Assembly: GCA_013001295.1 (NCBI GenBank)
Contig: JABDMW010000040.1
Coordinates: 124,001 to 188,000 of the forward strand
Direction: 5' to 3'
Source: Hyphomonadaceae bacterium
GTDB lineage: Bacteria; Pseudomonadota; Alphaproteobacteria; Caulobacterales; Maricaulaceae
Length of the DNA: 64,000 nt
The position numbers were made by a program, and so were the translations under genes. Of the stretch, positions 1 to 64,000 are shown piece after piece. The number at the start of each line of letters is the position of its first letter. The stretch's first letter is position 1. Under the pieces are notes generated by a model that searched no databases, was not told where the DNA came from, and saw only the letters and a program-made list of their open reading frames with translations.

Positions 1-321
1 GTGAAATCGACATTTGCCGTGATGGGCGACTATCCCAAGGGCAGTGAAATGGTCATGGATTTCATCAGCCCCGACTATGTGGACACGGGCGGTTTGGTCG
101 AAAACTCGGTTGACTATCTGGCCAAGGTGGTCACGGAAATGGGCGAGCCGATCAAAAGCCGGTATTTCGAAGCGGAACTGGAAGACATGCTGCTGGCCAG
201 CGGGTTCGGTCGTGTCGAATTTTTAAGTGCGCGCGCCCTGATCGACCGGTATTTGGACGGCAAAAACGCCGCATTTGATATGCCGGATGAAGCCACATCG
301 ATTTTAACGGCGCGGGTTTAA
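1..321 (+). CDS. C-terminal part of a SAM-dependent methyltransferase-like protein (5' end outside window)
   Basis: An open frame runs in from the window edge and stops at 319-321, giving at least 106 residues. The segment GEPIKSRYFEAELEDMLLASGF followed by a Leu/Tyr-rich helix resembles the C-terminal end of class I methyltransferases of the TIGR00027/leucine carboxyl methyltransferase-like group, where the last strand pairs with the Rossmann core. The SAM-binding motifs would lie upstream and cannot be seen. The GTG at position 1 is probably an internal valine codon, not the true start. The family assignment rests on this short tail only and is tentative. Confidence 0.5.
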   Translation: MKSTFAVMGDYPKGSEMVMDFISPDYVDTGGLVENSVDYLAKVVTEMGEPIKSRYFEAELEDMLLASGFGRVEFLSARALIDRYLDGKNAAFDMPDEATSILTARV

Positions 322-357
322 TTGCCGCGCAAATCGAGCCATTCCCAATCTATAGTC

Positions 358-810
358 TCAACACGTTGAGCAAGGCTCAGTCAGTTGGAACCCGGCTTCC
401 TGCCATCCTTTTATGCCGCCGTCCAAATGGGCAATATCAGTGAACCCCAATTCCGCCAATATCGGCAATGCCAGCGTGCTGCGACGTCCGGACCGGCAAT
501 GGACAAGATAAGGCGTGTTGCGATCGAGCGCCGTTAGTTGTTCCTTGAAATCCGCAGCTTTAAAATCAACATTGATCGCGCCGTCAATATGCCCGGCATT
601 GTATTCTTTTGGCGTGCGTACGTCTAAAATCACGGCGTTTTTATAGGTGTCCATATGACTGGCAACACCGTTAGCACCTAAATGTTTAGGGCCATTGTTT
701 TGCGTAATTACAGCCGATTGGCTTTCAACATCCGGTGTTTGCCCGGGTGCTTCCGCCGTGCACGACGCGCTCAGGATTAAAGCTGCAACTAATAGTGCTG
801 TTTGTTTCAT
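358..810 (-). CDS. Rhodanese-like domain lipoprotein (sulfurtransferase family)
   Basis: This 150-residue protein has a hydrophobic signal peptide ending in a lipobox-like LSASC with Cys17 as the probable lipidation site, so it is likely periplasmic and membrane anchored. Residues about 45-145 form one rhodanese domain. LDVRTPKEYNAGHIDGAIN is the typical strand-loop signature, and HCRSGRRS holds the active-site Cys105 in a six-residue loop. The catalytic Cys predicts a persulfide carrier or sulfurtransferase rather than an inactive domain. The start has a GGAG ribosome site. It is divergent from the cytochrome c gene across 152 bases. The natural substrate cannot be inferred. The protein ends in CSTC, an extra Cys pair. 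Confidence 0.85.
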   Translation of the reverse strand: MKQTALLVAALILSASCTAEAPGQTPDVESQSAVITQNNGPKHLGANGVASHMDTYKNAVILDVRTPKEYNAGHIDGAINVDFKAADFKEQLTALDRNTPYLVHCRSGRRSTLALPILAELGFTDIAHLDGGIKGWQEAGFQLTEPCSTC

Positions 811-962
811 TATTTTTCTCCGTCTTTGCAGTTGTAATATATCACATCAATATATTGTGGCCAATCTTGGTTTTTTTAAAGCCTCATATGTTGCAATTAG
901 CAACACAGCCGCTCATACTAACTGCACATCGTGATTGAGGCTGGACCAAGGGAGAATATATT

Positions 963-1358
963 ATGCGGTATCCGATATTCCTAACCGGACTCGCACTGAT
1001 CCTGAGTATGAGCCTGGCCGCCTGCCAGCAATCCCCGACGACCACTGACAGTACTGGCGACAAATCGAGCGAATCTACCGGCGACAATATCAATGAGGAC
1101 TTCATCGAACTTGGACAAAAAATCGTAAAGACGCGGTGTGCCTTCTGTCATAACACCACGACATCCGGCGATAGCCCGCGCACCGATGCCCCGCCCTTAC
1201 GCACGGTTTTGGCCAATTACAATCCGGACGCCCTTGCTGATGATTTTCGGGAAGGCCTGCAAGTGGGTCATCCGGACATGCCGGATTTCAATTTCAGCGT
1301 CAAAGAAGTCGACGGATTGCTCGCTTATTTAATCTCCATTCAAGAACCCCAAGAATAA
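963..1358 (+). CDS. Small lipoprotein c-type cytochrome
   Basis: This is a 131-residue protein with a lipoprotein signal (LAAC, Cys21), then a Ser/Thr/Asp-rich linker to about residue 45 and one cytochrome c domain. The heme motif CAFCH (Cys59, Cys62, His63) covalently binds one heme, and GHPDMPDF supplies a likely distal Met ligand near residue 103. This is the class I monoheme layout (cytochrome c551/cbb3-subunit-like). It would carry electrons on the periplasmic side, anchored by its lipid. GGGAGAA precedes the ATG. The partner oxidase or dehydrogenase is not encoded nearby. Confidence 0.88.
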   Translation: MRYPIFLTGLALILSMSLAACQQSPTTTDSTGDKSSESTGDNINEDFIELGQKIVKTRCAFCHNTTTSGDSPRTDAPPLRTVLANYNPDALADDFREGLQVGHPDMPDFNFSVKEVDGLLAYLISIQEPQE

Positions 1359-1381
1359 GTAATTGAAGTTTTCAGTTTGAT

Positions 1382-2299
1382 GTGCGCATAAACCTTATGG
1401 TTTCAATACGCGCTGCCCTCGTGAATCGTCTGCTGTTTCTAACAGGCGTTAAAACTTTTCTTTCCAATCCAGACAAAGTTGACGACAACATTGTGAAACT
1501 GCGCCGTAAGGGCCCGGATCTGCCGCGCGCTCGTTATCGTAAAATATTCAATGTCACCGAGACCGAGCAGGACGGCATTCGCGTTTTCACCGTTGCGCCG
1601 CGAGACCCGGACCAGAATATCAAAAAGCATGTCCTGTATCTGCATGGTGGCGGTTATCTGATGCCGATTGCCTGGGCGCATTGGAACTTTATCGGTCGCT
1701 TGGTTATGGCGACGGGCCGCAGTGTCACCGTGCCATTGTATCCGCTCGCGCCGGAGCATATATTCTCGGAAACACTCCCGGCTATGCAAACGGTTTTCCA
1801 CCGAATTGCTGAAAAATATGGAACTGAAAATATCGCGGTTATGGGCGACAGTGCCGGTGGCGGCATGACGCTGGCTCTTACACATAAACTTCGAGACGAA
1901 GACCAAATCCAGCCCGAGAAACTGGTGCTCTTATCACCCTGGCTCGACGCAACAGGAACGCATCCGGATCAGCCGGGTATCGAACCCAAAGATACCATGC
2001 TTGCGGTCTCGGGACTTAAAATGGCTGGGAAAATGTATGCGGGTGATGCACCTTCAAATGATATCCGTGTCAGCCCGCTGTTTGCTAACCATGCTGATCT
2101 TCCGCCCGTTCAGGTTCTGATTGGGACGCATGATATTTTACTGCCGGACAGCCAACGCTTCCGCGATCAAATGAGCAAACTCGGGACACCGGTCGATTAC
2201 CGTGAATATTCCGGCATGTATCATGTCTGGATGCTGATGGCGGTCCCGGAAGGCAAACAGGCGATGAGCGAAATCGCAGCGTTTTTAGCGCCGGCCTAG
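1382..2299 (+). CDS. Alpha/beta hydrolase, hormone-sensitive lipase-like family (esterase)
   Basis: The protein has 305 residues from GTG 1382, or 300 from ATG 1397; neither start has a clear ribosome site. The HSL-family oxyanion motif HGGGYL begins at His88 and the nucleophile elbow GDSAGGG places the catalytic Ser at 157. An Asp in GTHDILLPDS and a His in YHVWMLM complete the triad. Such enzymes hydrolyse short-chain acyl esters and are cytoplasmic, which fits the lack of a signal peptide. The 3' end overlaps the convergent carboxylesterase by 4 bases. A second HSL-type hydrolase lies at 42693-43787. The substrate is unknown. Confidence 0.85.
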   Translation: MRINLMVSIRAALVNRLLFLTGVKTFLSNPDKVDDNIVKLRRKGPDLPRARYRKIFNVTETEQDGIRVFTVAPRDPDQNIKKHVLYLHGGGYLMPIAWAHWNFIGRLVMATGRSVTVPLYPLAPEHIFSETLPAMQTVFHRIAEKYGTENIAVMGDSAGGGMTLALTHKLRDEDQIQPEKLVLLSPWLDATGTHPDQPGIEPKDTMLAVSGLKMAGKMYAGDAPSNDIRVSPLFANHADLPPVQVLIGTHDILLPDSQRFRDQMSKLGTPVDYREYSGMYHVWMLMAVPEGKQAMSEIAAFLAPA

Positions 2300-3996
2300 A
2301 CGCATTTTTGCTCTGTATTTAACGACGACAATTGCATGTTCGGCTCAAGCATCCATTCATTTAGAAAACTGGCGATGCCGCACCGATAGGCTTCGGTGAC
2401 CCGCGGATCCTCGAAAAAATCACTGACCAGTTGATCCGCCGTTTCCGCGCCTTTTTTAAGGTGAATACCTGCGTCGTTTTCACTGTCAAAATGGATGACA
2501 TTGGCCTCCGGTCCAAAGCGCGGCCATACGGGCTGGCCATCAACATCCGGCGTCCCCGTCCGCGCGAATGCAGCCCAGTAAGCACCCATCGCGCGGCTCA
2601 ACTGATCCCGGGTTTTGAAGGTCTTCTTTTTGAACATGATTTTGTCTGCATCTCCTAAAATCGAAAACCGGTTAAAGACAAACGGGATTTCAATACCGTG
2701 TGCAGCCCCCAGCATTTTCGATAAGTCCATCCACAAGAATTTGCCCCCTTCATCCCAGTCAAACTGGTAAGCATAAATGTCTTCGTGCCCACCGTCCCGC
2801 ATCATAGTGAGCGGCGCATCGACCGAGCGGACCCGCCAATTGCGGCTGCCATATTCGGATGCGGCGTCATAAATATCTTGATCTCGGGCGACGATAAATT
2901 GACCCATCTTTGTTTCCGTCAACCGTTCATCAAACAGGTTGAATAGTTTCATCTCGTCCCGGTTAATGCCGCTAATGGTTGGAACAGTACTGTAATTATC
3001 TGCGGACGCGAAAACTTCGCGCAAAGGAATAGCAGGAAGCACGACGCCGTCTTCAACGATGCGCGGCAAATCCATAAAACCGCCCGCGTCAAGTTCGTAG
3101 GCGGCGAAAACGTCGGCGAGGCTGGCTGTGTGAAATTTATCGAAACCGCCTAACCGTTCCGCCACTTGTAACGAGGGGTTGGGTTGATCACCGGATAACC
3201 CCTGGGCTTCGTCCACGGAAACGCTGTCAAAACTTCCGGATTGAATGATCGCTTTGTGAAACAGGCCTTCCGCCAACGGGCTCGCCAAAAGCGAGACCAC
3301 ATTATGACCGCCGGCGCTTTCACCAAAAATGGTCACATTGTCTGGATCGCCGCCAAAGACGCTTGCATTGTCCTGCACCCATTTCAACGCCGCGATCAGA
3401 TCAAGAATACCGAAGTTGGCGGATTTTTCTTCTTCGCTTTCTGCACTCGCGACCAGATCGGGATGGGAGAACCACCCCAGCGGCCCAAGCCGGTATTGCA
3501 CCGACATGACGATGACGTTCTCATGTGCTGCTAATTTGTCGCCGATATAAAGCTGGGATGCCCCGGATACATTGCTGCCGCCGTGAATCCAGACCATAAC
3601 CGGTAAGGATTTTCCTTTTGCATCAGAAGGCGCGTAAATATCAAAAGCCAGGCAGTCTTCAGAGCCCTCAAGCTCGCCATTTGTGAAACTTTCAATCGGT
3701 GTGAATGACGTCGCGATTTGCGGACAGACGGGTGCGAATTTGAGGGCTTCCCTATTGCCGTTCCAATCAGGCGCAGGACGCGGGCCACGCCAACGGTTTT
3801 CGCCAGATGTATCAGCGGCGTAAGGAACACCGCGCCAAACATGGGCGCCGTTTTCCGCGATAAATCCAGTTAATTCCCCTTGTGCGACACGGACTATCGT
3901 GGCGTCAGCCAATTCAGGAACAAAGGTTTCCTTCGGCTTAAAGATCACCCATCCGATCAAAAGGAATACTAAAATTATCGCGATTATTTTCTTCAT
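2296..3996 (-). CDS. Carboxylesterase type B family protein, membrane-anchored or secreted
   Basis: This 566-residue protein starts with an uncleaved anchor or signal segment (residues 4-19, IIAIILVFLLIGWVIF). The type B esterase landmarks follow: an early RGVPYA, the SEDCLAFDIYAP motif (about 112-124), the oxyanion HGGSN at 138-142, and the nucleophile elbow FGESAGGHN with Ser227. GAAHGIEIPFVF provides the usual catalytic His. The length is standard for the family. It hydrolyses carboxylic esters; the in vivo substrate is not predictable. It is convergent with the HSL-type esterase. The ribosome site is weak (GAGCTG). Confidence 0.88.
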   Translation of the reverse strand: MKKIIAIILVFLLIGWVIFKPKETFVPELADATIVRVAQGELTGFIAENGAHVWRGVPYAADTSGENRWRGPRPAPDWNGNREALKFAPVCPQIATSFTPIESFTNGELEGSEDCLAFDIYAPSDAKGKSLPVMVWIHGGSNVSGASQLYIGDKLAAHENVIVMSVQYRLGPLGWFSHPDLVASAESEEEKSANFGILDLIAALKWVQDNASVFGGDPDNVTIFGESAGGHNVVSLLASPLAEGLFHKAIIQSGSFDSVSVDEAQGLSGDQPNPSLQVAERLGGFDKFHTASLADVFAAYELDAGGFMDLPRIVEDGVVLPAIPLREVFASADNYSTVPTISGINRDEMKLFNLFDERLTETKMGQFIVARDQDIYDAASEYGSRNWRVRSVDAPLTMMRDGGHEDIYAYQFDWDEGGKFLWMDLSKMLGAAHGIEIPFVFNRFSILGDADKIMFKKKTFKTRDQLSRAMGAYWAAFARTGTPDVDGQPVWPRFGPEANVIHFDSENDAGIHLKKGAETADQLVSDFFEDPRVTEAYRCGIASFLNEWMLEPNMQLSSLNTEQKCV

Positions 3997-4189
3997 CAGC
4001 TCGGCTTTTAAATGTCATGGATTATTTTATTCCTATTTTCCATATAGCACCCCCCAGCTTTGTGCAATTGGCATCCTTTATGCCGGTGAAGTTCACGACC
4101 CCACAAAAATCGTTCGCTTAGTATCTGACTCATTTTGTCATATCGACAAAGTGTCGCGATAAAGTATAATTGGCGTTACGGAGAACATT

Positions 4190-4792
4190 ATGAACGATAC
4201 CAAAGACCATGGCGACCGCGCCCAGTTTAAAGAGATGACGGAAGGCACCAAGGATGATTGGATGATCATCAAGGATCATGCCATGGAGTTCAACACGGGC
4301 CTGGCCGATCGTGTCCTGGATCATCTCAGAATTTTAGACGGCGACTTCGGTGGTTTTCCAATCGACCGATTGGCCCATTCTTTACAAACCGCGACGCGCG
4401 CGCATCGGGATGGCCGCGACGAGGAATATGTCGTCTGTGCCCTTTTGCACGATATCGGCGATACACTTGGCAGCTACAATCACCCCGACATCGCGGCCGC
4501 CATCGTCAAGCCGTTCGTATCTGAGAAAAACCATTGGATGGTCGCCAATCACGGCATTTTTCAGGGCTATTATTTCTTTGATTATCTTGGTCTGGATAAA
4601 AACCTGCGCGACAATTTCAAAGATCACCCACACTACGAATACACGGCGCAATTCTGTCACCTCTATGATCAGAAAGCCTTTGATCCGGACTATGAAAGCG
4701 AGCCGCTCTCGTTCTTCGAACCCATGGTTCGGCGCCTGTTTGCCGTGCCCAAAAACTCCGTTTACAAGGCCGCGCTGGAAGCCGCAGAATAG
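4190..4792 (+). CDS. HD-domain protein related to PhnZ-type diiron oxygenases
   Basis: This is a 200-residue cytoplasmic protein with a GGAG ribosome site. The HD metal-binding pattern is visible: His63 in RLAHSLQT, the His87-Asp88 pair in LLHDIGD, further His at 98, 115 and 121 (ANHGIFQGYYF), and later Asp residues. PhnZ and TmpB, which cleave organophosphonates with mixed-valent diiron centres, share this small HD layout. However, the upstream Tyr/Glu pair used by PhnZ is not clearly present, and no phosphonate genes are nearby. I therefore call the fold confidently and the oxygenase chemistry only tentatively. It may instead be a phosphohydrolase. Confidence 0.7.
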   Translation: MNDTKDHGDRAQFKEMTEGTKDDWMIIKDHAMEFNTGLADRVLDHLRILDGDFGGFPIDRLAHSLQTATRAHRDGRDEEYVVCALLHDIGDTLGSYNHPDIAAAIVKPFVSEKNHWMVANHGIFQGYYFFDYLGLDKNLRDNFKDHPHYEYTAQFCHLYDQKAFDPDYESEPLSFFEPMVRRLFAVPKNSVYKAALEAAE

Positions 4793-4951
4793 CCTAAAAT
4801 ATAGCGTTTTTGGCGAACTTAAACGTCCCCATTTCCTTAACCCCAAGTAAACCTGCGTGTTTACGCATTATTTTCCTTATTTTGCTAGGTTTTCGCCCAA
4901 TTAACGACCCGGAACGGGCGCAATGGTTTTTTGGTGGAAAAAGGCACCCAG

Positions 4952-6442
4952 ATGATCTGGAAGCAAATGCTCGGATATATCCCCGTAAATGTGGCCAATA
5001 TTGTGGTCAGTTTCGGGACGATAGCCATCCTGACCCGCCTGTTTGACGGGGCAGAGTTCGGCCGCTATGCGCTCGCGGTTGTCAGCATGCATTTCGTCCA
5101 CACTATGCTGTTTTCCTGGATTGAGGCCGCGATGGCGCGCTATTATGCCCGCGCCGAAAGACACGGCAATCTCGCCTCCCATATCAAGACCAGTTACGCC
5201 ATCGCCGCATTACTGGGGATTGTTGGCCTGCCCTTGCTGATTGGGTTAACTTATATCTCACCATTCGATGACACGATGAAAATGGTGCTGGCCTTCGCCC
5301 TTTCCTCGACCTGCCTGACCTTAATTTACAATATCGGGATAGAGGCCCATAAGGCGGCTCACCGGATTGGGCGCTATAGCGCTATTCACTCGTCGCAAAG
5401 CTTGGTCGGCTTTTTTGCCGGGGTTTTGTTGATCCTCATGACGCCTTTGCGCGAAACTGCGCCGTTTGTCGGGATTTTCATTGCTAATATTTTTGCGCTC
5501 CTGATTGACCTGCCCTTTATGCTCAAACAAGCCAAGGGCGGCAAAGTCGAACGACGACGCAATAAGGAATATTTCACCTATGGCATGCCCGTCTGCCTTG
5601 CCTTGATGCTGGCCTACATGCTGTCCCAGGGCGATTTGTTTTTTATCAAATACTTTATGGGCGACGCTGCAGTCGGTGAATACAATGCGGGGTATAATCT
5701 CGCCAACCGATCGCTCGACGTCTTATTTATGTGGGTCGGCATGGCAGTCACACCGATCGCGATTACCGCACTGGAACACGACGGTCTCGAAAAAACCAAA
5801 AAGGTCTTGCACGATTATGGCGCCACGCTTCTCCTAATCACTCTGCCCGCCGCCACAGGCGTGGCTTTGGTTGCAGAACCGGCGGGATTTATCTTGGGCG
5901 AAAGTGTGCGCGCAGAAGCCATCAAGATCATTCCCTGGATTGCCTTCGCCGGTGTGATGAACGGGTTCATATCCTTCTATGCACAGCGGGGATTCGTCTT
6001 GGCCCGCAAAACCGGCGCGCTTGCTATCACCATGATCATTCCAGTCATCTTGAATTTCACGCTCAACTGGTATCTCATTCCCATTTATGGGTTGAAAGGC
6101 GCGATTTGGGCCACCTTAGCCGCCTATGGCCTCGGCCTTGTCGCCTCTATCATCGTAGCGCGGCGGTATTTTCCCTTACCACTGCCTTGGACGGCTCTGG
6201 TCAAAACCAGTTTCGCCTGTCTGGTGATGGCGGGCGTAGTCTTTGCGGTGAAAACGCCTGAGAACATGCCGGATGTGATCGAACTGCTGTTAAAAGCCGC
6301 GATCGGTGCGGGTGTGTACGGACTTGTTGCTTTCGCCACCAATGCTGCGAATTGTCGTGAACTGATCAAAGGGATTGTCGCGCGATTTAAAAATCCAAAG
6401 TCCGGAGAACCGGTCGATCAATTGGGGAATGCTTCCTTATGA
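4952..6442 (+). CDS. Polysaccharide flippase, MOP/MATE superfamily (Wzx-like), copy 1
   Basis: This is a 496-residue integral membrane protein with about 12-14 hydrophobic helices, typical of Wzx flippases that move undecaprenyl-linked oligosaccharide across the inner membrane. I place the start at ATG 4952 rather than TTG 4931. GGAAAAAGG sits just upstream of this ATG, and the resulting N-terminus (MLGYIPVN..., TRLFDGAEFGRYAL) aligns with the second flippase at 23346-24785 (LLGYAPVK..., TRLLSADEYGRYAL). It heads an operon, and its stop overlaps the next start as ATGA. The linked glycosyltransferases and deacetylase support an exopolysaccharide role. Confidence 0.88.
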   Translation: MIWKQMLGYIPVNVANIVVSFGTIAILTRLFDGAEFGRYALAVVSMHFVHTMLFSWIEAAMARYYARAERHGNLASHIKTSYAIAALLGIVGLPLLIGLTYISPFDDTMKMVLAFALSSTCLTLIYNIGIEAHKAAHRIGRYSAIHSSQSLVGFFAGVLLILMTPLRETAPFVGIFIANIFALLIDLPFMLKQAKGGKVERRRNKEYFTYGMPVCLALMLAYMLSQGDLFFIKYFMGDAAVGEYNAGYNLANRSLDVLFMWVGMAVTPIAITALEHDGLEKTKKVLHDYGATLLLITLPAATGVALVAEPAGFILGESVRAEAIKIIPWIAFAGVMNGFISFYAQRGFVLARKTGALAITMIIPVILNFTLNWYLIPIYGLKGAIWATLAAYGLGLVASIIVARRYFPLPLPWTALVKTSFACLVMAGVVFAVKTPENMPDVIELLLKAAIGAGVYGLVAFATNAANCRELIKGIVARFKNPKSGEPVDQLGNASL

Positions 6443-7410
6443 TCGACATTGTAACAAACACTCGCAAAGGTGCATGTAAACCCAAGCTATCCGTTTTGAT
6501 CCCTAGTTATAAGGACGACGCGACGCCGCTGCTCGAACGTCTCCTCACGGAAACGAATGAGGTATTGAACGTTGAAATTCTAATGTATGATGACGGGTCC
6601 GGCGACGCGACGATCAATGCTGAACTCGCGGCGATGTGCAAGAATGCAGCGACGCCCGTCAGCTTGTTTTTTGCCAGTGTCAATAAAGGCCGCTCAGTGG
6701 CGCGCAATTATTTGGTCGAGAATGCCCGCGCCGATTGGGTGTTGTTTCTGGACGCGGATATGCGCCCCGAGACGGATGATTTTCTCGCGACTTATCTGGA
6801 CGAGATTAAAAAAGATAAGGCGGATATTTTGTTTGGCGGTTTCACCGTTCCCAAAGAAAAACAATCGCGCGCAACGGAGCTACACCGGGCTTTCTCACAG
6901 ACCTCGGATTGTCTGGATGCCAGAGCCCGCACCGCCAAAGGACCACAATATGTCGCCAGTTCCAACTTGTGTGTTCGAAAAAGTGTGCTGACAGACGAGC
7001 CGTTCGATACAGGATTCTCTGGCTGGGGATGGGAAGACAGCGAGTGGGCCGCCCGTGTCGCCAAAAAATACAAACTGAAACATCTCGATAACCCGGCCCT
7101 GCACTTGGGCTTGGAAAGTACGGAAACTTTATTGTCGCGGTTCAAAACCAGCGGCGGAAATTATATCCGTTTTACCTGGAAACATCCGGAGCTGGCTAAA
7201 TCTCTGACCCTTTTCAAAATGAGCCAACGCTTAAAGTCCCTCCCCGGTCAAGCAATGATGCGGCCTTTTCTGGCGTTCACGGTCAGGCGCTCATTCATGC
7301 CGATTAAATTGCGTCTCCTGGCGCTCAAACTGTGGCGAGCCAGCTGGTATGCGCAAGCTTTCAAAACATCGGCGAAATTAACGAACGCATTTGTCACGGA
7401 GGCCTTGTAA
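6439..7410 (+). CDS. Family 2 glycosyltransferase
   Basis: The protein has 323 residues with a GT-A fold. LSVLIPSYKDD opens the nucleotide-binding strand. YDDGSGD and LFLDADMRPE give the donor/metal-binding Asp residues, and GFSGWGWEDSEWAARV is the ED-type acceptor motif. It has no transmembrane segment in the catalytic part and so should act on the cytoplasmic face. It transfers a sugar from a nucleotide donor to a lipid-linked acceptor. The start overlaps the flippase stop (ATGA, 6439-6442), which implies translational coupling. The sugar specificity cannot be read from sequence. Confidence 0.88.
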   Translation: MIDIVTNTRKGACKPKLSVLIPSYKDDATPLLERLLTETNEVLNVEILMYDDGSGDATINAELAAMCKNAATPVSLFFASVNKGRSVARNYLVENARADWVLFLDADMRPETDDFLATYLDEIKKDKADILFGGFTVPKEKQSRATELHRAFSQTSDCLDARARTAKGPQYVASSNLCVRKSVLTDEPFDTGFSGWGWEDSEWAARVAKKYKLKHLDNPALHLGLESTETLLSRFKTSGGNYIRFTWKHPELAKSLTLFKMSQRLKSLPGQAMMRPFLAFTVRRSFMPIKLRLLALKLWRASWYAQAFKTSAKLTNAFVTEAL

Positions 7411-8204
7411 TGCCGCTGGACCTCACGTTGAAAAATGCACATCCGTATGAGCCATCAAAAAGCCTGGTTGCAAAAATCGCGCGGCGGCTCGTACCCTTTC
7501 AAGAGCGCCGTGATGTCCGGTTCAAATTGGACAAGCCGGTCGTCAGCTTCACGTTCGACGACTTTCCCCGCTCCGCCATTGAGAACGGATCGGACCTTCT
7601 TGAAAAGCAAGGCTGGAACGCCACTTTTTATGTCGCGGCAGGCTTGCGGGATGTTTTCAATCATCACGGCCAACAGTTTGCTGCCGAGGACCTGCCTGCT
7701 TTGGAAGCCCGAGGTCATGAAATCGCCGGGCATAGCTTCGGACATATTGATTTAACCTATCTCTCGCAAACGGCTTTGATCGCGGAAATCAACCGCAACA
7801 AAAAGGCTTTACGCGCCATGGGCGTCAATGGCCCTATCGATAATTTCGCCTATCCATTTGGGGCGGTATCTGCACTGTTGAAGAAAACGCTTGCAGGACA
7901 ATTCAAGACCTTGCGGGGGATCACGCCGGCAACCCATGTCAACAAGGCGGATTTAAACGGACTGAAGTCTGCGCCTGTGTTCAGCGGCGCCAAACTCGAT
8001 CATACGATGACCCTGATCGAGGGTCTGAAGTCTCAGCCCGGATGGCTGACCTTGTTTGCCCACGATATTCGCGACACGCCGAGCGAATGGGGCTGCACAC
8101 CGGAAGAGTTTACAGCGATCATCGAGGCCGTCAAAAATACCGGGGCACTGGTTCTCCCTATCCAATCAGCAATTCAACATGTGGAGTCCAACCGTGTCGA
8201 CTAA
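7410..8204 (+). CDS. Polysaccharide deacetylase family protein (NodB homology domain)
   Basis: The protein has 264 residues from ATG 7410, which overlaps the previous stop as TAATG and has CGGAGG upstream; longer readings begin inside the glycosyltransferase. VVSFTFDDFPRSA is the NodB motif 1 with the metal/catalytic Asp pair. GHEIAGHSFGHIDLTYLS is motif 2 with the metal-binding His residues, and FAYPFGAVS is motif 3. The enzyme removes N- or O-acetyl groups from a carbohydrate. There is no signal peptide, so it probably acts on a cytoplasmic lipid-linked intermediate. The operon position supports a role in modifying the repeat unit. Confidence 0.87.
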   Translation: MPLDLTLKNAHPYEPSKSLVAKIARRLVPFQERRDVRFKLDKPVVSFTFDDFPRSAIENGSDLLEKQGWNATFYVAAGLRDVFNHHGQQFAAEDLPALEARGHEIAGHSFGHIDLTYLSQTALIAEINRNKKALRAMGVNGPIDNFAYPFGAVSALLKKTLAGQFKTLRGITPATHVNKADLNGLKSAPVFSGAKLDHTMTLIEGLKSQPGWLTLFAHDIRDTPSEWGCTPEEFTAIIEAVKNTGALVLPIQSAIQHVESNRVD

Positions 8205-9150
8205 ATCAAAAATTGACAATGGTGTGTCGGTTATCGTCCCGACATTCAGGCGGCCTGACGGGCTAAAGATCGCGCTTGAGAGCCTAATGACCCAAAGCGC
8301 AAATGGTCTTACCATAGAGATCATCGTTGCCGACAATGATCCGAAAGGCAGCGCCAAAACTTTTGTCACGAAATTTGCCAAAACCGCGGCAATTAAAACC
8401 CGGTATTTGCATGTGCCTGACCCGGGCGTCTCCAACGCCCGCAACGGGGCGCTGGCCACTGCTAAAGGCCGCTATCTGGCGTTTCTGGACGATGATCAGG
8501 AAGCGGGCGAGAATTGGCTCTCGACTCTGCTCGAGATTTCACAAAAATACCAAGCTGCCCTGGCCTTTATACCAACACTGGCACGTATCCCGGGTCAATC
8601 AAAATACGATGATTATCTGCAGGACTTCTTTTCGCGCCAGGGCCCGAAACTCGAGGAAGGCATGATCAAAGAGTTTTTTGGCTGTGGTAATTCCTTGCTG
8701 GACACCAAACTCTGCACCCTGCCAAATCCGCCATTTGATGTCGAAATGAATGAAACCGGCGGCGAAGATGATATGCTGTTCTCAGAATTGCAAACACAGG
8801 GTATCAAAATCGCCTGGTCGCGAAATGCGATCTGTTATGAAGACATCCGTCCCCACCGCGCGACGCCGGAATATATCAAAGTCCGCAGTTTCGCTTTCGG
8901 ACAAGGCCCGGTTCAGATGTGCTATGAAACCAGTCCCACAAACTGGCTTGGCGTCATTAAATGGATGGTGGTTGGCGTCGTGCAATGGGGGATCTACACA
9001 CCCCTCGCATGGGTCACCAAGCTGTTCGGTCACCCCTCATATATTCATTATCTGTCGCGCGCCGCGCAGGGTAAAGGCAAGATCTTCTGGTATGGCGACA
9101 ACCGGCCGAAATTATACGGCGCAGCTGTTGTTGAAAACAAAGCCTTTTGA
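8194..9150 (+). CDS. Family 2 glycosyltransferase, second copy
   Basis: The chosen start is GTG 8194 with GGAG at 8183-8186, giving 318 residues; ATG 8179 is possible but lacks a ribosome site. It overlaps the deacetylase end by 11 bases. VSVIVPTFRRPDGL and FLDDDQEAGENW are GT2 donor-site motifs, and ETGGEDDMLFSELQ is the acceptor-side ED motif. A hydrophobic stretch around WLGVIKWMVVGVVQWGIYTPLAW suggests membrane association near the C-terminus. The donor sugar is unknown. It is the last gene of the operon that begins at 4952. Confidence 0.87.
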   Translation: MSTKSKIDNGVSVIVPTFRRPDGLKIALESLMTQSANGLTIEIIVADNDPKGSAKTFVTKFAKTAAIKTRYLHVPDPGVSNARNGALATAKGRYLAFLDDDQEAGENWLSTLLEISQKYQAALAFIPTLARIPGQSKYDDYLQDFFSRQGPKLEEGMIKEFFGCGNSLLDTKLCTLPNPPFDVEMNETGGEDDMLFSELQTQGIKIAWSRNAICYEDIRPHRATPEYIKVRSFAFGQGPVQMCYETSPTNWLGVIKWMVVGVVQWGIYTPLAWVTKLFGHPSYIHYLSRAAQGKGKIFWYGDNRPKLYGAAVVENKAF

Positions 9151-9177
9151 TGAAGGAGCGGAAAAACCGCTCCTTCA
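9151..9177. terminator. Strong hairpin between convergent genes
   Basis: There is an 11-bp perfect stem (9151-9161 with 9167-9177) and a five-A loop directly after the glycosyltransferase stop. It separates this operon from the convergent small secreted protein. No U-rich tract follows on either strand, so it may end or stabilise transcripts without being a classical intrinsic terminator. Confidence 0.55.
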
Positions 9178-9198
9178 AATTGCTCATGCAGAAATGGC

Positions 9199-9561
9199 TT
9201 AGCCTTCTGGCTCAGCTTCCGCGTCAACTTCAACTTCGACATCGACGTCAACAGCTGGAATTTCTGTTTCAGCAGATGCGTCGATTTTATTCGCATCGTC
9301 AGATGTCACGGCCTCTTCAACAACTTTTGTCGTTTCGGTTGAAATTTCAGTCTCGACAGTTGTTTCACCAATTGTTTGTGTTTCGTACGCATCAACCTTG
9401 ATTGAATCGATCGTTTCAACTGTTTCCACAGTCTCTTCAATAACAGTTTCCTGCGGAGCCGGCATTGCCTTTTCCGCTTCTTGGGCCTGCACGGCGCCTG
9501 CGCCAGCCATCAAAATTGAAACCGTTGTGATCGTGAGTAATGTTTTAGGGGATATAGTCAT
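9199..9561 (-). CDS. Small secreted acidic Val/Glu/Thr-rich protein, unknown function
   Basis: This 120-residue protein has a clear signal peptide ending in AGAVQAQ near residue 27. The mature part is low complexity and very acidic, built of alternating Val, Thr, Glu and Asp (ETVIEETVETVETI, VDVDVEVEVDAEAEPEG). A GGAG site precedes the ATG. The alternating hydrophobic/acidic pattern could form beta structure or bind cations, but there is no recognisable domain. It faces the polysaccharide operon tail-to-tail, which does not establish a link. The composition is unlike its neighbours. Confidence 0.65.
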   Translation of the reverse strand: MTISPKTLLTITTVSILMAGAGAVQAQEAEKAMPAPQETVIEETVETVETIDSIKVDAYETQTIGETTVETEISTETTKVVEEAVTSDDANKIDASAETEIPAVDVDVEVEVDAEAEPEG

Positions 9562-9928
9562 TTTTTATTCTCCAATTTCGGCGTGAATCGCCAATGCCCC
9601 GTGCTAAGCCAAATTGAGGCGGGAATATGACTGCAAATATGGCGGAGTTGATTGAGCAGCACCCCCTCTTGACAGCGAAATATTGTTTAAATTGAAAACA
9701 CTAGACTCAGAAAACCGAGTGCACGAACGGCCAACAAAATGTGGCAAACATTAAAGTTATTTAACCGTACTGTTAGTCTCGGGGTGCAAACTTGGCAGGT
9801 ATCACTTTCAATGGGTAAAACATCAGAATGATTCGCGCGCTTTGATCCGTGTTTTCGTGATCAATGACACAGTCGCAAATCGATCTACGATATATAAATC
9901 GACTCATTATCACGAAAGGAAATGAGCT
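9562..9928. other. Divergent intergenic region of 367 bp
   Basis: This region separates the minus-strand acidic protein from the plus-strand EEP protein, so it should hold promoters for both. A TTGACA hexamer at 9668-9673 could be a -35 box, but no convincing -10 lies at standard spacing. A 22-codon frame near 9627 is preceded by GGCGGG but has nothing else to support it. I see no other structure. Confidence 0.4.
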
Positions 9929-10969
9929 ATGGCGTATTATCAATCCATAAAACACGATCGTAATACGTATCCGCTAGGCGATAGCGCTCCGGGACAAGCC
10001 GGGTGGATCGCTCAGCGAATTTTACGCTTGAGAGCGATGTTGAATGGTCAGATCAATTCGGTCCGCGATCCAAAGTCATTGATCGTCGGATCCTGGAACA
10101 TCAAGCATTTCGATGGCGGTCGCAAACGTCTTCCGGAGAGCTATCACTACATTGCGGAAATCATCGATCATTTTGATATCTGCTCGATTCAAGAAGCAAA
10201 AGATATGACGGCTCTTCGACGTCTCAAGAAACTCCTCGGGCCCAATTGGGATTTTTTCGTCAATGACCAGACAACAGGAGATGCGGGAAATGATGAGCGC
10301 ATGGCCTATTTCTTTAATCGCAATAAAGTCCAATTTCGAAATTTGATCGGAGAGCTCGTTTACCCCAGCAATGAATTGCTCGACGGTGAACAACCCAGCC
10401 GCACGCCATTTTTTGCAGCTTTTCAGGCCGGATGGTTTAAATTCACGCTATGCTCAGCTCATATCGTATCTGAAGATAAACCTGGCAAACCAACCCGCCA
10501 GCAAGAAATCGCATTGATTGGCAAAACGCTTAAAGACCGATCGAAACGGGAAGACGAAGTTCATATTTTTCTGGGCGACTTCAATCAAGACGATATGAAT
10601 GATGACGGACTCATCGATTTAAACAATATGGGATATGTAATTCCTGACTTTGGGCCGACAAACCTGGCACAGGATAAGAAACATTTCGATCATATTACGT
10701 TTATCGGTCCGCAAGAGGAAAGTGATCTTCTCGAAAGCGGTCGTGTTGATTGGCACGAAGCCGTTTACTCAGACAATGATCGCGACGCTTATGAAGATAT
10801 CGCAGCGCAAATTCGCGAACATCCCGATACAGGTGTCCCGTATGGGAATTGGTCAAGTTTCTACAAGCGCTGGCGCACGGATGAAATGTCGGACCATTTG
10901 CCAATCTGGATTGAAATTCGCACCGACTATTCCAATCGATATCTGCACAGCATTTCCGAACTGGTGTAA
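9929..10969 (+). CDS. Endonuclease/exonuclease/phosphatase (EEP) family protein
   Basis: This 346-residue protein has a good AAAGGA ribosome site. EEP superfamily motifs occur in order: GSWNIKHFDGG (Asn/His of motif 1), ICSIQEAKD (metal-binding Glu), FLGDFNQDD (catalytic Asp-Asn pair), HFDHITF, and MSDHLPIWIEI (final Asp-His pair). The catalytic set looks complete, so it should be an active Mg-dependent phosphodiesterase acting on DNA, RNA or phospholipid-like substrates. There is no signal peptide. No neighbour suggests which substrate is used. Confidence 0.82.
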   Translation: MAYYQSIKHDRNTYPLGDSAPGQAGWIAQRILRLRAMLNGQINSVRDPKSLIVGSWNIKHFDGGRKRLPESYHYIAEIIDHFDICSIQEAKDMTALRRLKKLLGPNWDFFVNDQTTGDAGNDERMAYFFNRNKVQFRNLIGELVYPSNELLDGEQPSRTPFFAAFQAGWFKFTLCSAHIVSEDKPGKPTRQQEIALIGKTLKDRSKREDEVHIFLGDFNQDDMNDDGLIDLNNMGYVIPDFGPTNLAQDKKHFDHITFIGPQEESDLLESGRVDWHEAVYSDNDRDAYEDIAAQIREHPDTGVPYGNWSSFYKRWRTDEMSDHLPIWIEIRTDYSNRYLHSISELV

Positions 10970-11046
10970 CGCACTTAGCGCTCCGAGTCGTTTCTCGTCT
11001 TTTACAACCGGCATTAGTCTGCTAGCTCTCACTCAAAGGAGCACAG

Positions 11047-12183
11047 ATGTTCGATCCGGTAGAATTCACACAAGACCTTGTCAGATTTGATACGATCAAC
11101 CCACCCGGCAATGAGGAGGCGTGCGGGCTGCATGTGGCAGCGGAACTGGAAAAGCAGGGCCTGCCCGTGGAACGGCAATTGTTCGGGGATAAACGCATTA
11201 ATGTGGTGATGACTCTGGATGGTGCGGACAGTGACGAAGACCCCCTGCTTCTGACCGGGCATCTCGATACGGTTCCGCTGGGTGAACTTGCCTGGACCCA
11301 TGCCCCATTGGGCGGCGAGATTATCGACGGAAAACTTTTTGGGCGCGGCTCCAGCGATATGAAAAGCGGTGTCGCTGCCATGATGGCGACCGCGATCAAA
11401 ATCGGGCATACACCAAAGAAAGATCGCAAGCGTGGCATAAAATTGGTGTTTACCAGCGGTGAGGAAATGGGATGTGACGGCGCTCATCATTTAATTGCCA
11501 CAGGTGGGCCGGATTTGGGCCAGGCCAGCGCTATGATTGTCGGCGAGCCGACCGAGAACCAATATTCAAATGCCCATAAAGGCGCTATGTTTATGCAAGC
11601 CGTGTTAAGCGGCAAGACGGCGCATTCCTCAACGCCGGAACTGGGCGTCAATGCGATCTATAAAGCGGCCCGCGCCATCTCCCGTATTGAAGATTACGGC
11701 TTTAATGTCAGCCCCCACCCGCAACTCGGTGCACCCACAATCAATGTCGGCTATATGGGCGGTGGGCTCAATGCCAATTCGGTGCCGGACCGGGCCTTCT
11801 TTACCATCGATATCCGTACCAATGCCATGAAAGACCACGCCGCTTTTTTTGATGATCTGAAAACCTATCTCGGCGATGATGTGGAGCTTGAAATCACCAG
11901 TCAAATTCCGGCCGTATCAACCGATCTCGCCGATCCCTTCATCAAGGCAACGGCAAAAGCCTGCGCAGAAGTCCTCGGCGATGAATTTAATCCGGATCCA
12001 GTCGGATTGACCTTCGCCACCGATGCGGGCGTCTTGCATCCCCACTATCAGTGCCCCACAGTTATCCTGGGACCAGGCGAACAATCCGTCATGCACCAAA
12101 CGGACGAATTTGTATATGTTCATCGCATCGAGCAGGCCGTACGTATTTATACGCATATTGCTAAGAGCTGGTGTTTGGGATAA
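11047..12183 (+). CDS. M20 family metallopeptidase / ArgE-DapE-like deacylase
   Basis: The protein has 378 residues and an AAAGGAG ribosome site. M20 landmarks are GHLDTVPLG (first metal His and catalytic Asp), GRGSSDMKSG (bridging Asp), TSGEEMGCDG (general base Glu followed by metal Glu), and a C-terminal metal His in SVMHQTDEF. The family includes acetylornithine deacetylase, succinyl-diaminopimelate desuccinylase and carboxypeptidases. I cannot tell which from the sequence alone, and no arginine or lysine genes are adjacent. The enzyme is expected to be cytoplasmic with two zinc ions. An intrinsic terminator follows. Confidence 0.85.
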   Translation: MFDPVEFTQDLVRFDTINPPGNEEACGLHVAAELEKQGLPVERQLFGDKRINVVMTLDGADSDEDPLLLTGHLDTVPLGELAWTHAPLGGEIIDGKLFGRGSSDMKSGVAAMMATAIKIGHTPKKDRKRGIKLVFTSGEEMGCDGAHHLIATGGPDLGQASAMIVGEPTENQYSNAHKGAMFMQAVLSGKTAHSSTPELGVNAIYKAARAISRIEDYGFNVSPHPQLGAPTINVGYMGGGLNANSVPDRAFFTIDIRTNAMKDHAAFFDDLKTYLGDDVELEITSQIPAVSTDLADPFIKATAKACAEVLGDEFNPDPVGLTFATDAGVLHPHYQCPTVILGPGEQSVMHQTDEFVYVHRIEQAVRIYTHIAKSWCLG

Positions 12184-12200
12184 AGAAGAGGGCCTACCTC

Positions 12201-12239
12201 TAATAAAAAACGTCAAGGGGCGCCTGACGTTTTCTATTA
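12201..12239 (+). terminator. Intrinsic terminator after the M20 peptidase
   Basis: A hairpin pairs AAAACGTCA (12207-12215) with TGACGTTTT (12225-12233), extended outward by a TAATA/TATTA pairing. It begins 17 bases after the stop codon and ends in a T-rich run. The symmetry means it could also work on the other strand. Confidence 0.7.
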
Positions 12240-12403
12240 TAGTGGCGTATACAAAACGATTGTCTTGGGGCAACCTTATTGCATACGCCGATGTGGAAGT
12301 AGGGCCCTCCACGCAAATTTATTAACATAAGAAAACACTTAATAAAAAATTTTTCTTTCTAACTTAGTGTTCAGTTTTTTTAAACATTGGGTATTATAAT
12401 TTT

Positions 12404-13291
12404 ATGGACAAGCTTCGCCGCATGAAAATTTTCAAAACCGTTGCGGAAGTCGGGCAATTCACACGCGCCGCGCGAAACCTCCGCTTGTCAAAATCTGCGG
12501 TCAGTCAAGCCATATCGGATCTCGAATCTTATCTCGGAAGTCGCCTAATCACGCGCGACAACCGGAATTTCCAGTTAACAGAGGCCGGAACAGCGTATTA
12601 TGAAGAATGTACACGTATTTTGGCCGATATCGCTGAACTCGAAGACGAAATGCGCAATGAGAAAGGTGTAATTCAAGGGCAAATTCACCTGACAGCGCCG
12701 ATCACTTATGGTGTGAGAGTGCTCGCCCCGATTATAGCCGAATTTTTACGCCGAAATCGAAATGTGGAATTAAACCTGTCCCTGTCAGAATCCAATATGG
12801 ATTTGGTACAAGCCGGTATTGATGTCGCAATCCGGATTGGCAATTTGCCCGACAGTTCCATGATCATGCGTCATTTATCAGAAACACAAATGATCTTATG
12901 CGCGAGTCCGGATTTTATTGCAGCGCATTCGCCTATTCACACGCTCGCTGATTTGTCCGGTCTCAATTGCTTTCGCTATCGCTGGACGCCAAAATGGATT
13001 TTCACGCTAGACGGCAAAACCAGTGAATTTGTTCCGTGCGGATCGGTGATATCTGACTCAGGAGAAGCCCTGCTGCAACTGGCCATTGGCGGAAACGGCG
13101 TATGTTATCTTCCAGATTTCATTTGTGGCGAGGCGGTTTTAAAGGGTCAGCTCGTTCCAATTTTACCGAGATATAAAGCCCATTCGATTGCCATACAGGC
13201 GGTCTTCCCGCCCCATCGTCACATGCCGGCTCGTGTACGTCGGCTGATCGATTTCTTGGCCGAAACATATGCCTCGCCTAAATTGATATGA
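12404..13291 (+). CDS. LysR-family transcriptional regulator
   Basis: This 295-residue protein has an N-terminal winged helix-turn-helix (residues about 1-60; FTRAARNLRLSKSAVSQAISDLE is the recognition region) and a C-terminal periplasmic-binding-like effector domain starting near residue 90. It belongs by eye to the subgroup typified by GDSR-type LysR proteins with conserved GVRVLAPIIAEFLRR. The start lies in an AT-rich segment without a good ribosome site. It is not divergent from an obvious target, as the upstream gene is co-oriented and terminated. The target and effector are unknown. Confidence 0.9.
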   Translation: MDKLRRMKIFKTVAEVGQFTRAARNLRLSKSAVSQAISDLESYLGSRLITRDNRNFQLTEAGTAYYEECTRILADIAELEDEMRNEKGVIQGQIHLTAPITYGVRVLAPIIAEFLRRNRNVELNLSLSESNMDLVQAGIDVAIRIGNLPDSSMIMRHLSETQMILCASPDFIAAHSPIHTLADLSGLNCFRYRWTPKWIFTLDGKTSEFVPCGSVISDSGEALLQLAIGGNGVCYLPDFICGEAVLKGQLVPILPRYKAHSIAIQAVFPPHRHMPARVRRLIDFLAETYASPKLI

Positions 13292-13371
13292 ACAGGTCTT
13301 AAACGGCACACTCAGAAAAAGTTCAATCATGGCCCGCTAGTGATCTTGTTAAGAAGAACACGGAGGCGAGA

Positions 13372-13953
13372 ATGAAAACATCGATACTTATCGCAAGCGC
13401 GGCGGCATTGACTGCCTTGTCGATCAGCGGATGCGCAACCATATCCGAGGATCAGTGCCTGGCCGGAAATTGGGCCGAGCGCGGTTACACAGACGGTGCG
13501 CGCGGCGTTTCGCGGGGTCGTCTCGTTGATTATGCGGATACCTGCGCCAAATATGCGGTCTCGCCGGACAACCGCGCTTATATCGACAATTATGAAGCCG
13601 GTTTACGCACGTATTGCACGTATGAACGCGGCTTTGCGCGCGGCAAAAACGGTGACAATTATAATCAGGTCTGCTCAGGCGAATTGGCCCGGGATTTCGC
13701 GCCGGGATATGATGAAGGCCGGGTAATCTATGAAATCTACAAAGAACACAAGCGGTTGATCAATGTCTATGAAGACACGCATGAGCAACTAGTCGATGTG
13801 CGGCTACGCCTTAAGAATCCGGACTTGCCAGACGACGAATATAAGCGCCTCAATAAAAAGAAGCGCCGACTGGACAAGCGTCGTGAAGACCTGCGCATAG
13901 ATATTCGCGCCCATGAACGGGTGCATGATCTACCGCGCTATGATTTTCGTTAA
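13372..13953 (+). CDS. DUF2799-type lipoprotein
   Basis: This 193-residue protein carries a lipobox ISGC with the lipidated Cys at residue 21. The mature part has paired segments with Trp/Gly/Tyr and Cys (LAGNWAERGYTDGARG; TYERGFARGKNGDNY), the pattern I associate with DUF2799 envelope lipoproteins. The C-terminal half is a charged helix rich in Lys/Arg/Asp/Glu (about residues 120-190). A CGGAGG site precedes the ATG. Its function is unknown. It is convergent with the MAPEG gene across 3 bases. Confidence 0.75.
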   Translation: MKTSILIASAAALTALSISGCATISEDQCLAGNWAERGYTDGARGVSRGRLVDYADTCAKYAVSPDNRAYIDNYEAGLRTYCTYERGFARGKNGDNYNQVCSGELARDFAPGYDEGRVIYEIYKEHKRLINVYEDTHEQLVDVRLRLKNPDLPDDEYKRLNKKKRRLDKRREDLRIDIRAHERVHDLPRYDFR

Positions 13954-13956
13954 AAT

Positions 13957-14352
13957 TTAACCCGTGAATATCCGAAGCAGGATGTAAACAGCCGCGTACA
14001 CGATTGTCACGACGGTTAAAATCGCACCTATTGTGCGTCCTTTGCCCGCATGTCCCGGCCGGGTTATTCCATGTGCATGAAAAAGTCGGCCGATCGTAAA
14101 TCCTGCACCGACAATATGAAGCGCTAATGGGCTGGCGCTTAAGGACGCCATTACTATCAAAGCAATTAAAACTTTTGGTGCATTTTCAACAAAATTTCCC
14201 TGCGCACGGATTTTTCCCAGCAAGGTCGCGTCACCGCCGTCACCTAAACTGACTTTGGACTTCATCCGCTGGTTGCCGACCTGAAGCATCAGGAAAATAT
14301 GCAAAAGCAGGTTCAAAGCCACATACAGGCCAACAATTTCAAAAAGTGTCAT
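13957..14352 (-). CDS. MAPEG family integral membrane protein
   Basis: The 131-residue protein has four predicted membrane helices. The family signature is visible in QGNFVENAPKVLIALIVMASL followed by GRLFHAHGI. MAPEG proteins include microsomal glutathione transferases; the Asn/Glu pair in FVENAP lines the glutathione site in characterised members. Bacterial members may detoxify hydrophobic electrophiles in the inner membrane, but activity is not proven for this subgroup. GGGGAC precedes the start. Confidence 0.85.
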   Translation of the reverse strand: MTLFEIVGLYVALNLLLHIFLMLQVGNQRMKSKVSLGDGGDATLLGKIRAQGNFVENAPKVLIALIVMASLSASPLALHIVGAGFTIGRLFHAHGITRPGHAGKGRTIGAILTVVTIVYAAVYILLRIFTG

Positions 14353-14500
14353 AGGAGTCCCCAGTCTAATTATTGTATTTATGTGACTTTCCTAACATGA
14401 AGCCGTGGTCACGCCAACAAGCGGGTTTGAATATCCAGGCTGCATTTATGTTGGACGGCGAATTGCTGGCATTTGCTAGATTCCGCATTATCATGTCCTG

Positions 14501-15442
14501 ATGAACAAGCTCGAACATATAACAAAGCCAAAAAGAACGCGCACGGTGTTTCGACGTATTTTTTGGATTCTGGTGACAATCTTTGTTTTCATTCACCTGT
14601 ACGCACTTGCCCTAAAAATAATGCCCGTACCTGGCACTATTTTGATGGCGCAGCGTGCGATTGGCGGTGAGGATGTGAGACGCCAGTGGACACGCATCGA
14701 AGACATATCCCCCTTTCTGGTCAGCGCCGTCATTGCCGCCGAAGATGCCCGGTTTTGTTCTCACGAAGGCATCGACTGGGATGCTGTTCAAGACGCCATT
14801 TCCGACAACGAAACCCGCGAACGCCGGCGTGGCGGATCAACCATCACACAACAAACGGCTAAAAACGTGTTTTTGTGGAATGGCGGCGGGTTTGTCCGCA
14901 AAGTCCCGGAAACCTGGATGGCCAGTTTTGTCGACTTTGTCTGGGGTAAAAAACGGGTGATCGAAATCTATCTCAATGTCGCGGAATGGGGCGATGGACT
15001 ATTCGGGGCTGAGGCAGCGGCGCAAGCTCGGTTCAACAAATCGGCCAAAGCCCTGACGCCCCGCGAAGCAGCCCTGCTCGCTGCGGTGCTGCCCAGCCCT
15101 AACAAGTGGAGATTGGCCCCGCCGAGTGAGTTTGTGAATGGCCGCGCACGAACCCTGCAAACGCGCCTCTATGTTGTCCGCAATGAAGGCTATGCGGATT
15201 GCGTCTTGGGCACGCCTGAAAAACGCATCGGCCCTGCCCCAAAGGCAAAATTGGATGCAAATCCCGAACCTGGGGTCAACAAATCCCCACCGCCGGAAAC
15301 AGCTGATCCAACTAAACAGAGCCAAAAAGCGGGAACGGGGATCATCGAGGAACCGCCAGACACCATTGTCGAAGACCGGGAAATAGTTGCTCCGGAATCT
15401 GACGAAAACGAAGGAGTTATAATAATACCGGACCCCCAATAA
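14501..15442 (+). CDS. mtgA: Monofunctional biosynthetic peptidoglycan transglycosylase
   Basis: This 313-residue GT51 protein has one N-terminal membrane anchor (about residues 19-38). IAAEDARFCSHEGIDWDA contains the catalytic Glu81, and GGSTITQQTAKNVFLW is the second GT51 motif; EIYLNVAEWGDGLFGAEAAA is a third. It polymerises lipid II into glycan strands on the periplasmic face. The enzymatic domain ends near residue 225. The remaining roughly 85 residues form a Pro/Lys/Glu-rich tail ending in IIIPDPQ, longer than the usual MtgA end. An intrinsic terminator overlaps the stop codon. Confidence 0.92.
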   Translation: MNKLEHITKPKRTRTVFRRIFWILVTIFVFIHLYALALKIMPVPGTILMAQRAIGGEDVRRQWTRIEDISPFLVSAVIAAEDARFCSHEGIDWDAVQDAISDNETRERRRGGSTITQQTAKNVFLWNGGGFVRKVPETWMASFVDFVWGKKRVIEIYLNVAEWGDGLFGAEAAAQARFNKSAKALTPREAALLAAVLPSPNKWRLAPPSEFVNGRARTLQTRLYVVRNEGYADCVLGTPEKRIGPAPKAKLDANPEPGVNKSPPPETADPTKQSQKAGTGIIEEPPDTIVEDREIVAPESDENEGVIIIPDPQ

Positions 15443-15469
15443 AAAACGCGCCCGAAATGGCGCGTTTTT
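15442..15469 (+). terminator. Intrinsic terminator of mtgA
   Basis: A perfect 11-bp stem pairs AAAAACGCGCC (15442-15452) with GGCGCGTTTTT (15459-15469) around a six-base loop. The A and T runs at the ends make it capable of bidirectional action, so it may also insulate mtgA from the minus-strand exopolysaccharide genes. Confidence 0.88.
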
Positions 15470-15620
15470 AAAACTCTTAGGCGAGTTTTAGGGCCCTATT
15501 ATTTTTTAAAACTATCGACAACTTAATTGTGCGAAATTTGTGAGCCGCTTCCCCAGAAAGCAACTCTGAGGCGGACATAGAGTTTTCATATGAACCCTAG
15601 CTGAATAGTTGATATGTGGA

Positions 15621-16955
15621 TTAGACGTTAGGCGCCGGAGGCTGGAAATATGGCCTGATCGGCTTATCGCGCCAATAGCCCGGTTCGAAGGCGAACAGCT
15701 TGGCGACAGTGGCAACAAAGATCACCCAACTGAGATCATTTTGTTGTAGGATCGTACTTTCTGACATCGAGATCATAAAGAACTGAATTGTTCCCAAAAC
15801 GACCCAGTAGTTTTCTACACCGCCCCGATACAATCGATCGAGAGCTAAAAACAGGCTGCAGACATACAGGAACCCAAACAAGATAACTGCGATCGCGCCG
15901 GCCGAGAGCCAGGTTTCAACCCAACCATTATGCGCCGTTGGCACGCCCCACTCCAGACTGAAGCGCACCCAGTAGGACGGGCCAGTCGGATCACCCCAAA
16001 ATGTACCATACCCGTAGCCGAGCCAAGGGTGTTCTTTGATGGCAAGCACCAGGCTGTTCCAGATATCGGTTCGCCCGGTCAATGTTCGTTCCTTCCCGAT
16101 CAATTCGAACATCGCATCGGTCTGGAAGATCAATAAAAATGTGAAGGTACTGATGGAAATCACAATCCCGTACATTAAAGGAATCCGCAGAACCGGGAAG
16201 CGGCGGAAAATGCGGATGGCGAAAAATCCGATCAAGGCAAAAATCGCCGATAGGAGCGCCGCTTTCGACGTGGAAAGCAGCACCAGCGCAAAGCACAAAA
16301 CGCCAATGGGAATCCAGAACCAGCCACGCTTCGGCATCATTGCGAAAGCGCACATCATCAAAAGCAGTGCCTTGGCCATACCCAAACCGAAGGAGTTTTT
16401 CTCCAGCCATGCGCCGCGCCATGCCCCGTAATGGATTTCTTGCATACGACCGAGCTCCGGCATGCCCAATGCCAGAAACAGGCTCAGAAGTGCGAGAATT
16501 GCGTAGGCAAGCGCCAACCGCTGAACGAGTCCATTCCAATCATACCGAGCCGCTAAAAACAGACCGAATGTGGTTGTCATCAGCAAGGCCACACTGCGTC
16601 GCATGGTGACAGACGGTTCAATTGACCAGAAATAGCTGATCCCGCACCATAGAACGCAGATAACGATAAGCGGATTAAATATCGCCATACGTACCAATGT
16701 GGGTAACTGTTTGAGACACAGCAATAGCACCACGATATATCCCGGATACCAAAGTTTACGCGCCAATGGCGACTCGGATGCAAGATCATTTGGATCTGTC
16801 AACACGAGCGCAATGAGCGCGCCGGAGAATTGTAAAATCAGAAGCAGGACGACTACGTTTTCAAGGAATTTGAACAAACGCATCGCGGCTTGATTGCGCG
16901 CCTCTATCGCAGCGGGACTGAAAGACGCGTTGTATGTCAGGCTCCCACTATTCAT
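15621..16955 (-). CDS. O-antigen ligase/polymerase family protein (Wzy-like)
   Basis: The preferred ATG 16955 gives 444 residues and overlaps the preceding stop by 8 bases; TTG and GTG codons lie slightly upstream. The protein has roughly eleven hydrophobic helices and a large loop carrying WLGYGYGTFWGDPTGP and AHNGWVETWLSAG, the conserved region of the Wzy_C/O-antigen ligase family. Given its operon with a GumC-type copolymerase, polymerisation of lipid-linked repeat units on the periplasmic side is the likely role. Ligase activity is less likely here. Confidence 0.87.
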   Translation of the reverse strand: MNSGSLTYNASFSPAAIEARNQAAMRLFKFLENVVVLLLILQFSGALIALVLTDPNDLASESPLARKLWYPGYIVVLLLCLKQLPTLVRMAIFNPLIVICVLWCGISYFWSIEPSVTMRRSVALLMTTTFGLFLAARYDWNGLVQRLALAYAILALLSLFLALGMPELGRMQEIHYGAWRGAWLEKNSFGLGMAKALLLMMCAFAMMPKRGWFWIPIGVLCFALVLLSTSKAALLSAIFALIGFFAIRIFRRFPVLRIPLMYGIVISISTFTFLLIFQTDAMFELIGKERTLTGRTDIWNSLVLAIKEHPWLGYGYGTFWGDPTGPSYWVRFSLEWGVPTAHNGWVETWLSAGAIAVILFGFLYVCSLFLALDRLYRGGVENYWVVLGTIQFFMISMSESTILQQNDLSWVIFVATVAKLFAFEPGYWRDKPIRPYFQPPAPNV

Positions 16956-17682
16956 AGTGAGCACCAAACGGGTTCACTACGGCTTGATCGTCAAGCGGTC
17001 CATCATTCAGGATCACCCCGGCAAATTGCGCGCCGAGTTCCGTTATCGTCCGCATTGTGTCTGACAAAGCCTGATCATGGGCATCAGCCGTCGCACTGAC
17101 CAAAATGTTTGTGTCGGCTTCGGGACTGATCGTGGATAGAATATTCGCGCGGTCAAGCGCCGGCATGTCGACGAAAACCGCAAAGAAATGTTCGCGTAAG
17201 GCGTGCCAAAAAGGCCGGGCATTTTGAATATGGACGCTCTGCCCGTCACGGAAACGATCCCAGTGAAAATGGGAAAAACTGATTTTGACACTTTCGAGGA
17301 CATGAAGGCTCATGAAATGCGTATCGTTAATTGCCCGTCCCTGCTCATCGATGGATGATGGCGTCACCCGCCAAAACGGAATTTTCCCGAACGTCGCATC
17401 ATAAGGACCCGCGGGCGTACCCAATTGGGCCTGCACATTGTGGTCAAAAAAGTAAGCGGACTGGGCATTGTTTTGTAAATCCATGTCGAGGATTAATACG
17501 TGTTCGTCATGCTGGGCCTCTGCCGCCGCTATCATCGCCATGCTGCGGACAATATGGGATGTACCGGCTCCGGATTTGGGGCTCGCAAACGCGTAGATTT
17601 TTCCTTTTTTGTCCGGACGAATATCAGCAGCCAGTTGCCGATAAACGTTTCTCAGTTTTTCATCATGCTGAAGGGCCTGCAT
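16948..17682 (-). CDS. CpsD/BY-kinase-like P-loop ATPase lacking a tyrosine cluster
   Basis: The protein has 244 residues. Walker A is the variant SPKSGAGTS (residues 34-42) and Walker A' is LILDMDLQNN. This is the cytoplasmic ATPase fold of bacterial tyrosine kinases that partner with Wzz/GumC proteins. The C-terminus ends VVNPFGAHYE with a single Tyr and no Tyr cluster, so autophosphorylation cycling like Wzc is doubtful. It starts 11 bases after the GumC-like stop and overlaps the Wzy gene, consistent with co-translation. It probably controls chain assembly by nucleotide-dependent oligomerisation. Confidence 0.83.
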   Translation of the reverse strand: MQALQHDEKLRNVYRQLAADIRPDKKGKIYAFASPKSGAGTSHIVRSMAMIAAAEAQHDEHVLILDMDLQNNAQSAYFFDHNVQAQLGTPAGPYDATFGKIPFWRVTPSSIDEQGRAINDTHFMSLHVLESVKISFSHFHWDRFRDGQSVHIQNARPFWHALREHFFAVFVDMPALDRANILSTISPEADTNILVSATADAHDQALSDTMRTITELGAQFAGVILNDGPLDDQAVVNPFGAHYE

Positions 17683-17693
17683 GGGTTCGCCCG

Positions 17694-19610
17694 CTAACTG
17701 GTCGTCGGATCTGAATATGTGCCGCCCAATATTGGAACATCCCCCTGCGCCCCGGCATAACTCGGCGCAACCGGTTGCGCGGGATAGGCAGAAACTTGGC
17801 TGCTCACATAAGGTTGCGTATTGGCGACTGTTCCGTCCGCATACTTTTGAGCACTTTCATAGGGCTGCGGTACATAGGGTTCGGGCGATTGTGGTTGAGG
17901 TGAAGGCTCATACGCCTGAGCGTAGGCAGGCGTAGCGGCTGTTGGGGGCATTGGTTGAGGTGTCGTTTGAGCCGTAGTCACATCGTCAAACGTTCGTGGG
18001 ATGCTCCGCGCAACAGCGGCCGCAGGTGCCGTTGCAGGCTCTAACTCAGGAACTTTGGCAAAGGCCGGTACCGGTTCCGGAATCTCGTCATAATCAGCGC
18101 GACGACGTCCACGACGTCCTTTGTTTTGAACGCGTTGGGCTGGACTCGGGCCGTACAATCGCGGATCAAGGAAAACACGTAACAGAGCCAGCATCATCAC
18201 AGTAAATACAGATCCCATAGACGCCAGGGCAAACAGGACCTTCTTCATGTTCCTGCCTTTACGCGGCATGGTCGGTGTGGTGATGACTTTGATATTTTCC
18301 GCATTGGTTCCGTCCAATGCCCGATTGACCAAGGCTTCACCTTCTTTGGTGTTGTAGCCTTTCAAACGCTCTTCCAGTGACGTTTTTTCACGCACCAGAG
18401 ACGCATAAGTCGGACCGAGCTTGCGCAGACGGGTAACGGACGCTTGCGCCGCATTCAACTGCCGCTGCAAGGTAATTTCCTGTTCTCTAAAACTGTCGGC
18501 CTGTGCCTGATATGTATTTCTTTGCGTCATGAGCGCCTGATAGACCGTGTTGGGTCCGACGCGGCGTCCCCCGGCGGGCTCGCCGCCATTGGCGCTAATC
18601 TGCGCCCGAATTTCTGAAATTTCGGCTTCTTTTGCACGCACAGGATTACTGGTGGGCAGATATTTCGCCAGGAGTTGACGTTTCTCAAGCTCGGCCTGTG
18701 CCAATCTTTGCGACGCCCGGTCATCGACATAGAGATTTATTGTTGGAGGCGTCGCGCGCAATTGATCTTCGGTAGCCGCCAATGCAGCCTCCACTGCAGA
18801 TAATTGCCCGCGTAATGTATTGAGAGCCGCTTTTTGTTCTTCCGCACGCTTTTGTACGCCGGCTTGCTCTGTGGCAAATTCAGAGATGCCGTTATTATCC
18901 ATTATACGTTGAATTTGACGCTCAACCTCATTGAGCTGCTCTTCGGTCGCCGCGCGGCGTTCAGCAATTTGTCCTGTTGTTTCTAAAACGAAAATGTCTT
19001 TCCGGAAACTTTGGTAGGCCGTCATAAAGGCGTTTAAAGTTTTGACCGCGACTTCACCGTCTTCGTGTTTATAGACAAGATTGACGATCGAGGATTTCGG
19101 TTTTGGCATAACAACGTAGTTACGATCGACATATCTGACGATACTATTCCATTTATCGACCTTGTCAGCCGGGCTGGCGCTGACCCATTTTTCATAAAGC
19201 TTGGGAGCAAAACGTTCTCCGCCGACACCACCATTGGCCGGCGAGGCAATCATCTGGTTGATAACCTGATCGATAATTTCCGAGTTTTTAATGATGTCGA
19301 TCTCAGTCAAAACGACTTGGTCGGGCGTTATCGTAATACCTGAATTATTGCGCTCGGTGCCGGATGCCGGGCTATAAACATATTCAGGTCCGAGCTGGAC
19401 GAGAATACGGCCATCGGCCGTGTAAGTTCGCTTGATATCCTTTGTGAAATACCAGCTGGCACCGATCATGACGGCGAGCGTCGGAATCATCCAAGGAATT
19501 TGCCGCGCAAAAGACGCCGGAATTTGAGAAAGGCGAATATTTGGCGCACCATTGGCGTAGTCGCCAAGGGTCAAATCGCGCCCTCCTGAATTTCGGCCGT
19601 TATCGGTCAT
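17694..19610 (-). CDS. GumC/Wzz-family polysaccharide copolymerase (chain length determinant)
   Basis: This 638-residue protein has an N-terminal membrane helix (about 33-51), a long periplasmic segment with coiled coils (about 190-400), and a second membrane helix (about 455-478) preceded by the Pro motif TTPTMPRKGRNMK. A cytoplasmic tail of about 160 residues, rich in Pro, Gln, Ala and Tyr, takes the place of a fused kinase; a separate P-loop gene follows. It regulates polymerisation and links Wzy to the outer-membrane exporter. AGGGCAGGA precedes the start. It is divergent from the Wza-like gene. Confidence 0.9.
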   Translation of the reverse strand: MTDNGRNSGGRDLTLGDYANGAPNIRLSQIPASFARQIPWMIPTLAVMIGASWYFTKDIKRTYTADGRILVQLGPEYVYSPASGTERNNSGITITPDQVVLTEIDIIKNSEIIDQVINQMIASPANGGVGGERFAPKLYEKWVSASPADKVDKWNSIVRYVDRNYVVMPKPKSSIVNLVYKHEDGEVAVKTLNAFMTAYQSFRKDIFVLETTGQIAERRAATEEQLNEVERQIQRIMDNNGISEFATEQAGVQKRAEEQKAALNTLRGQLSAVEAALAATEDQLRATPPTINLYVDDRASQRLAQAELEKRQLLAKYLPTSNPVRAKEAEISEIRAQISANGGEPAGGRRVGPNTVYQALMTQRNTYQAQADSFREQEITLQRQLNAAQASVTRLRKLGPTYASLVREKTSLEERLKGYNTKEGEALVNRALDGTNAENIKVITTPTMPRKGRNMKKVLFALASMGSVFTVMMLALLRVFLDPRLYGPSPAQRVQNKGRRGRRRADYDEIPEPVPAFAKVPELEPATAPAAAVARSIPRTFDDVTTAQTTPQPMPPTAATPAYAQAYEPSPQPQSPEPYVPQPYESAQKYADGTVANTQPYVSSQVSAYPAQPVAPSYAGAQGDVPILGGTYSDPTTS

Positions 19611-19728
19611 ATCCTGCCCTACAATTTAAATCGTTAACGTAGATGACGACCTAAAATTTAATATTTCCTTATCCATTTTTGTTAACAGTCGAAAAAAGAC
19701 GATTCATTTCTGATTAAGGTTGGTTAAT
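19611..19728. promoter_or_regulatory. Divergent promoter region of the exopolysaccharide export genes
   Basis: This 118-bp AT-rich gap lies between the starts of the GumC-like and Wza-like genes and must drive both. TTAA half-sites are frequent, including TTAA-N6-TTAA at 19714-19727, reminiscent of but not matching the CtrA spacing of seven. No regulator gene is adjacent. I cannot assign exact promoters. Confidence 0.45.
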
Positions 19729-20646
19729 ATGCGAAAAATTGGCAAAAATGCGCTGATTTCCCTGATTTTAGGGGTTTCTTCGCTTTCCATCATGGCCAGC
19801 ACTCCGGCGCATGCGCAACATCCATACGCAAAAACGAATCACTCTTACGCAAAACAGCAGGCAAAAATTAACCATAAACGGGCAAAACAGCTCCGGAAAA
19901 TGCGCCGCAATCAGTCGAGGTTTCAGCAACCCGTAAGATACGCCAATTTTGGCGATTGGATGCAAAACCGTCAGCTGGTGCACATGCAACAGCCTGCCCC
20001 TCCACCCGGCCCGACCGGCATGTTCCAACAATGGGTCGAGTACGAACCACAATATCAACTCTATCCCGGCGATCAGATCGATGTCGTTGTTCAATCTGCC
20101 CCGGAATTGTCCCGAACGCTGACCGTCGGCCCGGACGGACGCATCACCATGCCGATGAGCGCGCCGATTATGGCGGCTGGTCGTTCCCTGCCCTATGTGC
20201 AGGATCAACTCAAAGCTGAACTGGCCAAACAATTACGTGACCCAACTGTCGCTGTCACCAGTCGCGCCTTCGCACCACAACAAATATTTATCGGCGGTCA
20301 GGTTGGCCAGCAGGGATCTTATACCATTCCGGGCCCCATCGGATCTCTGGAAGCTATTCTCATGGCCGGCGGCTTCCTGCCGTCCGCAAAAACCACCGAA
20401 GTTGTTGTCTTGCGGCGCGCACCCAATGGCGGATTGATGATGCGGGTGATCAATCACAAGCACGGTATGAAAAATATCCGCTCGTACGCTGACAATATGC
20501 AGCTGCGCCGCGGTGACATCATCTTCGTACCGCGCAGCAATATTTCAGAAGTCGGTTTGTTCGTGCAGCAATACTTCCGCGATGCGCTGCCCTTCACACT
20601 CGGCTTAAGTTACAATCTTGGCGACGGGTTTTCGGGAAATAACTAG
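19729..20646 (+). CDS. Outer-membrane polysaccharide export protein (Wza/GumB-like)
   Basis: ATG 19729 gives 305 residues and has AAGG at suitable distance; TTG 19720 is a weaker choice. A signal peptide ends at PAHA-Q (about residue 29). A basic His/Lys/Arg stretch follows, then the Poly_export domain YQLYPGDQIDVVVQSAPELSRTLTVGPDGRITMP and an SLBB domain (GQVGQQGSYTIPGPIGSLEAILMAGGF). Proteins of this type form the translocation channel partnering with GumC. No lipobox Cys is present, so anchoring may differ from Wza. Confidence 0.9.
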   Translation: MRKIGKNALISLILGVSSLSIMASTPAHAQHPYAKTNHSYAKQQAKINHKRAKQLRKMRRNQSRFQQPVRYANFGDWMQNRQLVHMQQPAPPPGPTGMFQQWVEYEPQYQLYPGDQIDVVVQSAPELSRTLTVGPDGRITMPMSAPIMAAGRSLPYVQDQLKAELAKQLRDPTVAVTSRAFAPQQIFIGGQVGQQGSYTIPGPIGSLEAILMAGGFLPSAKTTEVVVLRRAPNGGLMMRVINHKHGMKNIRSYADNMQLRRGDIIFVPRSNISEVGLFVQQYFRDALPFTLGLSYNLGDGFSGNN

Positions 20647-20935
20647 GATGGGCAAAAATTAGAGCGAAATACCAAAATCCGCTGATTAAGCGGCGCATTT
20701 GGCGCCATTCCTACCGCGCATCCAGTTTTGTCAAAAGACAGTGTCGACTCAATCATAAATTCTGGCGTCGGTTTGGCCCGCCCTTACCTGATCAAATAAA
20801 CTGACGTCTGGCCTGTTGGATACAGACTTTATCCGTTGATCAACCTTCATGCCTTCGTGTTTATGGTTAAGGGTCTGTGTACCCCGATTACGCCGTTTAT
20901 TAATCATTTTTTGCTAACTTGCGTTGCAATAATAA
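20647..20935. other. Intergenic region of 289 bp, no gene seen
   Basis: There are small inverted repeats (CCGCT/AGCGG and GGCGC/GCGCC near 20680-20710) but no U-tract. The last 100 bases are AT-rich and probably contain the promoter of the acetyltransferase gene. No open frame is convincing. Confidence 0.4.
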
Positions 20936-22099
20936 ATGAGTGGTGTGGGGCGCATGCAAGGTGCAAAACGATCATATGACGCGAGTGCGTTACCGGACGA
21001 TGTATGGGCATCGTTTCAAGCGCTGCGCGATCGCCAGTCCGCCTATCTCAGCCCGTTTTTTGACCCTGACTTTGCCCGCTTGATCGCGGACGTCCGCCAT
21101 GATGTTCATGTGTTGATTTCTGAAGATAATGACGGACTCCACGCCTTTTGGCCGATACATATCGCAGCTGGAAAATGGGGTCGCCCCATCGGCGGTCCAT
21201 TTTCAGATCGCAATGGTCCTGTTGTACGCGCCGGAAAACAAATCAACTTGACTGAAATCCTGGAAACCAATGAGTTATGCGGATTTTCAACAGCGGGATT
21301 GATCGTCAATAATCAGGTCCTGCTTCCCATGATCGCGAAAGAAAATGCCTACATGACCAACTTGAAATCAGGATGGGAAGATTTCTCAGCCAAACAAGTT
21401 GATCTTTATCCGAAATTCTTCAAAAAATTCAACAGGCTCAACCGAAAGCTCCATAAGGAGCACACCGATATTATATTTACATTCGATGATAGATCGCCCG
21501 AAGCCTATAAGCGACTAATTGAAATTAAAGAAGAGCAATTTGCTAACACGAATTTACACAATGTATTGTCCCCCAAATGGGTGCGCGGCATGCTGGACGG
21601 TCTCAAATCAGGACAGTGCCCGCAAATAAAGCCCGCTCTTTCAACTTTGTATGTCGATGGTCAATTAGCAGCAGCGGAATTTAACCTGCGCAGCGGCCCT
21701 TTATTGCATGGGTGGTTGGTTGGGTTCGACATGGCGTTTGGTAAATATTCACCGGGATTGATTTTGACCCATGAAATTATCAGGCACATGCAGGCGAACG
21801 ACCTGAGCCGTTACGATGCCGGCACAGGAAGCGCTCACTACAAGAAATACTTCTCCAACGAATTAGAAGCGATCGGCAATGGCGTCGTCGAAAGCGGTTA
21901 CACAAATTTAAGTCCCATCAATATGTTGCGCGCGGTTTGGAAACAGATGGAGGCTGCGGCCCCCGCTTCAATGTCTGAGCAGCTGTTAAAAATCAGGCGC
22001 AGAAGCCGGCAAATTGTCAGCGCGGAAACAGATCTAAACGCCCAGATAATGGGGTTTGCGCAAGCCGCCTTTCCGGCTCTTTCAAGGAGCGATAAATGA
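20936..22099 (+). CDS. GNAT/FemAB-like acyltransferase, CelD/BcsL family
   Basis: This 387-residue protein has the two-lobe acyltransferase layout of the Acetyltransf_6 (CelD/BcsL) family found in polysaccharide clusters. KFFKKFNRLNRKLHKEH opens the second lobe and LAAAEFNLRSGPLLHGWLVGFDMAFGKYSPG is the conserved acyl-donor region, followed by YDAGTGSAHYKKYFS. It likely transfers an acetyl or amino-acyl group to a sugar or peptide in the cytoplasm. The stop overlaps the ATP-grasp start by 4 bases (ATGA). The acceptor is unknown. Confidence 0.78.
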   Translation: MSGVGRMQGAKRSYDASALPDDVWASFQALRDRQSAYLSPFFDPDFARLIADVRHDVHVLISEDNDGLHAFWPIHIAAGKWGRPIGGPFSDRNGPVVRAGKQINLTEILETNELCGFSTAGLIVNNQVLLPMIAKENAYMTNLKSGWEDFSAKQVDLYPKFFKKFNRLNRKLHKEHTDIIFTFDDRSPEAYKRLIEIKEEQFANTNLHNVLSPKWVRGMLDGLKSGQCPQIKPALSTLYVDGQLAAAEFNLRSGPLLHGWLVGFDMAFGKYSPGLILTHEIIRHMQANDLSRYDAGTGSAHYKKYFSNELEAIGNGVVESGYTNLSPINMLRAVWKQMEAAAPASMSEQLLKIRRRSRQIVSAETDLNAQIMGFAQAAFPALSRSDK

Positions 22100-23337
22100 C
22101 CCCAAAGCACACAATCTTGATCCTTGGCGACGCCCGCATGGCTTTTCCAGTGGCACGCGCCATGTCGCGCGCCGGCCATATGGTGCATGCCGGCGTTTCC
22201 ATGTATAGCAACTATTTCGAATGGTCGCGATATGTCGACGCCTCATTCTGGCATGAGCCTTTGGAGCCGGGAACCGACGAGGCGTTTCCCCGCGTCCGCG
22301 AATGGCTTCTCACCCACCCCGAAATTGATACCATCCAGCCGGTCAATGAAGCTGCAATCCGGTTTGTGACCCGTCACCGCGACTTTTTTGAAGATCAAGC
22401 CATACTGATATTGCCTAACAGGGAGATTATCGAGCTCGCCAGTGATAAAACCGCGATGTTTGACTTGTGCGCTGAACTGGACGGGCCGATCGCCCCGTAT
22501 CGCGCGGTTTGTAATATGGATGATCTTGAAGACGCGATTTCTGATATAGGGTATCCGTTTATCTTGAAGCCCTCGAAAGTCGATGCCTATGTTTTTGGCC
22601 GCAAGGCCCTCATTCTGAAAACAGCTGAAGAATTTAAAGAACAATTCCCGCATTGGCCGGAACAGCATCCGGAATTGCTGTTTCAACGCTATATGACGGG
22701 CCCCAGGCACAGCGTGATCTACTCGGCTAAAGACGGTGAACTGCTGGGTGCCATCGAAATTTGCGCGGGTCGCACTCATGAAAATGACGGCACTGGATAT
22801 ACCACTTACGGCATTACGGTCACGCCCAACAAAGTCATTCAGGCCTCGGTTGAAAACTTTGTTAAGCACATGAACTACACGTTCACGGGCTGCCTGCAAT
22901 ACATCGTCGACCCAAACAATGGTGACATCACATTCATGGAACTCAACCCGCGGGTCAGTCTGGCACGATTAGCAGAATGCGCCGGTTTGACCCACAGTCT
23001 GTGGGGATTGGCTCTGGCTCACGGCGAACCGGTAACACCGTTTGAGGATGCCTGGGAGTTGAAACCCGGTGTCGAATATGTGTGGACCAAGGGTGAATTG
23101 ACGCTTCTGGCTGGATTGCTCAAACGCGGTGAAATCAGCGTGGTTGAGTTCGCGCGTCGCCTCGTTCGGGCTGGATGGGACGCGGTACGATGTCACCATG
23201 CGATCTTTGATCCGGTCGATCCATTGCCTGCGCTGGGCGTTTATACGAATAAGTTAATTGCACCGATCCGCGAGAAAATGCGCCGTAAAAAACGCCAGCA
23301 ACAAGATCATGACTTTCGCGGAACGCCGATAAAATAA
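22096..23337 (+). CDS. ATP-grasp superfamily ligase, unknown substrate
   Basis: This 413-residue protein has an N-terminal Rossmann-like pre-ATP-grasp domain (TILILGDARMAFPVARAMSRAG), a central ATP-grasp lobe (YPFILKPSKVDAYVFGRKAL; LLFQRYMTGPRHSVIYS) and the metal-binding strand FMELNPRVSLARLAECAG with Glu and Asn. This is the fold of carboxylate-amine ligases. Together with the coupled acyltransferase, it could attach an amino acid or similar group to a surface glycan. That role is inferred from context only. The C-terminus is basic (RRKKRQQQ). Confidence 0.8.
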   Translation: MTPKHTILILGDARMAFPVARAMSRAGHMVHAGVSMYSNYFEWSRYVDASFWHEPLEPGTDEAFPRVREWLLTHPEIDTIQPVNEAAIRFVTRHRDFFEDQAILILPNREIIELASDKTAMFDLCAELDGPIAPYRAVCNMDDLEDAISDIGYPFILKPSKVDAYVFGRKALILKTAEEFKEQFPHWPEQHPELLFQRYMTGPRHSVIYSAKDGELLGAIEICAGRTHENDGTGYTTYGITVTPNKVIQASVENFVKHMNYTFTGCLQYIVDPNNGDITFMELNPRVSLARLAECAGLTHSLWGLALAHGEPVTPFEDAWELKPGVEYVWTKGELTLLAGLLKRGEISVVEFARRLVRAGWDAVRCHHAIFDPVDPLPALGVYTNKLIAPIREKMRRKKRQQQDHDFRGTPIK

Positions 23338-23345
23338 GCTGTGCA

Positions 23346-24785
23346 TTAAGCGCGTTTTTTGAGCACTTTCTGAACCAGATTTCTAGCGCCACCGGCATTG
23401 AGGGCAAAAACGACCACCCCGTAGACGAGCGCGCCCGCCAATACTTTTGCAAACAATTCCGACCAGCCCCCTATCTCGGGGACGAGCTGAATTGCTGGCC
23501 ACATGCAGGCGCACGCCAAGCCGATACGCGCAATATCCATCAGTGGAAATTGCAAGGCCACATATTGCCGGCCGACAATTCCCAACAAGATTACAGCAGT
23601 TAGATAACTGGCCACAGTGGCATAGACCGCCCCCATAATATCGAACATGGGAATAAGCAGTACGTTGAGCGCGATATTCATCACCACAGGTACCGCCATC
23701 AAATAGGCCCGTGTGCGTGTTCTGTGCGCCAGTTGAAAACTTTCGGAATAATAATGGATCAACAGCCCGTTCAACAGGCCCGCCACGGCGATCCACGGAA
23801 TGACTTCAATAGCCTGAGCCCGGACATTTTCACCGATCATTACATTGGCCAGAGGCGTGGCGACAAACGCCAGGCCCATTGCAGCCGGCATGGCGACCAG
23901 TAAGAGGGTTTTAATCAGGCTTCCCGATTGATCCCGCGCGGGCGATTTTCCGCCATTCTCATAGGCGGCCATCAATAGCGGTGAGCCGGCCATCGCCACC
24001 CAGGCACACAGCATTAAAACCGTTTTATCAGCAATGCCGTATCCGGCCGCATATCCGCCAACCGCTGCCTCATCCAGATAATAGACAATCAAAAACCGAT
24101 CGGCCGATGACAGGAGCATATCGAGCCCCAAGGCAATCGCGGTTGGTATCCCGTAAGCCAACCAGGCCTGATGAGTTGCCTTGTTTGATACGCCGCCTTC
24201 CGCCTGTTTGAGCAGCCATCGCCCTTCAAACAAAAGCAGCAAAGCGGACCCGGTGAGCAAGCCGGCAATGGGTGACAGCGCGCCCAACCCGATCTTCCAC
24301 GCCAGTAACACGCCGACGATGAAACCGATCAGCAATTTACTGGTCGCGGCCATCATATACCGCTTGACCTGTTGATTGGCCCGGTGCGCTTCAAAGGCGG
24401 TTTTGACCACCGCGTTGAACGGCAAATGCAGAGCGATCAGCGGCACAAACAATAAATATTCGGGCTTGTTCCATGTCATCGCCAACAAGATCCCGACCAG
24501 AACCAGGGTAAAGCCGAGGGCACGGACGATCAAAGTTAGCGCGTTTCGAAAATGATCCGGCATTTTGCCCTGCGCCTTGGCGGTGCCCGAAAACCGGTAC
24601 ACCGAAGCTTCAACCCAGGTGAGGCTCAATGTATGGATCAATGCCATGACCGAAAACATCAAGGCATAGCGACCATATTCATCGGCGCTCAACAGGCGTG
24701 TATAAAAATATATGCCACCAAACGAACATAAAGCCGCGACCAGCTTGACAGGCGCGTACCCTAAAAGATGTCGGGCGAGTTTCAT
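23346..24785 (-). CDS. Polysaccharide flippase, MOP/MATE superfamily (Wzx-like), copy 2
   Basis: The protein has 479 residues with about 12-14 hydrophobic helices. It is clearly paralogous to the flippase at 4952-6442: both share the N-terminal LLGY.PV and TRL....YGRYAL patterns and a related AVGxYxAGYxxA segment. It would flip a lipid-linked oligosaccharide. It starts inside the stop of the upstream membrane protein (ATGA at 24782-24785), so the two are probably co-translated. Its 3' end is 8 bases from the convergent ATP-grasp gene. Confidence 0.87.
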   Translation of the reverse strand: MKLARHLLGYAPVKLVAALCSFGGIYFYTRLLSADEYGRYALMFSVMALIHTLSLTWVEASVYRFSGTAKAQGKMPDHFRNALTLIVRALGFTLVLVGILLAMTWNKPEYLLFVPLIALHLPFNAVVKTAFEAHRANQQVKRYMMAATSKLLIGFIVGVLLAWKIGLGALSPIAGLLTGSALLLLFEGRWLLKQAEGGVSNKATHQAWLAYGIPTAIALGLDMLLSSADRFLIVYYLDEAAVGGYAAGYGIADKTVLMLCAWVAMAGSPLLMAAYENGGKSPARDQSGSLIKTLLLVAMPAAMGLAFVATPLANVMIGENVRAQAIEVIPWIAVAGLLNGLLIHYYSESFQLAHRTRTRAYLMAVPVVMNIALNVLLIPMFDIMGAVYATVASYLTAVILLGIVGRQYVALQFPLMDIARIGLACACMWPAIQLVPEIGGWSELFAKVLAGALVYGVVVFALNAGGARNLVQKVLKKRA

Positions 24786-25465
24786 GCAGCGTCAGTCTGG
24801 TTTTTTCTTTGCATCACCAACGCCAATGCCGTCACATGGAAAACAAACCAGGCGAAAATGCCAAAAAATTTGGCGCTATCCTCTAGGACGATAGCGTTTG
24901 TTTCAATGCTGTGCAGCACTTGATCAACGCCCAGGCTGATGGCCATGGCAACTGCGGAAAGCCCGAGAATCCAGAACTCGCTGGCAAGAATGACGCGCCA
25001 TGAGGATAGGACATAGGCAAGTGCCAGGACAACATAAACGGCCAGCACTGCGAATTGCGGCACGCCCAGCTTCGGGAAGACAACCTCATGTAATAAAAAG
25101 GCATCATCCATCCCCAACCAGCCCGACAATAACCCGGCAAACAAGGCAAACTTTATATATTTTCCCGACTTTCCATTTATCCACATCATAAGCGCTGCAA
25201 ACAGGCAGACTGCCGAAGTCGCGATCCACAGGAAAATTCCGAGATTGGAGATAAAACCGTAATAAACATGGCAGCAATCATCGGAAAACTCGGCTGCGGT
25301 TAAAAAATCAAAGAAAAACCATTTGGGATCGACCCAGGGCTGGCCGATAACGGCGCCCAACAAGATAAGTGGCGCTAAAAATACGATGGCACCAATCCAG
25401 AAGCGCGCTTTCGCACTCAAAATTATCGGATCAATGTTAAACTGATTTCGGACAATGTTCCACAT
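24782..25465 (-). CDS. Integral membrane protein of unknown function, coupled to flippase 2
   Basis: I prefer ATG 25465, which has GGGGG upstream, giving 227 residues; ATG 25486 and TTG 25555 are alternatives. About six or seven hydrophobic helices are visible. A loop contains the Cys pair DDCCHVYYGF, and another carries GWLGMDDAFLLHEVVFP, an acidic/His motif between helices. I do not recognise a family. The 4-base overlap with the flippase suggests a shared role in glycan or lipid-carrier handling. The DD..HE motif in a membrane setting could bind a metal, but this is speculation. Confidence 0.65.
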   Translation of the reverse strand: MWNIVRNQFNIDPIILSAKARFWIGAIVFLAPLILLGAVIGQPWVDPKWFFFDFLTAAEFSDDCCHVYYGFISNLGIFLWIATSAVCLFAALMMWINGKSGKYIKFALFAGLLSGWLGMDDAFLLHEVVFPKLGVPQFAVLAVYVVLALAYVLSSWRVILASEFWILGLSAVAMAISLGVDQVLHSIETNAIVLEDSAKFFGIFAWFVFHVTALALVMQRKNQTDAA

Positions 25466-25619
25466 ATGGCCCCCAAAACTGACCATTTTTGTATATAGGG
25501 GGACGAATAAGGAATTCTTAATCGTGGTTATTGGGAAATTATGGGCATGAACCAAATTTGGGGGAATATCGGATTGGAATTATCCCGCGTTCTCCTGCTT
25601 TTTCAGCGCCGTTTAATTC

Positions 25620-26090
25620 TTACTGATCACAGCATGCGATCGTGTGCGCCAGTAAATCCGGGCATGGACTGTTTATTGCCCATCTTTCCGGCAATCCATG
25701 CTGAACCCGACAACAATCTTCGACGATCGCTGCCTGTTGTTCCCACCCAAAGGATAAAAACCGGTCCCCGGGATTTAATTGATATTGATAGCGGCGGTCA
25801 TATGCCCATCGCGGATGAAACAGGCTGATGCCGAGATGCAGATATTGCCAGACATGCACAACTTCATGCACCAGATGGGCAAGGTGGAGAGGATGGCACG
25901 ACGGCCCGGGATCATTTGGGAAATAAATCTTATTCCCCCGAACCACTGAGCAATAAGCCGGTGTCAGGAATGTCCATTTTCTTTTGTGAATTTCGATCGC
26001 ATCAAGATCGATGCCAGCACTGATACTTGCCGGAATGATATTACTTTCAAACGCCGACAAGCGTCGTATCGGGTATGATTGCGACTTCAT
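25620..26090 (-). CDS. 'vgr-related' family protein with HExxH-like motif
   Basis: ATG 26090 gives 156 residues and matches where family members begin (RRLSAFES...); ATG 26156 would add 22 residues without family likeness. From memory, alphaproteobacterial proteins labelled vgr-related share the pattern of a basic R(P/R)L start, an IH.(R/H)KW segment, a helix with HE..HVWQ, and a closing EQQA.IV. Here these are IHKRKW, HLVHEVVHVWQY and WEQQAAIVED. HEVVH is a zincin-like metal motif, so a metalloprotease or a relic of one is plausible. There is no signal peptide and the function is unknown. Confidence 0.7.
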   Translation of the reverse strand: MKSQSYPIRRLSAFESNIIPASISAGIDLDAIEIHKRKWTFLTPAYCSVVRGNKIYFPNDPGPSCHPLHLAHLVHEVVHVWQYLHLGISLFHPRWAYDRRYQYQLNPGDRFLSFGWEQQAAIVEDCCRVQHGLPERWAINSPCPDLLAHTIACCDQ

Positions 26091-26273
26091 ACCTACAATA
26101 TAGCGAAGAAAATCGCCACGTCTTGTGCTGTCTGCAGTTGATTGAAATACAATCAACTCGACTGAATATCAGGCAATAACTTACCCAACAGGTCAAACAC
26201 GAACCATAAGCGCGGTTCGGTATGCAGCTCGCCCCAACCGGTCAATTTGACAATCGACCCGGTTTTAAACTTT

Positions 26274-26582
26274 TTAAGCCGCTTCTTTAGTCGCGGTTTC
26301 GGATTTTTTCTGGTTTTCCAGCATCCAACCGCGCGCTGCGCGTTGAGCAAGGGTTAAATCTTCCCGGCTCATTTCCATTTTCAGCTCGGAACAATAAGAC
26401 CGTGCGGCCTCTGAACCCATCATGGCAGCCAGGCTGAACCATTTATGTGCTTCAATGAAATTTGGTCCCCGATCTTCGTGATCTGTCGAATAGATCAATC
26501 CAAGACGAAATAAATCCGCTGCGTCTGCTTTTGCGCAAACCGCCTCGCGGGCTTCTTGTACTTCAACATCTGTAAAGGCCAT
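26274..26582 (-). CDS. Small Sel1-like repeat protein
   Basis: ATG 26582, preceded by GGGGGAAGG, gives 102 residues. A Sel1/TPR-like helical pair is visible: ADLFRLGLIYS then the hallmark EAHKWFSLAAMMGSEAARSYCSEL. Such short alpha-solenoid units mediate protein-protein contact, and similar ~100-residue single proteins are common in alphaproteobacteria. The C-terminus is basic and charged (ENQKKSETATKEAA). No partner is evident; the HExxH protein lies just downstream. Confidence 0.75.
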   Translation of the reverse strand: MAFTDVEVQEAREAVCAKADAADLFRLGLIYSTDHEDRGPNFIEAHKWFSLAAMMGSEAARSYCSELKMEMSREDLTLAQRAARGWMLENQKKSETATKEAA

Positions 26583-27184
26583 AACCTTCCCCCCAATGTT
26601 TTCCACTTACCTAACACCTTTGGATCATTCCTTAGGTGATACCCGTTTCTTAAATGCAAGGTCTGTGCCTCTTGGGTATGAAACTATCATTGCGAGCGCT
26701 GACTAACATAAGGTTAATAGAAATAAAGGTTAATCAAGATTTACGACTGTTAAACCAAGTAAATAAGTATTTATATTCAATTTATACAAGATTAAAGAGC
26801 TGTTACTTTAGAATTTTTACTTAGATAATCAAAGTATAAAAAAGAAAGCTCCAAGCAATTGCCAAATATAAATAAGCTCAAAAAAAGATGATATTTTTTT
26901 AAATTAGGTGTTTGCAGGCCCATATGACCCAATTCAGGCGCATAAACTTAACCTATGGTCAACACTTGGTAAAAGAATGGGAAAGGATTTGCGTCGCTTA
27001 CCGGGAACCTTGGTTTATCCCGAGTTAAAATATCGGCGAATTCCTTGCTTATCAAATGGCAGGTCTGCGAGAAAATGTGCTTTGCCCAGCAATAGTGTCC
27101 TGAAATGTCACGGAATTGGGCTTTTTACGCGGAGAACCTTTCACGACGACCAGGACTCGCAAGATGTCTCAGTATTGAACCGCC
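26583..27184. other. AT-rich gene-poor region of about 600 bp
   Basis: The stretch 26690-26930 is much richer in A/T than the rest of the window and has several GGTTAAT words. No frame looks coding. Short minus-strand readings near 26990-27090 look like possible coding debris but are interrupted. It may hold a promoter for the Sel1-like gene near 26600-26660. Confidence 0.45.
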
Positions 27185-27718
27185 TCAATCTGCGAGTTCC
27201 AGGAGTTTGAGCACGGTCCGCAAGTTGCGCGCCGTTGCGGGCACACCAAGTTTTTTCTCAACTTGGGTCGCCAGTTTGGAACGCCCGATCCCCTCCGGCG
27301 CATATAAATAAAATACGCTGTCAATGAGCTTAAATTGTTCTGTATCTATTTTTATGGCTTCTAGTGCGTGGAGATCGGGATCTGTGGCCGGAGACTTCAG
27401 AAATGAAAAATGCATGGTCTTGGGATCTTTGACCAAGGTCGCGAATGGATTGCGTTCTACAACTTGTTGCAAATCCTGTCTTTTTAAAACAAGTACGGCG
27501 GGTTTAAATCCGAACATTCTCTCGATCCGCCCTGCAATCTTGTCGGCAAGTTCATTGGCGTCAGTCGCGCCTGCCATAAAGACGCAATTACCGCTTTGAA
27601 TATAGGTCCGTATATTTTCAAAACCTTCGCCTTCTAAAAGCGCGCGCAGTTCTTTCATCGGTAGAATATTGTTTCCACCGACATTAATCCCGCGCAACAG
27701 TGCAATCCATGTTGTCAT
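27185..27718 (-). CDS. DUF1697 family protein
   Basis: This 177-residue protein has the hallmark opening TTWIALLRGINVGGNNILPMKELRALLEG, then TYIQSGNCVF, both diagnostic of DUF1697. LYAPEGIGRSKL and ARNLRTVLKLLEL are conserved in the C-terminal half. The family adopts a two-lobe fold of unknown biochemical role and is usually monocistronic. AGGA lies before the start. Nothing nearby suggests a pathway. Confidence 0.9.
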   Translation of the reverse strand: MTTWIALLRGINVGGNNILPMKELRALLEGEGFENIRTYIQSGNCVFMAGATDANELADKIAGRIERMFGFKPAVLVLKRQDLQQVVERNPFATLVKDPKTMHFSFLKSPATDPDLHALEAIKIDTEQFKLIDSVFYLYAPEGIGRSKLATQVEKKLGVPATARNLRTVLKLLELAD

Positions 27719-27793
27719 ACGGGCATCCTAATATTGACCCGATGCACTGGTAAAGGGTTCGCGCAAGCGGTCCAAAAAACTGCAGACCAATAC

Positions 27794-29407
27794 TTAACTG
27801 CCGACACCGCCAAAATTGACACCGGACAGGTCTGCCATATCGCGCTTCCACGTGACAAGATCATCATGAGAAAATTTTGAAAGATCGTCATGACCGCAGG
27901 CGCGGGCGAGAATTTTTATCAGTGTCACAGACGTTTCAAAAAACCTCGCTAATTGTTCGGCCGATTTCTCAGCTATCAGACGTGCAACGAGATGCTCCTT
28001 CTGGGACGCAATGCCGACCGGGCAATTGTTGGTATGACAAGCGCGCATACCCAGACAACCAATCGCTTGCAGCGCCGAATTTGCCACCGCGACGGCGTCG
28101 GCACCTAGCGCCAGAGCCTTCGCAAAATCGGCAGGTGTGCGCAAACCACCTGTGATAACCAAGCTTACATCTTGATGTCCGGTGCTGTCTAAGTGCCGGC
28201 GCGCGCGGGCCAAAGCGGGAATAGTCGGTACGGAAATATTGTCCCGGAAAATCAACGGAGCGGCACCGGTCCCGCCGCCGCGACCGTCCAGAATAATATA
28301 ATCGACGCCGACATCGAGTGCGGCGTCAATATCTTTTTCTATATGTTGAGCGGACAATTTGTACCCAATCGGAATACCTCCGGTAAATTCTCGTACCTTG
28401 TCGGCGAACTCTTTGATCTGCGAGGTTTCCGTCCAATCGGGAAAGCGAGCCGGCGAGACTGCCGGTTCCCCTGCTGGCAGATCCCGCACTTCAGCAATTT
28501 TGCCTTTGACTTTCTCACCAGGCAAATGCCCGCCCGTACCGGTTTTGGCGCCCTGCCCGCCTTTGAAATGGAAGGCCTGGACTTTCGAAAGCTTTTCCAT
28601 TTCGAACCCAAAGCGTCCGGACGCGAGTTCATAGAAATATTTGCTATTGGCTTCTTGTTCTTCCGGCAACATGCCGCCTTCACCTGAACAAATACCGGTG
28701 CCCGCTTTTTCAGCCCCCATTGCCAGTGCGACTTTGGCGGAGGCAGATAACGCTCCAAAACTCATATCCGATACAAACAGCGGAATATCCAGCTCCAGCG
28801 GTTTTTTGGCACGCGGGCCAATCACCGTTTTCGTCGCGACCGGATCATCATCGAGCAACGGCACTTTGTGAAGTTGGGCCGTGATAAACTGGATATCCTC
28901 CCAGCGCGGTAATTCGGTGAGCGGCACACCCATGGCCGCACTTTTCCCGTGATGGCCGGTTTTGGACAATCCGTCGCGGGCATAGGAATGGATCAACCCC
29001 GTATACGGCTCAGCAGGCGCACCGCCTGACGGATCCGCATACTGCCCCAGATAATCATCTCGCGCATAAGGCTGCGGGTTATCTTCATGCCATTCGGCGA
29101 CTTCGTCTTCATCAACAAAAACCTTGCCATCCTCAATCCAGGCCTTGAATTTATGCAGGGCCTCTTTGTTGTCATACTCGCTGACACCCGTGTCGATCCG
29201 AAAATCCCAATTATGGACGCCGCAAATCAAATTGTCGTCGTCGACATAGCCATCCTCAAGCAATGCGCCGCGGTGAAGACATCGCCCATAGAGAACTGAG
29301 ACATCGTCGTCATAGCGGATTATGACAAGATCGACATTCGCAACTAGGGCACCCGCCGGCTCCCGGTCTTTTAAGTCATTCCATTTGGCGATTGCAGTCG
29401 AATTCAT
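27794..29407 (-). CDS. Rieske-domain/FMN glutamate synthase-like fusion protein
   Basis: This 537-residue protein has two domains. Residues 1-100 are Rieske-like, with Cys43-x-His45-x16-Cys62-x2-His65, a complete [2Fe-2S] ligand set. Residues about 150-520 are the FMN-binding barrel of the glutamate synthase large subunit: SDMSFGALSASAKVALA, KGGQGAKTGTGGHLPG and DGRGGGTGAAP. The [3Fe-4S] motif Cys451-x5-Cys457-x4-Cys462 is intact. The glutaminase domain is absent, so it may be an oxidoreductase of unknown substrate. AAAGG precedes the ATG. No small GltD-type subunit is nearby. Confidence 0.88.
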   Translation of the reverse strand: MNSTAIAKWNDLKDREPAGALVANVDLVIIRYDDDVSVLYGRCLHRGALLEDGYVDDDNLICGVHNWDFRIDTGVSEYDNKEALHKFKAWIEDGKVFVDEDEVAEWHEDNPQPYARDDYLGQYADPSGGAPAEPYTGLIHSYARDGLSKTGHHGKSAAMGVPLTELPRWEDIQFITAQLHKVPLLDDDPVATKTVIGPRAKKPLELDIPLFVSDMSFGALSASAKVALAMGAEKAGTGICSGEGGMLPEEQEANSKYFYELASGRFGFEMEKLSKVQAFHFKGGQGAKTGTGGHLPGEKVKGKIAEVRDLPAGEPAVSPARFPDWTETSQIKEFADKVREFTGGIPIGYKLSAQHIEKDIDAALDVGVDYIILDGRGGGTGAAPLIFRDNISVPTIPALARARRHLDSTGHQDVSLVITGGLRTPADFAKALALGADAVAVANSALQAIGCLGMRACHTNNCPVGIASQKEHLVARLIAEKSAEQLARFFETSVTLIKILARACGHDDLSKFSHDDLVTWKRDMADLSGVNFGGVGS

Positions 29408-29596
29408 AAGTAGCCTTTAAAAAATATTGGGTGATTGCGTTTGTGACAGCCGTGTCTCAATTTGTGAAGTCACGATTTTGGGGCCTGGCCATTATTTGAA
29501 TCCCCAAAACAACAGAACCTATACTTCGTACATATTGCGACCTTGACAAAAAAAACATGTTCTTTATTTGTTCTTTTTCACTAGAGATCGGGGATC

Positions 29597-31786
29597 ATGA
29601 GAACGACCGCCTTTGGCATGCGCGAAACAAGAACGGCATTTAAACCGCCGACCCTGCCGCAATTCTATTATCATGAAAATTTTACATCCATGCTCGACTT
29701 TGTGCTCGAGCGGTATGCGCCGGTCCTGAACACCGATCACCAAGAGTTTCTCGACAGGTTTTCGGACCTGCCCTTCCCGGCCCAATGCCTGTATGTGCGC
29801 ATCGCCGGACGTAAAGGATCTGTGTTTGATCTGGCCAAACTCCCTTATCCTGAAATCCCGGACATATTCGGACAAGCCGAGCGTCTCCATCAAGGAGGAC
29901 TGGCCTTCCCCGTTGGCCCGCATGATTTTCCGGCCTTCCTCAACGTACTGACCAAGCCAGATCTGATCGCGCTGATGGCCGACCACCTCTGCGCATCCGC
30001 CTTCAAGCGGTCATGGAAAAAATCCATTCTGGTCGAAACCGCCTTAGCTCATCTCGATTTTGATATTGTGCATATTCCCGACCGGTTCATTGTTCAGGGC
30101 GGGCGCAACCCGTTTGCTTATCTCAGCTTCCTGTATTTCGGGAAGATCACGGAAAATCTACAACGCTTTACGTTGCGAGATTTAGGGCTGGTAAAAACCC
30201 CGGACTTCAAGACCGAATATGAAGCCCGGTTCGACACGCCTGACGAAGCGGACAGCGCCTTCTTCTTCGCCAGCGCCCTGCACGACTTCAAACATGGGTG
30301 CGATGACGCCACCACAGGGTTGATCGACACACTCGAGCAGTGGCCGGCTCCGATCGGCGATCAGGCAATCGCGTCCCGCGATAAACTCTTACAAAAGCTC
30401 GGTGGCCTCGCTGAACGATTGAACGATATCGACACGGCGGTTCATCTCTATGCGCAAAGCGACACGCCCTTATGCAATGAACGCCTGATCCGACTGCGTT
30501 ACGCGCGCGGCGATCAGGATTGGTGTCGGGAACGGCTCGAAGCCTTGATCGAAAATCCGGGTACGGATGACGAATATTATTTCGCCGAAGATTTTTATCG
30601 CCGCAAGTTTAAGAAAAAACGCACCAGCCGGATGACCGAGCTCTTACGCTCTGGCGAAACGCTGGAACTGGATGAAAGTTTTCGTGGGCAACCGGAATAC
30701 GCGGCCGCGAAACATTACGAACGTCAAGGATGGACGGCAACGCGAACGGAGAACGGGGTCTGGCGCATGTTGTTCGGCCTGTTGTTTTGGGATGAAATAT
30801 ACTGCTCCAAACACACGCGCATTCACAACAGTTTCGAACGCCTGCCTGCTGATCTAAAATCCGGGGCGTTTTATGAACTCGTAAACGACAGCGTCGAAGA
30901 AAAACTGGCCGGGCTTGCCGACGCGGGTAAAACCCATATTCAACTCCTCAAAACCATGGGTCTTCATCACGGAACGCCCAATGGTATTTTCCGGTGGTCA
31001 GGCGCCGGTTTCGACAGTGTACAATCCCTGCTCACTTGCGCCCCGCCGGACGCGCTCGCGCACATGCTGCGCCTGATGGCCAAAAACTATGCCCAATCCA
31101 AGGACGGCTTCCCAGATTTGATGTTAGTTCGTGATAACGACATCCGGTTTATCGAGGTTAAAGCGGAAGGCGATGTCATCCGTCGCAATCAGCTCACTCG
31201 GATACAGCAATTGCGAGCCGCCGGGCTTAAAGCTGATATCGCCCGCATCAATTGGGTGATGGATCCAAAGCAAATCTATGTCGTTGTCGATGTCGAGACC
31301 ACAGGCGGGCGCGCCGGCAATCACCGTGTCACCGAAATCGGCGCGGTCAAAGTCCAAAACGGTCACGTGATTGATGAGTTTCAAACATTGCTCAATCCGG
31401 AGCGCGCGATCCCCGCCAATATCACCACCCTCACCGGGATCAGTAATGAAATGGTCAAAGACGCACCGCTGTTTGAAAGCGTCGCCGACGATTTCGCAAC
31501 CTTTCTCGAGGGGTCAATTTTCGTCGCCCATAATGTCGGCTTTGATTACGGGTTTATTGGCACCGAGTTCGGCCGCCTTGGTCGGCAATTCCGCATGCCG
31601 AAAATGTGCACGGTCGCCTCTATGCGCAAAATGTATCCCGGACATAAATCCTATAGTCTCAAGAATTTATGCCGGGAATATCATATCGACCTCACCTCCC
31701 ATCACCGCGCCCTGGGTGACGCCAAAGCCGCCACTGAGCTGTTATTCCTGGTCAATGAAAAACGCGTTGAGTTGTCAGACAAATAA
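29597..31786 (+). CDS. FAN1-like VRR-NUC nuclease fused to a DEDDh 3'-5' exonuclease
   Basis: The protein has 729 residues. The N-terminal part matches bacterial FAN1: LPFPAQCLYVRIAGRKGSVF resembles its winged-helix region, followed by a helical repeat zone. The VRR-NUC domain holds PD-(D/E)xK residues Asp507 (FPDL), Glu520 and Lys522 (IEVKAEGD). From about residue 556 a DnaQ-like exonuclease follows: Asp565/Glu567 (VDVETTGG), Asp650 (AHNVGFDYGF), His703 and Asp708 (HHRALGD). Both active sites look complete. FAN1 cuts flaps and interstrand cross-link intermediates, so the added exonuclease suggests a combined cross-link repair enzyme. Confidence 0.9.
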   Translation: MRTTAFGMRETRTAFKPPTLPQFYYHENFTSMLDFVLERYAPVLNTDHQEFLDRFSDLPFPAQCLYVRIAGRKGSVFDLAKLPYPEIPDIFGQAERLHQGGLAFPVGPHDFPAFLNVLTKPDLIALMADHLCASAFKRSWKKSILVETALAHLDFDIVHIPDRFIVQGGRNPFAYLSFLYFGKITENLQRFTLRDLGLVKTPDFKTEYEARFDTPDEADSAFFFASALHDFKHGCDDATTGLIDTLEQWPAPIGDQAIASRDKLLQKLGGLAERLNDIDTAVHLYAQSDTPLCNERLIRLRYARGDQDWCRERLEALIENPGTDDEYYFAEDFYRRKFKKKRTSRMTELLRSGETLELDESFRGQPEYAAAKHYERQGWTATRTENGVWRMLFGLLFWDEIYCSKHTRIHNSFERLPADLKSGAFYELVNDSVEEKLAGLADAGKTHIQLLKTMGLHHGTPNGIFRWSGAGFDSVQSLLTCAPPDALAHMLRLMAKNYAQSKDGFPDLMLVRDNDIRFIEVKAEGDVIRRNQLTRIQQLRAAGLKADIARINWVMDPKQIYVVVDVETTGGRAGNHRVTEIGAVKVQNGHVIDEFQTLLNPERAIPANITTLTGISNEMVKDAPLFESVADDFATFLEGSIFVAHNVGFDYGFIGTEFGRLGRQFRMPKMCTVASMRKMYPGHKSYSLKNLCREYHIDLTSHHRALGDAKAATELLFLVNEKRVELSDK

Positions 31787-31870
31787 GTCGCGCATAACGG
31801 TTATTAGTAGCTCTTTGCCCCTTCTCCCCATTTGCGCTATACTCGCCGCAAAAGAACAAGGGGGAATGCA

Positions 31871-32329
31871 ATGAAGACAACATCAAATATAACGATCGAG
31901 GCACCGGCCTCACTGGTTTTTCTCTGGCTAGAGGACGCTGATCGACTCAAGCAATGGGTGCCGAATTTGATCGAAGACGAAGCCCTTGTGGAAACGCCGG
32001 AAAAAGTCGGGTCAAAATTCCGGCAGGTCTTTTCTGAACGTGGCAAAGAAATGGTGATGATTGGCGAAATCACCGAATATATCGAGAATGAGCGCATGCG
32101 CGTCGATATATGCGGGGATATGTTTGATCTTGATTTGCAATACTCATTTAAGGCTGAGGGCGCAGCCCGGACCCATCTTACCCAAGAGACAAGCATCAAA
32201 TTCAAGGGTATGATGAAACTGTTGACGCCCATCTTTGCTGTAATGAATATATTCATGGGCAGTAAAGCCCAGGACGAAGCGTTAAGCAGGATGAAACAAT
32301 TGGCCGAGGCTGAACACAAGGGCGCTTGA
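31871..32329 (+). CDS. SRPBCC (START/polyketide-cyclase-like) ligand-binding protein, copy A
   Basis: ATG 31871 has AAGGGGGA upstream and gives 152 residues, exactly the length of the next gene. The SRPBCC helix-grip pattern is visible: IEAPASLVFLWLEDADRLKQWVPN at the start and a long C-terminal helix (DEALSRMKQLAEAEHKGA). Such proteins bind hydrophobic ligands in a deep cavity; no catalytic residues can be assigned. It is a tandem paralogue of the gene at 32515, 185 bases downstream. The function is unknown. Confidence 0.82.
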   Translation: MKTTSNITIEAPASLVFLWLEDADRLKQWVPNLIEDEALVETPEKVGSKFRQVFSERGKEMVMIGEITEYIENERMRVDICGDMFDLDLQYSFKAEGAARTHLTQETSIKFKGMMKLLTPIFAVMNIFMGSKAQDEALSRMKQLAEAEHKGA

Positions 32330-32514
32330 TAAATAAGTTCAGCTATTGATCCGGATGTCGCTCCAGGATGATATCGCGGATCGCGATGCAATTGCCTTTG
32401 TCATTGCGCTTGAGCGACACACCACCGTCGCCGTCTTTAGAAGTCATGCGTTTTCCGGTCTTTGCGCATAAATGACCTGGCGAAATAATAGAGGAAACAA
32501 CAAGGGGGAGAATT

Positions 32515-32973
32515 ATGAAATCCAATGCGACTGTTACCATCAATGCACCCGCAGATATGGTGTTTTTATGGCTGGAGGACAATGACAGGCTGAAAAAATG
32601 GGTGCCGAATATTGTTGAAGACGAAACCATTCTGGACACACCGGACAAAGTCGGATCAAAATTTCGACAGGTCTATCTGGAGCGCGGCAAAGAAATGGAA
32701 ATGTTCGGCGAGCTTACGGAATACATTGAGAATGAGCGTATGCGGCTCGACATCACCGGAGATATGTTCGACATGGATCTGATCTATATTTTAACGCCGC
32801 AAGGCCCGGAAACATCCCAGTTAGAGCAAAACACAACAATCAAGTTTAAGGGCTTGATGAAATTCCTGTCTCCAATCTTTAGCGTGATGGCTAAATTGGG
32901 CGGCGACAAGGCCACGAAAGTCAGCCTCGACCGCCTAAAACAAATGGCGGAGGCTGAGCACAAAAACACCTAA
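32515..32973 (+). CDS. SRPBCC ligand-binding protein, copy B
   Basis: The protein has 152 residues with CAAGGGGGAGA before the ATG. It matches copy A over its whole length, including identical stretches such as KVGSKFRQV, ERGKEM, EYIENERMR and IKFKG. The two differ mainly in the segment following the central strands (ILTPQGPETSQLEQNTT versus FKAEGAARTHLTQETS), which would line the cavity, so ligand preference may have diverged. It is the product of a local duplication. The ligand and role are unknown. Confidence 0.82.
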   Translation: MKSNATVTINAPADMVFLWLEDNDRLKKWVPNIVEDETILDTPDKVGSKFRQVYLERGKEMEMFGELTEYIENERMRLDITGDMFDMDLIYILTPQGPETSQLEQNTTIKFKGLMKFLSPIFSVMAKLGGDKATKVSLDRLKQMAEAEHKNT

Positions 32974-33055
32974 ATTAAAAAATTGCGACGGAAATTGCTG
33001 GACCGCCCGTTGGTATAAGTGAGAGAGGCATGATAAACAAAGCGGGGAGATACCA

Positions 33056-34021
33056 ATGCGCTTTCTTACGACACTTGCATCTGTTGCCTTTTTAACGGCC
33101 GCAATCAGTTCCGGTGCGATCCCGGGCACAGTTCCACAAGCCGAAGCCCAAGCGGCCACCCAGAAAACCCACCGATTTACCCTAGAAGACTACAAACGCC
33201 GCTATATCCTGTATACGCCGCGCGGCGCCGACCGGTTGGCCGGGGACCGTCCTCTGGTTCTCGTCCTGCACGGCGGCGGTGGTAAAGACCGCGGCATGGT
33301 CAATGTGACAAAGAAACGGTGGAACCAGCTCGCTGATCAGTACGGGTTTTACGTCGCCTACCCCAATGCCCTCGATGGTCATTGGGATTTTGGCGAAGGC
33401 AAGGTCTCAAACGGGCTGAAACGCCGCGTCGATGATCTCGCCTATTTCGATTTCGTGATCAATGATGTCAGCGCCCGCGCTAATATTGATCAAAGCCGGG
33501 TTTTTGCGACCGGGATTTCGCGTGGTGGACAGGCCTCTTATTTTCTGGCGTGCAACATGCCGGAGCGAATACGGGCTGTGATGCCGGTCACCATGCCGCT
33601 TCCCGATTTCATGGGCAATGAGTGTAAGAAAGGCCCGCCTGTCGGCATTGCGATCATGAATGGCACGGCCGATCCGATCGTCCCCTATGACGGTGGCCAG
33701 ATCAAAGTGTTTCGTAAAACCCGCGGCCTGGTCCGCTCTACGGACGCGACCGTGAATCTGTGGCGCACTCGTAATCAATGCGGCCAGCGCCCCACTTCAA
33801 CCCGTCATATCGATGAAAAGGACGATGGCACTTCGGTGGATATTTATGATTGGGCCAATTGTCGCGGCGCACCGGTCATGCTCTACCGCGTCAATGGCGG
33901 TGGGCATACCTGGGCCTCAGGAAAACAGTATTTACGCGAACGCCGTATCGGTAAAACCTCGTATGAAATCGATGCGGCCGATGAAGGCTGGAAATTCTTT
34001 TCGAGATTTTCTGCCCGCTAG
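33056..34021 (+). CDS. Secreted PHB-depolymerase/LpqC-type esterase
   Basis: This 321-residue protein has a signal peptide (roughly residues 1-31, ending near AEAQA). LVLVLHGGGGKDRG is the oxyanion region and FATGISRGGQASYFLAC carries the nucleophile elbow G-I-S-R-G. NGTADPIVPYDGG holds the catalytic Asp and GGGHTWASG the His. This matches the esterase/PHB-depolymerase family that includes LpqC and feruloyl esterases. It would hydrolyse polyester or aromatic ester substrates in the periplasm or outside. CGGGGAGA precedes the start. Confidence 0.87.
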   Translation: MRFLTTLASVAFLTAAISSGAIPGTVPQAEAQAATQKTHRFTLEDYKRRYILYTPRGADRLAGDRPLVLVLHGGGGKDRGMVNVTKKRWNQLADQYGFYVAYPNALDGHWDFGEGKVSNGLKRRVDDLAYFDFVINDVSARANIDQSRVFATGISRGGQASYFLACNMPERIRAVMPVTMPLPDFMGNECKKGPPVGIAIMNGTADPIVPYDGGQIKVFRKTRGLVRSTDATVNLWRTRNQCGQRPTSTRHIDEKDDGTSVDIYDWANCRGAPVMLYRVNGGGHTWASGKQYLRERRIGKTSYEIDAADEGWKFFSRFSAR

Positions 34022-34032
34022 TTGAAAACTGC

Positions 34033-34488
34033 TTAAATAACTTGCGGTTTTGGCAGCTTGCGAAAATTTGCAATCCACGGGAAAAGTAATGGTAGATACC
34101 ACGGTAGGCTTAGTAAAAGCATCATTGAGATCGGATACAAAGGCTCCATCGCTCCCATTGTGGGATCGCGAAGCTCAATAATTCGGGCTTCGAGTGCTTT
34201 TAAAAACCAGATTTGTCCCAAGAAACATGCCGTCACAAAAACTGTAACGATGACAACAAGTCGACGTCTTTGCCGATATAGTTGTCGCAGCGCCGTAAAA
34301 AGGTAGAAAGCCGCCAAGCAAAGCGCCAAGGTTATCAACCCGATATTTACGACAATGCCAGAGCCCTCGAGTCTGGCCACGAATACAAACGAGAACGTCA
34401 TATAAGCAAGATAGGTCAGGCTGATAAAGCTGAGCCATCGCAGTATATTTTGCGACAAACTCAGTGGGTAGCTGGTTGTATCAGACAT
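34033..34488 (-). CDS. Small integral membrane protein, unknown
   Basis: ATG 34488, with GGAGAG upstream, gives 151 residues. Four hydrophobic helices are apparent (about residues 14-38, 43-65, 76-98, 118-145), with an Arg-rich loop RQLYRQRRRL on the cytoplasmic side by the positive-inside rule. I do not recognise a family. It is convergent with the secreted esterase across 11 bases and has no operon partner. Confidence 0.65.
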   Translation of the reverse strand: MSDTTSYPLSLSQNILRWLSFISLTYLAYMTFSFVFVARLEGSGIVVNIGLITLALCLAAFYLFTALRQLYRQRRRLVVIVTVFVTACFLGQIWFLKALEARIIELRDPTMGAMEPLYPISMMLLLSLPWYLPLLFPWIANFRKLPKPQVI

Positions 34489-34571
34489 ATTAGAATCTCT
34501 CCTTACCGCCAAAGGTAACGGTAAGGCTTAAAGTCTAAGTTAAAGCAAACGGGAAGGAGCTATGACAATAA

Positions 34572-35264
34572 CTACCCGTCGTAAAATGTCACCAATTCTT
34601 CGAGCGCTGCGCGGTCAGAAACCAGATCGTTGACCGGCTGATCGGGATCCGCATAGCCCATGCTCATGCCGACCAGGATTTCCTGGTCTTCCGTATGCTT
34701 GGTGAACTCTCGCACTGAGTCCGGCCAGCCGCGCCAGGCGCCTTGCGGCGCCGTATGCAGGCCTTGTTCACGCGCCAGGAGCATCAGGCTTTGCACATAA
34801 ATCCCGATATCCAGATGCTGCGGCATGCCCAGTCGTTTATCACCAACGATCAGAATGCCAACCGGGGCTCCGAAAAAAGAGAAATTCTTGGCCACTTGCA
34901 TCAAGCGCGCCGTCTTGTCGTCTTTTGGAATTTCCAGCAACGCATACATGTCCTCGCCGAGCTTATAACGCCAGCTACGCATTGGCTCCCACAAGGGCGA
35001 CGGATAGGCTTGGTGGGTTTCCTGCTCAAAATCCTGCTTCATCATTTTTGCCATAATGCCATTTCTAAATGTTTCCAAAGGCTCACCGGTCAACACGTGT
35101 ACATTCCACGGCTGCAGATTGCCGCCACTGGCCGTACGGCGCGCGGTTTCAAAAATACCAGTCAGTACATCCTTGGGCACCGGCTTATCGAGAAAGGCCC
35201 GTGTCGTGATACGTGTGTTGATAGCGTCCGTGACGCTCGTCGATTTATCGGTATTAATTGTCAT
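34572..35264 (-). CDS. Nitroreductase family flavoprotein
   Basis: The protein has 230 residues. RITTRAFLDKPVPKDVLTGIFETARRTASGGNLQPWNVHVLTG is the classic FMN-binding N-terminal region, in which the Arg pair contacts the phosphate and GGNLQPW caps the flavin. QSLMLLAREQGLHTAP and GMSMGYADPDQPVN close the family signature. These enzymes reduce nitroaromatics, quinones or other acceptors using NAD(P)H; the specific substrate is unknown. It is cytoplasmic with a weak GAG ribosome site. Confidence 0.88.
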   Translation of the reverse strand: MTINTDKSTSVTDAINTRITTRAFLDKPVPKDVLTGIFETARRTASGGNLQPWNVHVLTGEPLETFRNGIMAKMMKQDFEQETHQAYPSPLWEPMRSWRYKLGEDMYALLEIPKDDKTARLMQVAKNFSFFGAPVGILIVGDKRLGMPQHLDIGIYVQSLMLLAREQGLHTAPQGAWRGWPDSVREFTKHTEDQEILVGMSMGYADPDQPVNDLVSDRAALEELVTFYDG

Positions 35265-35326
35265 TGAAACTCGCTTGAAATTCGGAAGATGGGTATTTTT
35301 ATGCCCAAGTTGGGGCGAACTTCAAG

Positions 35327-35500
35327 CTACTTCTTTTTGCGAAATCTATTCACCCAGGCCAGCAACACATAGTCGAGTGCGCCGACGGCAAAACCTGCCC
35401 CAATACCGTAAGAAATACTTTCAAACTTTTGGAAAACCAAAAACCCTATACCGACCCCGATTATCAGAGCGCTGAAAAGAGGTCCTTCTTCGAGCTTCAC
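35327..35500 (-). CDS. 57-residue membrane miniprotein coupled to upstream gene
   Basis: Reading from GTG 35500, the frame encodes 57 residues with two hydrophobic segments (ALIIGVGIGFLVF and YGIGAGFAVGALDYVLLAWV) and a basic end NRFRKKK, ending in TAG at 35327. The stop of the upstream membrane gene (35504-35506) lies 3 bases from this GTG, so it could be translated by re-initiation. Its two-helix layout resembles the upstream protein. The coding call rests on composition, topology and coupling; no family is known to me. Confidence 0.55.
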   Translation of the reverse strand: MKLEEGPLFSALIIGVGIGFLVFQKFESISYGIGAGFAVGALDYVLLAWVNRFRKKK

Positions 35501-35503
35501 TTT

Positions 35504-35770
35504 TTATTGAATGCGCTGCAACGCCGCAGCTGCTGAAGATTGGCCTTTGAGTTCGTCTTCCAGTTTCGCTTTCCAATTATCAACAAGCATGCCGACGAGA
35601 AAATATTCCATGACACCGACCGCGAAGAAAATCCAAGCCAACCTAGGGTCGATCTTGTCATGAATATAAAAAACGAATGCCAATACAAAAAATACAATTG
35701 GAAAGAAATATTGTATTTTTGACATCATACGAATTGACTGTTTGCGATCTTCTAGCTCTTCCTGATCCAT
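35504..35770 (-). CDS. Small two-helix membrane protein
   Basis: This 88-residue protein has a charged N-terminus (MDQEELEDRKQSIRMM), then two membrane helices (about 20-37 and 43-60) and an amphipathic C-terminal helix containing KAKLEDELKGQSSAAAALQ. I recognise no family. It probably forms a two-gene unit with the 57-residue membrane ORF downstream. Such small charged/hydrophobic proteins often modulate larger membrane complexes, but there is no direct indication here. Confidence 0.6.
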   Translation of the reverse strand: MDQEELEDRKQSIRMMSKIQYFFPIVFFVLAFVFYIHDKIDPRLAWIFFAVGVMEYFLVGMLVDNWKAKLEDELKGQSSAAAALQRIQ

Positions 35771-36013
35771 TGTTTACCCCACTTACATTTACGCTTCCTG
35801 CCATCCGAAATAGCAAGGATAATTGCCCTAAACATTATCGGGCTACGTAGGAAAAAGTTATCAATGCCAGGTTAATTTCGGGTTAGCCAAGTCAATATTC
35901 GGGGGAAAAAGGCGGCTATAGTAAACAAAATAAAAACGTAAAAAATTTCAGTAAAATTGAACAAATTTAACCTAGGTCAATTTTCCATGATTTTTGTCTC
36001 CTAAATCGGACCT

Positions 36014-37048
36014 ATGGAAAAGCAAGATATGAAACTGCGTACAGCAGAGGGGGAAGATATGGCCGACGCTGTCTCCCCCCAACAATCCGAACCGGATCTA
36101 GCCACTGATACACGTGCGCTAACACCGGAACTGGAATATGAAGCACTCATGGAAGAAATGCGCCGTGATCCCGATGCCATTCGCCACGCGTTTGAGACCG
36201 GAAAATACCCTTACAAGAACAAGATGAAAAAAAGCGGGTATAACAATCGCAAAACCGAGCTTCAGACCGAACTTTTAAAAGTGCAAAAATGGGCGCGGCA
36301 GACCGGCCGTCGCTTTATCATCCTGTTTGAAGGTCGCGACGCCGCTGGCAAAGGCGGTACAATCAAGCGGTTTATGGAGCACCTCAACCCCCGTACCGCC
36401 CGGGTTGTAGCTCTGGAAAAACCCACCGATAAAGAACGGGGACAATGGTATTTCCAACGCTATGTCGAGCATTTCCCCACAAGTGGTGAAATGGTCTTGT
36501 TTGACCGGTCCTGGTATAACCGTGCCGGAGTTGAGCGGGTTATGGGCTTTTGTACGCCCAAGGAATATCTCGAATTTATGCGTCAGACGCCGGAATTTGA
36601 GCGCATGCTGACTCGTTCTGGCATATATCTGTACAAATACTGGTTCTCGGTCACCCAAGAAGAGCAGGACAGGCGCTTTGATGCGCGCAATGAAGACCCG
36701 CTTAAACAGTGGAAACTATCCCCCATCGATAATGCGAGCCGCAACAAATGGCGTGATTATACTGACGCTAAAGAAGCTATGTTTTATTACACGGATACGT
36801 TGGATGCGCCATGGACCGTGATCAAATCCGATTGCAAGAAACGGGCCCGTCTCGGTTGCATGGTCCATTTCCTGAATTCGTTGGATTATCCGGGCAAGGA
36901 CACGCATGTTGTCCATGCGCCGGACCCTCTGATTGTTGGTAAAAGCGCCCATGTCATACACGGGAATGACAGTATTTTGGGCACTGCACTGCATCCACAA
37001 CGCCCCTCACAACAAAAGCCGGCAGAACAAAAAGGCAAAAAAGTCTAA
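36014..37048 (+). CDS. ppk2: Polyphosphate kinase 2
   Basis: This 344-residue protein has the PPK2 core: Walker A FEGRDAAGKGGTIKRF near residues 105-120, DRSWYNRAGVERVMGF (Walker B/lid), and KYWFSVTQEEQDRRF. The family transfers phosphate between polyphosphate and nucleotides, favouring nucleotide synthesis. The single-domain form with an N-terminal extension of about 60 residues fits class I members. The C-terminal tail is Pro/Gln/Lys-rich. The ribosome site is weak. No ppk1 or ppx is nearby. It likely serves energy and stress metabolism. Confidence 0.93.
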   Translation: MEKQDMKLRTAEGEDMADAVSPQQSEPDLATDTRALTPELEYEALMEEMRRDPDAIRHAFETGKYPYKNKMKKSGYNNRKTELQTELLKVQKWARQTGRRFIILFEGRDAAGKGGTIKRFMEHLNPRTARVVALEKPTDKERGQWYFQRYVEHFPTSGEMVLFDRSWYNRAGVERVMGFCTPKEYLEFMRQTPEFERMLTRSGIYLYKYWFSVTQEEQDRRFDARNEDPLKQWKLSPIDNASRNKWRDYTDAKEAMFYYTDTLDAPWTVIKSDCKKRARLGCMVHFLNSLDYPGKDTHVVHAPDPLIVGKSAHVIHGNDSILGTALHPQRPSQQKPAEQKGKKV

Positions 37049-37397
37049 CTTGCAACATATTCAGATAAATCTACGGAATTTCCTATTCGGATCACAGCTT
37101 TTGACAGTATCGGGCCGCAATAAGCCTTTTAATATTGTGCCAATGTGCATTCGAATGAACTAAATCAGCTGGTTTTTAAAATTTATTTTGCGGACATCAA
37201 ATTAATTTTGAAAAGCACGAAAAAACGACTGAAATCGTAAGTCTTTGATTTCATTTAATTTTCAAATATTAGTAAGATTTTGTTAAGTTAACCTTTTGGT
37301 GATTTATGAACCACGGAATTCAAAAACAGGCGCTGCCCCAATCTTGCCTTATTTTGGCCCACGTCTGGCCAAGGTCGAGCGGCATAACATAATCATT

Positions 37398-37469
37398 GAT
37401 CGGGACAGGATTTAAAAGACGGTTTTAATCAGCCCCCCAGCCCCCGGATTTTAAAGTCCCGATCGATTT
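37398..37469 (+). ncRNA. Candidate structured small RNA segment
   Basis: GATCGGGAC (37398-37406) pairs with GTCCCGATC (37456-37464), enclosing a small inner hairpin TTAAAA-GACGG-TTTTAA and a C-rich loop. A T-run follows at 37467-37471. It lies well away from both flanking genes. No known RNA family is recognised; this is an inference from pairing only. Confidence 0.35.
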
Positions 37470-37485
37470 TTCCCACTAAGATACG

Positions 37486-37520
37486 GGGCCTTGTTTTCCC
37501 ACGAACAAGGCCCTTTCTTT
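37486..37520 (+). terminator. Intrinsic terminator in the intergenic region
   Basis: A 10-bp perfect stem GGGCCTTGTT (37486-37495) pairs with AACAAGGCCC (37504-37513), followed by TTTCTTTT. No plus-strand protein gene ends within 430 bases upstream, so it probably ends a non-coding transcript or a long ppk2 3' UTR. Confidence 0.75.
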
Positions 37521-37615
37521 TGCCTGATCCTCAGCTAAATCATATAATTGCTTTGCATTGCTAGTGCGAGCCGCACAGGTTAATGTCGTCGATATCGCAA
37601 ATGGGGAACAGGTCT

Positions 37616-38554
37616 ATGGCGCAGCGAATTTCCAAACTAGGCATAAAGAACTGGAAACCGGACCGGTTGCCCAATCTCAAGGGAAAAAATTATCTGATCA
37701 CGGGCGGTAATTCAGGCATCGGATATGAAGCAGCTAAAATGTTAGGCAGTGAAGGCGCCAATATCATCATTGCCTGCCGCAATACAAAAAAGGGACAGAC
37801 GGCGCTCAGAAAATTGGCAAAATACGTCAAAGGTGATCTCAGCCTTATAAAACTGGATTTAGCCGATCTCAATTCGGTACGCGAAGCCGCAAAAGAGGTG
37901 AAAAAACGATACAAATCTCTGGATGGACTCATCAACAATGCCGGCATTATGCAAACGCCCGAACTAAAAACCGCGGATGGCTTTGAAATGCAATTGGGCA
38001 CAAACCACCTCGGTCATTTCCTGTTATCCGGTTTGCTGTTTGATTTGGTTGAAAAAGCCGAGGGTCGTATCGTTACCGTCAGTAGTCTTGCGCATAAATT
38101 TGGTAAAATCCATTTTGACGATTTGATGCTGACCGAAAATTACGATCCGACAACCGCTTATTGTCAAAGTAAATTGGCAAATTTGATGTTTTCGCTGGAA
38201 CTCGACCGCCGGCTCAAAGCCAAGAACAGTCCGGTCAAAGCCATTGCCTGCCATCCCGGGTATTCCAATACCGCCTTGCAAAGCACCGGCCCGGAAGGTG
38301 CCTGGAAACTATTGTATAAATTCACAAATCTGACCATGGCACAGTCGGCACGTGCAGGTGCGATCCCGACCGTTCTCGCAGCCGCGGGCAAGGAAGCTCA
38401 GGCTGGCGCCTATTACGGTCCCCGAACGATGAGTGAGTCCCGTGGCCGGGTTAGCGACGCCACGGTTATTGGCCGCGCCTTAAGTGAGGAAAGCGCCAAA
38501 CGCCTGTGGGCGGAAAGCGAAAAACTCGTCGGTTTTGAGTGGGAAAAAATTTGA
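37616..38554 (+). CDS. Short-chain dehydrogenase/reductase (retinol dehydrogenase-like)
   Basis: ATG 37616, with GGGGAACAGG upstream, gives 312 residues; ATG 37583 would add 11. TGGNSGIGYEAAKMLG is the NAD(P)-binding Gly motif, NNAGIMQTP the second, VTVSSLAHKFGK holds the catalytic Ser and YCQSK the Tyr/Lys pair. The long C-terminal part and the LGTNHLGHFLL segment resemble the retinol dehydrogenase/WWOX-like subgroup. The substrate is unknown. A dispersed repeat begins 15 bases downstream. Confidence 0.87.
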   Translation: MAQRISKLGIKNWKPDRLPNLKGKNYLITGGNSGIGYEAAKMLGSEGANIIIACRNTKKGQTALRKLAKYVKGDLSLIKLDLADLNSVREAAKEVKKRYKSLDGLINNAGIMQTPELKTADGFEMQLGTNHLGHFLLSGLLFDLVEKAEGRIVTVSSLAHKFGKIHFDDLMLTENYDPTTAYCQSKLANLMFSLELDRRLKAKNSPVKAIACHPGYSNTALQSTGPEGAWKLLYKFTNLTMAQSARAGAIPTVLAAAGKEAQAGAYYGPRTMSESRGRVSDATVIGRALSEESAKRLWAESEKLVGFEWEKI

Positions 38555-38569
38555 ACAAAGGCGCCAATT

Positions 38570-38637
38570 CCTCTCCTAAGGGAGAGGACTGCGTGCAAGA
38601 TCGATTCTTAATCGAGATTGCACTGCAGGGTGAGGGG
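38570..38637 (+). repeat. Dispersed palindromic repeat, copy R1a
   Basis: The copy begins with the palindrome CCTCTCCTAAGGGAGAGG (38570-38587) and ends with GGGTGAGGGG (38628-38637). The middle, ATCGATTCTTAATCGAGAT flanked by TGCA words, is itself partly palindromic. Related copies lie at 38682, 42568, 43812 and 44221. Confidence 0.85.
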
Positions 38638-38681
38638 AAATGATGGCGCGATTTTCGAGTTTATCGGATGTGGTAAGTTGA

Positions 38682-38731
38682 CCCCTCACCCGCAGTGAGC
38701 TTCGCTCACGCGACCTCTCCCCAAGGAGAGG
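38682..38731 (-). repeat. Dispersed palindromic repeat, copy R1b (inverted)
   Basis: CCCCTCACCC (38682-38691) is followed by a GTGAGC/GCTCAC hairpin and CCTCTCCCCAAGGAGAGG (38714-38731). It is the reverse orientation of R1a, 44 bases away, so the two face each other through their GTGAGGGG ends with no gene between. Confidence 0.85.
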
Positions 38732-38742
38732 TTTGATCTACT

Positions 38743-40221
38743 CTAAACCCCCAATTTCTTCCGTAAAATTTCGTTCACCGCTTGCGGGTTGGCTTTGCCC
38801 TGGGAGGCTTTCATCACTTGCCCGACGAACCAGCCCATAGATTTGGGATTTTCCGCCACTTTGGCTGCTTGGTCCGGGTTGGCCGCAATCACATCGTCTA
38901 CGAGTTTCTCAATCGCGCCCATATCGGTGACCTGTTTCAGGCCATCTTTCTCAATGATGTCATCGGCCGAGCCTTCGCCCGCGAACATTTTCTCAAATAC
39001 TTGCTTGGCGATCTTGCCGGAAATTGTTTTATCCGCGATCCGGTCCAGCAGCCCGCCGAGCGCAACCGCATCAACCGGGCTGTCTTCCAGCTCAATACCG
39101 GCCTTGTTAAGCGCGCCAAATAAATCCCCCATCATCCAGTTGGCGGCGATTTTGGCATCCCGGCCCTTGGCCAATGTCTCGTAGAATTCCGCCTTCTTTT
39201 TGCTGGCCGTGAGAATGCCGGCATCATAGGCCGGAATGCCATAGCTCTCGATAAACCGGGCTTTGCGCGCATCCGGGAGTTCCGGTAGGTTCGCTTTGAT
39301 CTTCGCGATAAAATCGTCGGTGATTTTGATCGGCAATAAATCCGGATCCGGGAAATACCGGTAATCATGGGCATCTTCTTTGGAGCGCATCGTCCGGGTT
39401 TCGCCTTTGGCATTGTCAAACAGGCGAGTTTCCTGATCGATTTCACCGCCGGATTCGAGGATATCGATTTGACGACGGGCTTCATAATTAATGGCCTGAC
39501 GGATAAAGCGCATGGAATTGACGTTCTTGATCTCGCAACGCGTGCCAAGCTCACCGCCTGGCTTGCGCACAGACACATTGACGTCAGCTCGCAAGTTTCC
39601 CTTCTCCATATCCCCGTCACAGGTGCCGAGCGAACGCACGATCGCGCGCAGTTTTTCAACATAGGCGGAAGCCTCTTCCGGCGAGCGCATATCCGGCTTG
39701 GACACGATCTCCATCAAACACACACCTGAACGGTTGAGGTCGACAAAAGTATCATCTGGCGAGAGATCATGAATGGACTTGCCGGCGTCCTGCTCCAGAT
39801 GCAGGCGCTCGATCCCGACGGAAACAGGCTCGCCGCCTTCCGGCTCAATCTCGATCTCACCTTCGCCGACGATCGGAAACTCGAATTGAGAGATTTGATA
39901 ACCTTGCGGCAAATCCGGATAGAAATAATTTTTACGGTCAAAGCGCGAATATTTGTTGATTTCGGCATTGAGGCCCAATCCGGTGCGCACAGCCTGCTCG
40001 ATGCAGAATTCATTGACCACGGGCAACATGCCGGGCATGGCCGCATCCACGAGGGAAACCTGCGTATTCGGTTCGGCCCCATATTCGGTGGCTGCGCCTG
40101 AGAATAATTTGGCGTTCGAAGCGACCTGCGCGTGAACTTCCAATCCTATGATCATTTCCCAGTCGTGATCCCGCCCGGAGAGCCAGTCTTTCTTGTCGGC
40201 GACGCGTTCAGCTGTAAACAT
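38743..40221 (-). CDS. gatB: Aspartyl/glutamyl-tRNA amidotransferase subunit B
   Basis: This 492-residue protein has the GatB signature [23 protein letters not shown] at the N-terminus. The [14 protein letters not shown] and [13 protein letters not shown] segments form the Mg/kinase cradle, and the C-terminal YqeY-like tail includes [14 protein letters not shown]. GatB phosphorylates the misacylated glutamyl/aspartyl-tRNA and accepts ammonia from GatA. It is the last gene of the gat operon, 15 bases after the unknown gene. AAGGAATAAAG precedes the ATG. A repeat pair lies 11 bases beyond its stop. Confidence 0.96.
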
Positions 40222-40236
40222 TACTTTATTCCTTAA

Positions 40237-40662
40237 TTAAGCAGTTTTCCAATCAACGGCACGGTCAAAATCTTGGTCCATTTTACGCCTTCTCTCGTCG
40301 TCAACTTTGACTTGGTCTTCCGGCTTGGGGATAGCTATTGGTACGGAAAATGAAATGCTATTCGTTGCGGATCTTGCTTCTCCAACCGTGCCATCTGCTT
40401 TCACTGCCAATACATTAATTTGTCCAGCACCATCAATTGAGGTTGATATTTCGGCGGCAACGTCAAATTTTACCATTGTGATACTGTTGCCCTGGAGGTC
40501 CTTGTAATCTGTTTTAGATGCGGTTCTACCGACATACTTTCCTAAATTTTCATCGCGTTGGGCCGAAACCACACCGATCAATATTTGGCGACACACTTGT
40601 TCGACATAATCACTTAAGGCCACGCCCGCTGCAGTTTTTTTAATACTTTTTTCTTTGGCCAT
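40237..40662 (-). CDS. Unknown protein encoded between gatA and gatB
   Basis: ATG 40662 overlaps the gatA stop as TAATG and has GGAG 6 bases upstream, giving 141 residues. The protein starts basic (AKEKSIKKTAAG), has a helix LSDYVEQVCRQILIGVV and then beta strands: MVKFDVAAEISTSID, NVLAVKADG and SISFSVPIAIPKPE. The helix plus FDVA...SFSVP pattern recalls a trypsin-co-occurring domain (Trypco2-like), but I hold this loosely. It lacks membrane segments. Standard gat operons have no gene here. The coupling implies co-expression, not necessarily a GatCAB function. Confidence 0.75.
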   Translation of the reverse strand: MAKEKSIKKTAAGVALSDYVEQVCRQILIGVVSAQRDENLGKYVGRTASKTDYKDLQGNSITMVKFDVAAEISTSIDGAGQINVLAVKADGTVGEARSATNSISFSVPIAIPKPEDQVKVDDERRRKMDQDFDRAVDWKTA

Positions 40663-42131
40663 TATGCACTCCACCACTTCTCCGGTTCCGCTTTGAAATC
40701 GGCGGCTTTTTCAAGCGCGGCGCCCGCAGCGAACACAGTTTCTTCATCCAGAGCCCGGCCGATGATTTGCAGGCCGAGCGGCAAACCATCTTTGTCGAGC
40801 GATGCCGGAACAGACATGGCCGGTAAGCCTGCCAGATTGGCCGTCACGGTGAAAATATCGTTGAGATACATCTGAACCGGATCATTGACCGGACGCCCGA
40901 CCGGGAAAGCCGCACTTGGGCAAGTTGGTGCCAACAGTGCATCACACTTCTCCCAGGCATTTTTGAAGTCTTGAGCGATGCGGGCGCGGACCTTCTGTGC
41001 CCGGAGATAATAAGCATCGTAATAACCGGCCGACAGCACATAAGTGCCGATCATGATGCGGCGACGCACCTCTTTGCCGAACCCGTCAGCGCGGGTGCGC
41101 TCATAGGTATCGTTCAAGTCTTCGCCAGCAACGCGGTTGCCATAGCGCATACCGTCATAACGCGCGAGATTAGACGAAGCTTCCGCCGGCGCCACGATAT
41201 AATAGGCCGGCAAAGCGTATTTCGTATGCGGCAAGGACACGTGTACGATTTCCGCGCCGGCTTCTTCGAGCCATTTAATCCCTTGTTGCCACAGCTCTTC
41301 AATATCAGACGGCATGCCGTCCATTGTGTATTCTTTCGGGATGCCGATTTTCAGGCCTTTCACGCCTTTATCACAGGCGGCCATGAAGTCTGGCAGGGCT
41401 TCATTGATGGAAGTCGAATCTTTCGGATCATACCCGGCCATGGATTGCAGCATGATCGCACTGTCTTTGACGGTGCGGGTGATTGGTCCGGCCTGATCCA
41501 GCGAGCTGGCAAAGGCGACAACGCCCCAGCGGGAGCAGCGGCCATAGGTCGGTTTTATGCCGACTGTTCCAGTAAAGCTGGCCGGCTGGCGGATCGACCC
41601 ACCGGTATCGGTCGCAGTCGCGCCCAGACAAATGCGTGCCGCCACGGCTGAGGCTGAACCACCTGAAGAGCCACCGGGAACCAGATTGTCATCGACCTTC
41701 CACGGATTGATCACAGGACCGAAATACGAGGTCTCATTGGCAGAGCCCATGGCAAACTCATCAAGATTAAGCTTGCCCAGCATGACCATGCCGTCTCGCT
41801 TCATATTGGACGTAACCGTGCTTTCATATTGCGGGGTAAAATCACCCAGAATTTTCGATCCCGCTGTCGTGCGCACGCCCTCGGTACAGAATAGGTCTTT
41901 GACGCCAAGCGGAGCGCCTTCGAGCAAACCGCCATCACCTTTGGCAAGCTTCTCGTCCGACGCCTTAGCGGCGGCGCGGGCATTGTCATAATCGGTTGTG
42001 ATGAAGGCGTTGAGTTCGCTGGCGTCTTCACAGGCTTTGATATGCGCTTCGGTAATTTCGAGCGAGGTAAAGTCTTTGGCTTTCAATCCCGCCAAAGCCC
42101 CTTCGAGTGTCAAGTTGGTAAAGTCAGTCAT
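40662..42131 (-). CDS. gatA: Glutamyl-tRNA(Gln)/aspartyl-tRNA(Asn) amidotransferase subunit A
   Basis: This 489-residue protein has the amidase signature: APLGVKDLF with the catalytic Lys, [34 protein letters not shown] with the cis-Ser and nucleophile Ser. GatA hydrolyses glutamine and channels ammonia to GatB. It starts 3 bases after the gatC stop and has GGAG before the ATG, so it is coupled to gatC. Indirect Gln-tRNA synthesis is usual for alphaproteobacteria. Confidence 0.96.
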
Positions 42132-42134
42132 GCT

Positions 42135-42437
42135 CTACTCCACCGACCGAGGCACAACGAAATAACCGGCTTCTGATTTTGGTGCATTGGCCAGAACTTT
42201 TTCACGCACGGCACCGTCGGTGATTTTGTCTTCACGCAACGGCGCAGCCATCTCGACTGCCGATGTCATTGGCTCGACCCCTTCGACGTCAACCTCTTGC
42301 AATTGCTCGATCCAGGCCAGAATGCCATTCATCTCGTCGGCCAAATGGGCCAGACGATCTTCTTCGACATGCAGGCGCGACAGTCGCGCAATTTTCTTCA
42401 CAGTTTCGGCGGTAACGCCGGTCTCTTTAGCACTCAC
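42135..42437 (-). CDS. gatC: Aspartyl/glutamyl-tRNA amidotransferase subunit C
   Basis: GTG 42437 with GGAG 5 bases upstream gives 100 residues, the usual family size; an ATG at 42479 would add 14 atypical residues. VTAETVKKIARLSRLHVEEDRL is the conserved N-terminal helix and EPMTSAVEMAAPLREDKITDG is the extended segment that wraps GatA. It stabilises the GatCAB complex. It is first in the operon; its promoter must lie in 42438-42692. Confidence 0.94.
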   Translation of the reverse strand: MSAKETGVTAETVKKIARLSRLHVEEDRLAHLADEMNGILAWIEQLQEVDVEGVEPMTSAVEMAAPLREDKITDGAVREKVLANAPKSEAGYFVVPRSVE

Positions 42438-42567
42438 GGGAACTCCGTTAGATCGGGAGGTTGATTTAAGCGTTTTCACCTATCAGGACGGGGGCGATTG
42501 GGCAAGTGGGGAGTGTGTCGCATCTGCGAGAAATTCAGATCATTATTTATGACGTACCTTGTGACTG

Positions 42568-42609
42568 CCCCTCACCCTCGCTTCGCTCGACCTCTCCCCA
42601 AAGGAGAGG
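42568..42609 (-). repeat. Dispersed palindromic repeat, copy R2
   Basis: CCCCTCACCC (42568-42577), a short CGCTTCGCTCG middle and CCTCTCCCCAAAGGAGAGG (42591-42609). It has the same orientation as R1b and R4 and stands alone, between gatC and the hydrolase gene. Confidence 0.82.
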
Positions 42610-42692
42610 TTAAGATAACAACTGCATATGCATTGAATTTCATATTGATTGGACGGTGTGCACGTGGCACAAAATCGTCCAAAGGATAAATT

Positions 42693-43787
42693 ATGGTCTA
42701 TCAACTGCTTTTCCCCCTCGCCGTGCCGGTCGCTGCTGTGGCCGCGATCACGAAATTTCACCTCAAAGGGCCGAGCCTGAAGAAATACGACAAGCCTGTG
42801 GATCTGCATTTCAATTCTGATCCAAATTCCAAAGGCGTCAAAGACGTCAGCGACTATCTGATCGAGAAATTCATCAAACCCGCCCAAGGGGATGGCGGCG
42901 CAGTCGAGAAACTGAGCGCCAAGCGAGAACGCTTCGAGCAAGGCGGTTTAACCCGCAAATTTCCGTCTAAATTCACGCGGTTTACCATTAAAGACATGGG
43001 TGTGCCGGATTTGACAGGTGAATGGACCGAGGCCAAAGGTGCCGATCCAAATAAGCGGATCCTATATTTGCACGGTGGTGCCTACACGGTCGGCAGCGCC
43101 ATATCCCACCGCGCCATCACCAGCCAACTCTCTGAGCGCACCGGCTGTGTGGTCTGCGCTATCGACTACCGCCTGATGCCGGAAAACTCCCGCTCGGCAC
43201 CCATGGAAGATGCTCGGGCGGCCTACCGCTGGGTCTTGGAAAACGGCCCTAAAGGCCCGGCGCCAATTGAGAAATTTGCCATTTCCGGCGACAGTGCCGG
43301 CGGCAATCTTACCCTAACCACCATCAATTGGGCGCGTGACGCCGGCATGCGGCAAGCCGATGCCATCGCCGTTCTGTCGCCCGCGACGGATGCCACGGTT
43401 TCATCGCCCAGTATAAAAGGCAATTTTGCCACTGACTTGATGCTGCAGCCCTTGGTGGGACCTCTATTGAAACTACCGACCTGGGTGTTGTTGTGGGGAT
43501 CATGGCGACAAACCGGCTTCCGCCCGTCCGACCCCAAGGTTTCCCCTATTTATGATCATCTTCGGGACTTGCCGCCCATATTGGTGCAAGCTTCCGAGAC
43601 CGAAATGCTGCGCGATGACGCGGTGCGCTATGTGGCCAAGGCCAAGGCAGCCGGCACCGATGCGCGTCTGCAACTGTGGAACCACATGCCGCACGTGTTC
43701 CAGATCTTTGATGAAATGTTGCCGGAAGCCGGCGATGCCCTGCAAGAAATCGCCAATTTCTTCGCGGAGTTTGGGGTGAAGAAGTAA
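42693..43787 (+). CDS. Alpha/beta hydrolase, HSL-like esterase with N-terminal anchor
   Basis: The protein has 364 residues. A hydrophobic N-terminus (LLFPLAVPVAAVAAI) suggests membrane attachment. LYLHGGAYTVGS begins the oxyanion site at His127 and ISGDSAGGNLTL places the nucleophile Ser at 201. ASETEMLRDDAVRY holds the Asp and HMPHVFQIF the His. It is an HSL-family esterase like the gene at 1382 but with about 60 extra N-terminal residues. AAAGGA precedes the ATG. The substrate is unknown; a lipid ester is plausible from the anchor. Confidence 0.85.
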   Translation: MVYQLLFPLAVPVAAVAAITKFHLKGPSLKKYDKPVDLHFNSDPNSKGVKDVSDYLIEKFIKPAQGDGGAVEKLSAKRERFEQGGLTRKFPSKFTRFTIKDMGVPDLTGEWTEAKGADPNKRILYLHGGAYTVGSAISHRAITSQLSERTGCVVCAIDYRLMPENSRSAPMEDARAAYRWVLENGPKGPAPIEKFAISGDSAGGNLTLTTINWARDAGMRQADAIAVLSPATDATVSSPSIKGNFATDLMLQPLVGPLLKLPTWVLLWGSWRQTGFRPSDPKVSPIYDHLRDLPPILVQASETEMLRDDAVRYVAKAKAAGTDARLQLWNHMPHVFQIFDEMLPEAGDALQEIANFFAEFGVKK

Positions 43788-43811
43788 AATTTTTAGAAAA
43801 CCTATAGACTA

Positions 43812-43873
43812 CCTCTCCCTTGGGAGAGGTCGCGTGACCTCGGACATATTCCGGGGGAACTGCGGGTGAGGGG
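43812..43873 (+). repeat. Dispersed palindromic repeat, copy R3
   Basis: CCTCTCCCTTGGGAGAGG (43812-43829) leads through a 34-base middle to GGGTGAGGGG (43864-43873). It has the same orientation as R1a. Its inner end lies 3 bases from the end of the DUF559 pseudogene. Confidence 0.85.
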
Positions 43874-43876
43874 AAT

Positions 43877-44218
43877 TTATGTGACCCCGATTAGCCGTTC
43901 AATATCAGCGAATACTCCGTCGATATTTTCGGATATCTCATTATTTCAGTAACGAAGCACCCTATATCCTTGATCCTCAAGGAATGCAGATCACCTAGCA
44001 TCATATTCGCGTGCATCATCTGTTGCATGTTGATCACCATAAAGCTCGACAATCAGCATTTCTGTTTCGCAAAAAAAATCGACAATAAATCGACCGATTG
44101 GAACCTGTCTCTTGAATTTTAAATTATAAAATTGGCGGTTTCTAGCTTCATTCCAAAAACAAGTTTCAGCGTTGGTTTGATCTCGACGGAGTTTTCTGGC
44201 GAGTTCAATGCTATTCAT
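43877..44218 (-). pseudogene. DUF559 (Vsr-like) endonuclease with two in-frame TGA codons
   Basis: From ATG 44218 the frame encodes NSIELARKLRRDQTNAETCFWNEARNR and a PD-(D/E)xK-like core (GRFIVDFFCETEMLIVELYGDQH), typical of DUF559. It then meets TGA at 43993-43991. Reading on in the same frame restores the family tail (SAFLEDQGYRVLRY-stop-NNEISENIDGVFADIERL), broken by a second TGA at 43948-43946 where family members have Trp. The frame ends at 43877, 114 codons in all. No frameshift is needed. CGA-to-TGA and TGG-to-TGA changes explain both stops. It is bracketed by inverted repeats R3 and R4. Confidence 0.85.
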
Positions 44219-44220
44219 AT

Positions 44221-44248
44221 CCCCTCACCCTCTCCCCAAGGAGAGGGG
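44221..44248 (-). repeat. Dispersed palindromic repeat, copy R4 (short)
   Basis: CCCCTCACC runs directly into CTCTCCCCAAGGAGAGGGG, without the middle part of other copies. It begins 2 bases upstream of the pseudogene start codon and is inverted relative to R3. Confidence 0.82.
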
Positions 44249-44254
44249 ATAATA

Positions 44255-45808
44255 TTAAAACCCGCCGCCGGTTTTGAAACCACCTCGGCGGGAGCCGCCG
44301 CCGCGCGATCTGGGTATGCGCACACGCGGTGCGCGTCGTGTCGGGGCTGATCTGCGGGATCGGCGAGATGAGCCACCGCCGCCGCGTCCCCACCCACCAA
44401 ATGGATCAGAACCTCCCCCGAATATACCGCCGGAATTCCGACCGGAACCACCGCCAAATATACCGCCGGAAGAGCGCGGCAAGCGCATGGCCTCACCCCA
44501 GTCTATGCCGCCAAAATCACCGTCTGAGCGGCGATGAACGGTGCGTTGTGCCCGCTCAATCTGGCGCCAGACATCATTGCCGGAAATCAGCCCGCTTATC
44601 ATTTGCCCCAATAGGGCCGCGATCAGATTGGACGTAAATGTCGAGGACGGTGCATCATAGCGCCGGCTTTTGAATTTGCGTCGGATTTGCTCCATTTCAG
44701 CTAGTGATCGTTGATATTTTTCAATCAGTACGCGGGAATCCTGTTGATCTTCTTCAAGCTCGCGGGCTTCACGTGAAAGTTCGATCAAATCACCAATGGC
44801 CCGGTCATCATCGCGGCTAATTGTCTGGGAGGCGAGTCGGCGTAAGGACGGCAGCTCCTGACGTTCCAATGTGTTGACCAAAAGCGCGATGGCTTCCCGG
44901 TACGGGGCACTGTCCCCGGCGCCCACTTGAGCTTGCTCGGTCCTGATGGCTTGATGTTCCGACTCGGCCTGTTCCAGTTTTTCATCAATGCCGTCGAGCT
45001 TGGCCTGGGCTTTCAAAGAGGCTGTCTTTTTGGCTGTGACACCGGCTTTCACCAAGGCCTTCTCTTCCGCCTCCTTCAATGTGATCCGCGCCTGTTCTTC
45101 CTTCTCTTCCAGATCCTCGACATGGCGTGCCAAACGCACCGGAATATCAGTCAGGCGTTTATAATTAAGCGCGGCGTCGCGGTATTTCCCGCGCCGGGCA
45201 ATCCATCCGTCCAGCATTTTTGTCAGGAACCAGCCTTTGGCTTCCCGTGTCCCAAATTTGCGTTTTTGCAAGTATTGGAAATACGGATCATTGCGATAGG
45301 CCGCTCCTTTTTCTTCCACATCTTCTTCGGCCAATGCCTGCTTGGCGTCGGCGCGTTCCGTCGTCGCTTCCGCGGTTTCCACGGCCGTCAACAAGGCGAT
45401 ATAGTCCGGATCCGCCACCAGTTTTTTCTGAGTCGCCTCAGCGGCTTTGTCATAGGCATCAACCGCCTTTTCCACCACGCTTTCCTGGGCGCGGCGCTCG
45501 GCTTCCAGCTTGGCGATTTTAGCCAGGCTGGCATCGGCTTTTTTGGCCAGGCGCGCTTCTTCCTTTTCATGGGCGTTCATGAGTTTGGCCGCTTGCCGGT
45601 CCACATAGCCAAGGTCGCCCCCTTCACCTTGATCGAGGAGTTCAAGACGGAGTTTGGCAATTTCACCGTAGGATGCCGCTTGTTTGCGGCTGACATCGGC
45701 AAGCGCCGCGGAGGCACGTTTGGGCAATTCAGATGCTTTGGCCAGTTGCGTGCGGGCCTTGGCGATCGCCTTGTCAATTTCGTGCAGTGTTTTACGTCCG
45801 CTCGCCAT
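44255..45808 (-). CDS. Coiled-coil protein with Gly/Arg/Ser-rich tail, third gene of an unknown operon
   Basis: ATG 45808 overlaps the upstream stop as TAATG and has GGAG upstream, giving 517 residues. Long heptad-rich helices occupy about residues 1-330 (runs of Ala/Lys/Glu). About residues 395-420 contain a short hydrophobic segment (SNLIAALLGQMISGLISG). The last 70 residues are an RGG-like tail (GGGSGRNSGGIFGGGSDPFGG...). No catalytic motif is visible. The tail could contact nucleic acid, polyanions or cell wall. It acts with the two preceding genes by operon logic only. Confidence 0.75.
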   Translation of the reverse strand: MASGRKTLHEIDKAIAKARTQLAKASELPKRASAALADVSRKQAASYGEIAKLRLELLDQGEGGDLGYVDRQAAKLMNAHEKEEARLAKKADASLAKIAKLEAERRAQESVVEKAVDAYDKAAEATQKKLVADPDYIALLTAVETAEATTERADAKQALAEEDVEEKGAAYRNDPYFQYLQKRKFGTREAKGWFLTKMLDGWIARRGKYRDAALNYKRLTDIPVRLARHVEDLEEKEEQARITLKEAEEKALVKAGVTAKKTASLKAQAKLDGIDEKLEQAESEHQAIRTEQAQVGAGDSAPYREAIALLVNTLERQELPSLRRLASQTISRDDDRAIGDLIELSREARELEEDQQDSRVLIEKYQRSLAEMEQIRRKFKSRRYDAPSSTFTSNLIAALLGQMISGLISGNDVWRQIERAQRTVHRRSDGDFGGIDWGEAMRLPRSSGGIFGGGSGRNSGGIFGGGSDPFGGWGRGGGGSSRRSRRSAPTRRAPRVRIPRSRGGGSRRGGFKTGGGF

Positions 45809-46737
45809 TACCACTCCAGGATGAGACCACCGGAGGTCTCGATATTGTATTCAGGGTTCAAAAAGCCACGCTTTTTTGCGCCGATCACCGCATTTTGGAT
45901 GATCTGGTCGTCCTTTTTGTCGGCAGCGACGCGGTTAAATACAGATTCGGGCACGCGTACCCCCCAGATCGTGGTGCGTTTTGCGGTTTGATCTTCTTCG
46001 CTGGTGATATTGACCGTCACGGGCTTGCCGCTGGCATCGAGCCCTTCGACGATCAGATAATAGTTTTTGATATCGGTGTTGTCTTCGCTGTACCGCCAGG
46101 CACCGCTCAACTCGTCCGGGCGCGAGACTATTCGCAAGGTATAGGCTTGATTGAGGTCCATGTTCAGCGTCGTTAGCGCTCGTTCAATGCGCTTGGCTTC
46201 ATCCACCTTCCCGGACTTGGCAGCTGCTAATCCGTCATTATAAAGCGCGTTGACGCGCTCCTGAATTTCAGCTGTTTTGGCAATGGAAATCGCGTCGTCG
46301 CGGGCGGTTTCTAACGAGCGCGGGATTTCGATTTTAAGCTGACGCTCCAATCGGTTAGCAGCTGCGTTTTTCGGGGCTTCAAACGCCGCATAATTGACGC
46401 CCCACGCCATGCCCAAAATACCAAAGAGTAAAATCAGCGGCTTGCCCCATTTGCCGCGATTGATGTAGGCCTTGGCGAAAAAACTGTCCTTCTGCGGTAC
46501 ATAGGCGAAACGGTGATCATCAAGGGCCTGCACCCCTTCGCGCAATATGGAGTCGGGCACTTCGATGCCCTGGGCTTTGTAGATTTCGCGCAAGCGTTCA
46601 ATCAGTTGTTGCTCACGATCCTCAACCGACAAGTCCCGCGCAAGCAGTTTGGTTTCGTGGCGGAGGGTATCCACCACGTCCATGGCCAGCATAACGTCGT
46701 CGAGTTTATGCGGTTCCTGTTTTTGCGCGTCCGCCAA
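45808..46737 (-). CDS. Single-pass membrane protein (DUF6384-like), second gene of an unknown operon
   Basis: This 309-residue protein probably starts at TTG 46737, 10 bases after the upstream stop; there is no ATG before residue 16. The N-terminus LDDVMLAMDVVDTLRHE resembles what I recall as DUF6384. Residues about 99-117 form one membrane helix (PLILLFGILGMAWGVNYAA). A helical stretch follows and then a beta-rich C-terminal domain (YYLIVEGLDASGKPVTVNI; TIWGVRVPESVF) facing the opposite side. It overlaps the next gene by TAATG. The function is unknown. Confidence 0.75.
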   Translation of the reverse strand: MADAQKQEPHKLDDVMLAMDVVDTLRHETKLLARDLSVEDREQQLIERLREIYKAQGIEVPDSILREGVQALDDHRFAYVPQKDSFFAKAYINRGKWGKPLILLFGILGMAWGVNYAAFEAPKNAAANRLERQLKIEIPRSLETARDDAISIAKTAEIQERVNALYNDGLAAAKSGKVDEAKRIERALTTLNMDLNQAYTLRIVSRPDELSGAWRYSEDNTDIKNYYLIVEGLDASGKPVTVNITSEEDQTAKRTTIWGVRVPESVFNRVAADKKDDQIIQNAVIGAKKRGFLNPEYNIETSGGLILEW

Positions 46738-46747
46738 AGGTATGGGC

Positions 46748-47923
46748 CTAGGTTAAGTTCAACGTATTGGTCGCGCCCATTTCTGCCAATCGTGCCATAC
46801 GGCGCTTGCCGTCTTCAACCGCAACACGGATTTCCTTCGAATTCTCGGTTGCCATCGTCCGCATCTCGGCGATGATTTCAAGCGAGCGCTCCTGATAGGA
46901 AACGACACTATCGAGGAGTTTTTTCACAGCAGCGGCAGAAACTGTCGGGCCATATCCGGCTTTGACGGCTGCTTCCTGAACCTGGTCGCCGACTTCAGAC
47001 AGGGTTTCGAGGCTGTCCTCGACACCTTTCTTCATGGCGTTCAGCGTTTCTGTGCTTTCGTGCAAGCCATGCATGCCGGTCAGCGCGGCGGTTAAAGCCG
47101 TCAACACGACCTCATTGGTGCCGAAGAAACTGATACTTTGCGCATAGACGCGCTCTTTGGCGCTGGTCATCTGCACGAGACGCGCCATCACGACTTCGGA
47201 TGTATTATATCCGATAGTCAGATTATCCGAGAGATCTTTGGCGATTTGATATTTCTTGTCCATGGTCTGCAAGGCCCGCAGACTTTCATCCCGGCGGAGT
47301 TCCAACTGCGCCCGTGCCGCAGCATCATCGCCGGAGAAAGCTTCGACATCTGCAATGCGTGCGTTCACATCATCTTTGGCTTCGGTCAATTTTCCTTCTG
47401 CTTTATCGAGAACTTTTAATGCCAGGACTTCGGAGTTTTTCATGGCCCCGCGGAAATCCATATAAGCGTCCAAAATCAATTGCTCGCGTTCGATCTGGTT
47501 TTTGGTTTCTTCCGCCACATCCAAATACAGTCTTTTGATCTTGCCAAACCGGCTTTCGATCGTTCCGCGCCGCATTTTCATCCAGGCTCTGGAGATTTTC
47601 TCGACGGTGGAAACTTTCCCGTCTGCATATTGGTCGACGAGGTTTTTGGCGTCATCGCGGATGGAGTTAAATGCGGTTGTAATCCCTTCATAGCGTTCGG
47701 CAACGCGGATGCCGCTGACTTGCTCACGCACGACTTCGTTAAAATAGGATGCCTGATCCAGAGTTCGGGCGATCGCCGTGACTTTGTCCTCATCAAGATC
47801 TGAAATCTGGTCGAGCAGCGTAATAACAGGAACCGGATCCGAGTCGCCGCCTAAAAGCCCCAACTCGCGTAATTTACCAAGTGCGCTGTCCAAATATTGC
47901 AATGTACTGAGGTTTTTAGCCAT
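46748..47923 (-). CDS. Helical cytoplasmic protein, first gene of an unknown operon
   Basis: The protein has 391 residues with a GGGAGAA ribosome site. It is almost entirely helical, with coiled-coil stretches at about 120-220 and 290-390. No membrane segment, Walker motif or catalytic signature is visible. The fold impression recalls TelA-type toxic-anion-resistance proteins and proteins loosely labelled cell surface protein, but no signal peptide supports surface location. It opens an operon with the DUF6384-like and coiled-coil genes. The likely role is scaffold or envelope stress function; this is inference. Confidence 0.72.
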   Translation of the reverse strand: MAKNLSTLQYLDSALGKLRELGLLGGDSDPVPVITLLDQISDLDEDKVTAIARTLDQASYFNEVVREQVSGIRVAERYEGITTAFNSIRDDAKNLVDQYADGKVSTVEKISRAWMKMRRGTIESRFGKIKRLYLDVAEETKNQIEREQLILDAYMDFRGAMKNSEVLALKVLDKAEGKLTEAKDDVNARIADVEAFSGDDAAARAQLELRRDESLRALQTMDKKYQIAKDLSDNLTIGYNTSEVVMARLVQMTSAKERVYAQSISFFGTNEVVLTALTAALTGMHGLHESTETLNAMKKGVEDSLETLSEVGDQVQEAAVKAGYGPTVSAAAVKKLLDSVVSYQERSLEIIAEMRTMATENSKEIRVAVEDGKRRMARLAEMGATNTLNLT

Positions 47924-48051
47924 AATTTGTTCTCCCGTTCACCAAAGATCCTACTTTATTGCCATCAACCGTCCATGACAAATAGTTTCCCATAGAATTT
48001 CGCGCACAGAAACAGTATGCACACAGGCATGAGCAGCTGGGTTTACAAATA

Positions 48052-48678
48052 ATGGCGAGAAAAAATAGAGCGGAAAATCATGTTCCAGAGAACGCCCCGC
48101 GTTTTGGTAATGCTTTCACGCGCTGGATCGGCCGGTGTATTCTCTGGTGCATGGGGTTTACGATCGAGGGAAAGTATCCGAACGAGAAAAAACTCGTTAT
48201 GGCCGGTGCGCCACATACCTCAAATTGGGATTTACTCCTGGCGATCGGCACAATTCTGGCCATGGGTGTAAGGATTAATTTCATGATGAAGAAAGAAGCC
48301 TTCGACAACCCATTGGGAGGGATGTTTAAATGGCTTGGCGGCATTCCGATTGACCGATCAAATCCCAAGCGCAGTGTCGTTGAAACACTGCATGCGTTCA
48401 AAACCCGCGACAAGATTTGGGTTGCCATCCTGCCGGAGGGCACGCGCAAGCCGGTCAAATCCTGGAAGGCTGGCTTTATTCGGATCGCCCGCACGGCAGG
48501 GGTCCCGATTCTGATTAAAGGCTTGGATGGACGAAAAAAAATTCTCTATCTCGATAAAGTGGTTGAGCCGGCTCACAACACGAAGACCAAAACCTCCGGC
48601 AGCGCAATCGCACAGGCCGAAGAACTCCGATTGTACTGCAAAGAAAAGTTCACAGGGATCAATCCCAAAAACGACTAG
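48052..48678 (+). CDS. PlsC-like 1-acylglycerol-3-phosphate acyltransferase family protein
   Basis: This 208-residue protein has the acyltransferase motif HTSNWD (HX4D type) and the block PEGTRKPVKSWKAGFIRIA with the glycerophosphate-binding GTR. FKWLGGIPIDRSNPKR is the third conserved block. The protein is short, lacks a long membrane anchor, and resembles the subgroup that acylates varied lipids. It acts at the inner leaflet of the cytoplasmic membrane. The ribosome site is poor. It is followed by ruvX 74 bases downstream. Confidence 0.85.
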   Translation: MARKNRAENHVPENAPRFGNAFTRWIGRCILWCMGFTIEGKYPNEKKLVMAGAPHTSNWDLLLAIGTILAMGVRINFMMKKEAFDNPLGGMFKWLGGIPIDRSNPKRSVVETLHAFKTRDKIWVAILPEGTRKPVKSWKAGFIRIARTAGVPILIKGLDGRKKILYLDKVVEPAHNTKTKTSGSAIAQAEELRLYCKEKFTGINPKND

Positions 48679-48752
48679 CCCCAACGCGAAGAACACCTGG
48701 ACACTGTGGTTTACGACTGGTGTTTTAGACAATTCTCCTTAAATAGGGGGTC

Positions 48753-49205
48753 ATGAGCATTATCACCCTAAAGGAGTTGGCCAAAACCAAGGGCCCGTTA
48801 TTGGGCATCGACCCGGGCAGCAAGACTTTTGGAATCGCCGTAAGCGATCTTACTCGCCTGATTGCCAGCCCAATCGAAACCATAAAACGCAAAAAATTCA
48901 CCAAGGATGCACAACAGATTTTTGCTCATTTCGATGACAAAGAGTGTAGCGCCATTGTCATCGGCTATCCGGTCAATATGGACGGCTCGGAAGGGCCGCG
49001 TACCCAGTCCGTCAAAGACTTCGCCACCAATTTGTTAGGGGTGCGCGATATCCCGATCGTTTTCTGGGACGAACGCCTGTCGACGGCTGCGGTCACGCGC
49101 ACGCTGCTGACGGCCGATACGAGCCGGGCAAAACGGGCCGAGAGCGTCGATAAGCTGGCCGCCACTTATCTATTGCAGGGATTGCTGGATCGGTTAAGAA
49201 CCTAG
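48753..49205 (+). CDS. ruvX: Putative pre-16S rRNA nuclease / Holliday junction resolvase-like RuvX
   Basis: The protein has 150 residues. LLGIDPGSKTFGIAVSD is the RNase H-like first strand with the catalytic Asp. VIGYPVNMDGSEGPRTQSV and VFWDERLSTAAVTR hold the remaining motifs, and the C-terminal Asp of RAESVDKLAATYLLQGLLD completes the site. YqgF/RuvX processes the 5' end of 16S rRNA in E. coli; the recombination role is older and less sure. GGGG precedes the ATG. The 3' end overlaps the convergent lipoprotein gene by 4 bases. Confidence 0.93.
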   Translation: MSIITLKELAKTKGPLLGIDPGSKTFGIAVSDLTRLIASPIETIKRKKFTKDAQQIFAHFDDKECSAIVIGYPVNMDGSEGPRTQSVKDFATNLLGVRDIPIVFWDERLSTAAVTRTLLTADTSRAKRAESVDKLAATYLLQGLLDRLRT

Positions 49206-49792
49206 CGCCGCGTCGCCTTAATTCTATAGACATCGGTCCAGGAGCCATTACTGGAAAGATCCATTTGCATGGTCCAACCCCACCCTTCATCGGTGGGTGG
49301 CCAGAAAATGATCCGGCGCGGCGGATTTTGCACAGGCGACAGGATGTTCATCAAAATTTCGCCGCCCTCTTGCTGTTTGGCATTGATGTTCATGGTGCCG
49401 GGCGCGCCGGTCGCCGTCCAGACAATGTCCCAGCTCTCGGTTTCGGGATTATAAATCCGCAAATTGGTGCCTTTGCCACCGCCATTGGGCATCCAGAAAT
49501 CCTGTACCGCAATGCCGTCCCCGACACAGGTAAAATTCCACCGCGCGCCCTTTCCTTCTTCCCAGGTTTTACCGTCTGTTTTTGACAATGTTTCATCTTT
49601 GATATTCCAATCGCCGACATAACGACCAAACTGGGTCATAGGCCCGTCCATACATCCTTTGCTCTCATCCATGAGAACGGACGAAAGTGCCGCGTCTGAT
49701 TTCTCGAGTGTATTTTTTGTTTGAGAATTTGTATCGGCGGGAGCGCAAGCCGAAAAACCGCACAGTGCCAGAATGGGGATAAATTTTTTCAT
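49202..49792 (-). CDS. Lipoprotein with DUF1579-like beta domain
   Basis: ATG 49792 gives 196 residues; TTG 49798 would add two. The signal ends in a lipobox GFSAC with Cys about 16. The mature domain is beta-rich with Trp/Gly repeats (FGRYVGDWNIKDE, NLRIYNPETESWDIVWTATG, IIFWPPTDEGWGWTMQMDL), the lipocalin-like pattern I associate with DUF1579. It may bind a small hydrophobic molecule. It is convergent with ruvX and stands alone. Confidence 0.68.
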   Translation of the reverse strand: MKKFIPILALCGFSACAPADTNSQTKNTLEKSDAALSSVLMDESKGCMDGPMTQFGRYVGDWNIKDETLSKTDGKTWEEGKGARWNFTCVGDGIAVQDFWMPNGGGKGTNLRIYNPETESWDIVWTATGAPGTMNINAKQQEGGEILMNILSPVQNPPRRIIFWPPTDEGWGWTMQMDLSSNGSWTDVYRIKATRR

Positions 49793-50421
49793 TCTCAACG
49801 CTTACAGGTTTATGACGCGGGTCTCAACCACTCATCAAATCGGCGATTTTCGTGGCATCCTCTTTCGTGAGGTCCTCAAGATTTCCCATCGCCACAACCG
49901 CTCGGCCAATTGCGGCCCGCTACATAAGGACAGAACGATATTCAAAATCGTCCCCAGCAACCCCATTCCCGCAACTGGGTTTCTTCAAACGCGTATCGCT
50001 GTGCATCGATCTTTTCAACGCTTCGTACAATATGCTTTGACTCCCGTTACCCATATACTTATGATTGTATTGCTGTTGAAATGCAGTAAGGTTGATGTGG
50101 GGCAACTAAGGTTGAGACCAGAGAGCACATTTAACCGCATATGAAAGGGGCGATTTCATCCGAGGATGAGATATTGAGAGCGTACGCCAGTCTTTTCTTA
50201 TGTTTGTCGCTTTCTGGTCCCACCGATCACATATCCCGCAATTGAGCCGAAATTCATATTTTATTCGGGTTTGGTCTCAATATTATTGAAAATTAACGAT
50301 CTTTTGTCCCCATAACCACCCGTTCGGGTGATTGTTCTAGCTAGGGATATCTATATCTTACCAATTGTACAAAACATGTGGTTTGAGGTCATTCTATCGC
50401 ATGGGGCGTACCGGGGCTAAA

Positions 50422-50455
50422 TTTTGCCGATGTAGGTGGGACTACATCGGCAAAA
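50422..50455. terminator. Long perfect hairpin upstream of the copper operon
   Basis: A 14-bp perfect stem pairs TTTTGCCGATGTAG (50422-50435) with CTACATCGGCAAAA (50442-50455) around GTGGGA, and ATTTTTCT follows. It resembles an intrinsic terminator, yet no plus-strand gene ends close upstream. It might shield the operon from upstream transcripts or serve as an operator. Confidence 0.6.
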
Positions 50456-50506
50456 ATTTTTCTATATCTTGAAAATCACAAAATAGTGTTTCAATGCCTA
50501 TGGCTA

Positions 50507-50535
50507 TTGACGTCACGCGCATTGGAAAATAGCAT
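50507..50535 (+). promoter_or_regulatory. Candidate promoter of the copper operon
   Basis: TTGACG (50507-50512) and TAGCAT (50530-50535) are separated by 17 bases, matching a housekeeping promoter. The ATG at 50545 would be only about 2-5 bases from the predicted start site, so the first gene may be nearly leaderless. No regulator gene is in the window, so copper induction cannot be shown here. Confidence 0.4.
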
Positions 50536-50544
50536 TCCCATTTC

Positions 50545-50967
50545 ATGCGCGGATATCTAAAAATACTTAATGTTGGATTGTTTTCAGCCCTCTTTTTTAC
50601 AGTGCTATCATTATGTGCCTGTATGAGCTCGTATCAATCCGATCATATCAAAACCGCAGCAAGTGAAATGAAAATGGGCGAAGTGGCGCATCATGATCAT
50701 GGAGCGCAAGTGGAGAAGCAAAACAACAATGACCATCCTTGCGCTCATTGCGAACAAGGCATTGAATCGGCTATCCAATCCACAATTATCGTTGCGATTT
50801 TTGCTCCAACCCACGACGTTGAGATTTTAAAATTTCAAGCTCGGAAGCATATTGCAGGGATAACGTTCACGCCACCGCCTGAAACCACGGAACGACACCG
50901 TTGGCTGGACCCACCGCCGCCTAAAATAACAACACCTATTACTTTGAAAAACCGTCTCCTGACTTGA
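50545..50967 (+). CDS. His/Cys-rich lipoprotein-like protein of the copper operon
   Basis: This 140-residue protein has an N-terminal signal segment ending in LCAC (lipobox-like, Cys near residue 26). The mature part carries potential copper ligands: MKMGEVAHHDHGAQ and DHPCAHCEQ (CxxC flanked by His). The C-terminus is Pro-rich (FTPPPETTE, DPPPPK). It precedes copA by 63 bases on the same strand. Small proteins of this kind, often DUF2946-like, sit in cop operons; I infer a periplasmic metal-binding role. It may be nearly leaderless. Confidence 0.65.
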   Translation: MRGYLKILNVGLFSALFFTVLSLCACMSSYQSDHIKTAASEMKMGEVAHHDHGAQVEKQNNNDHPCAHCEQGIESAIQSTIIVAIFAPTHDVEILKFQARKHIAGITFTPPPETTERHRWLDPPPPKITTPITLKNRLLT

Positions 50968-51030
50968 TACGTCGATGCGCATGAAATCCATGCGTCTCAC
51001 TTTCCCGTATCCAGTTCATAGGAGTTTATT

Positions 51031-53112
51031 GTGTTTCATCGTCGTCATTTTTTAAAATCATCCATTGGTGCAGGCGCCCTCGTCGGTCTTGCCAGCAATT
51101 TGCCTGCCTGGGCCATGCCCAGCCATCGGGGCAATATGGGTATTCCATCGCTGCACGGAACCAAATTCGATTTGAATATCGACCGCTTTCCCGTGTCCGT
51201 AAACGGGCGTACAGGAAACGCGATAGGCGTCAATGGCACGATGCCGGCCCCACTTATCAGGTTCCAGGAAGGCGACGATATCGAGATCAATGTCACCAAC
51301 AATTTGAAGGTGGATACATCGATTCACTGGCATGGATTATTGGTCCCTTTTTACATGGATGGCGTGCCGGGGGTCAGTTTCCCAGGGATACCGTCTGGAG
51401 AAACATTTCAATATAAATTTTCAGTGCCGCAGAATGGCACCTATTGGTATCACTCCCATTCGGGTCTGCAGGAACAAGCGGGGCATTACGGCCCCCTTAT
51501 CATCGACCCCAAAGGCACCGACCCCGTTAAATATGACCGTGAATATGTCATGGTTATTTCTGACTGGAGTTTTTTGGACCCCAATCACATATTCGCCAAG
51601 CTCAAAAAGATGGGCGAATCCTTTAACTACGCTCAGCTTACCTTTGCGGAAAAGCGACGCAAAAAATTGCATCCGATGTGGGATCAAATGCGTATGTCGC
51701 CGCGCGATATCGCCGATGTCACCGGCGCCACCTATACCTATCTGATCAATGGTCACGGCACCGAGGATAATTGGAACGCGATTTTCGTTCCAGGAGAACG
51801 CGTTCGGCTGCGCATCGTCAATGCATCTGCGATGAGTATCTTCAATATCCGCATACCCGGCCTGCCCATGACAATCGTTCAGTCTGACGGGCTGAATGTT
51901 CAGCCTCTCGAAATAGATGAGTTCCAAATGGGAGTCGCCGAAACCTACGACGTGATCGTCGAACCCAACGACAATCGCGCCTATGCTTTTGTCGCTGAGT
52001 CCATCGACCGTTCCGGCCAGGTCGTTGCTACATTGGCCCCCACCAAAGACGCTCGCGCCACCGCGCCGGCGCTGCGCGAAGTCCCGACACTAAAAATGAT
52101 CGATATGGGTATGTCCGAGCACGACATGGGACATGAAATGGAAGGCGGGCACGGCATGTCTTCTCCAACACACACAATGCCCGATGGCACAGTGATGAGC
52201 GGTGCAAGTCACGACGGTCATGACATGAGCAGTGATAAAATGTCAGGACCAACACACACAATGCCCGATGGCACAGTGATGAGCGGTGCAAGCCACGCCG
52301 GTCATGACATGAACATGATGGATCATAGCCAGCATGACATGTCGCCAAAACCCGAACCCGCGAGCATGGATCATTCCATGCACGATATGTCAGATGCAGA
52401 TGCGCCGATGGTCGAACGTGGACCAGGTGTCGCAAACATCGCTATGAACCCGGTCAGCAGATTGCACGAACCGGGCATCGGGCTCGAGAACGTGCCCCAC
52501 CGCACTTTGAATTATGCCGATCTCAGGAGCCTGGAGCCTAATCCCGATACGCGTGCGCCCGAGCGGGAAATTGAGCTGCATTTGACCAGCAATATGGAAC
52601 GCTATATGTGGTCCTTTAACGGCGTGAAATTTAATCATGTCAAAGAATCGATCAAACTTTACGAAGGCGAACGGATTCGCTTCGTCCTGATCAATGACAC
52701 GATGATGCCACACCCTATTCACTTACACGGCATGTTTTTTGATCTGGTCAATGGCGGCGGCACTCACAAGCCGCGCAAACATACCGTCATTGTTAAACCC
52801 GGTGAAAAACTGGCCTATGACGTGACCGCCGATGCGGTCGGTGACTGGGCGTTCCACTGTCACCTGCTTTATCATATGCATGCCGGTATGATGCAGGTCG
52901 TCTCCGTGATGCCGTCAAGTGAAATAAAGCCATCGCATATGGATCATCAACAGATGGATCATAGCGAAATGGGGCACGGGTCGATGAAACATGACCAAAT
53001 GGATCACGGCAAGATGGATCATGAAATGCCCCTGGAACAGAAGCCAAAACCGGATCACTCCAATATGGATCACTCCAATATGGACCATTCAAAAATGGGA
53101 CATGGGGGTTAG
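51031..53112 (+). CDS. copA: Copper resistance multicopper oxidase CopA
   Basis: The protein has 693 residues from GTG 51031 with AGGAG upstream. A Tat signal (RRHFLKS) directs folded export. Copper ligands appear as IHWHG and WYHSHSG in domain 1 and HPIHLHG plus WAFHCHLLYHMHAGM at the C-terminus, so the type 1 and trinuclear sites look complete. Residues about 360-457 hold a Met/His-rich insert with two 28-residue near-identical repeats, and residues 636-693 form a second MDH/MGH-rich tail. It oxidises Cu(I) and stores copper in the periplasm. copB follows after 2 bases. Confidence 0.94.
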   Translation: MFHRRHFLKSSIGAGALVGLASNLPAWAMPSHRGNMGIPSLHGTKFDLNIDRFPVSVNGRTGNAIGVNGTMPAPLIRFQEGDDIEINVTNNLKVDTSIHWHGLLVPFYMDGVPGVSFPGIPSGETFQYKFSVPQNGTYWYHSHSGLQEQAGHYGPLIIDPKGTDPVKYDREYVMVISDWSFLDPNHIFAKLKKMGESFNYAQLTFAEKRRKKLHPMWDQMRMSPRDIADVTGATYTYLINGHGTEDNWNAIFVPGERVRLRIVNASAMSIFNIRIPGLPMTIVQSDGLNVQPLEIDEFQMGVAETYDVIVEPNDNRAYAFVAESIDRSGQVVATLAPTKDARATAPALREVPTLKMIDMGMSEHDMGHEMEGGHGMSSPTHTMPDGTVMSGASHDGHDMSSDKMSGPTHTMPDGTVMSGASHAGHDMNMMDHSQHDMSPKPEPASMDHSMHDMSDADAPMVERGPGVANIAMNPVSRLHEPGIGLENVPHRTLNYADLRSLEPNPDTRAPEREIELHLTSNMERYMWSFNGVKFNHVKESIKLYEGERIRFVLINDTMMPHPIHLHGMFFDLVNGGGTHKPRKHTVIVKPGEKLAYDVTADAVGDWAFHCHLLYHMHAGMMQVVSVMPSSEIKPSHMDHQQMDHSEMGHGSMKHDQMDHGKMDHEMPLEQKPKPDHSNMDHSNMDHSKMGHGG
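52165..52314 (+). repeat. 84-bp-period tandem repeat inside copA
   Basis: Two copies begin at 52165 and 52249. The first 44 bases of each are identical, and the rest differ at a few positions. They encode the repeated PTHTMPDGTVMSGASH block. The DNA-level identity indicates a recent duplication of a metal-binding module. Confidence 0.85.
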
Positions 53113-53114
53113 TT

Positions 53115-53918
53115 ATGCATCATTTTTATTTATTCCTTACGTCCCTGGCGATCAGCGCACATTCTTTTGCCCCGTCTGCATCAGCTCAACACAAGAATGA
53201 TGAAACACCACCCTGGTCGCAAGCCGACGAATACTGGGACAAAGACGCCATGCAAAAATCCCGTATGGAGGTCCAGCACCATCACGGCGGTATGAATCAT
53301 TGGTTCGTTATGGCCGACAGGCTGGAAATTCAATCGACGGACGAGGAAGCACTCGTCTGGGACCTGCAAGGATGGTACGGCGGCGATATCAATAAACTCT
53401 GGATTAAATCAGAAGGCGAATACTCCTTCGACGGGGATGAAATCGAGGACGCTGAAATTCAGGCTTTGTGGTCGCGTGCCGTATCCCCATTTTGGGATAT
53501 CCAGGCCGGTGTGCGCTATGATCTGGAACCGAAGGGCCGTACCCACGGCGTATTTGGTGTCCAGGGCCTCGCACCTTATTGGTTTGAAATCGATGCAGCA
53601 GCATTTGTGAGCCATAAAGGCGACATCACGGCGCGCGCTGAAGTCGAATATGAAATGCTTCTCACACAAACCCTGATCTTGCAGCCGCGGTTGGAAATCG
53701 AGGCCTCAGCTCAAGACATTGAGGAATTTGGCGTGGGCAGCGGGCTCACCGGGCTTGATCTTGGCATTCGTCTACGCAAAGAAATCAAACGCGAGTTCGC
53801 ACCTTATGTCGGCGTTGAATGGCAAAAGGCGTTCGGGAGTACCGCAGACTTTTTACAGGCCGATGGTGGCGACCCCGATAAAATTGCCGTAGTCGCCGGT
53901 ATCCGTGCCTGGTTTTAA
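53115..53918 (+). CDS. copB: Copper resistance protein B (outer membrane)
   Basis: This 267-residue protein has a signal peptide ending near SASAQH. The mature protein matches CopB: PPWSQADEYWDKDAMQKSRMEVQHHHGG at the start, FVMADRLEIQ, then alternating beta strands such as LWIKSEGEYSFDG, ILQPRLEIEASAQD and FAPYVGVEWQKAFG, ending in Phe as outer-membrane barrels do. It binds or exports copper at the outer membrane. GGGGG lies before the ATG. It is convergent with the GFA gene across 3 bases. Confidence 0.93.
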   Translation: MHHFYLFLTSLAISAHSFAPSASAQHKNDETPPWSQADEYWDKDAMQKSRMEVQHHHGGMNHWFVMADRLEIQSTDEEALVWDLQGWYGGDINKLWIKSEGEYSFDGDEIEDAEIQALWSRAVSPFWDIQAGVRYDLEPKGRTHGVFGVQGLAPYWFEIDAAAFVSHKGDITARAEVEYEMLLTQTLILQPRLEIEASAQDIEEFGVGSGLTGLDLGIRLRKEIKREFAPYVGVEWQKAFGSTADFLQADGGDPDKIAVVAGIRAWF

Positions 53919-53921
53919 TTC

Positions 53922-54329
53922 CTAACTTGGCATTTTTTCAAATGCCGCCAGTTTTGGATCAAGCGGTGTCGATTCAATTTTATTGCCGGTGAAAACATTC
54001 ATCGTGGGCTTGACATTTTCATGCTCATTGATGACGCCGGCCCGCAGGCCAATCATCGTCGGCCGCATTTCATTTTCGGTAAACATTGGGCATCCACAAT
54101 TGCCGCAAAAATGCTTGGTCAGGACATTGCCGCTGTCCGCCTTATGATCATAAGACGAGGTTTTGCCGGTTAATTTGACATCTTCTTTGTTCATAAACAC
54201 AAATGTCGAGTAAGCAGCACCTGATGTTTTCCGGCAATCTTCACAATGACAATTCCCCGAGAAAACCGGCTCACCTTCTGCCTGGAATTGAACATTACCG
54301 CACATGCATGAACCTGTGAATTTTGCCAT
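53922..54329 (-). CDS. GFA/CENP-V domain zinc protein
   Basis: This 135-residue protein has the zinc-binding Cys pattern SCMCGNVQF, NCHCEDCRKTSG and CGNCGCPMF, characteristic of the GFA (glutathione-dependent formaldehyde-activating enzyme-like)/CENP-V fold. Proof of glutathione chemistry is lacking for most members. GGAGAAG precedes the start. No formaldehyde genes are nearby. Confidence 0.88.
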   Translation of the reverse strand: MAKFTGSCMCGNVQFQAEGEPVFSGNCHCEDCRKTSGAAYSTFVFMNKEDVKLTGKTSSYDHKADSGNVLTKHFCGNCGCPMFTENEMRPTMIGLRAGVINEHENVKPTMNVFTGNKIESTPLDPKLAAFEKMPS

Positions 54330-54423
54330 GGACTTCTCCTGTTTCTAAACGATCATAATAGCACAGGAGCTATTTTCACCCAAGCTCCTTAATCCCTTTT
54401 AGGCACTTTGACGTATAAGCATT

Positions 54424-55125
54424 ATGGAAACACAGTCTAATCAACTTAAAAACTATCAAGCCCTCGTCATCGGTGCCACAGGCGGCATCGGAAATGGATT
54501 CGTTTCGATATTGGAAAGAGATGCGAATTGTCGAAATATCTTCAAGCTTTCGCGGCGTGACGGATTTGACTTAATGGACGAAACTTCGATCAAAGACGCG
54601 GCCGAAACTTTGAAGCAGCAGGGCCCGATTGATATTATCATAGACGCGACGGGATTCTTGCACGACGACGTTCAGCACCCGGAAAAAGCCATTCGGGCCA
54701 TCGAGCCTGAAAATATGGCGCGAGCCTTTGCGTTGAACGCGACCGGGCCGCTATTAATTCTCAAACATTTTCACGGCTTGCTGCCCTTCATGGAACGTGG
54801 TGTATTCGCGACACTATCAGCTCGCGTCGGAAGTATTGAAGATAACCGGCTCGGCGGTTGGTATGCCTACCGCATGTCAAAGGCCGCGCTTAATATGGGT
54901 CTTAAAACAGCCGCCATTGAAATTGCCCGCAAACGCAAACTGGCTATCTGCGTTGCGTTGCATCCGGGTACGGTGGAAACACAATTGTCCGATCCATTTT
55001 CTTCAAATCGGGACCGGTTCACACCCGAACATTCAGCCGAGCAGATGTTGAATGTGCTGCACGGATTGGCTCCGACCGACAATGGATCGTTTTTCGCCTA
55101 TGACGGCAGTGTTATTCCGTGGTGA
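54424..55125 (+). CDS. Short-chain dehydrogenase/reductase (C-factor/CsgA-like)
   Basis: This 233-residue protein has a NAD(P) motif VIGATGGIGNGFV, then IDATGFLHDD (the CsgA-subgroup variant of NNAG) and the catalytic Tyr/Lys in WYAYRMSKAALN. Compact SDRs of this subgroup often act in small-molecule reduction. The substrate is unknown. It is followed by an intergenic region with a terminator about 360 bases on. Confidence 0.87.
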   Translation: METQSNQLKNYQALVIGATGGIGNGFVSILERDANCRNIFKLSRRDGFDLMDETSIKDAAETLKQQGPIDIIIDATGFLHDDVQHPEKAIRAIEPENMARAFALNATGPLLILKHFHGLLPFMERGVFATLSARVGSIEDNRLGGWYAYRMSKAALNMGLKTAAIEIARKRKLAICVALHPGTVETQLSDPFSSNRDRFTPEHSAEQMLNVLHGLAPTDNGSFFAYDGSVIPW

Positions 55126-55549
55126 ATTGATCAAAGAACTGTCGGGTTGGCTCATCGGCGGCAAAAAACAGCTCAACCCGGCGTTCACTCATGGTGACGA
55201 AATTTATGTAAAACGATTGGAACATTTACCGTTTGCAACATTTACTTTCGTGTGATTTTGTGCTAGATGCATAATCAATAGAGGGAGCGTTTTCGAAACG
55301 CAGATCGTTGCGAAAACATTTGGAAACGTAACCCCCTAAAATGGATTTCAATATGGCGGCCAATAGGCGCAATTGCCTCGTACGGGCGAGCACCGGCGGC
55401 TGCTTAGTAACTTAATAACTGGACATGCCTATCAAGATTACCGAGTGAAAAATTTTCGTAAATTGGACATGGTCTAGTAGACGAGAGGCGGCCTTCGGGC
55501 CGCCTTTTCAATATTTTGATATCTCGCCCATGAACTGTTGGAGCCCGCC
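55126..55549. other. 424-bp intergenic region ending in a terminator
   Basis: The segment 55127-55255 could encode about 42 residues in frame with no clear start; it looks like debris rather than a gene. From 55270 there are short inverted repeats (GCGTTTTCGAAACGC at 55288-55302). The region 55330-55485 is GC-mixed and could be a small RNA ahead of the strong terminator. Confidence 0.4.
55486..55508 (+). terminator. Intrinsic terminator with UUCG loop
   Basis: AGGCGGCC pairs with GGCCGCCT around a TTCG tetraloop (55486-55505) and TTTT follows. No plus-strand gene ends within 350 bases, so it may end a long SDR transcript or a small RNA. It also faces the 3' end of the minus-strand cupin gene. 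Confidence 0.8.
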
Positions 55550-56245
55550 CTAACCTAAATCATAAATATTTTTTGCCGGACAATTTTCATCCTGCACCAA
55601 ATGCCCGGTTTTCACATAGATCAAACATCCTTCCTCTGAAAAGGGTGAATGTGAAGACATATGCGGTGAACGCAACCATGTCCCTTTCGGATAATCGCCA
55701 AATTCGTCCTGGAACGTGCCGTCGAGCACAAAAATCTCTTCGCCGCCCCAATGCCGATGGGCGTTGAATTCTGTTCCGGGTGCCCATCTGACCAATGCAA
55801 CATTTTCAGAAGGTTCTATATGTAATGGCAAGACGGTTAGTCCCGGTGCGGATCCCGGTAAGAAAACCGCCGAACTGGTATCGATGACTTTTTGCTCTGT
55901 ATCGTTTTTGTCGAACTGATGCAGCTTGACCAATATTGTGCAGCCTTCTTCGCTGTGCGGTGTGTGCTTCGTGCCGATCGGATTGCGCACATATGATCCA
56001 GCGGGGTAGTCCGCATGTTCATCTGAAAACACGCCTTCCAGAACGAAAAATTCCTCGCCGCCACTATGGGTGTGTTCACTGAAATAGGATTTTGGCGCGT
56101 AACGAACTATGGATGTTGCGCGCGCCACCTCGTCGCCAATCCGGTCGAGCATTTGACGTGCCACGCCGGCCATTGGTGACGGCACCCATTCCACATCGCC
56201 CGGACGAACGACGACGCGTTTGGAAAAATCAGCATTTATTTTCAT
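55550..56245 (-). CDS. Tandem-cupin ChrR-like protein
   Basis: This 231-residue protein has two cupin domains with duplicated metal motifs: EHTHSGGEEFFVLEG then AHRHWGGEEIFVLDG, each followed by a GSYVRNP/GTWLRSP and HTPHSEEGC/HSPFSEEGC. The layout follows the ChrR cupin domain of anti-sigma factor ChrR. The N-terminal zinc anti-sigma domain is absent, and no sigma factor is adjacent, so it is more likely an enzyme or sensor of peroxides or metabolites. The start has no strong ribosome site. Confidence 0.83.
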   Translation of the reverse strand: MKINADFSKRVVVRPGDVEWVPSPMAGVARQMLDRIGDEVARATSIVRYAPKSYFSEHTHSGGEEFFVLEGVFSDEHADYPAGSYVRNPIGTKHTPHSEEGCTILVKLHQFDKNDTEQKVIDTSSAVFLPGSAPGLTVLPLHIEPSENVALVRWAPGTEFNAHRHWGGEEIFVLDGTFQDEFGDYPKGTWLRSPHMSSHSPFSEEGCLIYVKTGHLVQDENCPAKNIYDLG

Positions 56246-56289
56246 ATCGACTAGATCGCGTGATAGCCTTCGTTCGTCAAATCACAAAA

Positions 56290-57693
56290 TTATGAAATTT
56301 CCGCCATGAACTGTTGAAGTTTGGCCATGGCAGGCATTGAATTGTCCCTTAGTTTTTTCAAAATAGCTTTTTTTTCGACATCGTCCTTATCAATTTCCGC
56401 AACCATTTTAGAGAAACCGTCGAGACGGTTGCCAAGAAGCCACTCCCGGATATCGGGATTTCGCGACCAGTTGTACTGGTTCATCATAAACCCTGCCGTG
56501 AAACGGATATAGTCGGTATCGTGATTGGGCAGTGGCACCACCCCACAAATATTGTTTTTATTCACTTCATCGTCTTGGTCATAACCGGCTTCAATATGGG
56601 CAATAAATGCAGCACTGAACACGGGTTGGTAGGAACGTACGGTTTGGGGAACAATCAGATCTCCCTGAAAAACCGGGACGATCACATCATTGGTGATGGC
56701 CGTGGCGGAGCAGTCTACATGCACCACACCGGGGCCCGTCGAAATCTCGCCTTGGTCAAGGATAATTTTGTCATGTTCGATGGCGGTGACCCGTCCCAAA
56801 CGGACAATGTTTTTAATCCTGCGCAGCTCTTCCACTTCCATTTCGCTGATGGTCGCGCCGTGGAACATTGTTGGTCGCACATCCGGATCAAGCCGCACAA
56901 AATACCCGCAGGCTTCGAGCCGGTCAAACATGTCTTCGATCGAACTTGCCTTGGCAATTGATTCAAATTGATTGGCCTGAGCGCCAATCGTGTGCTCAAA
57001 AAATTCAGGCGTCGGCTGCGTGTTTTTCCGGTTGAGCAACCAGGCATCGCGGGACACGATCCATCGTATCTTGTTCGGAGCAACCTGATTTTCAAGCAAC
57101 CACAAACACGCATCGATCCCGGTTTTGCCGCCGCCAATTACCACATAGCCCTCAGGTGCTGACTGGATTTTTGGCAGATCATTGAGCGGGATAAAATTCA
57201 TACCTTCGGCAACGCTGAAATTGGGCGTATGCGTCAACGGAATTGTCGTATTTAAATAGGTCGCATCGACGGTTTTTGTGCGCGTCACATGGTATTTATC
57301 GCCGGTGAGCAGTGAATAAAAATTACCGTCCTCGGTGTATTCGCACATGGGAAAATACTGAACCCGTCCACTGGGCAAGAATGTGTGCTTCATCACCTGG
57401 TCGAAATACGCCATGACTTCCGCCCCGGATGCAAGTTCGTTAAGCCCCCTGTTCAATCCGACCTCGTCCTTTCGGCCTTTGCTGAGTTCTTTGGAGCTGA
57501 CGCCGTAAAACTGTGACGGCTGATGCAAAGTCACAAACGGATAAGCGTTATTCCAATGCCCGCCCGGTTTTTGAAACATGTCCACAATAATGATATTGGC
57601 ATCGGTTTCGTGCAAAAGCGTATCCGCAAATGCCATCCCGACGGCGCCTGCTCCAACTATGAGATAGTCCGTTTGTAATTCTGTGACCGACAT
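56290..57693 (-). CDS. FAD-dependent NAD(P)-binding monooxygenase-like flavoprotein
   Basis: ATG 57693 with an AGAGG site gives 467 residues. DYLIVGAGAVGMAFADTLL is the FAD Rossmann motif and YVVIGGGKTGIDACLWLLEN the NAD(P) motif. HWNNAYPFVTLHQPSQFYGV is a conserved loop near the active site. The two-dinucleotide layout fits flavin-containing monooxygenases or related oxidoreductases. The substrate is unknown. It lies 45 bases upstream of the cupin gene in the same direction, so they may be co-transcribed. Confidence 0.82.
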   Translation of the reverse strand: MSVTELQTDYLIVGAGAVGMAFADTLLHETDANIIIVDMFQKPGGHWNNAYPFVTLHQPSQFYGVSSKELSKGRKDEVGLNRGLNELASGAEVMAYFDQVMKHTFLPSGRVQYFPMCEYTEDGNFYSLLTGDKYHVTRTKTVDATYLNTTIPLTHTPNFSVAEGMNFIPLNDLPKIQSAPEGYVVIGGGKTGIDACLWLLENQVAPNKIRWIVSRDAWLLNRKNTQPTPEFFEHTIGAQANQFESIAKASSIEDMFDRLEACGYFVRLDPDVRPTMFHGATISEMEVEELRRIKNIVRLGRVTAIEHDKIILDQGEISTGPGVVHVDCSATAITNDVIVPVFQGDLIVPQTVRSYQPVFSAAFIAHIEAGYDQDDEVNKNNICGVVPLPNHDTDYIRFTAGFMMNQYNWSRNPDIREWLLGNRLDGFSKMVAEIDKDDVEKKAILKKLRDNSMPAMAKLQQFMAEIS

Positions 57694-57766
57694 TTCCAAA
57701 GACCTCTATCAGGAGTTGATCGTTGTCGATAAAACACCGTCAGCAACAATGCAAAAACAATCAGGA

Positions 57767-58423
57767 TTATTTTGATGATGCTTCGTTGCGGATGCGTCTT
57801 GAATTCATAAACGCGCTCACAAGAAAATCTGTATCCTCTGGGCTGACCTCGCGCACCAAGTCCATTTGCAAAGGATTGGGCCTTAAATCGATGAGCGCCC
57901 CTGTCGCCAGATCCACACCTGTCGCCGCGCCTGCAACGGGCATCGCCAAAATAACAACGGCTGGCCCCGCAGCGGCAGCGGGGAAAAATATCTCCGAAAA
58001 TATAGTCGCACTTGCAGCCGCATCAGCTACCGCGATTCCGCCGAGTACCACGCCCCCCGCCATAACGCTCATACCTGTCGCTTCCGATTTACGAGCCTGC
58101 ATCTTATTGCGTTCTTTGAACACCGCATATGTATTGGGTTGGTACCCCGGTTTTATAACCATGACATTGAAATCGGATCTGCGCGGAAGTTTGATGCCGC
58201 ACGGTGTGGCTTCACATCCGTAATAAATCGTCTCTCCTTGTTTCACACCATCGAATTTCGCCGGATCTCCTTCGTATTTGAGATCAGTAACTACGCGCGC
58301 CCCATCCGGAACGGTTTCAACTTTAAAAATTGTATGGCTGCCGCGCGTCGCAGTGGCACACGACGTTAACAAGAGGCCAAAAACCGTCGCAACCAAAATC
58401 CGACCGCCGTGCTTCAAGTTCAT
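57767..58423 (-). CDS. PEGA-like lipoprotein, paralogue A
   Basis: This 218-residue lipoprotein has a lipobox ending LTSC with the Cys near residue 22, then the shared opening ATATRGSHTIFKVETVPDGARVVTDLK, a PEGA-like beta fold with EATPCGIKLPRRSDFNVMVIKPGYQ. Middle Gly/Ala-rich hydrophobic stretches (GMSVMAGGVVLGGIAVADAAASATI) could insert in a membrane. It overlaps its paralogue's stop by 4 bases (ATGA at 58420-58423). The function is unknown. Confidence 0.75.
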   Translation of the reverse strand: MNLKHGGRILVATVFGLLLTSCATATRGSHTIFKVETVPDGARVVTDLKYEGDPAKFDGVKQGETIYYGCEATPCGIKLPRRSDFNVMVIKPGYQPNTYAVFKERNKMQARKSEATGMSVMAGGVVLGGIAVADAAASATIFSEIFFPAAAAGPAVVILAMPVAGAATGVDLATGALIDLRPNPLQMDLVREVSPEDTDFLVSAFMNSRRIRNEASSK

Positions 58424-59235
58424 GACGGCGTCTCTGCTTGCTTGGCATTTTCTTTTTCCAGCCGTTTGCGCTCCCGCTCCCTTTGTCGTTCCTCAAGCAA
58501 TAACTGGCGCTGCTCCGCTTTGGATTCGCGCTTAGTTAAAGGAACGTGCATGGCATTGCGGTGCTGCATTTTGGCGAAATCGGCTTTCACAGCATCGACA
58601 TCCTGCCATTCCGGATCAGCGTTTTCGATTTCATCCAAGGTGAGTGGCAGCGGATTTGGCCATACGTCATAATTCGCCCCGGTCGCAGCGTCGACTCCTA
58701 TAGATACACCGCCGACGACGACAATCGGTACGGCAACCACGATTCCCGCCGCCGTGCCGGCGGCGGCACCTCCACTGAACAAAAGACTAGACGTCGCGGT
58801 AGTGCCGACGGCAATACCCGTTGCAATTCCAGCACCACCAGCAACTAAAGCCGTATTTTTGAGCGACTCATTCTTGATTTCCTTGCGGTGCATATAGCCG
58901 ATCTTGTGCACTTGTGGTGCGTAGCCCTCTTTCGTGACCAAGACGTGAAAGTTTTTTTTACGCGGCATTTCGATCCCGCACGGCGTCGGTTCGCAGAACC
59001 TGTATTCAAAATCAGGTTCTTCCAGTCTTCCGGATTTTATTCGGTTCAACCTGACCTTGGTCATTTCGCCGAACTCTTTGGTCGGCAGGGTCGTTGTCGC
59101 TTTCGCACCAACCGGCGTTGTCTCCACAATGAACATTGTCGTTGAGCCACGGGTCGCCGTTGCACAGGCCGACAAATTAACAGCAAGGAAGATTAGAACA
59201 ATTAAGTGACCCCATCGCGGTATAGATATGAGCAT
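58420..59235 (-). CDS. PEGA-like lipoprotein, paralogue B with charged tail
   Basis: ATG 59235 with GGGGG upstream gives 271 residues. The lipobox LSAC is followed by ATATRGSTTMFIVETTPVGAKATTTLP and EPTPCGIEMPRKKNFHVLVTKEGYA, matching paralogue A. A Gly/Ala hydrophobic zone follows and then a last ~70 residues rich in Glu, Arg, Lys and Gln (LLEERQRERERKRLEKENAKQ), a likely helix absent from A. They form an operon. They probably act at the envelope; the partner is unknown. Confidence 0.75.
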   Translation of the reverse strand: MLISIPRWGHLIVLIFLAVNLSACATATRGSTTMFIVETTPVGAKATTTLPTKEFGEMTKVRLNRIKSGRLEEPDFEYRFCEPTPCGIEMPRKKNFHVLVTKEGYAPQVHKIGYMHRKEIKNESLKNTALVAGGAGIATGIAVGTTATSSLLFSGGAAAGTAAGIVVAVPIVVVGGVSIGVDAATGANYDVWPNPLPLTLDEIENADPEWQDVDAVKADFAKMQHRNAMHVPLTKRESKAEQRQLLLEERQRERERKRLEKENAKQAETPS

Positions 59236-59416
59236 ATCAATTCCCCCATTTTGAGTAATTGGTAGGCTCATTCTCAAACCGACCTCAATTTAAATATCTG
59301 TAATCTGCTTCCCGTTTTGTTTCATTTCGTTACAAGAACTTGCTGACCAACACGCGCAAACTTGCCATATCATATTGTAATTAAACGTTTATTTTGAAAA
59401 TTTTGCCAATTGAAAT

Positions 59417-60298
59417 CTATAGTGAAAAGAACGGCGTAATCTCGCGCAAAACCTGATCCGGGCCTTCGGTGTGTGGGTAATGCCCCAGTTCAGGCAGCAG
59501 AACCGCCTCCCCATTGGGCACAATTTCGCGAAAATACTCATACATATGTTTGCCGGACACCGGGTCCATACCACCATCGACCAACCGGATCGGAACTCTG
59601 GAATTTTGTAAGGCCCCGACCCAGCGCTCACGATGCTCACGCCGATCAGCGATATAGTGGAGAAGTTTATGAAATGTTTTGTGCCCGTCATTGTGACAGA
59701 TTAATTTCCAGAAGCCGTCCAGTTCTTGCTCACTCGGTTGCGTGTGAGGGCCAAACACTTCCGAGAACGATTTTCCAAATCGTTTCCGATTCATCAGCCA
59801 AGGCAGCACAAATCCAAACGGGCTGACACCCAGTTTCTGAACGGGTCTTTGTCGGTGTTGCTCCGGAAACAGACCGCCATTGAGAAAACACATACGTCCT
59901 AGAACGGCCCTGGCACTGTTTTCATTGCGCCGCGCCAATAATTCCTGTCCGACCGTATTGCCATAGTCATGGACCAGTGCGTCATAAGTATCGATGTTTA
60001 AATGCGTAAGAAAAGCGTCCTGTAAATCCGCCTGTAAATGGATGGAATATCCGGATTTGGGTTTGCCAGACAGGCCAAAGCCAAGCATGTCACAAACGAC
60101 GACCCGGCGGGTCTTGATTAAATCGTCCCAGAGCCAGCTCCAGTCCCAGGAGGCTGTCGGATATCCATGAATGAGCAAAAGTGGATCGTGCTTGCTTTTT
60201 ATTTCGCCGGAATCCCAGAAAGCGATTTTGTAATTCCTAAATTCGAAATACTGCGCGCGGGCGCACCAGTCATCAACGGAAATCGGGCTTATGGGCAT
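59417..60298 (-). CDS. MEST-like alpha/beta hydrolase
   Basis: ATG 60298 with AGGACG upstream gives 293 residues. LLLIHGYPTASWDWSWLW is the oxyanion region, VHDYGNTVGQELLARRN contains the Asp nucleophile as in haloalkane dehalogenase/epoxide hydrolase relatives, GGMDPVSGKH gives the acid and ELGHYPHTEGPDQV the His. The blocks FLNGGLFPEQHR, FGPHTQPSEQELDGFW and RERWVGALQNS match, from memory, mammalian MEST/PEG1. The activity is unknown. It stands alone on its strand. Confidence 0.8.
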   Translation of the reverse strand: MPISPISVDDWCARAQYFEFRNYKIAFWDSGEIKSKHDPLLLIHGYPTASWDWSWLWDDLIKTRRVVVCDMLGFGLSGKPKSGYSIHLQADLQDAFLTHLNIDTYDALVHDYGNTVGQELLARRNENSARAVLGRMCFLNGGLFPEQHRQRPVQKLGVSPFGFVLPWLMNRKRFGKSFSEVFGPHTQPSEQELDGFWKLICHNDGHKTFHKLLHYIADRREHRERWVGALQNSRVPIRLVDGGMDPVSGKHMYEYFREIVPNGEAVLLPELGHYPHTEGPDQVLREITPFFSL

Positions 60299-60541
60299 AT
60301 TGCTTAACGTCCTGAAAACGCGAGCTTCTGTCAACTCATATCAAACTTTGTTTACTTAATGAAAAAAGCATGTTACCGACTTTACCGTTAGGGGCGATTA
60401 CTTGGTTGACGGCATTACGATTGCCTGAGATTACTCTCACCTTTCCTCTGATAATATCTGCAAGCTTGCCAATAGGCGTGCGCGGTCCTTTCGGACCGGG
60501 CCTTGACGCGTGCTTGTTTAATAAAAAAAACGGAGCGTAAA

Positions 60542-61318
60542 ATGAAAAAATTAAAACCAATTGCAAGCATTTGGGCTGTGCTGTTTCTAGCACTGGCCTC
60601 GCTGGCTCAGCCGGCATTTGCCGGAGATGGGGCAAAAGCCAAATACCTTGTCGAAATGATTGAAGTTAATCCTGCTACAGGAAGTGAATGGAATGATGGA
60701 TGGGAAAATTTAAACAGCCTTGCTGAAGAAGGTGACTATCCTTTCCGTGAAACCGTTCTCGTCGGACAAGGTAAGCGGTGGATTGTTACGAAAGTCGACG
60801 ACTATGCCGGTTTGGACAAACTCATGATGGCACGCGATAAGTATGCAAAAAAGCACGGCAAGAAATTTGACCGTGCTATCGCCAAAATGGACGGAGCAAC
60901 TTCGAATTCGGATTCTTTCATTAGTGCCCTTGATGACGAATTGTCTTATAGACCAGAAGGTCAAACACGTGGGGCATATACCAAGATCGAAACCCATTAT
61001 TTCCGAGCGGGGTCACACGAAAAAATGGCCAAGGTTGGAGCAGACTTCAAAGCACTTGCGGCAAGTTTAGATAGTCCGACCGGTTGGGACGTGTGGTGGA
61101 ACGGCGTCGGTTCGCCGGGAAGCAGCGTTACACTTATTTCCTGGGCCGACAGCCCACTTGCTATGGCACAAGCAGATGCAAATGATCAAAAACTGTTTGC
61201 AACCAAGCAAAAGGAAGTCGACGCTATCGTGAAAGACTTCACAGATATTCTTGTTCGGACAACGACGGAATACGCGATGTTTAAACCGGAAATGTCAATG
61301 AATTTGGAGGACAACTAA
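60542..61318 (+). CDS. Secreted protein of unknown function
   Basis: ATG 60542 follows a CGGAGCG site and gives 258 residues. A signal peptide ends at PAFAGD (about residue 26). The mature protein has two half-domains around YLVEMIEVNPATGSEW and GAYTKIETHYFRAGSHEKM, a pattern suggestive of repeated dimeric alpha/beta-barrel-like units, then WVD/WNG segments. I recognise no family. It may bind a small ligand in the periplasm. A strong terminator follows. Confidence 0.68.
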   Translation: MKKLKPIASIWAVLFLALASLAQPAFAGDGAKAKYLVEMIEVNPATGSEWNDGWENLNSLAEEGDYPFRETVLVGQGKRWIVTKVDDYAGLDKLMMARDKYAKKHGKKFDRAIAKMDGATSNSDSFISALDDELSYRPEGQTRGAYTKIETHYFRAGSHEKMAKVGADFKALAASLDSPTGWDVWWNGVGSPGSSVTLISWADSPLAMAQADANDQKLFATKQKEVDAIVKDFTDILVRTTTEYAMFKPEMSMNLEDN

Positions 61319-61344
61319 AAAGGTTTTTTAAATTTGAAATGAAG

Positions 61345-61367
61345 ACGGCCCATCGGGCCGTTTTTTT
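61345..61367 (+). terminator. Intrinsic terminator after the secreted protein
   Basis: ACGGCCC (61345-61351) pairs with GGGCCGT (61355-61361) around ATC, followed by a run of T to 61367. It lies 26 bases after the stop codon and separates this gene from the YcaQ-like gene. Confidence 0.88.
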
Positions 61368-61404
61368 ATGTCTTAAACTGTGAAACTTCGCCATACTTAA
61401 GACA

Positions 61405-62571
61405 ATGGCTTTCAGAATCGACAATAAAACGGCACGGCGATTGTGGCTCGCAACCAATGGGTTGGCGACAACACCCACTGGACCGCTGGATGTGCTGCAA
61501 ATCGTCAGGGAATTGGGATTTGTACAGCTTGATACGATTCGCAATGTCACGCGGGCCCATCATCATATTCTGTGGAGCCGCAATCAGAATTACCGCGAAC
61601 CAATGCTGTGGGACTTACTTGCGAAGGACCGATCGGTATTCGAACACTTCACTCATGATGCCTCAATCTTGCCAATGGAATTTTATCCCATGTGGAAGCG
61701 GCAATTTCCACGCATCAAAAAGAAAATTGACGGAAGCTGGTATGCCGGATCGGACATGAGCGATGCCGCTCATGCTTTGATCGTAAAACGCATCGAACAA
61801 GAAGGCCCGTTGTGTACGCGCGCATTCGACACCAAGATCAAAGGCGAGAAAACCATGTGGAAACGCCCGCCCCACAAGCGCGCCCTCGATTATATGTGGT
61901 ATTGCGGCGAACTGACCACGTCTCACCGGGAAAACTTCATCAAATTCTATGACTTATCGCACCGAATCATCCCTGAGCACCATTATGAAGAAAGTCATTC
62001 GGAAGAAATTCAAATCGACTGGCTGTGTTCAAATGCGCTCAATCGTTTGGGTTTCGGATCGGAGGGCGATATCAAGCGGTTCTGGGACGCCACTGATATA
62101 TCGGAGGTCAAATCATGGGCTGCTCGAAAGCAAGATCTCGTGCCCGTGCAAATTCAACACAATAGTGGTGATTGGACCGAAGCACTGGCTCCTGCGGATA
62201 TCGACGTTCGACTTGGTGAGCTTGCCAAGCCAACATCCCGATTGCGTATATTAAATCCGTTTGATCCGGCCATCCGCGACCGTGACCGTCTAAAACGCCT
62301 GTTCGGATTTGACTATAAAATCGAGATTTTCGTACCTGCTGCAAAGCGAAAATACGGTTACTACGTTTATCCTTTGCTGGAAGGTGACAGATTTGTCGGA
62401 CGGATCGAGCTGAAAGCGGACCGAAAGAAAAACCAATTGAGCGTTCATAATTTATGGCTTGAACCGAAAATAAAATGGACCCCGAACCGGGCCGAAAAAC
62501 TGGATGCAGAGCTTGCCCGGCTTGGTCGGTTAATCGGCGTCCAAAACATCAAATGGCTGTGCAAGCCGTAA
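61405..62571 (+). CDS. YcaQ-family winged-helix DNA glycosylase
   Basis: The protein has 388 residues. VRELGFVQLDTIRNVTRAHHHILWSR contains the catalytic-type QxD motif (Gln41-Leu-Asp43), and winged-helix segments recur along the protein (RALDYMWYCGELTT; FGFDYKIEIFVPAAKRKYGYYVYPLLEGDRFVGRIELKADR), characteristic of the HTH_42/YcaQ family. E. coli YcaQ excises interstrand cross-links and bulky alkylated bases. This may functionally complement the FAN1-like gene at 29597, but that is inference. The ribosome site is weak. Confidence 0.85.
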   Translation: MAFRIDNKTARRLWLATNGLATTPTGPLDVLQIVRELGFVQLDTIRNVTRAHHHILWSRNQNYREPMLWDLLAKDRSVFEHFTHDASILPMEFYPMWKRQFPRIKKKIDGSWYAGSDMSDAAHALIVKRIEQEGPLCTRAFDTKIKGEKTMWKRPPHKRALDYMWYCGELTTSHRENFIKFYDLSHRIIPEHHYEESHSEEIQIDWLCSNALNRLGFGSEGDIKRFWDATDISEVKSWAARKQDLVPVQIQHNSGDWTEALAPADIDVRLGELAKPTSRLRILNPFDPAIRDRDRLKRLFGFDYKIEIFVPAAKRKYGYYVYPLLEGDRFVGRIELKADRKKNQLSVHNLWLEPKIKWTPNRAEKLDAELARLGRLIGVQNIKWLCKP

Positions 62572-62588
62572 CGCAGGATCTCAACGCT

Positions 62589-62840
62589 ATGGAATATCAT
62601 TGGTATGACTTTATCGGCAATATCGGCGTCGCGCTGATCTTGCTTACATATCTGGCCTTACAACTCGACAAGATTGATGCGAAAGGTCTCGCCTACTCTT
62701 TGATCAACGGGATCGGAGCATTGTGCATCCTGATATCTTTAGCCTATGCGTTTAATATGTCCGCGTTCATTATCGAAGCGGCGTGGCTCCTGATCAGTAT
62801 TTTTGGTGTTATCTTGACCATGCGCCGCCGCAATATTTAA
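62589..62840 (+). CDS. CBU_0592-type small membrane protein
   Basis: ATG 62589 with AGGA upstream gives 83 residues. Three hydrophobic helices are seen (GNIGVALILLTYLALQL, GLAYSLINGIGALCILISLAY, FIIEAAWLLISIFGVILTM) with the pattern of the CBU_0592 family. The role is unknown; it may aid envelope processes. It lies 17 bases after the glycosylase stop, so it could be co-transcribed, and it overlaps the Old Yellow Enzyme end by 4 bases. Confidence 0.82.
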   Translation: MEYHWYDFIGNIGVALILLTYLALQLDKIDAKGLAYSLINGIGALCILISLAYAFNMSAFIIEAAWLLISIFGVILTMRRRNI

Positions 62841-63931
62841 TACAGCGTCTTTAACGCCTCACCGTCATAATCCTTTAGCTCGTCTTGACGTCCTTCTTTG
62901 ATTTTTTTCACCCATTCCGGGTCTTGTAGAAGCGCACGCCCGACGGCAACCAGATCAAACTCGCCTGCGTCCATGCGTTTCACGAGTTCATCGAGCGGTG
63001 CAGCTTCAGATCCGACGCCGGCAAAAGCCGAGAAGAAATCGCCGTTGAGGCCAACAGACCCGACCGTGATTGTTGGGAGGCCGGTGAGTTTTTTCGTCCA
63101 TCCCGCCAAATTCAGATCAGAGCCTTCAAACTCAGGCTCCCAGAACCGGCGTTGTGAACAGTGCAAAACATCAACACCGGCATCGACAAACACTTTCAGG
63201 AAAGCCTCGAGTTTTTGCGGTGTGTCAGCCAAACGCGCCGTATAATCCTGTTGTTTCCACTGTGAATAACGCAGCATAATCGGCATTTCATTGCCGACGG
63301 CTTTTCGGCACTCCTTGATGACTTCCGCAGCAAATGTGGCACGCTCAACCATGCCGCCCCCATATTTATCTTCGCGTTTGTTCATCACATCCCAGAAGAA
63401 TTGATCGATCAGATAACCATGCGCACCGTGGATTTCGATGGCATCAAATCCAAGCTTAGCGGCATGGGCCGCGGACCGGGCATAAGACGCCACCATGTCG
63501 GCAACTTCGCTTTCGCTGGGTGCTGGCTGAACCTGCTTGCCGGTATGGGTAAGTCCGGACGGACCATCACTGACCGCTTCGGGATTGTGACCAGTTCCCG
63601 GTTTACGGACCATGCCGATATGCCAAAGTTGCGGGGCAATGCGTCCACCCGCTTTGTGGACGCGGTCGCATATCCGCTTCCAGGCCGACAAAGCCTCTTC
63701 ACTATGAAACACGGGTACTGATGTGTCGTTTGATGCCCCCGGCCGGTCGATGGTCGTACCTTCGGTCAGGATCAACCCAACATCCGCTGCCGCGCGGCGT
63801 TCATAATAGTCACCGACCTTGTTACCCGGGATTCCATTGGGTGAAAAACTGCGCGTCATCGGAGCCATCACAAACCGATTGGGCAGCGTCAGACCGCGGC
63901 ATTTAAACGGTGTAAACAAGGAAGATGTCAT
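62837..63931 (-). CDS. Old Yellow Enzyme family NADH:flavin oxidoreductase
   Basis: ATG 63931 gives 364 residues; a TTG at 63970 is unlikely. LFTPFKCRGLTLPNRFVMAPMTRSF opens the FMN barrel, and GFDAIEIHGAHGYLIDQFF holds the substrate His pair. DLVAVGRALLQDPEWVKKI binds the flavin phosphate. These enzymes reduce activated C=C bonds with NAD(P)H. The Thr/Cys-type residue near the flavin is Thr in APMTRS, the classical class. The substrate is unknown. Upstream sequence to the window end shows no other gene. Confidence 0.9.
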   Translation of the reverse strand: MTSSLFTPFKCRGLTLPNRFVMAPMTRSFSPNGIPGNKVGDYYERRAAADVGLILTEGTTIDRPGASNDTSVPVFHSEEALSAWKRICDRVHKAGGRIAPQLWHIGMVRKPGTGHNPEAVSDGPSGLTHTGKQVQPAPSESEVADMVASYARSAAHAAKLGFDAIEIHGAHGYLIDQFFWDVMNKREDKYGGGMVERATFAAEVIKECRKAVGNEMPIMLRYSQWKQQDYTARLADTPQKLEAFLKVFVDAGVDVLHCSQRRFWEPEFEGSDLNLAGWTKKLTGLPTITVGSVGLNGDFFSAFAGVGSEAAPLDELVKRMDAGEFDLVAVGRALLQDPEWVKKIKEGRQDELKDYDGEALKTLY

Positions 63932-64000
63932 AACTAATCCATTTGCAAATTTCGAAACAGGTATATGCAACTCATTGCATTAGAATACTAGGAAAATATC

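Follow-up and report, generated by a model that had tools for sequence, protein, structure and literature searches.

Dispersed palindromic repeats with cognate enzymes include the REP and REPIN repeats, which occur with the RAYT tyrosine transposases; RAYTs have been proposed to move REPs (PMC3116915, PMC3686654). Another repeat, BoxC/PIT/TM_ECO, is an intrastrand-triplex motif with 3610 copies in 262 proteobacterial genomes (PMC4666352). These repeats have been associated with genomic instability, and two types of inverted pair are described; no link with mobile elements was reported (PMC4666352). No cognate gene is named in the text of that paper, in which 'nuclease' and 'duf' each occur 0 times. 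BoxC was noticed in E. coli in the 1990s.

DUF559 is a common protein family, carried in Pfam as 'of unknown function'. The profile of its E. coli member YcjD detects Vsr at 1e-5 (PMC1189080), and a Caulobacter DUF559 protein has been treated as a Vsr-like mismatch-repair nuclease that may cause breaks (PMC12907096). A search of open-licence papers in PMC found no paper tying DUF559/YcjD to the repeats described below; most subscription papers and preprints lay outside its scope.

The window analysed here is a stretch of 64,000 nucleotides from a Hyphomonadaceae bacterium (GCA_013001295.1, contig JABDMW010000040.1, positions 124,001 to 188,000). It contains a DUF559 (PF04480) endonuclease pseudogene on the minus strand (43877..44218), lying between two inverted half-elements of one repeat, R3 and R4, both recognised from the sequence and by a pattern scan. 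R3 (43811..43873, plus strand) consists of a palindrome (43812-43829), a variable hairpin and a head, GTGAGGGG, at 43866-43873 toward the gene; its DNA fold has a z of -3.06. R4 (44221..44248, minus strand) has its head, read as CCCCTCAC, at 44221-44228 and its palindrome at 44229-44246, and its DNA fold alone is not clearly above shuffles (z -1.86). The DUF559 frame runs from an ATG at 44216-44218 to a TAA at 43877-43879, leaving 3 nt between it and R3 (43874-43876) and 2 nt between it and R4 (44219-44220), and both GTGAGGGG heads point inward at the pseudogene. The left neighbour is an alpha/beta hydrolase gene (42693..43787, plus strand), and the right neighbour encodes a 519-aa protein with no Pfam match at E<=1 (44255..45814, minus strand).

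The first 75 codons of the frame match PF04480 with 81 bits (E 6.7e-23; Pfam gathering cut-off 20.6). Over the whole stretch the match rises to 120 bits and spans two in-frame TGA codons (43991-43993 and 43946-43948). A tyrosine stands in place of the invariant D of E-x-D-G, a position at which 25 of 25 aligned relatives have D. With Y for D and two stops, neither the full set of catalytic-type residues nor the open frame has been retained; the copy is broken and its bracketing by R3 and R4 is exact. It is the sole PF04480 match of its genome, although the same genome search returned no match in the E. coli control genome despite the 167 bits of K-12 YcjD, a discrepancy which is unexplained.

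Two further occurrences of the repeat lie at lower coordinates in the window. One is a gene-less inverted pair (38570..38731), with palindromes outside, GTGAGGGG heads inward and about 45 nt between the heads, the left half of which folds with a z of -8.10; the other, recognised by eye, is a lone half-element (42568..42609, minus strand) made up of a CCCCTCAC head, a hairpin and a palindrome. At <=3 mismatches the window holds four palindromes, compared with a shuffle mean of 0.21, and four were reached in 0 of 100 shuffles. The whole genome (3.49 Mb) has 16 palindrome places, compared with none for a reversed-pattern control, and 14 of the 16 copies do not adjoin a DUF559 gene. Inverted pairs are frequent among the loci examined, either with heads inward about 45 nt apart (L003, L008, L014, L016) or with heads outward (L006, L012, L013). 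Comparison shows the half-elements—a GTGAGGGG-type head and a palindrome, often with a second hairpin—to occur in inverted pairs, many of them gene-less and dispersed. The pseudogene thus occupies the place taken by a short spacer in the gene-less pairs. Elsewhere in the window, two 76-nt direct repeats, 91% alike and with starts 84 nt apart, were seen at 52156-52315.

The chance that any of about 3300 genes would be bracketed within 5 nt on both sides was crudely estimated at 2e-6. This estimate presumes independent placement and uses rounded inputs, and the true chance is greater because these repeats come in pairs; a survey of other genomes is the better test. The original prediction, made from sequence alone, had placed R3 3 bases from the last codon and R4 2 bases from the start codon, in opposite orientation with their ends inward, and this held exactly. 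Its statement that the copy had been inactivated also held.

DUF559 is present in 88 of 137 genomes of the window's family. The sample from this family comprised 83 hits, taken by descending score from at least some 150: 40 of the top 42 (without G128 and G068) and 43 of the next 46 (without G102, G132 and G133). Around the first 40, the density of first-type palindromes, the type of the window, is 5.97 per kb up to 150 nt from the gene and falls to 0.007-0.045 per kb at distances over 600 nt; 31 of the 40 have one within 250 nt, and 23 have them on both sides. At some of the nine loci without a first-type palindrome other inverted palindromes, of CTCCCC/TTCCCC types, were spotted by eye, and these types were then tested on the 43 new hits. 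A flank test with a single palindrome type was judged inadequate, as it missed DUF559 genes bearing other palindromes. Around the 43 further genes, the first type occurs at 1.55 per kb within 150 nt against 0.02-0.05 beyond 300 nt, and the second type at 3.88 against 0.02-0.09. The pattern used for these hits also admitted an unrelated ATCCTGACG palindrome, and the counts are unchanged without it. Taking all 83 genes and both types together, 71 have a palindrome within 300 nt, compared with 29 of the 640 ORFs that served as controls at these loci; for palindromes on both sides within 300 nt the counts are 44 of 83 and 1 of 640. At many loci the distance from gene to palindrome is no more than 150 nt.

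A second, named set was drawn from 540 confirmed relatives that the family-protein alignment gave in one-per-species genomes; the best 80 were taken, mainly from Alpha-, Beta- and Gammaproteobacteria plus a few others, with many metagenome bins. A palindrome was found within 300 nt at 66 of these loci (42 of 527 control ORFs), and palindromes on both sides at 42 (3 of 527). The window's own family contributes eight of the 80, seven of them with a DUF559 stretch identical to that of a family-set member, so the two sets are not fully independent; without the eight, the counts are 59 and 37 of 72. Among seven loci labelled Planctomycetota, Spirochaetota, Marinimicrobia, Acidobacteria or Deltaproteobacteria, five have a palindrome within 300 nt and two have them on both sides. 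Sampling is thin both for the lower-scoring DUF559 hits and for phyla other than Proteobacteria. None of the four palindrome types was found within 300 nt of 12 of the 83 family genes and 14 of the 80 named genes. Relative to other intergenic DNA, palindromes are in 15-fold excess near DUF559 in the family (3.52 against 0.235 per kb) and in 8-fold excess in the named set (3.27 against 0.387 per kb).

The association was also examined without any pattern, by scoring the best inverted repeat between the two flanks of a gene, with a threshold of >=16 and with loci dropped where the contig ended within 100 nt. The threshold was reached at 28 of 39 family DUF559 genes and 2 of 473 controls (one locus dropped), and at 55 of 78 named DUF559 genes and 9 of 538 controls (two dropped). 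Without the family members, 50 of 70 named loci reached it, as did 22 of the 43 lower-scoring family hits. Of six loci from a plasmid collection, three passed (Azospirillum 25.5, S. meliloti 104, Deinococcus 48.5) and three fell below (E. coli 9.5, Synechocystis 12.5, Sinorhizobium K101 9.0). The strongest inverted flanks among the 78 scored loci, with a score of 125, belong to a DUF559 gene of Legionella anisa (L204).

The head nearest to the gene faces it on 68 of 81 sides in the family and on 49 of 58 sides in the named set. Of the loci with a head on each side, 28 of 34 and 11 of 18, respectively, have both heads pointing inward. Comparison with other genes thus shows that DUF559 sits between repeats far more often than they do, with the nearest heads mostly facing the gene. 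Repeat numbers are also related to the presence of the gene: family genomes with DUF559 have a median of 4 first-type palindromes (n=88), and those without it a median of 1 (n=49; Mann-Whitney p 1.4e-5). The relationship is not strict, as nine of the 49 genomes without DUF559 have at least 4 palindromes, one of them (G063) having 26, and 17 of the 88 with DUF559 have no first-type palindrome.

The lineage of a DUF559 protein and the type of its repeat vary together, and more so than host genus alone would explain. In 2793 between-genus pairs of DUF559 loci, the Spearman correlation between protein similarity and flank-repeat similarity is 0.335, a value reached in 0 of 500 within-genus protein shuffles (mean 0.045, sd 0.025). 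The same is seen for pairs of DUF559 genes within one genome, in which a flank repeat (score >=20) is common to both members in 0 of 18 pairs at a protein similarity below 0.45, in 8 of 17 at 0.45-0.6 and in 12 of 12 at >=0.6. Some of these same-genome pairs are recent duplicates, and the test controls for genus and not for finer phylogeny.

The repeats beside DUF559 in other genomes include exact copies of the BoxC/PIT triplex motif, an addition to the original prediction. With the published pattern, CCCTCNCCCN3-6GGGNGAGGGN3GGGNGAGGG, 37 exact copies were found within 300 nt of DUF559 at 21 of the 80 named loci, equivalent to 0.79 per kb against 0.009-0.014 per kb beyond, or an enrichment of about 65-fold. 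A reversed-stem motif was rejected as a control: the element is nearly its own mirror, and this motif too becomes more frequent beside DUF559, with 12 exact copies within 300 nt compared with 37 true ones. Distance was therefore used as the control. R3 and R4 are variants of the BoxC motif with a different second loop. Exact copies are rare in the window's family, where a hairpin often replaces the 3-nt loop; the motif is found exactly at 2 of the 83 family loci and with <=3 mismatches at 12. The relation of these family repeats to BoxC is inferred from their common architecture, and whether they form a triplex is not known.

In E. coli K-12, ycjD (b1289) is a DUF559 gene (PF04480, 167 bits), and an exact BoxC copy lies between fabI and ycjD. 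The gene was found in 3365 of 5426 E. coli genomes. Two strains without it have efflux-pump genes at that place, beside fabI (L295 and L296, against L294), and eefRABCD and ycjD have been described as alternative occupants of one site (PMC12817139). BoxC-type places were counted in 60 E. coli records spread over a ranking of 5393. The 37 with ycjD have 11-25 (median 18, with the ycjD site counted as one), and the 23 without it have 1-17 (median 10), some of them 10-17. Phylogroup is a confounder of this contrast, which rests on few independent events.

One family genome, G064, carries two copies of a 669-nt module–DUF559–module unit, 99% identical, in opposite orientation and 151 kb apart. Homology between the copies stops at the outer CCCCTCA/TGAGGGG heads. 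The 669-nt unit holds DUF559, and the two other ORFs of >=110 aa that overlap the unit are without a Pfam match at E<=0.1. A composite transposon or IS would be expected to have a transposase gene and a target-site duplication; neither was found, the former by Pfam at this threshold and the latter by eye. The first site was compared in 8 of the 18 other genomes of that genus. In G078 and G063 a single gene-less module occupies this position, but in reverse orientation; G062 has a module too, none is present in G066 or G077, and synteny is broken in G079, G069 and G065. Comparison of the second site is less clean because about 650 nt to the right of the unit, including a 218-aa ORF, are also absent from relatives. 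The outer neighbours are the same in G065, where they enclose a gene-less element, and in G069, where they enclose a DUF559 gene in reverse orientation, flanked on the left by a module and on the right by one which by eye resembles that of G065.

Sites without any module were also found. Of 11 other genomes checked at the window's hydrolase locus, one (G115) retains the convergent neighbour pair. Its homologue of the right neighbour (65% over 501 aa) adjoins the hydrolase, and the approximately 60 nt between the two genes contain neither repeat nor DUF559, and thus represent an empty site. In Sinorhizobium C101, the two genes on either side of a module–DUF559–module unit have homologues in Shinella that abut. 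Inspection by eye of the G064, G069 and Sinorhizobium sites revealed no target-site duplication; an apparent CCGGG(A/C)TTT duplication in G069 was discounted, as it resembles a linker that accompanies other copies in that genus. Few clean insertion polymorphisms were found between about 200 kb of G064 and 200 kb of G063, where one array is longer in G064 and one G063 element corresponds to a G064 site that differs in sequence. All of these comparisons are of differences between species, and gain and loss have not been polarised with a tree.

Several other elements were observed in passing. In S. meliloti Ak57, the right-hand repeat module of a DUF559 unit contains ISRm16 (L129:6571-7734); the modules of S. 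meliloti may be RIME elements. A dispersed repeat of about 150 nt with more than 100 partial matches in genomes of one genus lies at L056:8908-9060, and at about L093 2270-2360 another palindromic repeat (CGTCATCCTGACGAAAGTCAGGACCC...) stands where relatives have the DUF559 repeat.

The structure of an intact DUF559 relative, from G131, was modelled with a mean pLDDT of 91. In a Foldseek search the model matched NGO0050, a protein of the same family, followed by the catalytic domain of the homing endonuclease I-Bth0305I (3r3p; prob 1.00) and, more weakly, PvuRts1I and Vsr. A profile search returned NGO0050 (3e-40), I-Bth0305I (E 2.9e-4) and PvuRts1I (0.015). The nearest solved structure outside the family is thus a homing endonuclease, and for this reason a homing-like route is possible beside a RAYT-like one. 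Y1-domain transposases, which share the domain of RAYTs, are present in 25 of the 137 family genomes; palindromes were found within 300 nt of none of the 30 Y1-domain loci, about eight of which are strong Y1 matches and some of which lie at contig ends. On this count a RAYT was ranked low as the mover of these repeats.

Taken together, the unit is likely to be a REP/REPIN-like mobile repeat system in which DUF559, a PD-(D/E)XK nuclease of the Vsr/homing-endonuclease type, is the cognate enzyme; cleavage and movement are inferred. The nuclease would recognise its cognate head and hairpin, perhaps in single-stranded hairpin or triplex form while the DNA is being replicated, and would cut at the head. 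The cut may release modules or copy them into new intergenic places; alternatively, it may open an existing module, into which repair would copy the gene-bearing unit. Mobilisation of modules and homing into modules each fit parts of the site data. As the gene in the window is dead, its lineage should no longer spread its approximately 16 dispersed copies by itself. Against this reading, neither biochemistry nor genetics has shown the protein to cut or move the repeat. The pattern resembles that on which the proposal of REP movement by RAYTs was based, and by that logic, which is one of analogy, DUF559 would be the cognate enzyme. The original prediction had suggested such a role, that DUF559 may mobilise the repeat as RAYTs do REPs. 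The association supports it, while the activity remains an inference. The test set for it, enrichment of the repeat near DUF559 in other genomes, was strongly positive in the 83 family hits and in the 72 named loci outside the family, so that the refuting outcome of no enrichment did not occur. Empty sites, which it had proposed looking for in relatives, do exist, as do gene-less ones.

The most serious rival, which remains possible, is a homing variant in which a selfish endonuclease gene cuts existing modules and is copied in by repair, while the repeats disperse by other means. It is favoured by I-Bth0305I being the nearest solved structure outside the family, by the gene-less modules at the same places as the G064 units (in G078, G063 and G062 at the first site, and in G065 at the second) and by G069, where a module and the gene adjoin a module that by eye resembles that of G065. 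However, the G064 modules at the first site are oriented opposite to the solo modules of G078 and G063, the G115 and Shinella sites are empty and without a module, and the higher repeat numbers in genomes with the gene are not predicted by homing alone. A passenger model, in which a RAYT, replication slippage or an IS moves the repeats and DUF559 merely sits in repeat clusters, can draw on the abundance of repeats in some genomes without a DUF559 match, such as the 26 in G063. We consider it unlikely, given that none of the 30 Y1-domain loci has palindromes within 300 nt, that the repeats near DUF559 are 8-15-fold above other intergenic DNA and that protein and repeat lineages co-vary, within genomes too.

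Nor does a purely house-keeping nuclease appear probable. In this model DUF559 would process hairpin or triplex obstacles, or mismatches, at these repeats and so protect the host that carries them without spreading them, as would suit its Vsr-like fold, the reading of the Caulobacter protein as a repair enzyme (PMC12907096) and the link of TM repeats to instability (PMC4666352). However, bracketing by its own repeats, two copies of a whole unit and the orientation of the heads are all unpredicted by it. Least plausible of all is a regulatory role, with the palindromes acting as terminators or operators of the DUF559 gene. Their position within 150 nt of the gene at many loci would be consistent with this, but 14 of the 16 copies in the window's genome are away from DUF559, and the modules are paired with a preferred head orientation and also occur as direct repeats around the gene.

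A bolder reading is that DUF559/YcjD represents a bacteria-wide class of mobile repeat systems independent of RAYTs, in which a compact PD-(D/E)XK nuclease would recognise hairpin or triplex repeats of the BoxC/PIT, CTTCTCC and CTCCCC/TTCCCC types and drive their spread. We incline towards this joint claim by a narrow margin, and it is inferred. If true, it would explain the origin of BoxC-type repeats and the instability linked to them. DUF559 is suggested as the hitherto missing enzyme behind the genomic spread of these repeats; linking BoxC and DUF559 gives both a testable function, and the question of what moves BoxC becomes a one-gene question in E. coli K-12. The linkage further suggests a second origin of the REP/RAYT life-style, from a nuclease unrelated to RAYTs.

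Among the known systems, the Vsr/YcjD-like PD-(D/E)XK nucleases include YcjD, itself a DUF559 protein, but no repeat association appears in the passages of PMC1189080 consulted. The homing endonuclease I-Bth0305I (3r3p; EDxHD; PMC3943268) resembles DUF559 in fold and by profile match. It differs in that most DUF559 proteins here have a length of 110-160 aa, with no long DNA-binding tail; they are flanked by repeats, and none was seen in an intron. The BoxC/PIT/TM_ECO motif is matched exactly within 300 nt of DUF559 at 21 of 80 named loci and beside K-12 ycjD, whereas most copies in the window's family carry a hairpin instead of the 3-nt loop. REP/RAYT is a further parallel. Both systems have short palindromes with a conserved head, inverted doublets, cognate inverted copies flanking the gene, one to few genes per genome, a repeat type that tracks the enzyme lineage, pseudogenised copies and a repeat abundance tied to the presence of the gene. 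They differ in that a whole DUF559 unit is found in two near-identical copies in one genome, and in that the DUF559 enzyme belongs to the PD-(D/E)XK nucleases and not to the HUH/Y1 transposases, and the heads of its repeats are GTGAGGGG/GATGAGGGG-like, not GT(A/G)G (head definition in PMC3686654). As both enzyme and head differ, the DUF559-repeat system is not a RAYT system.
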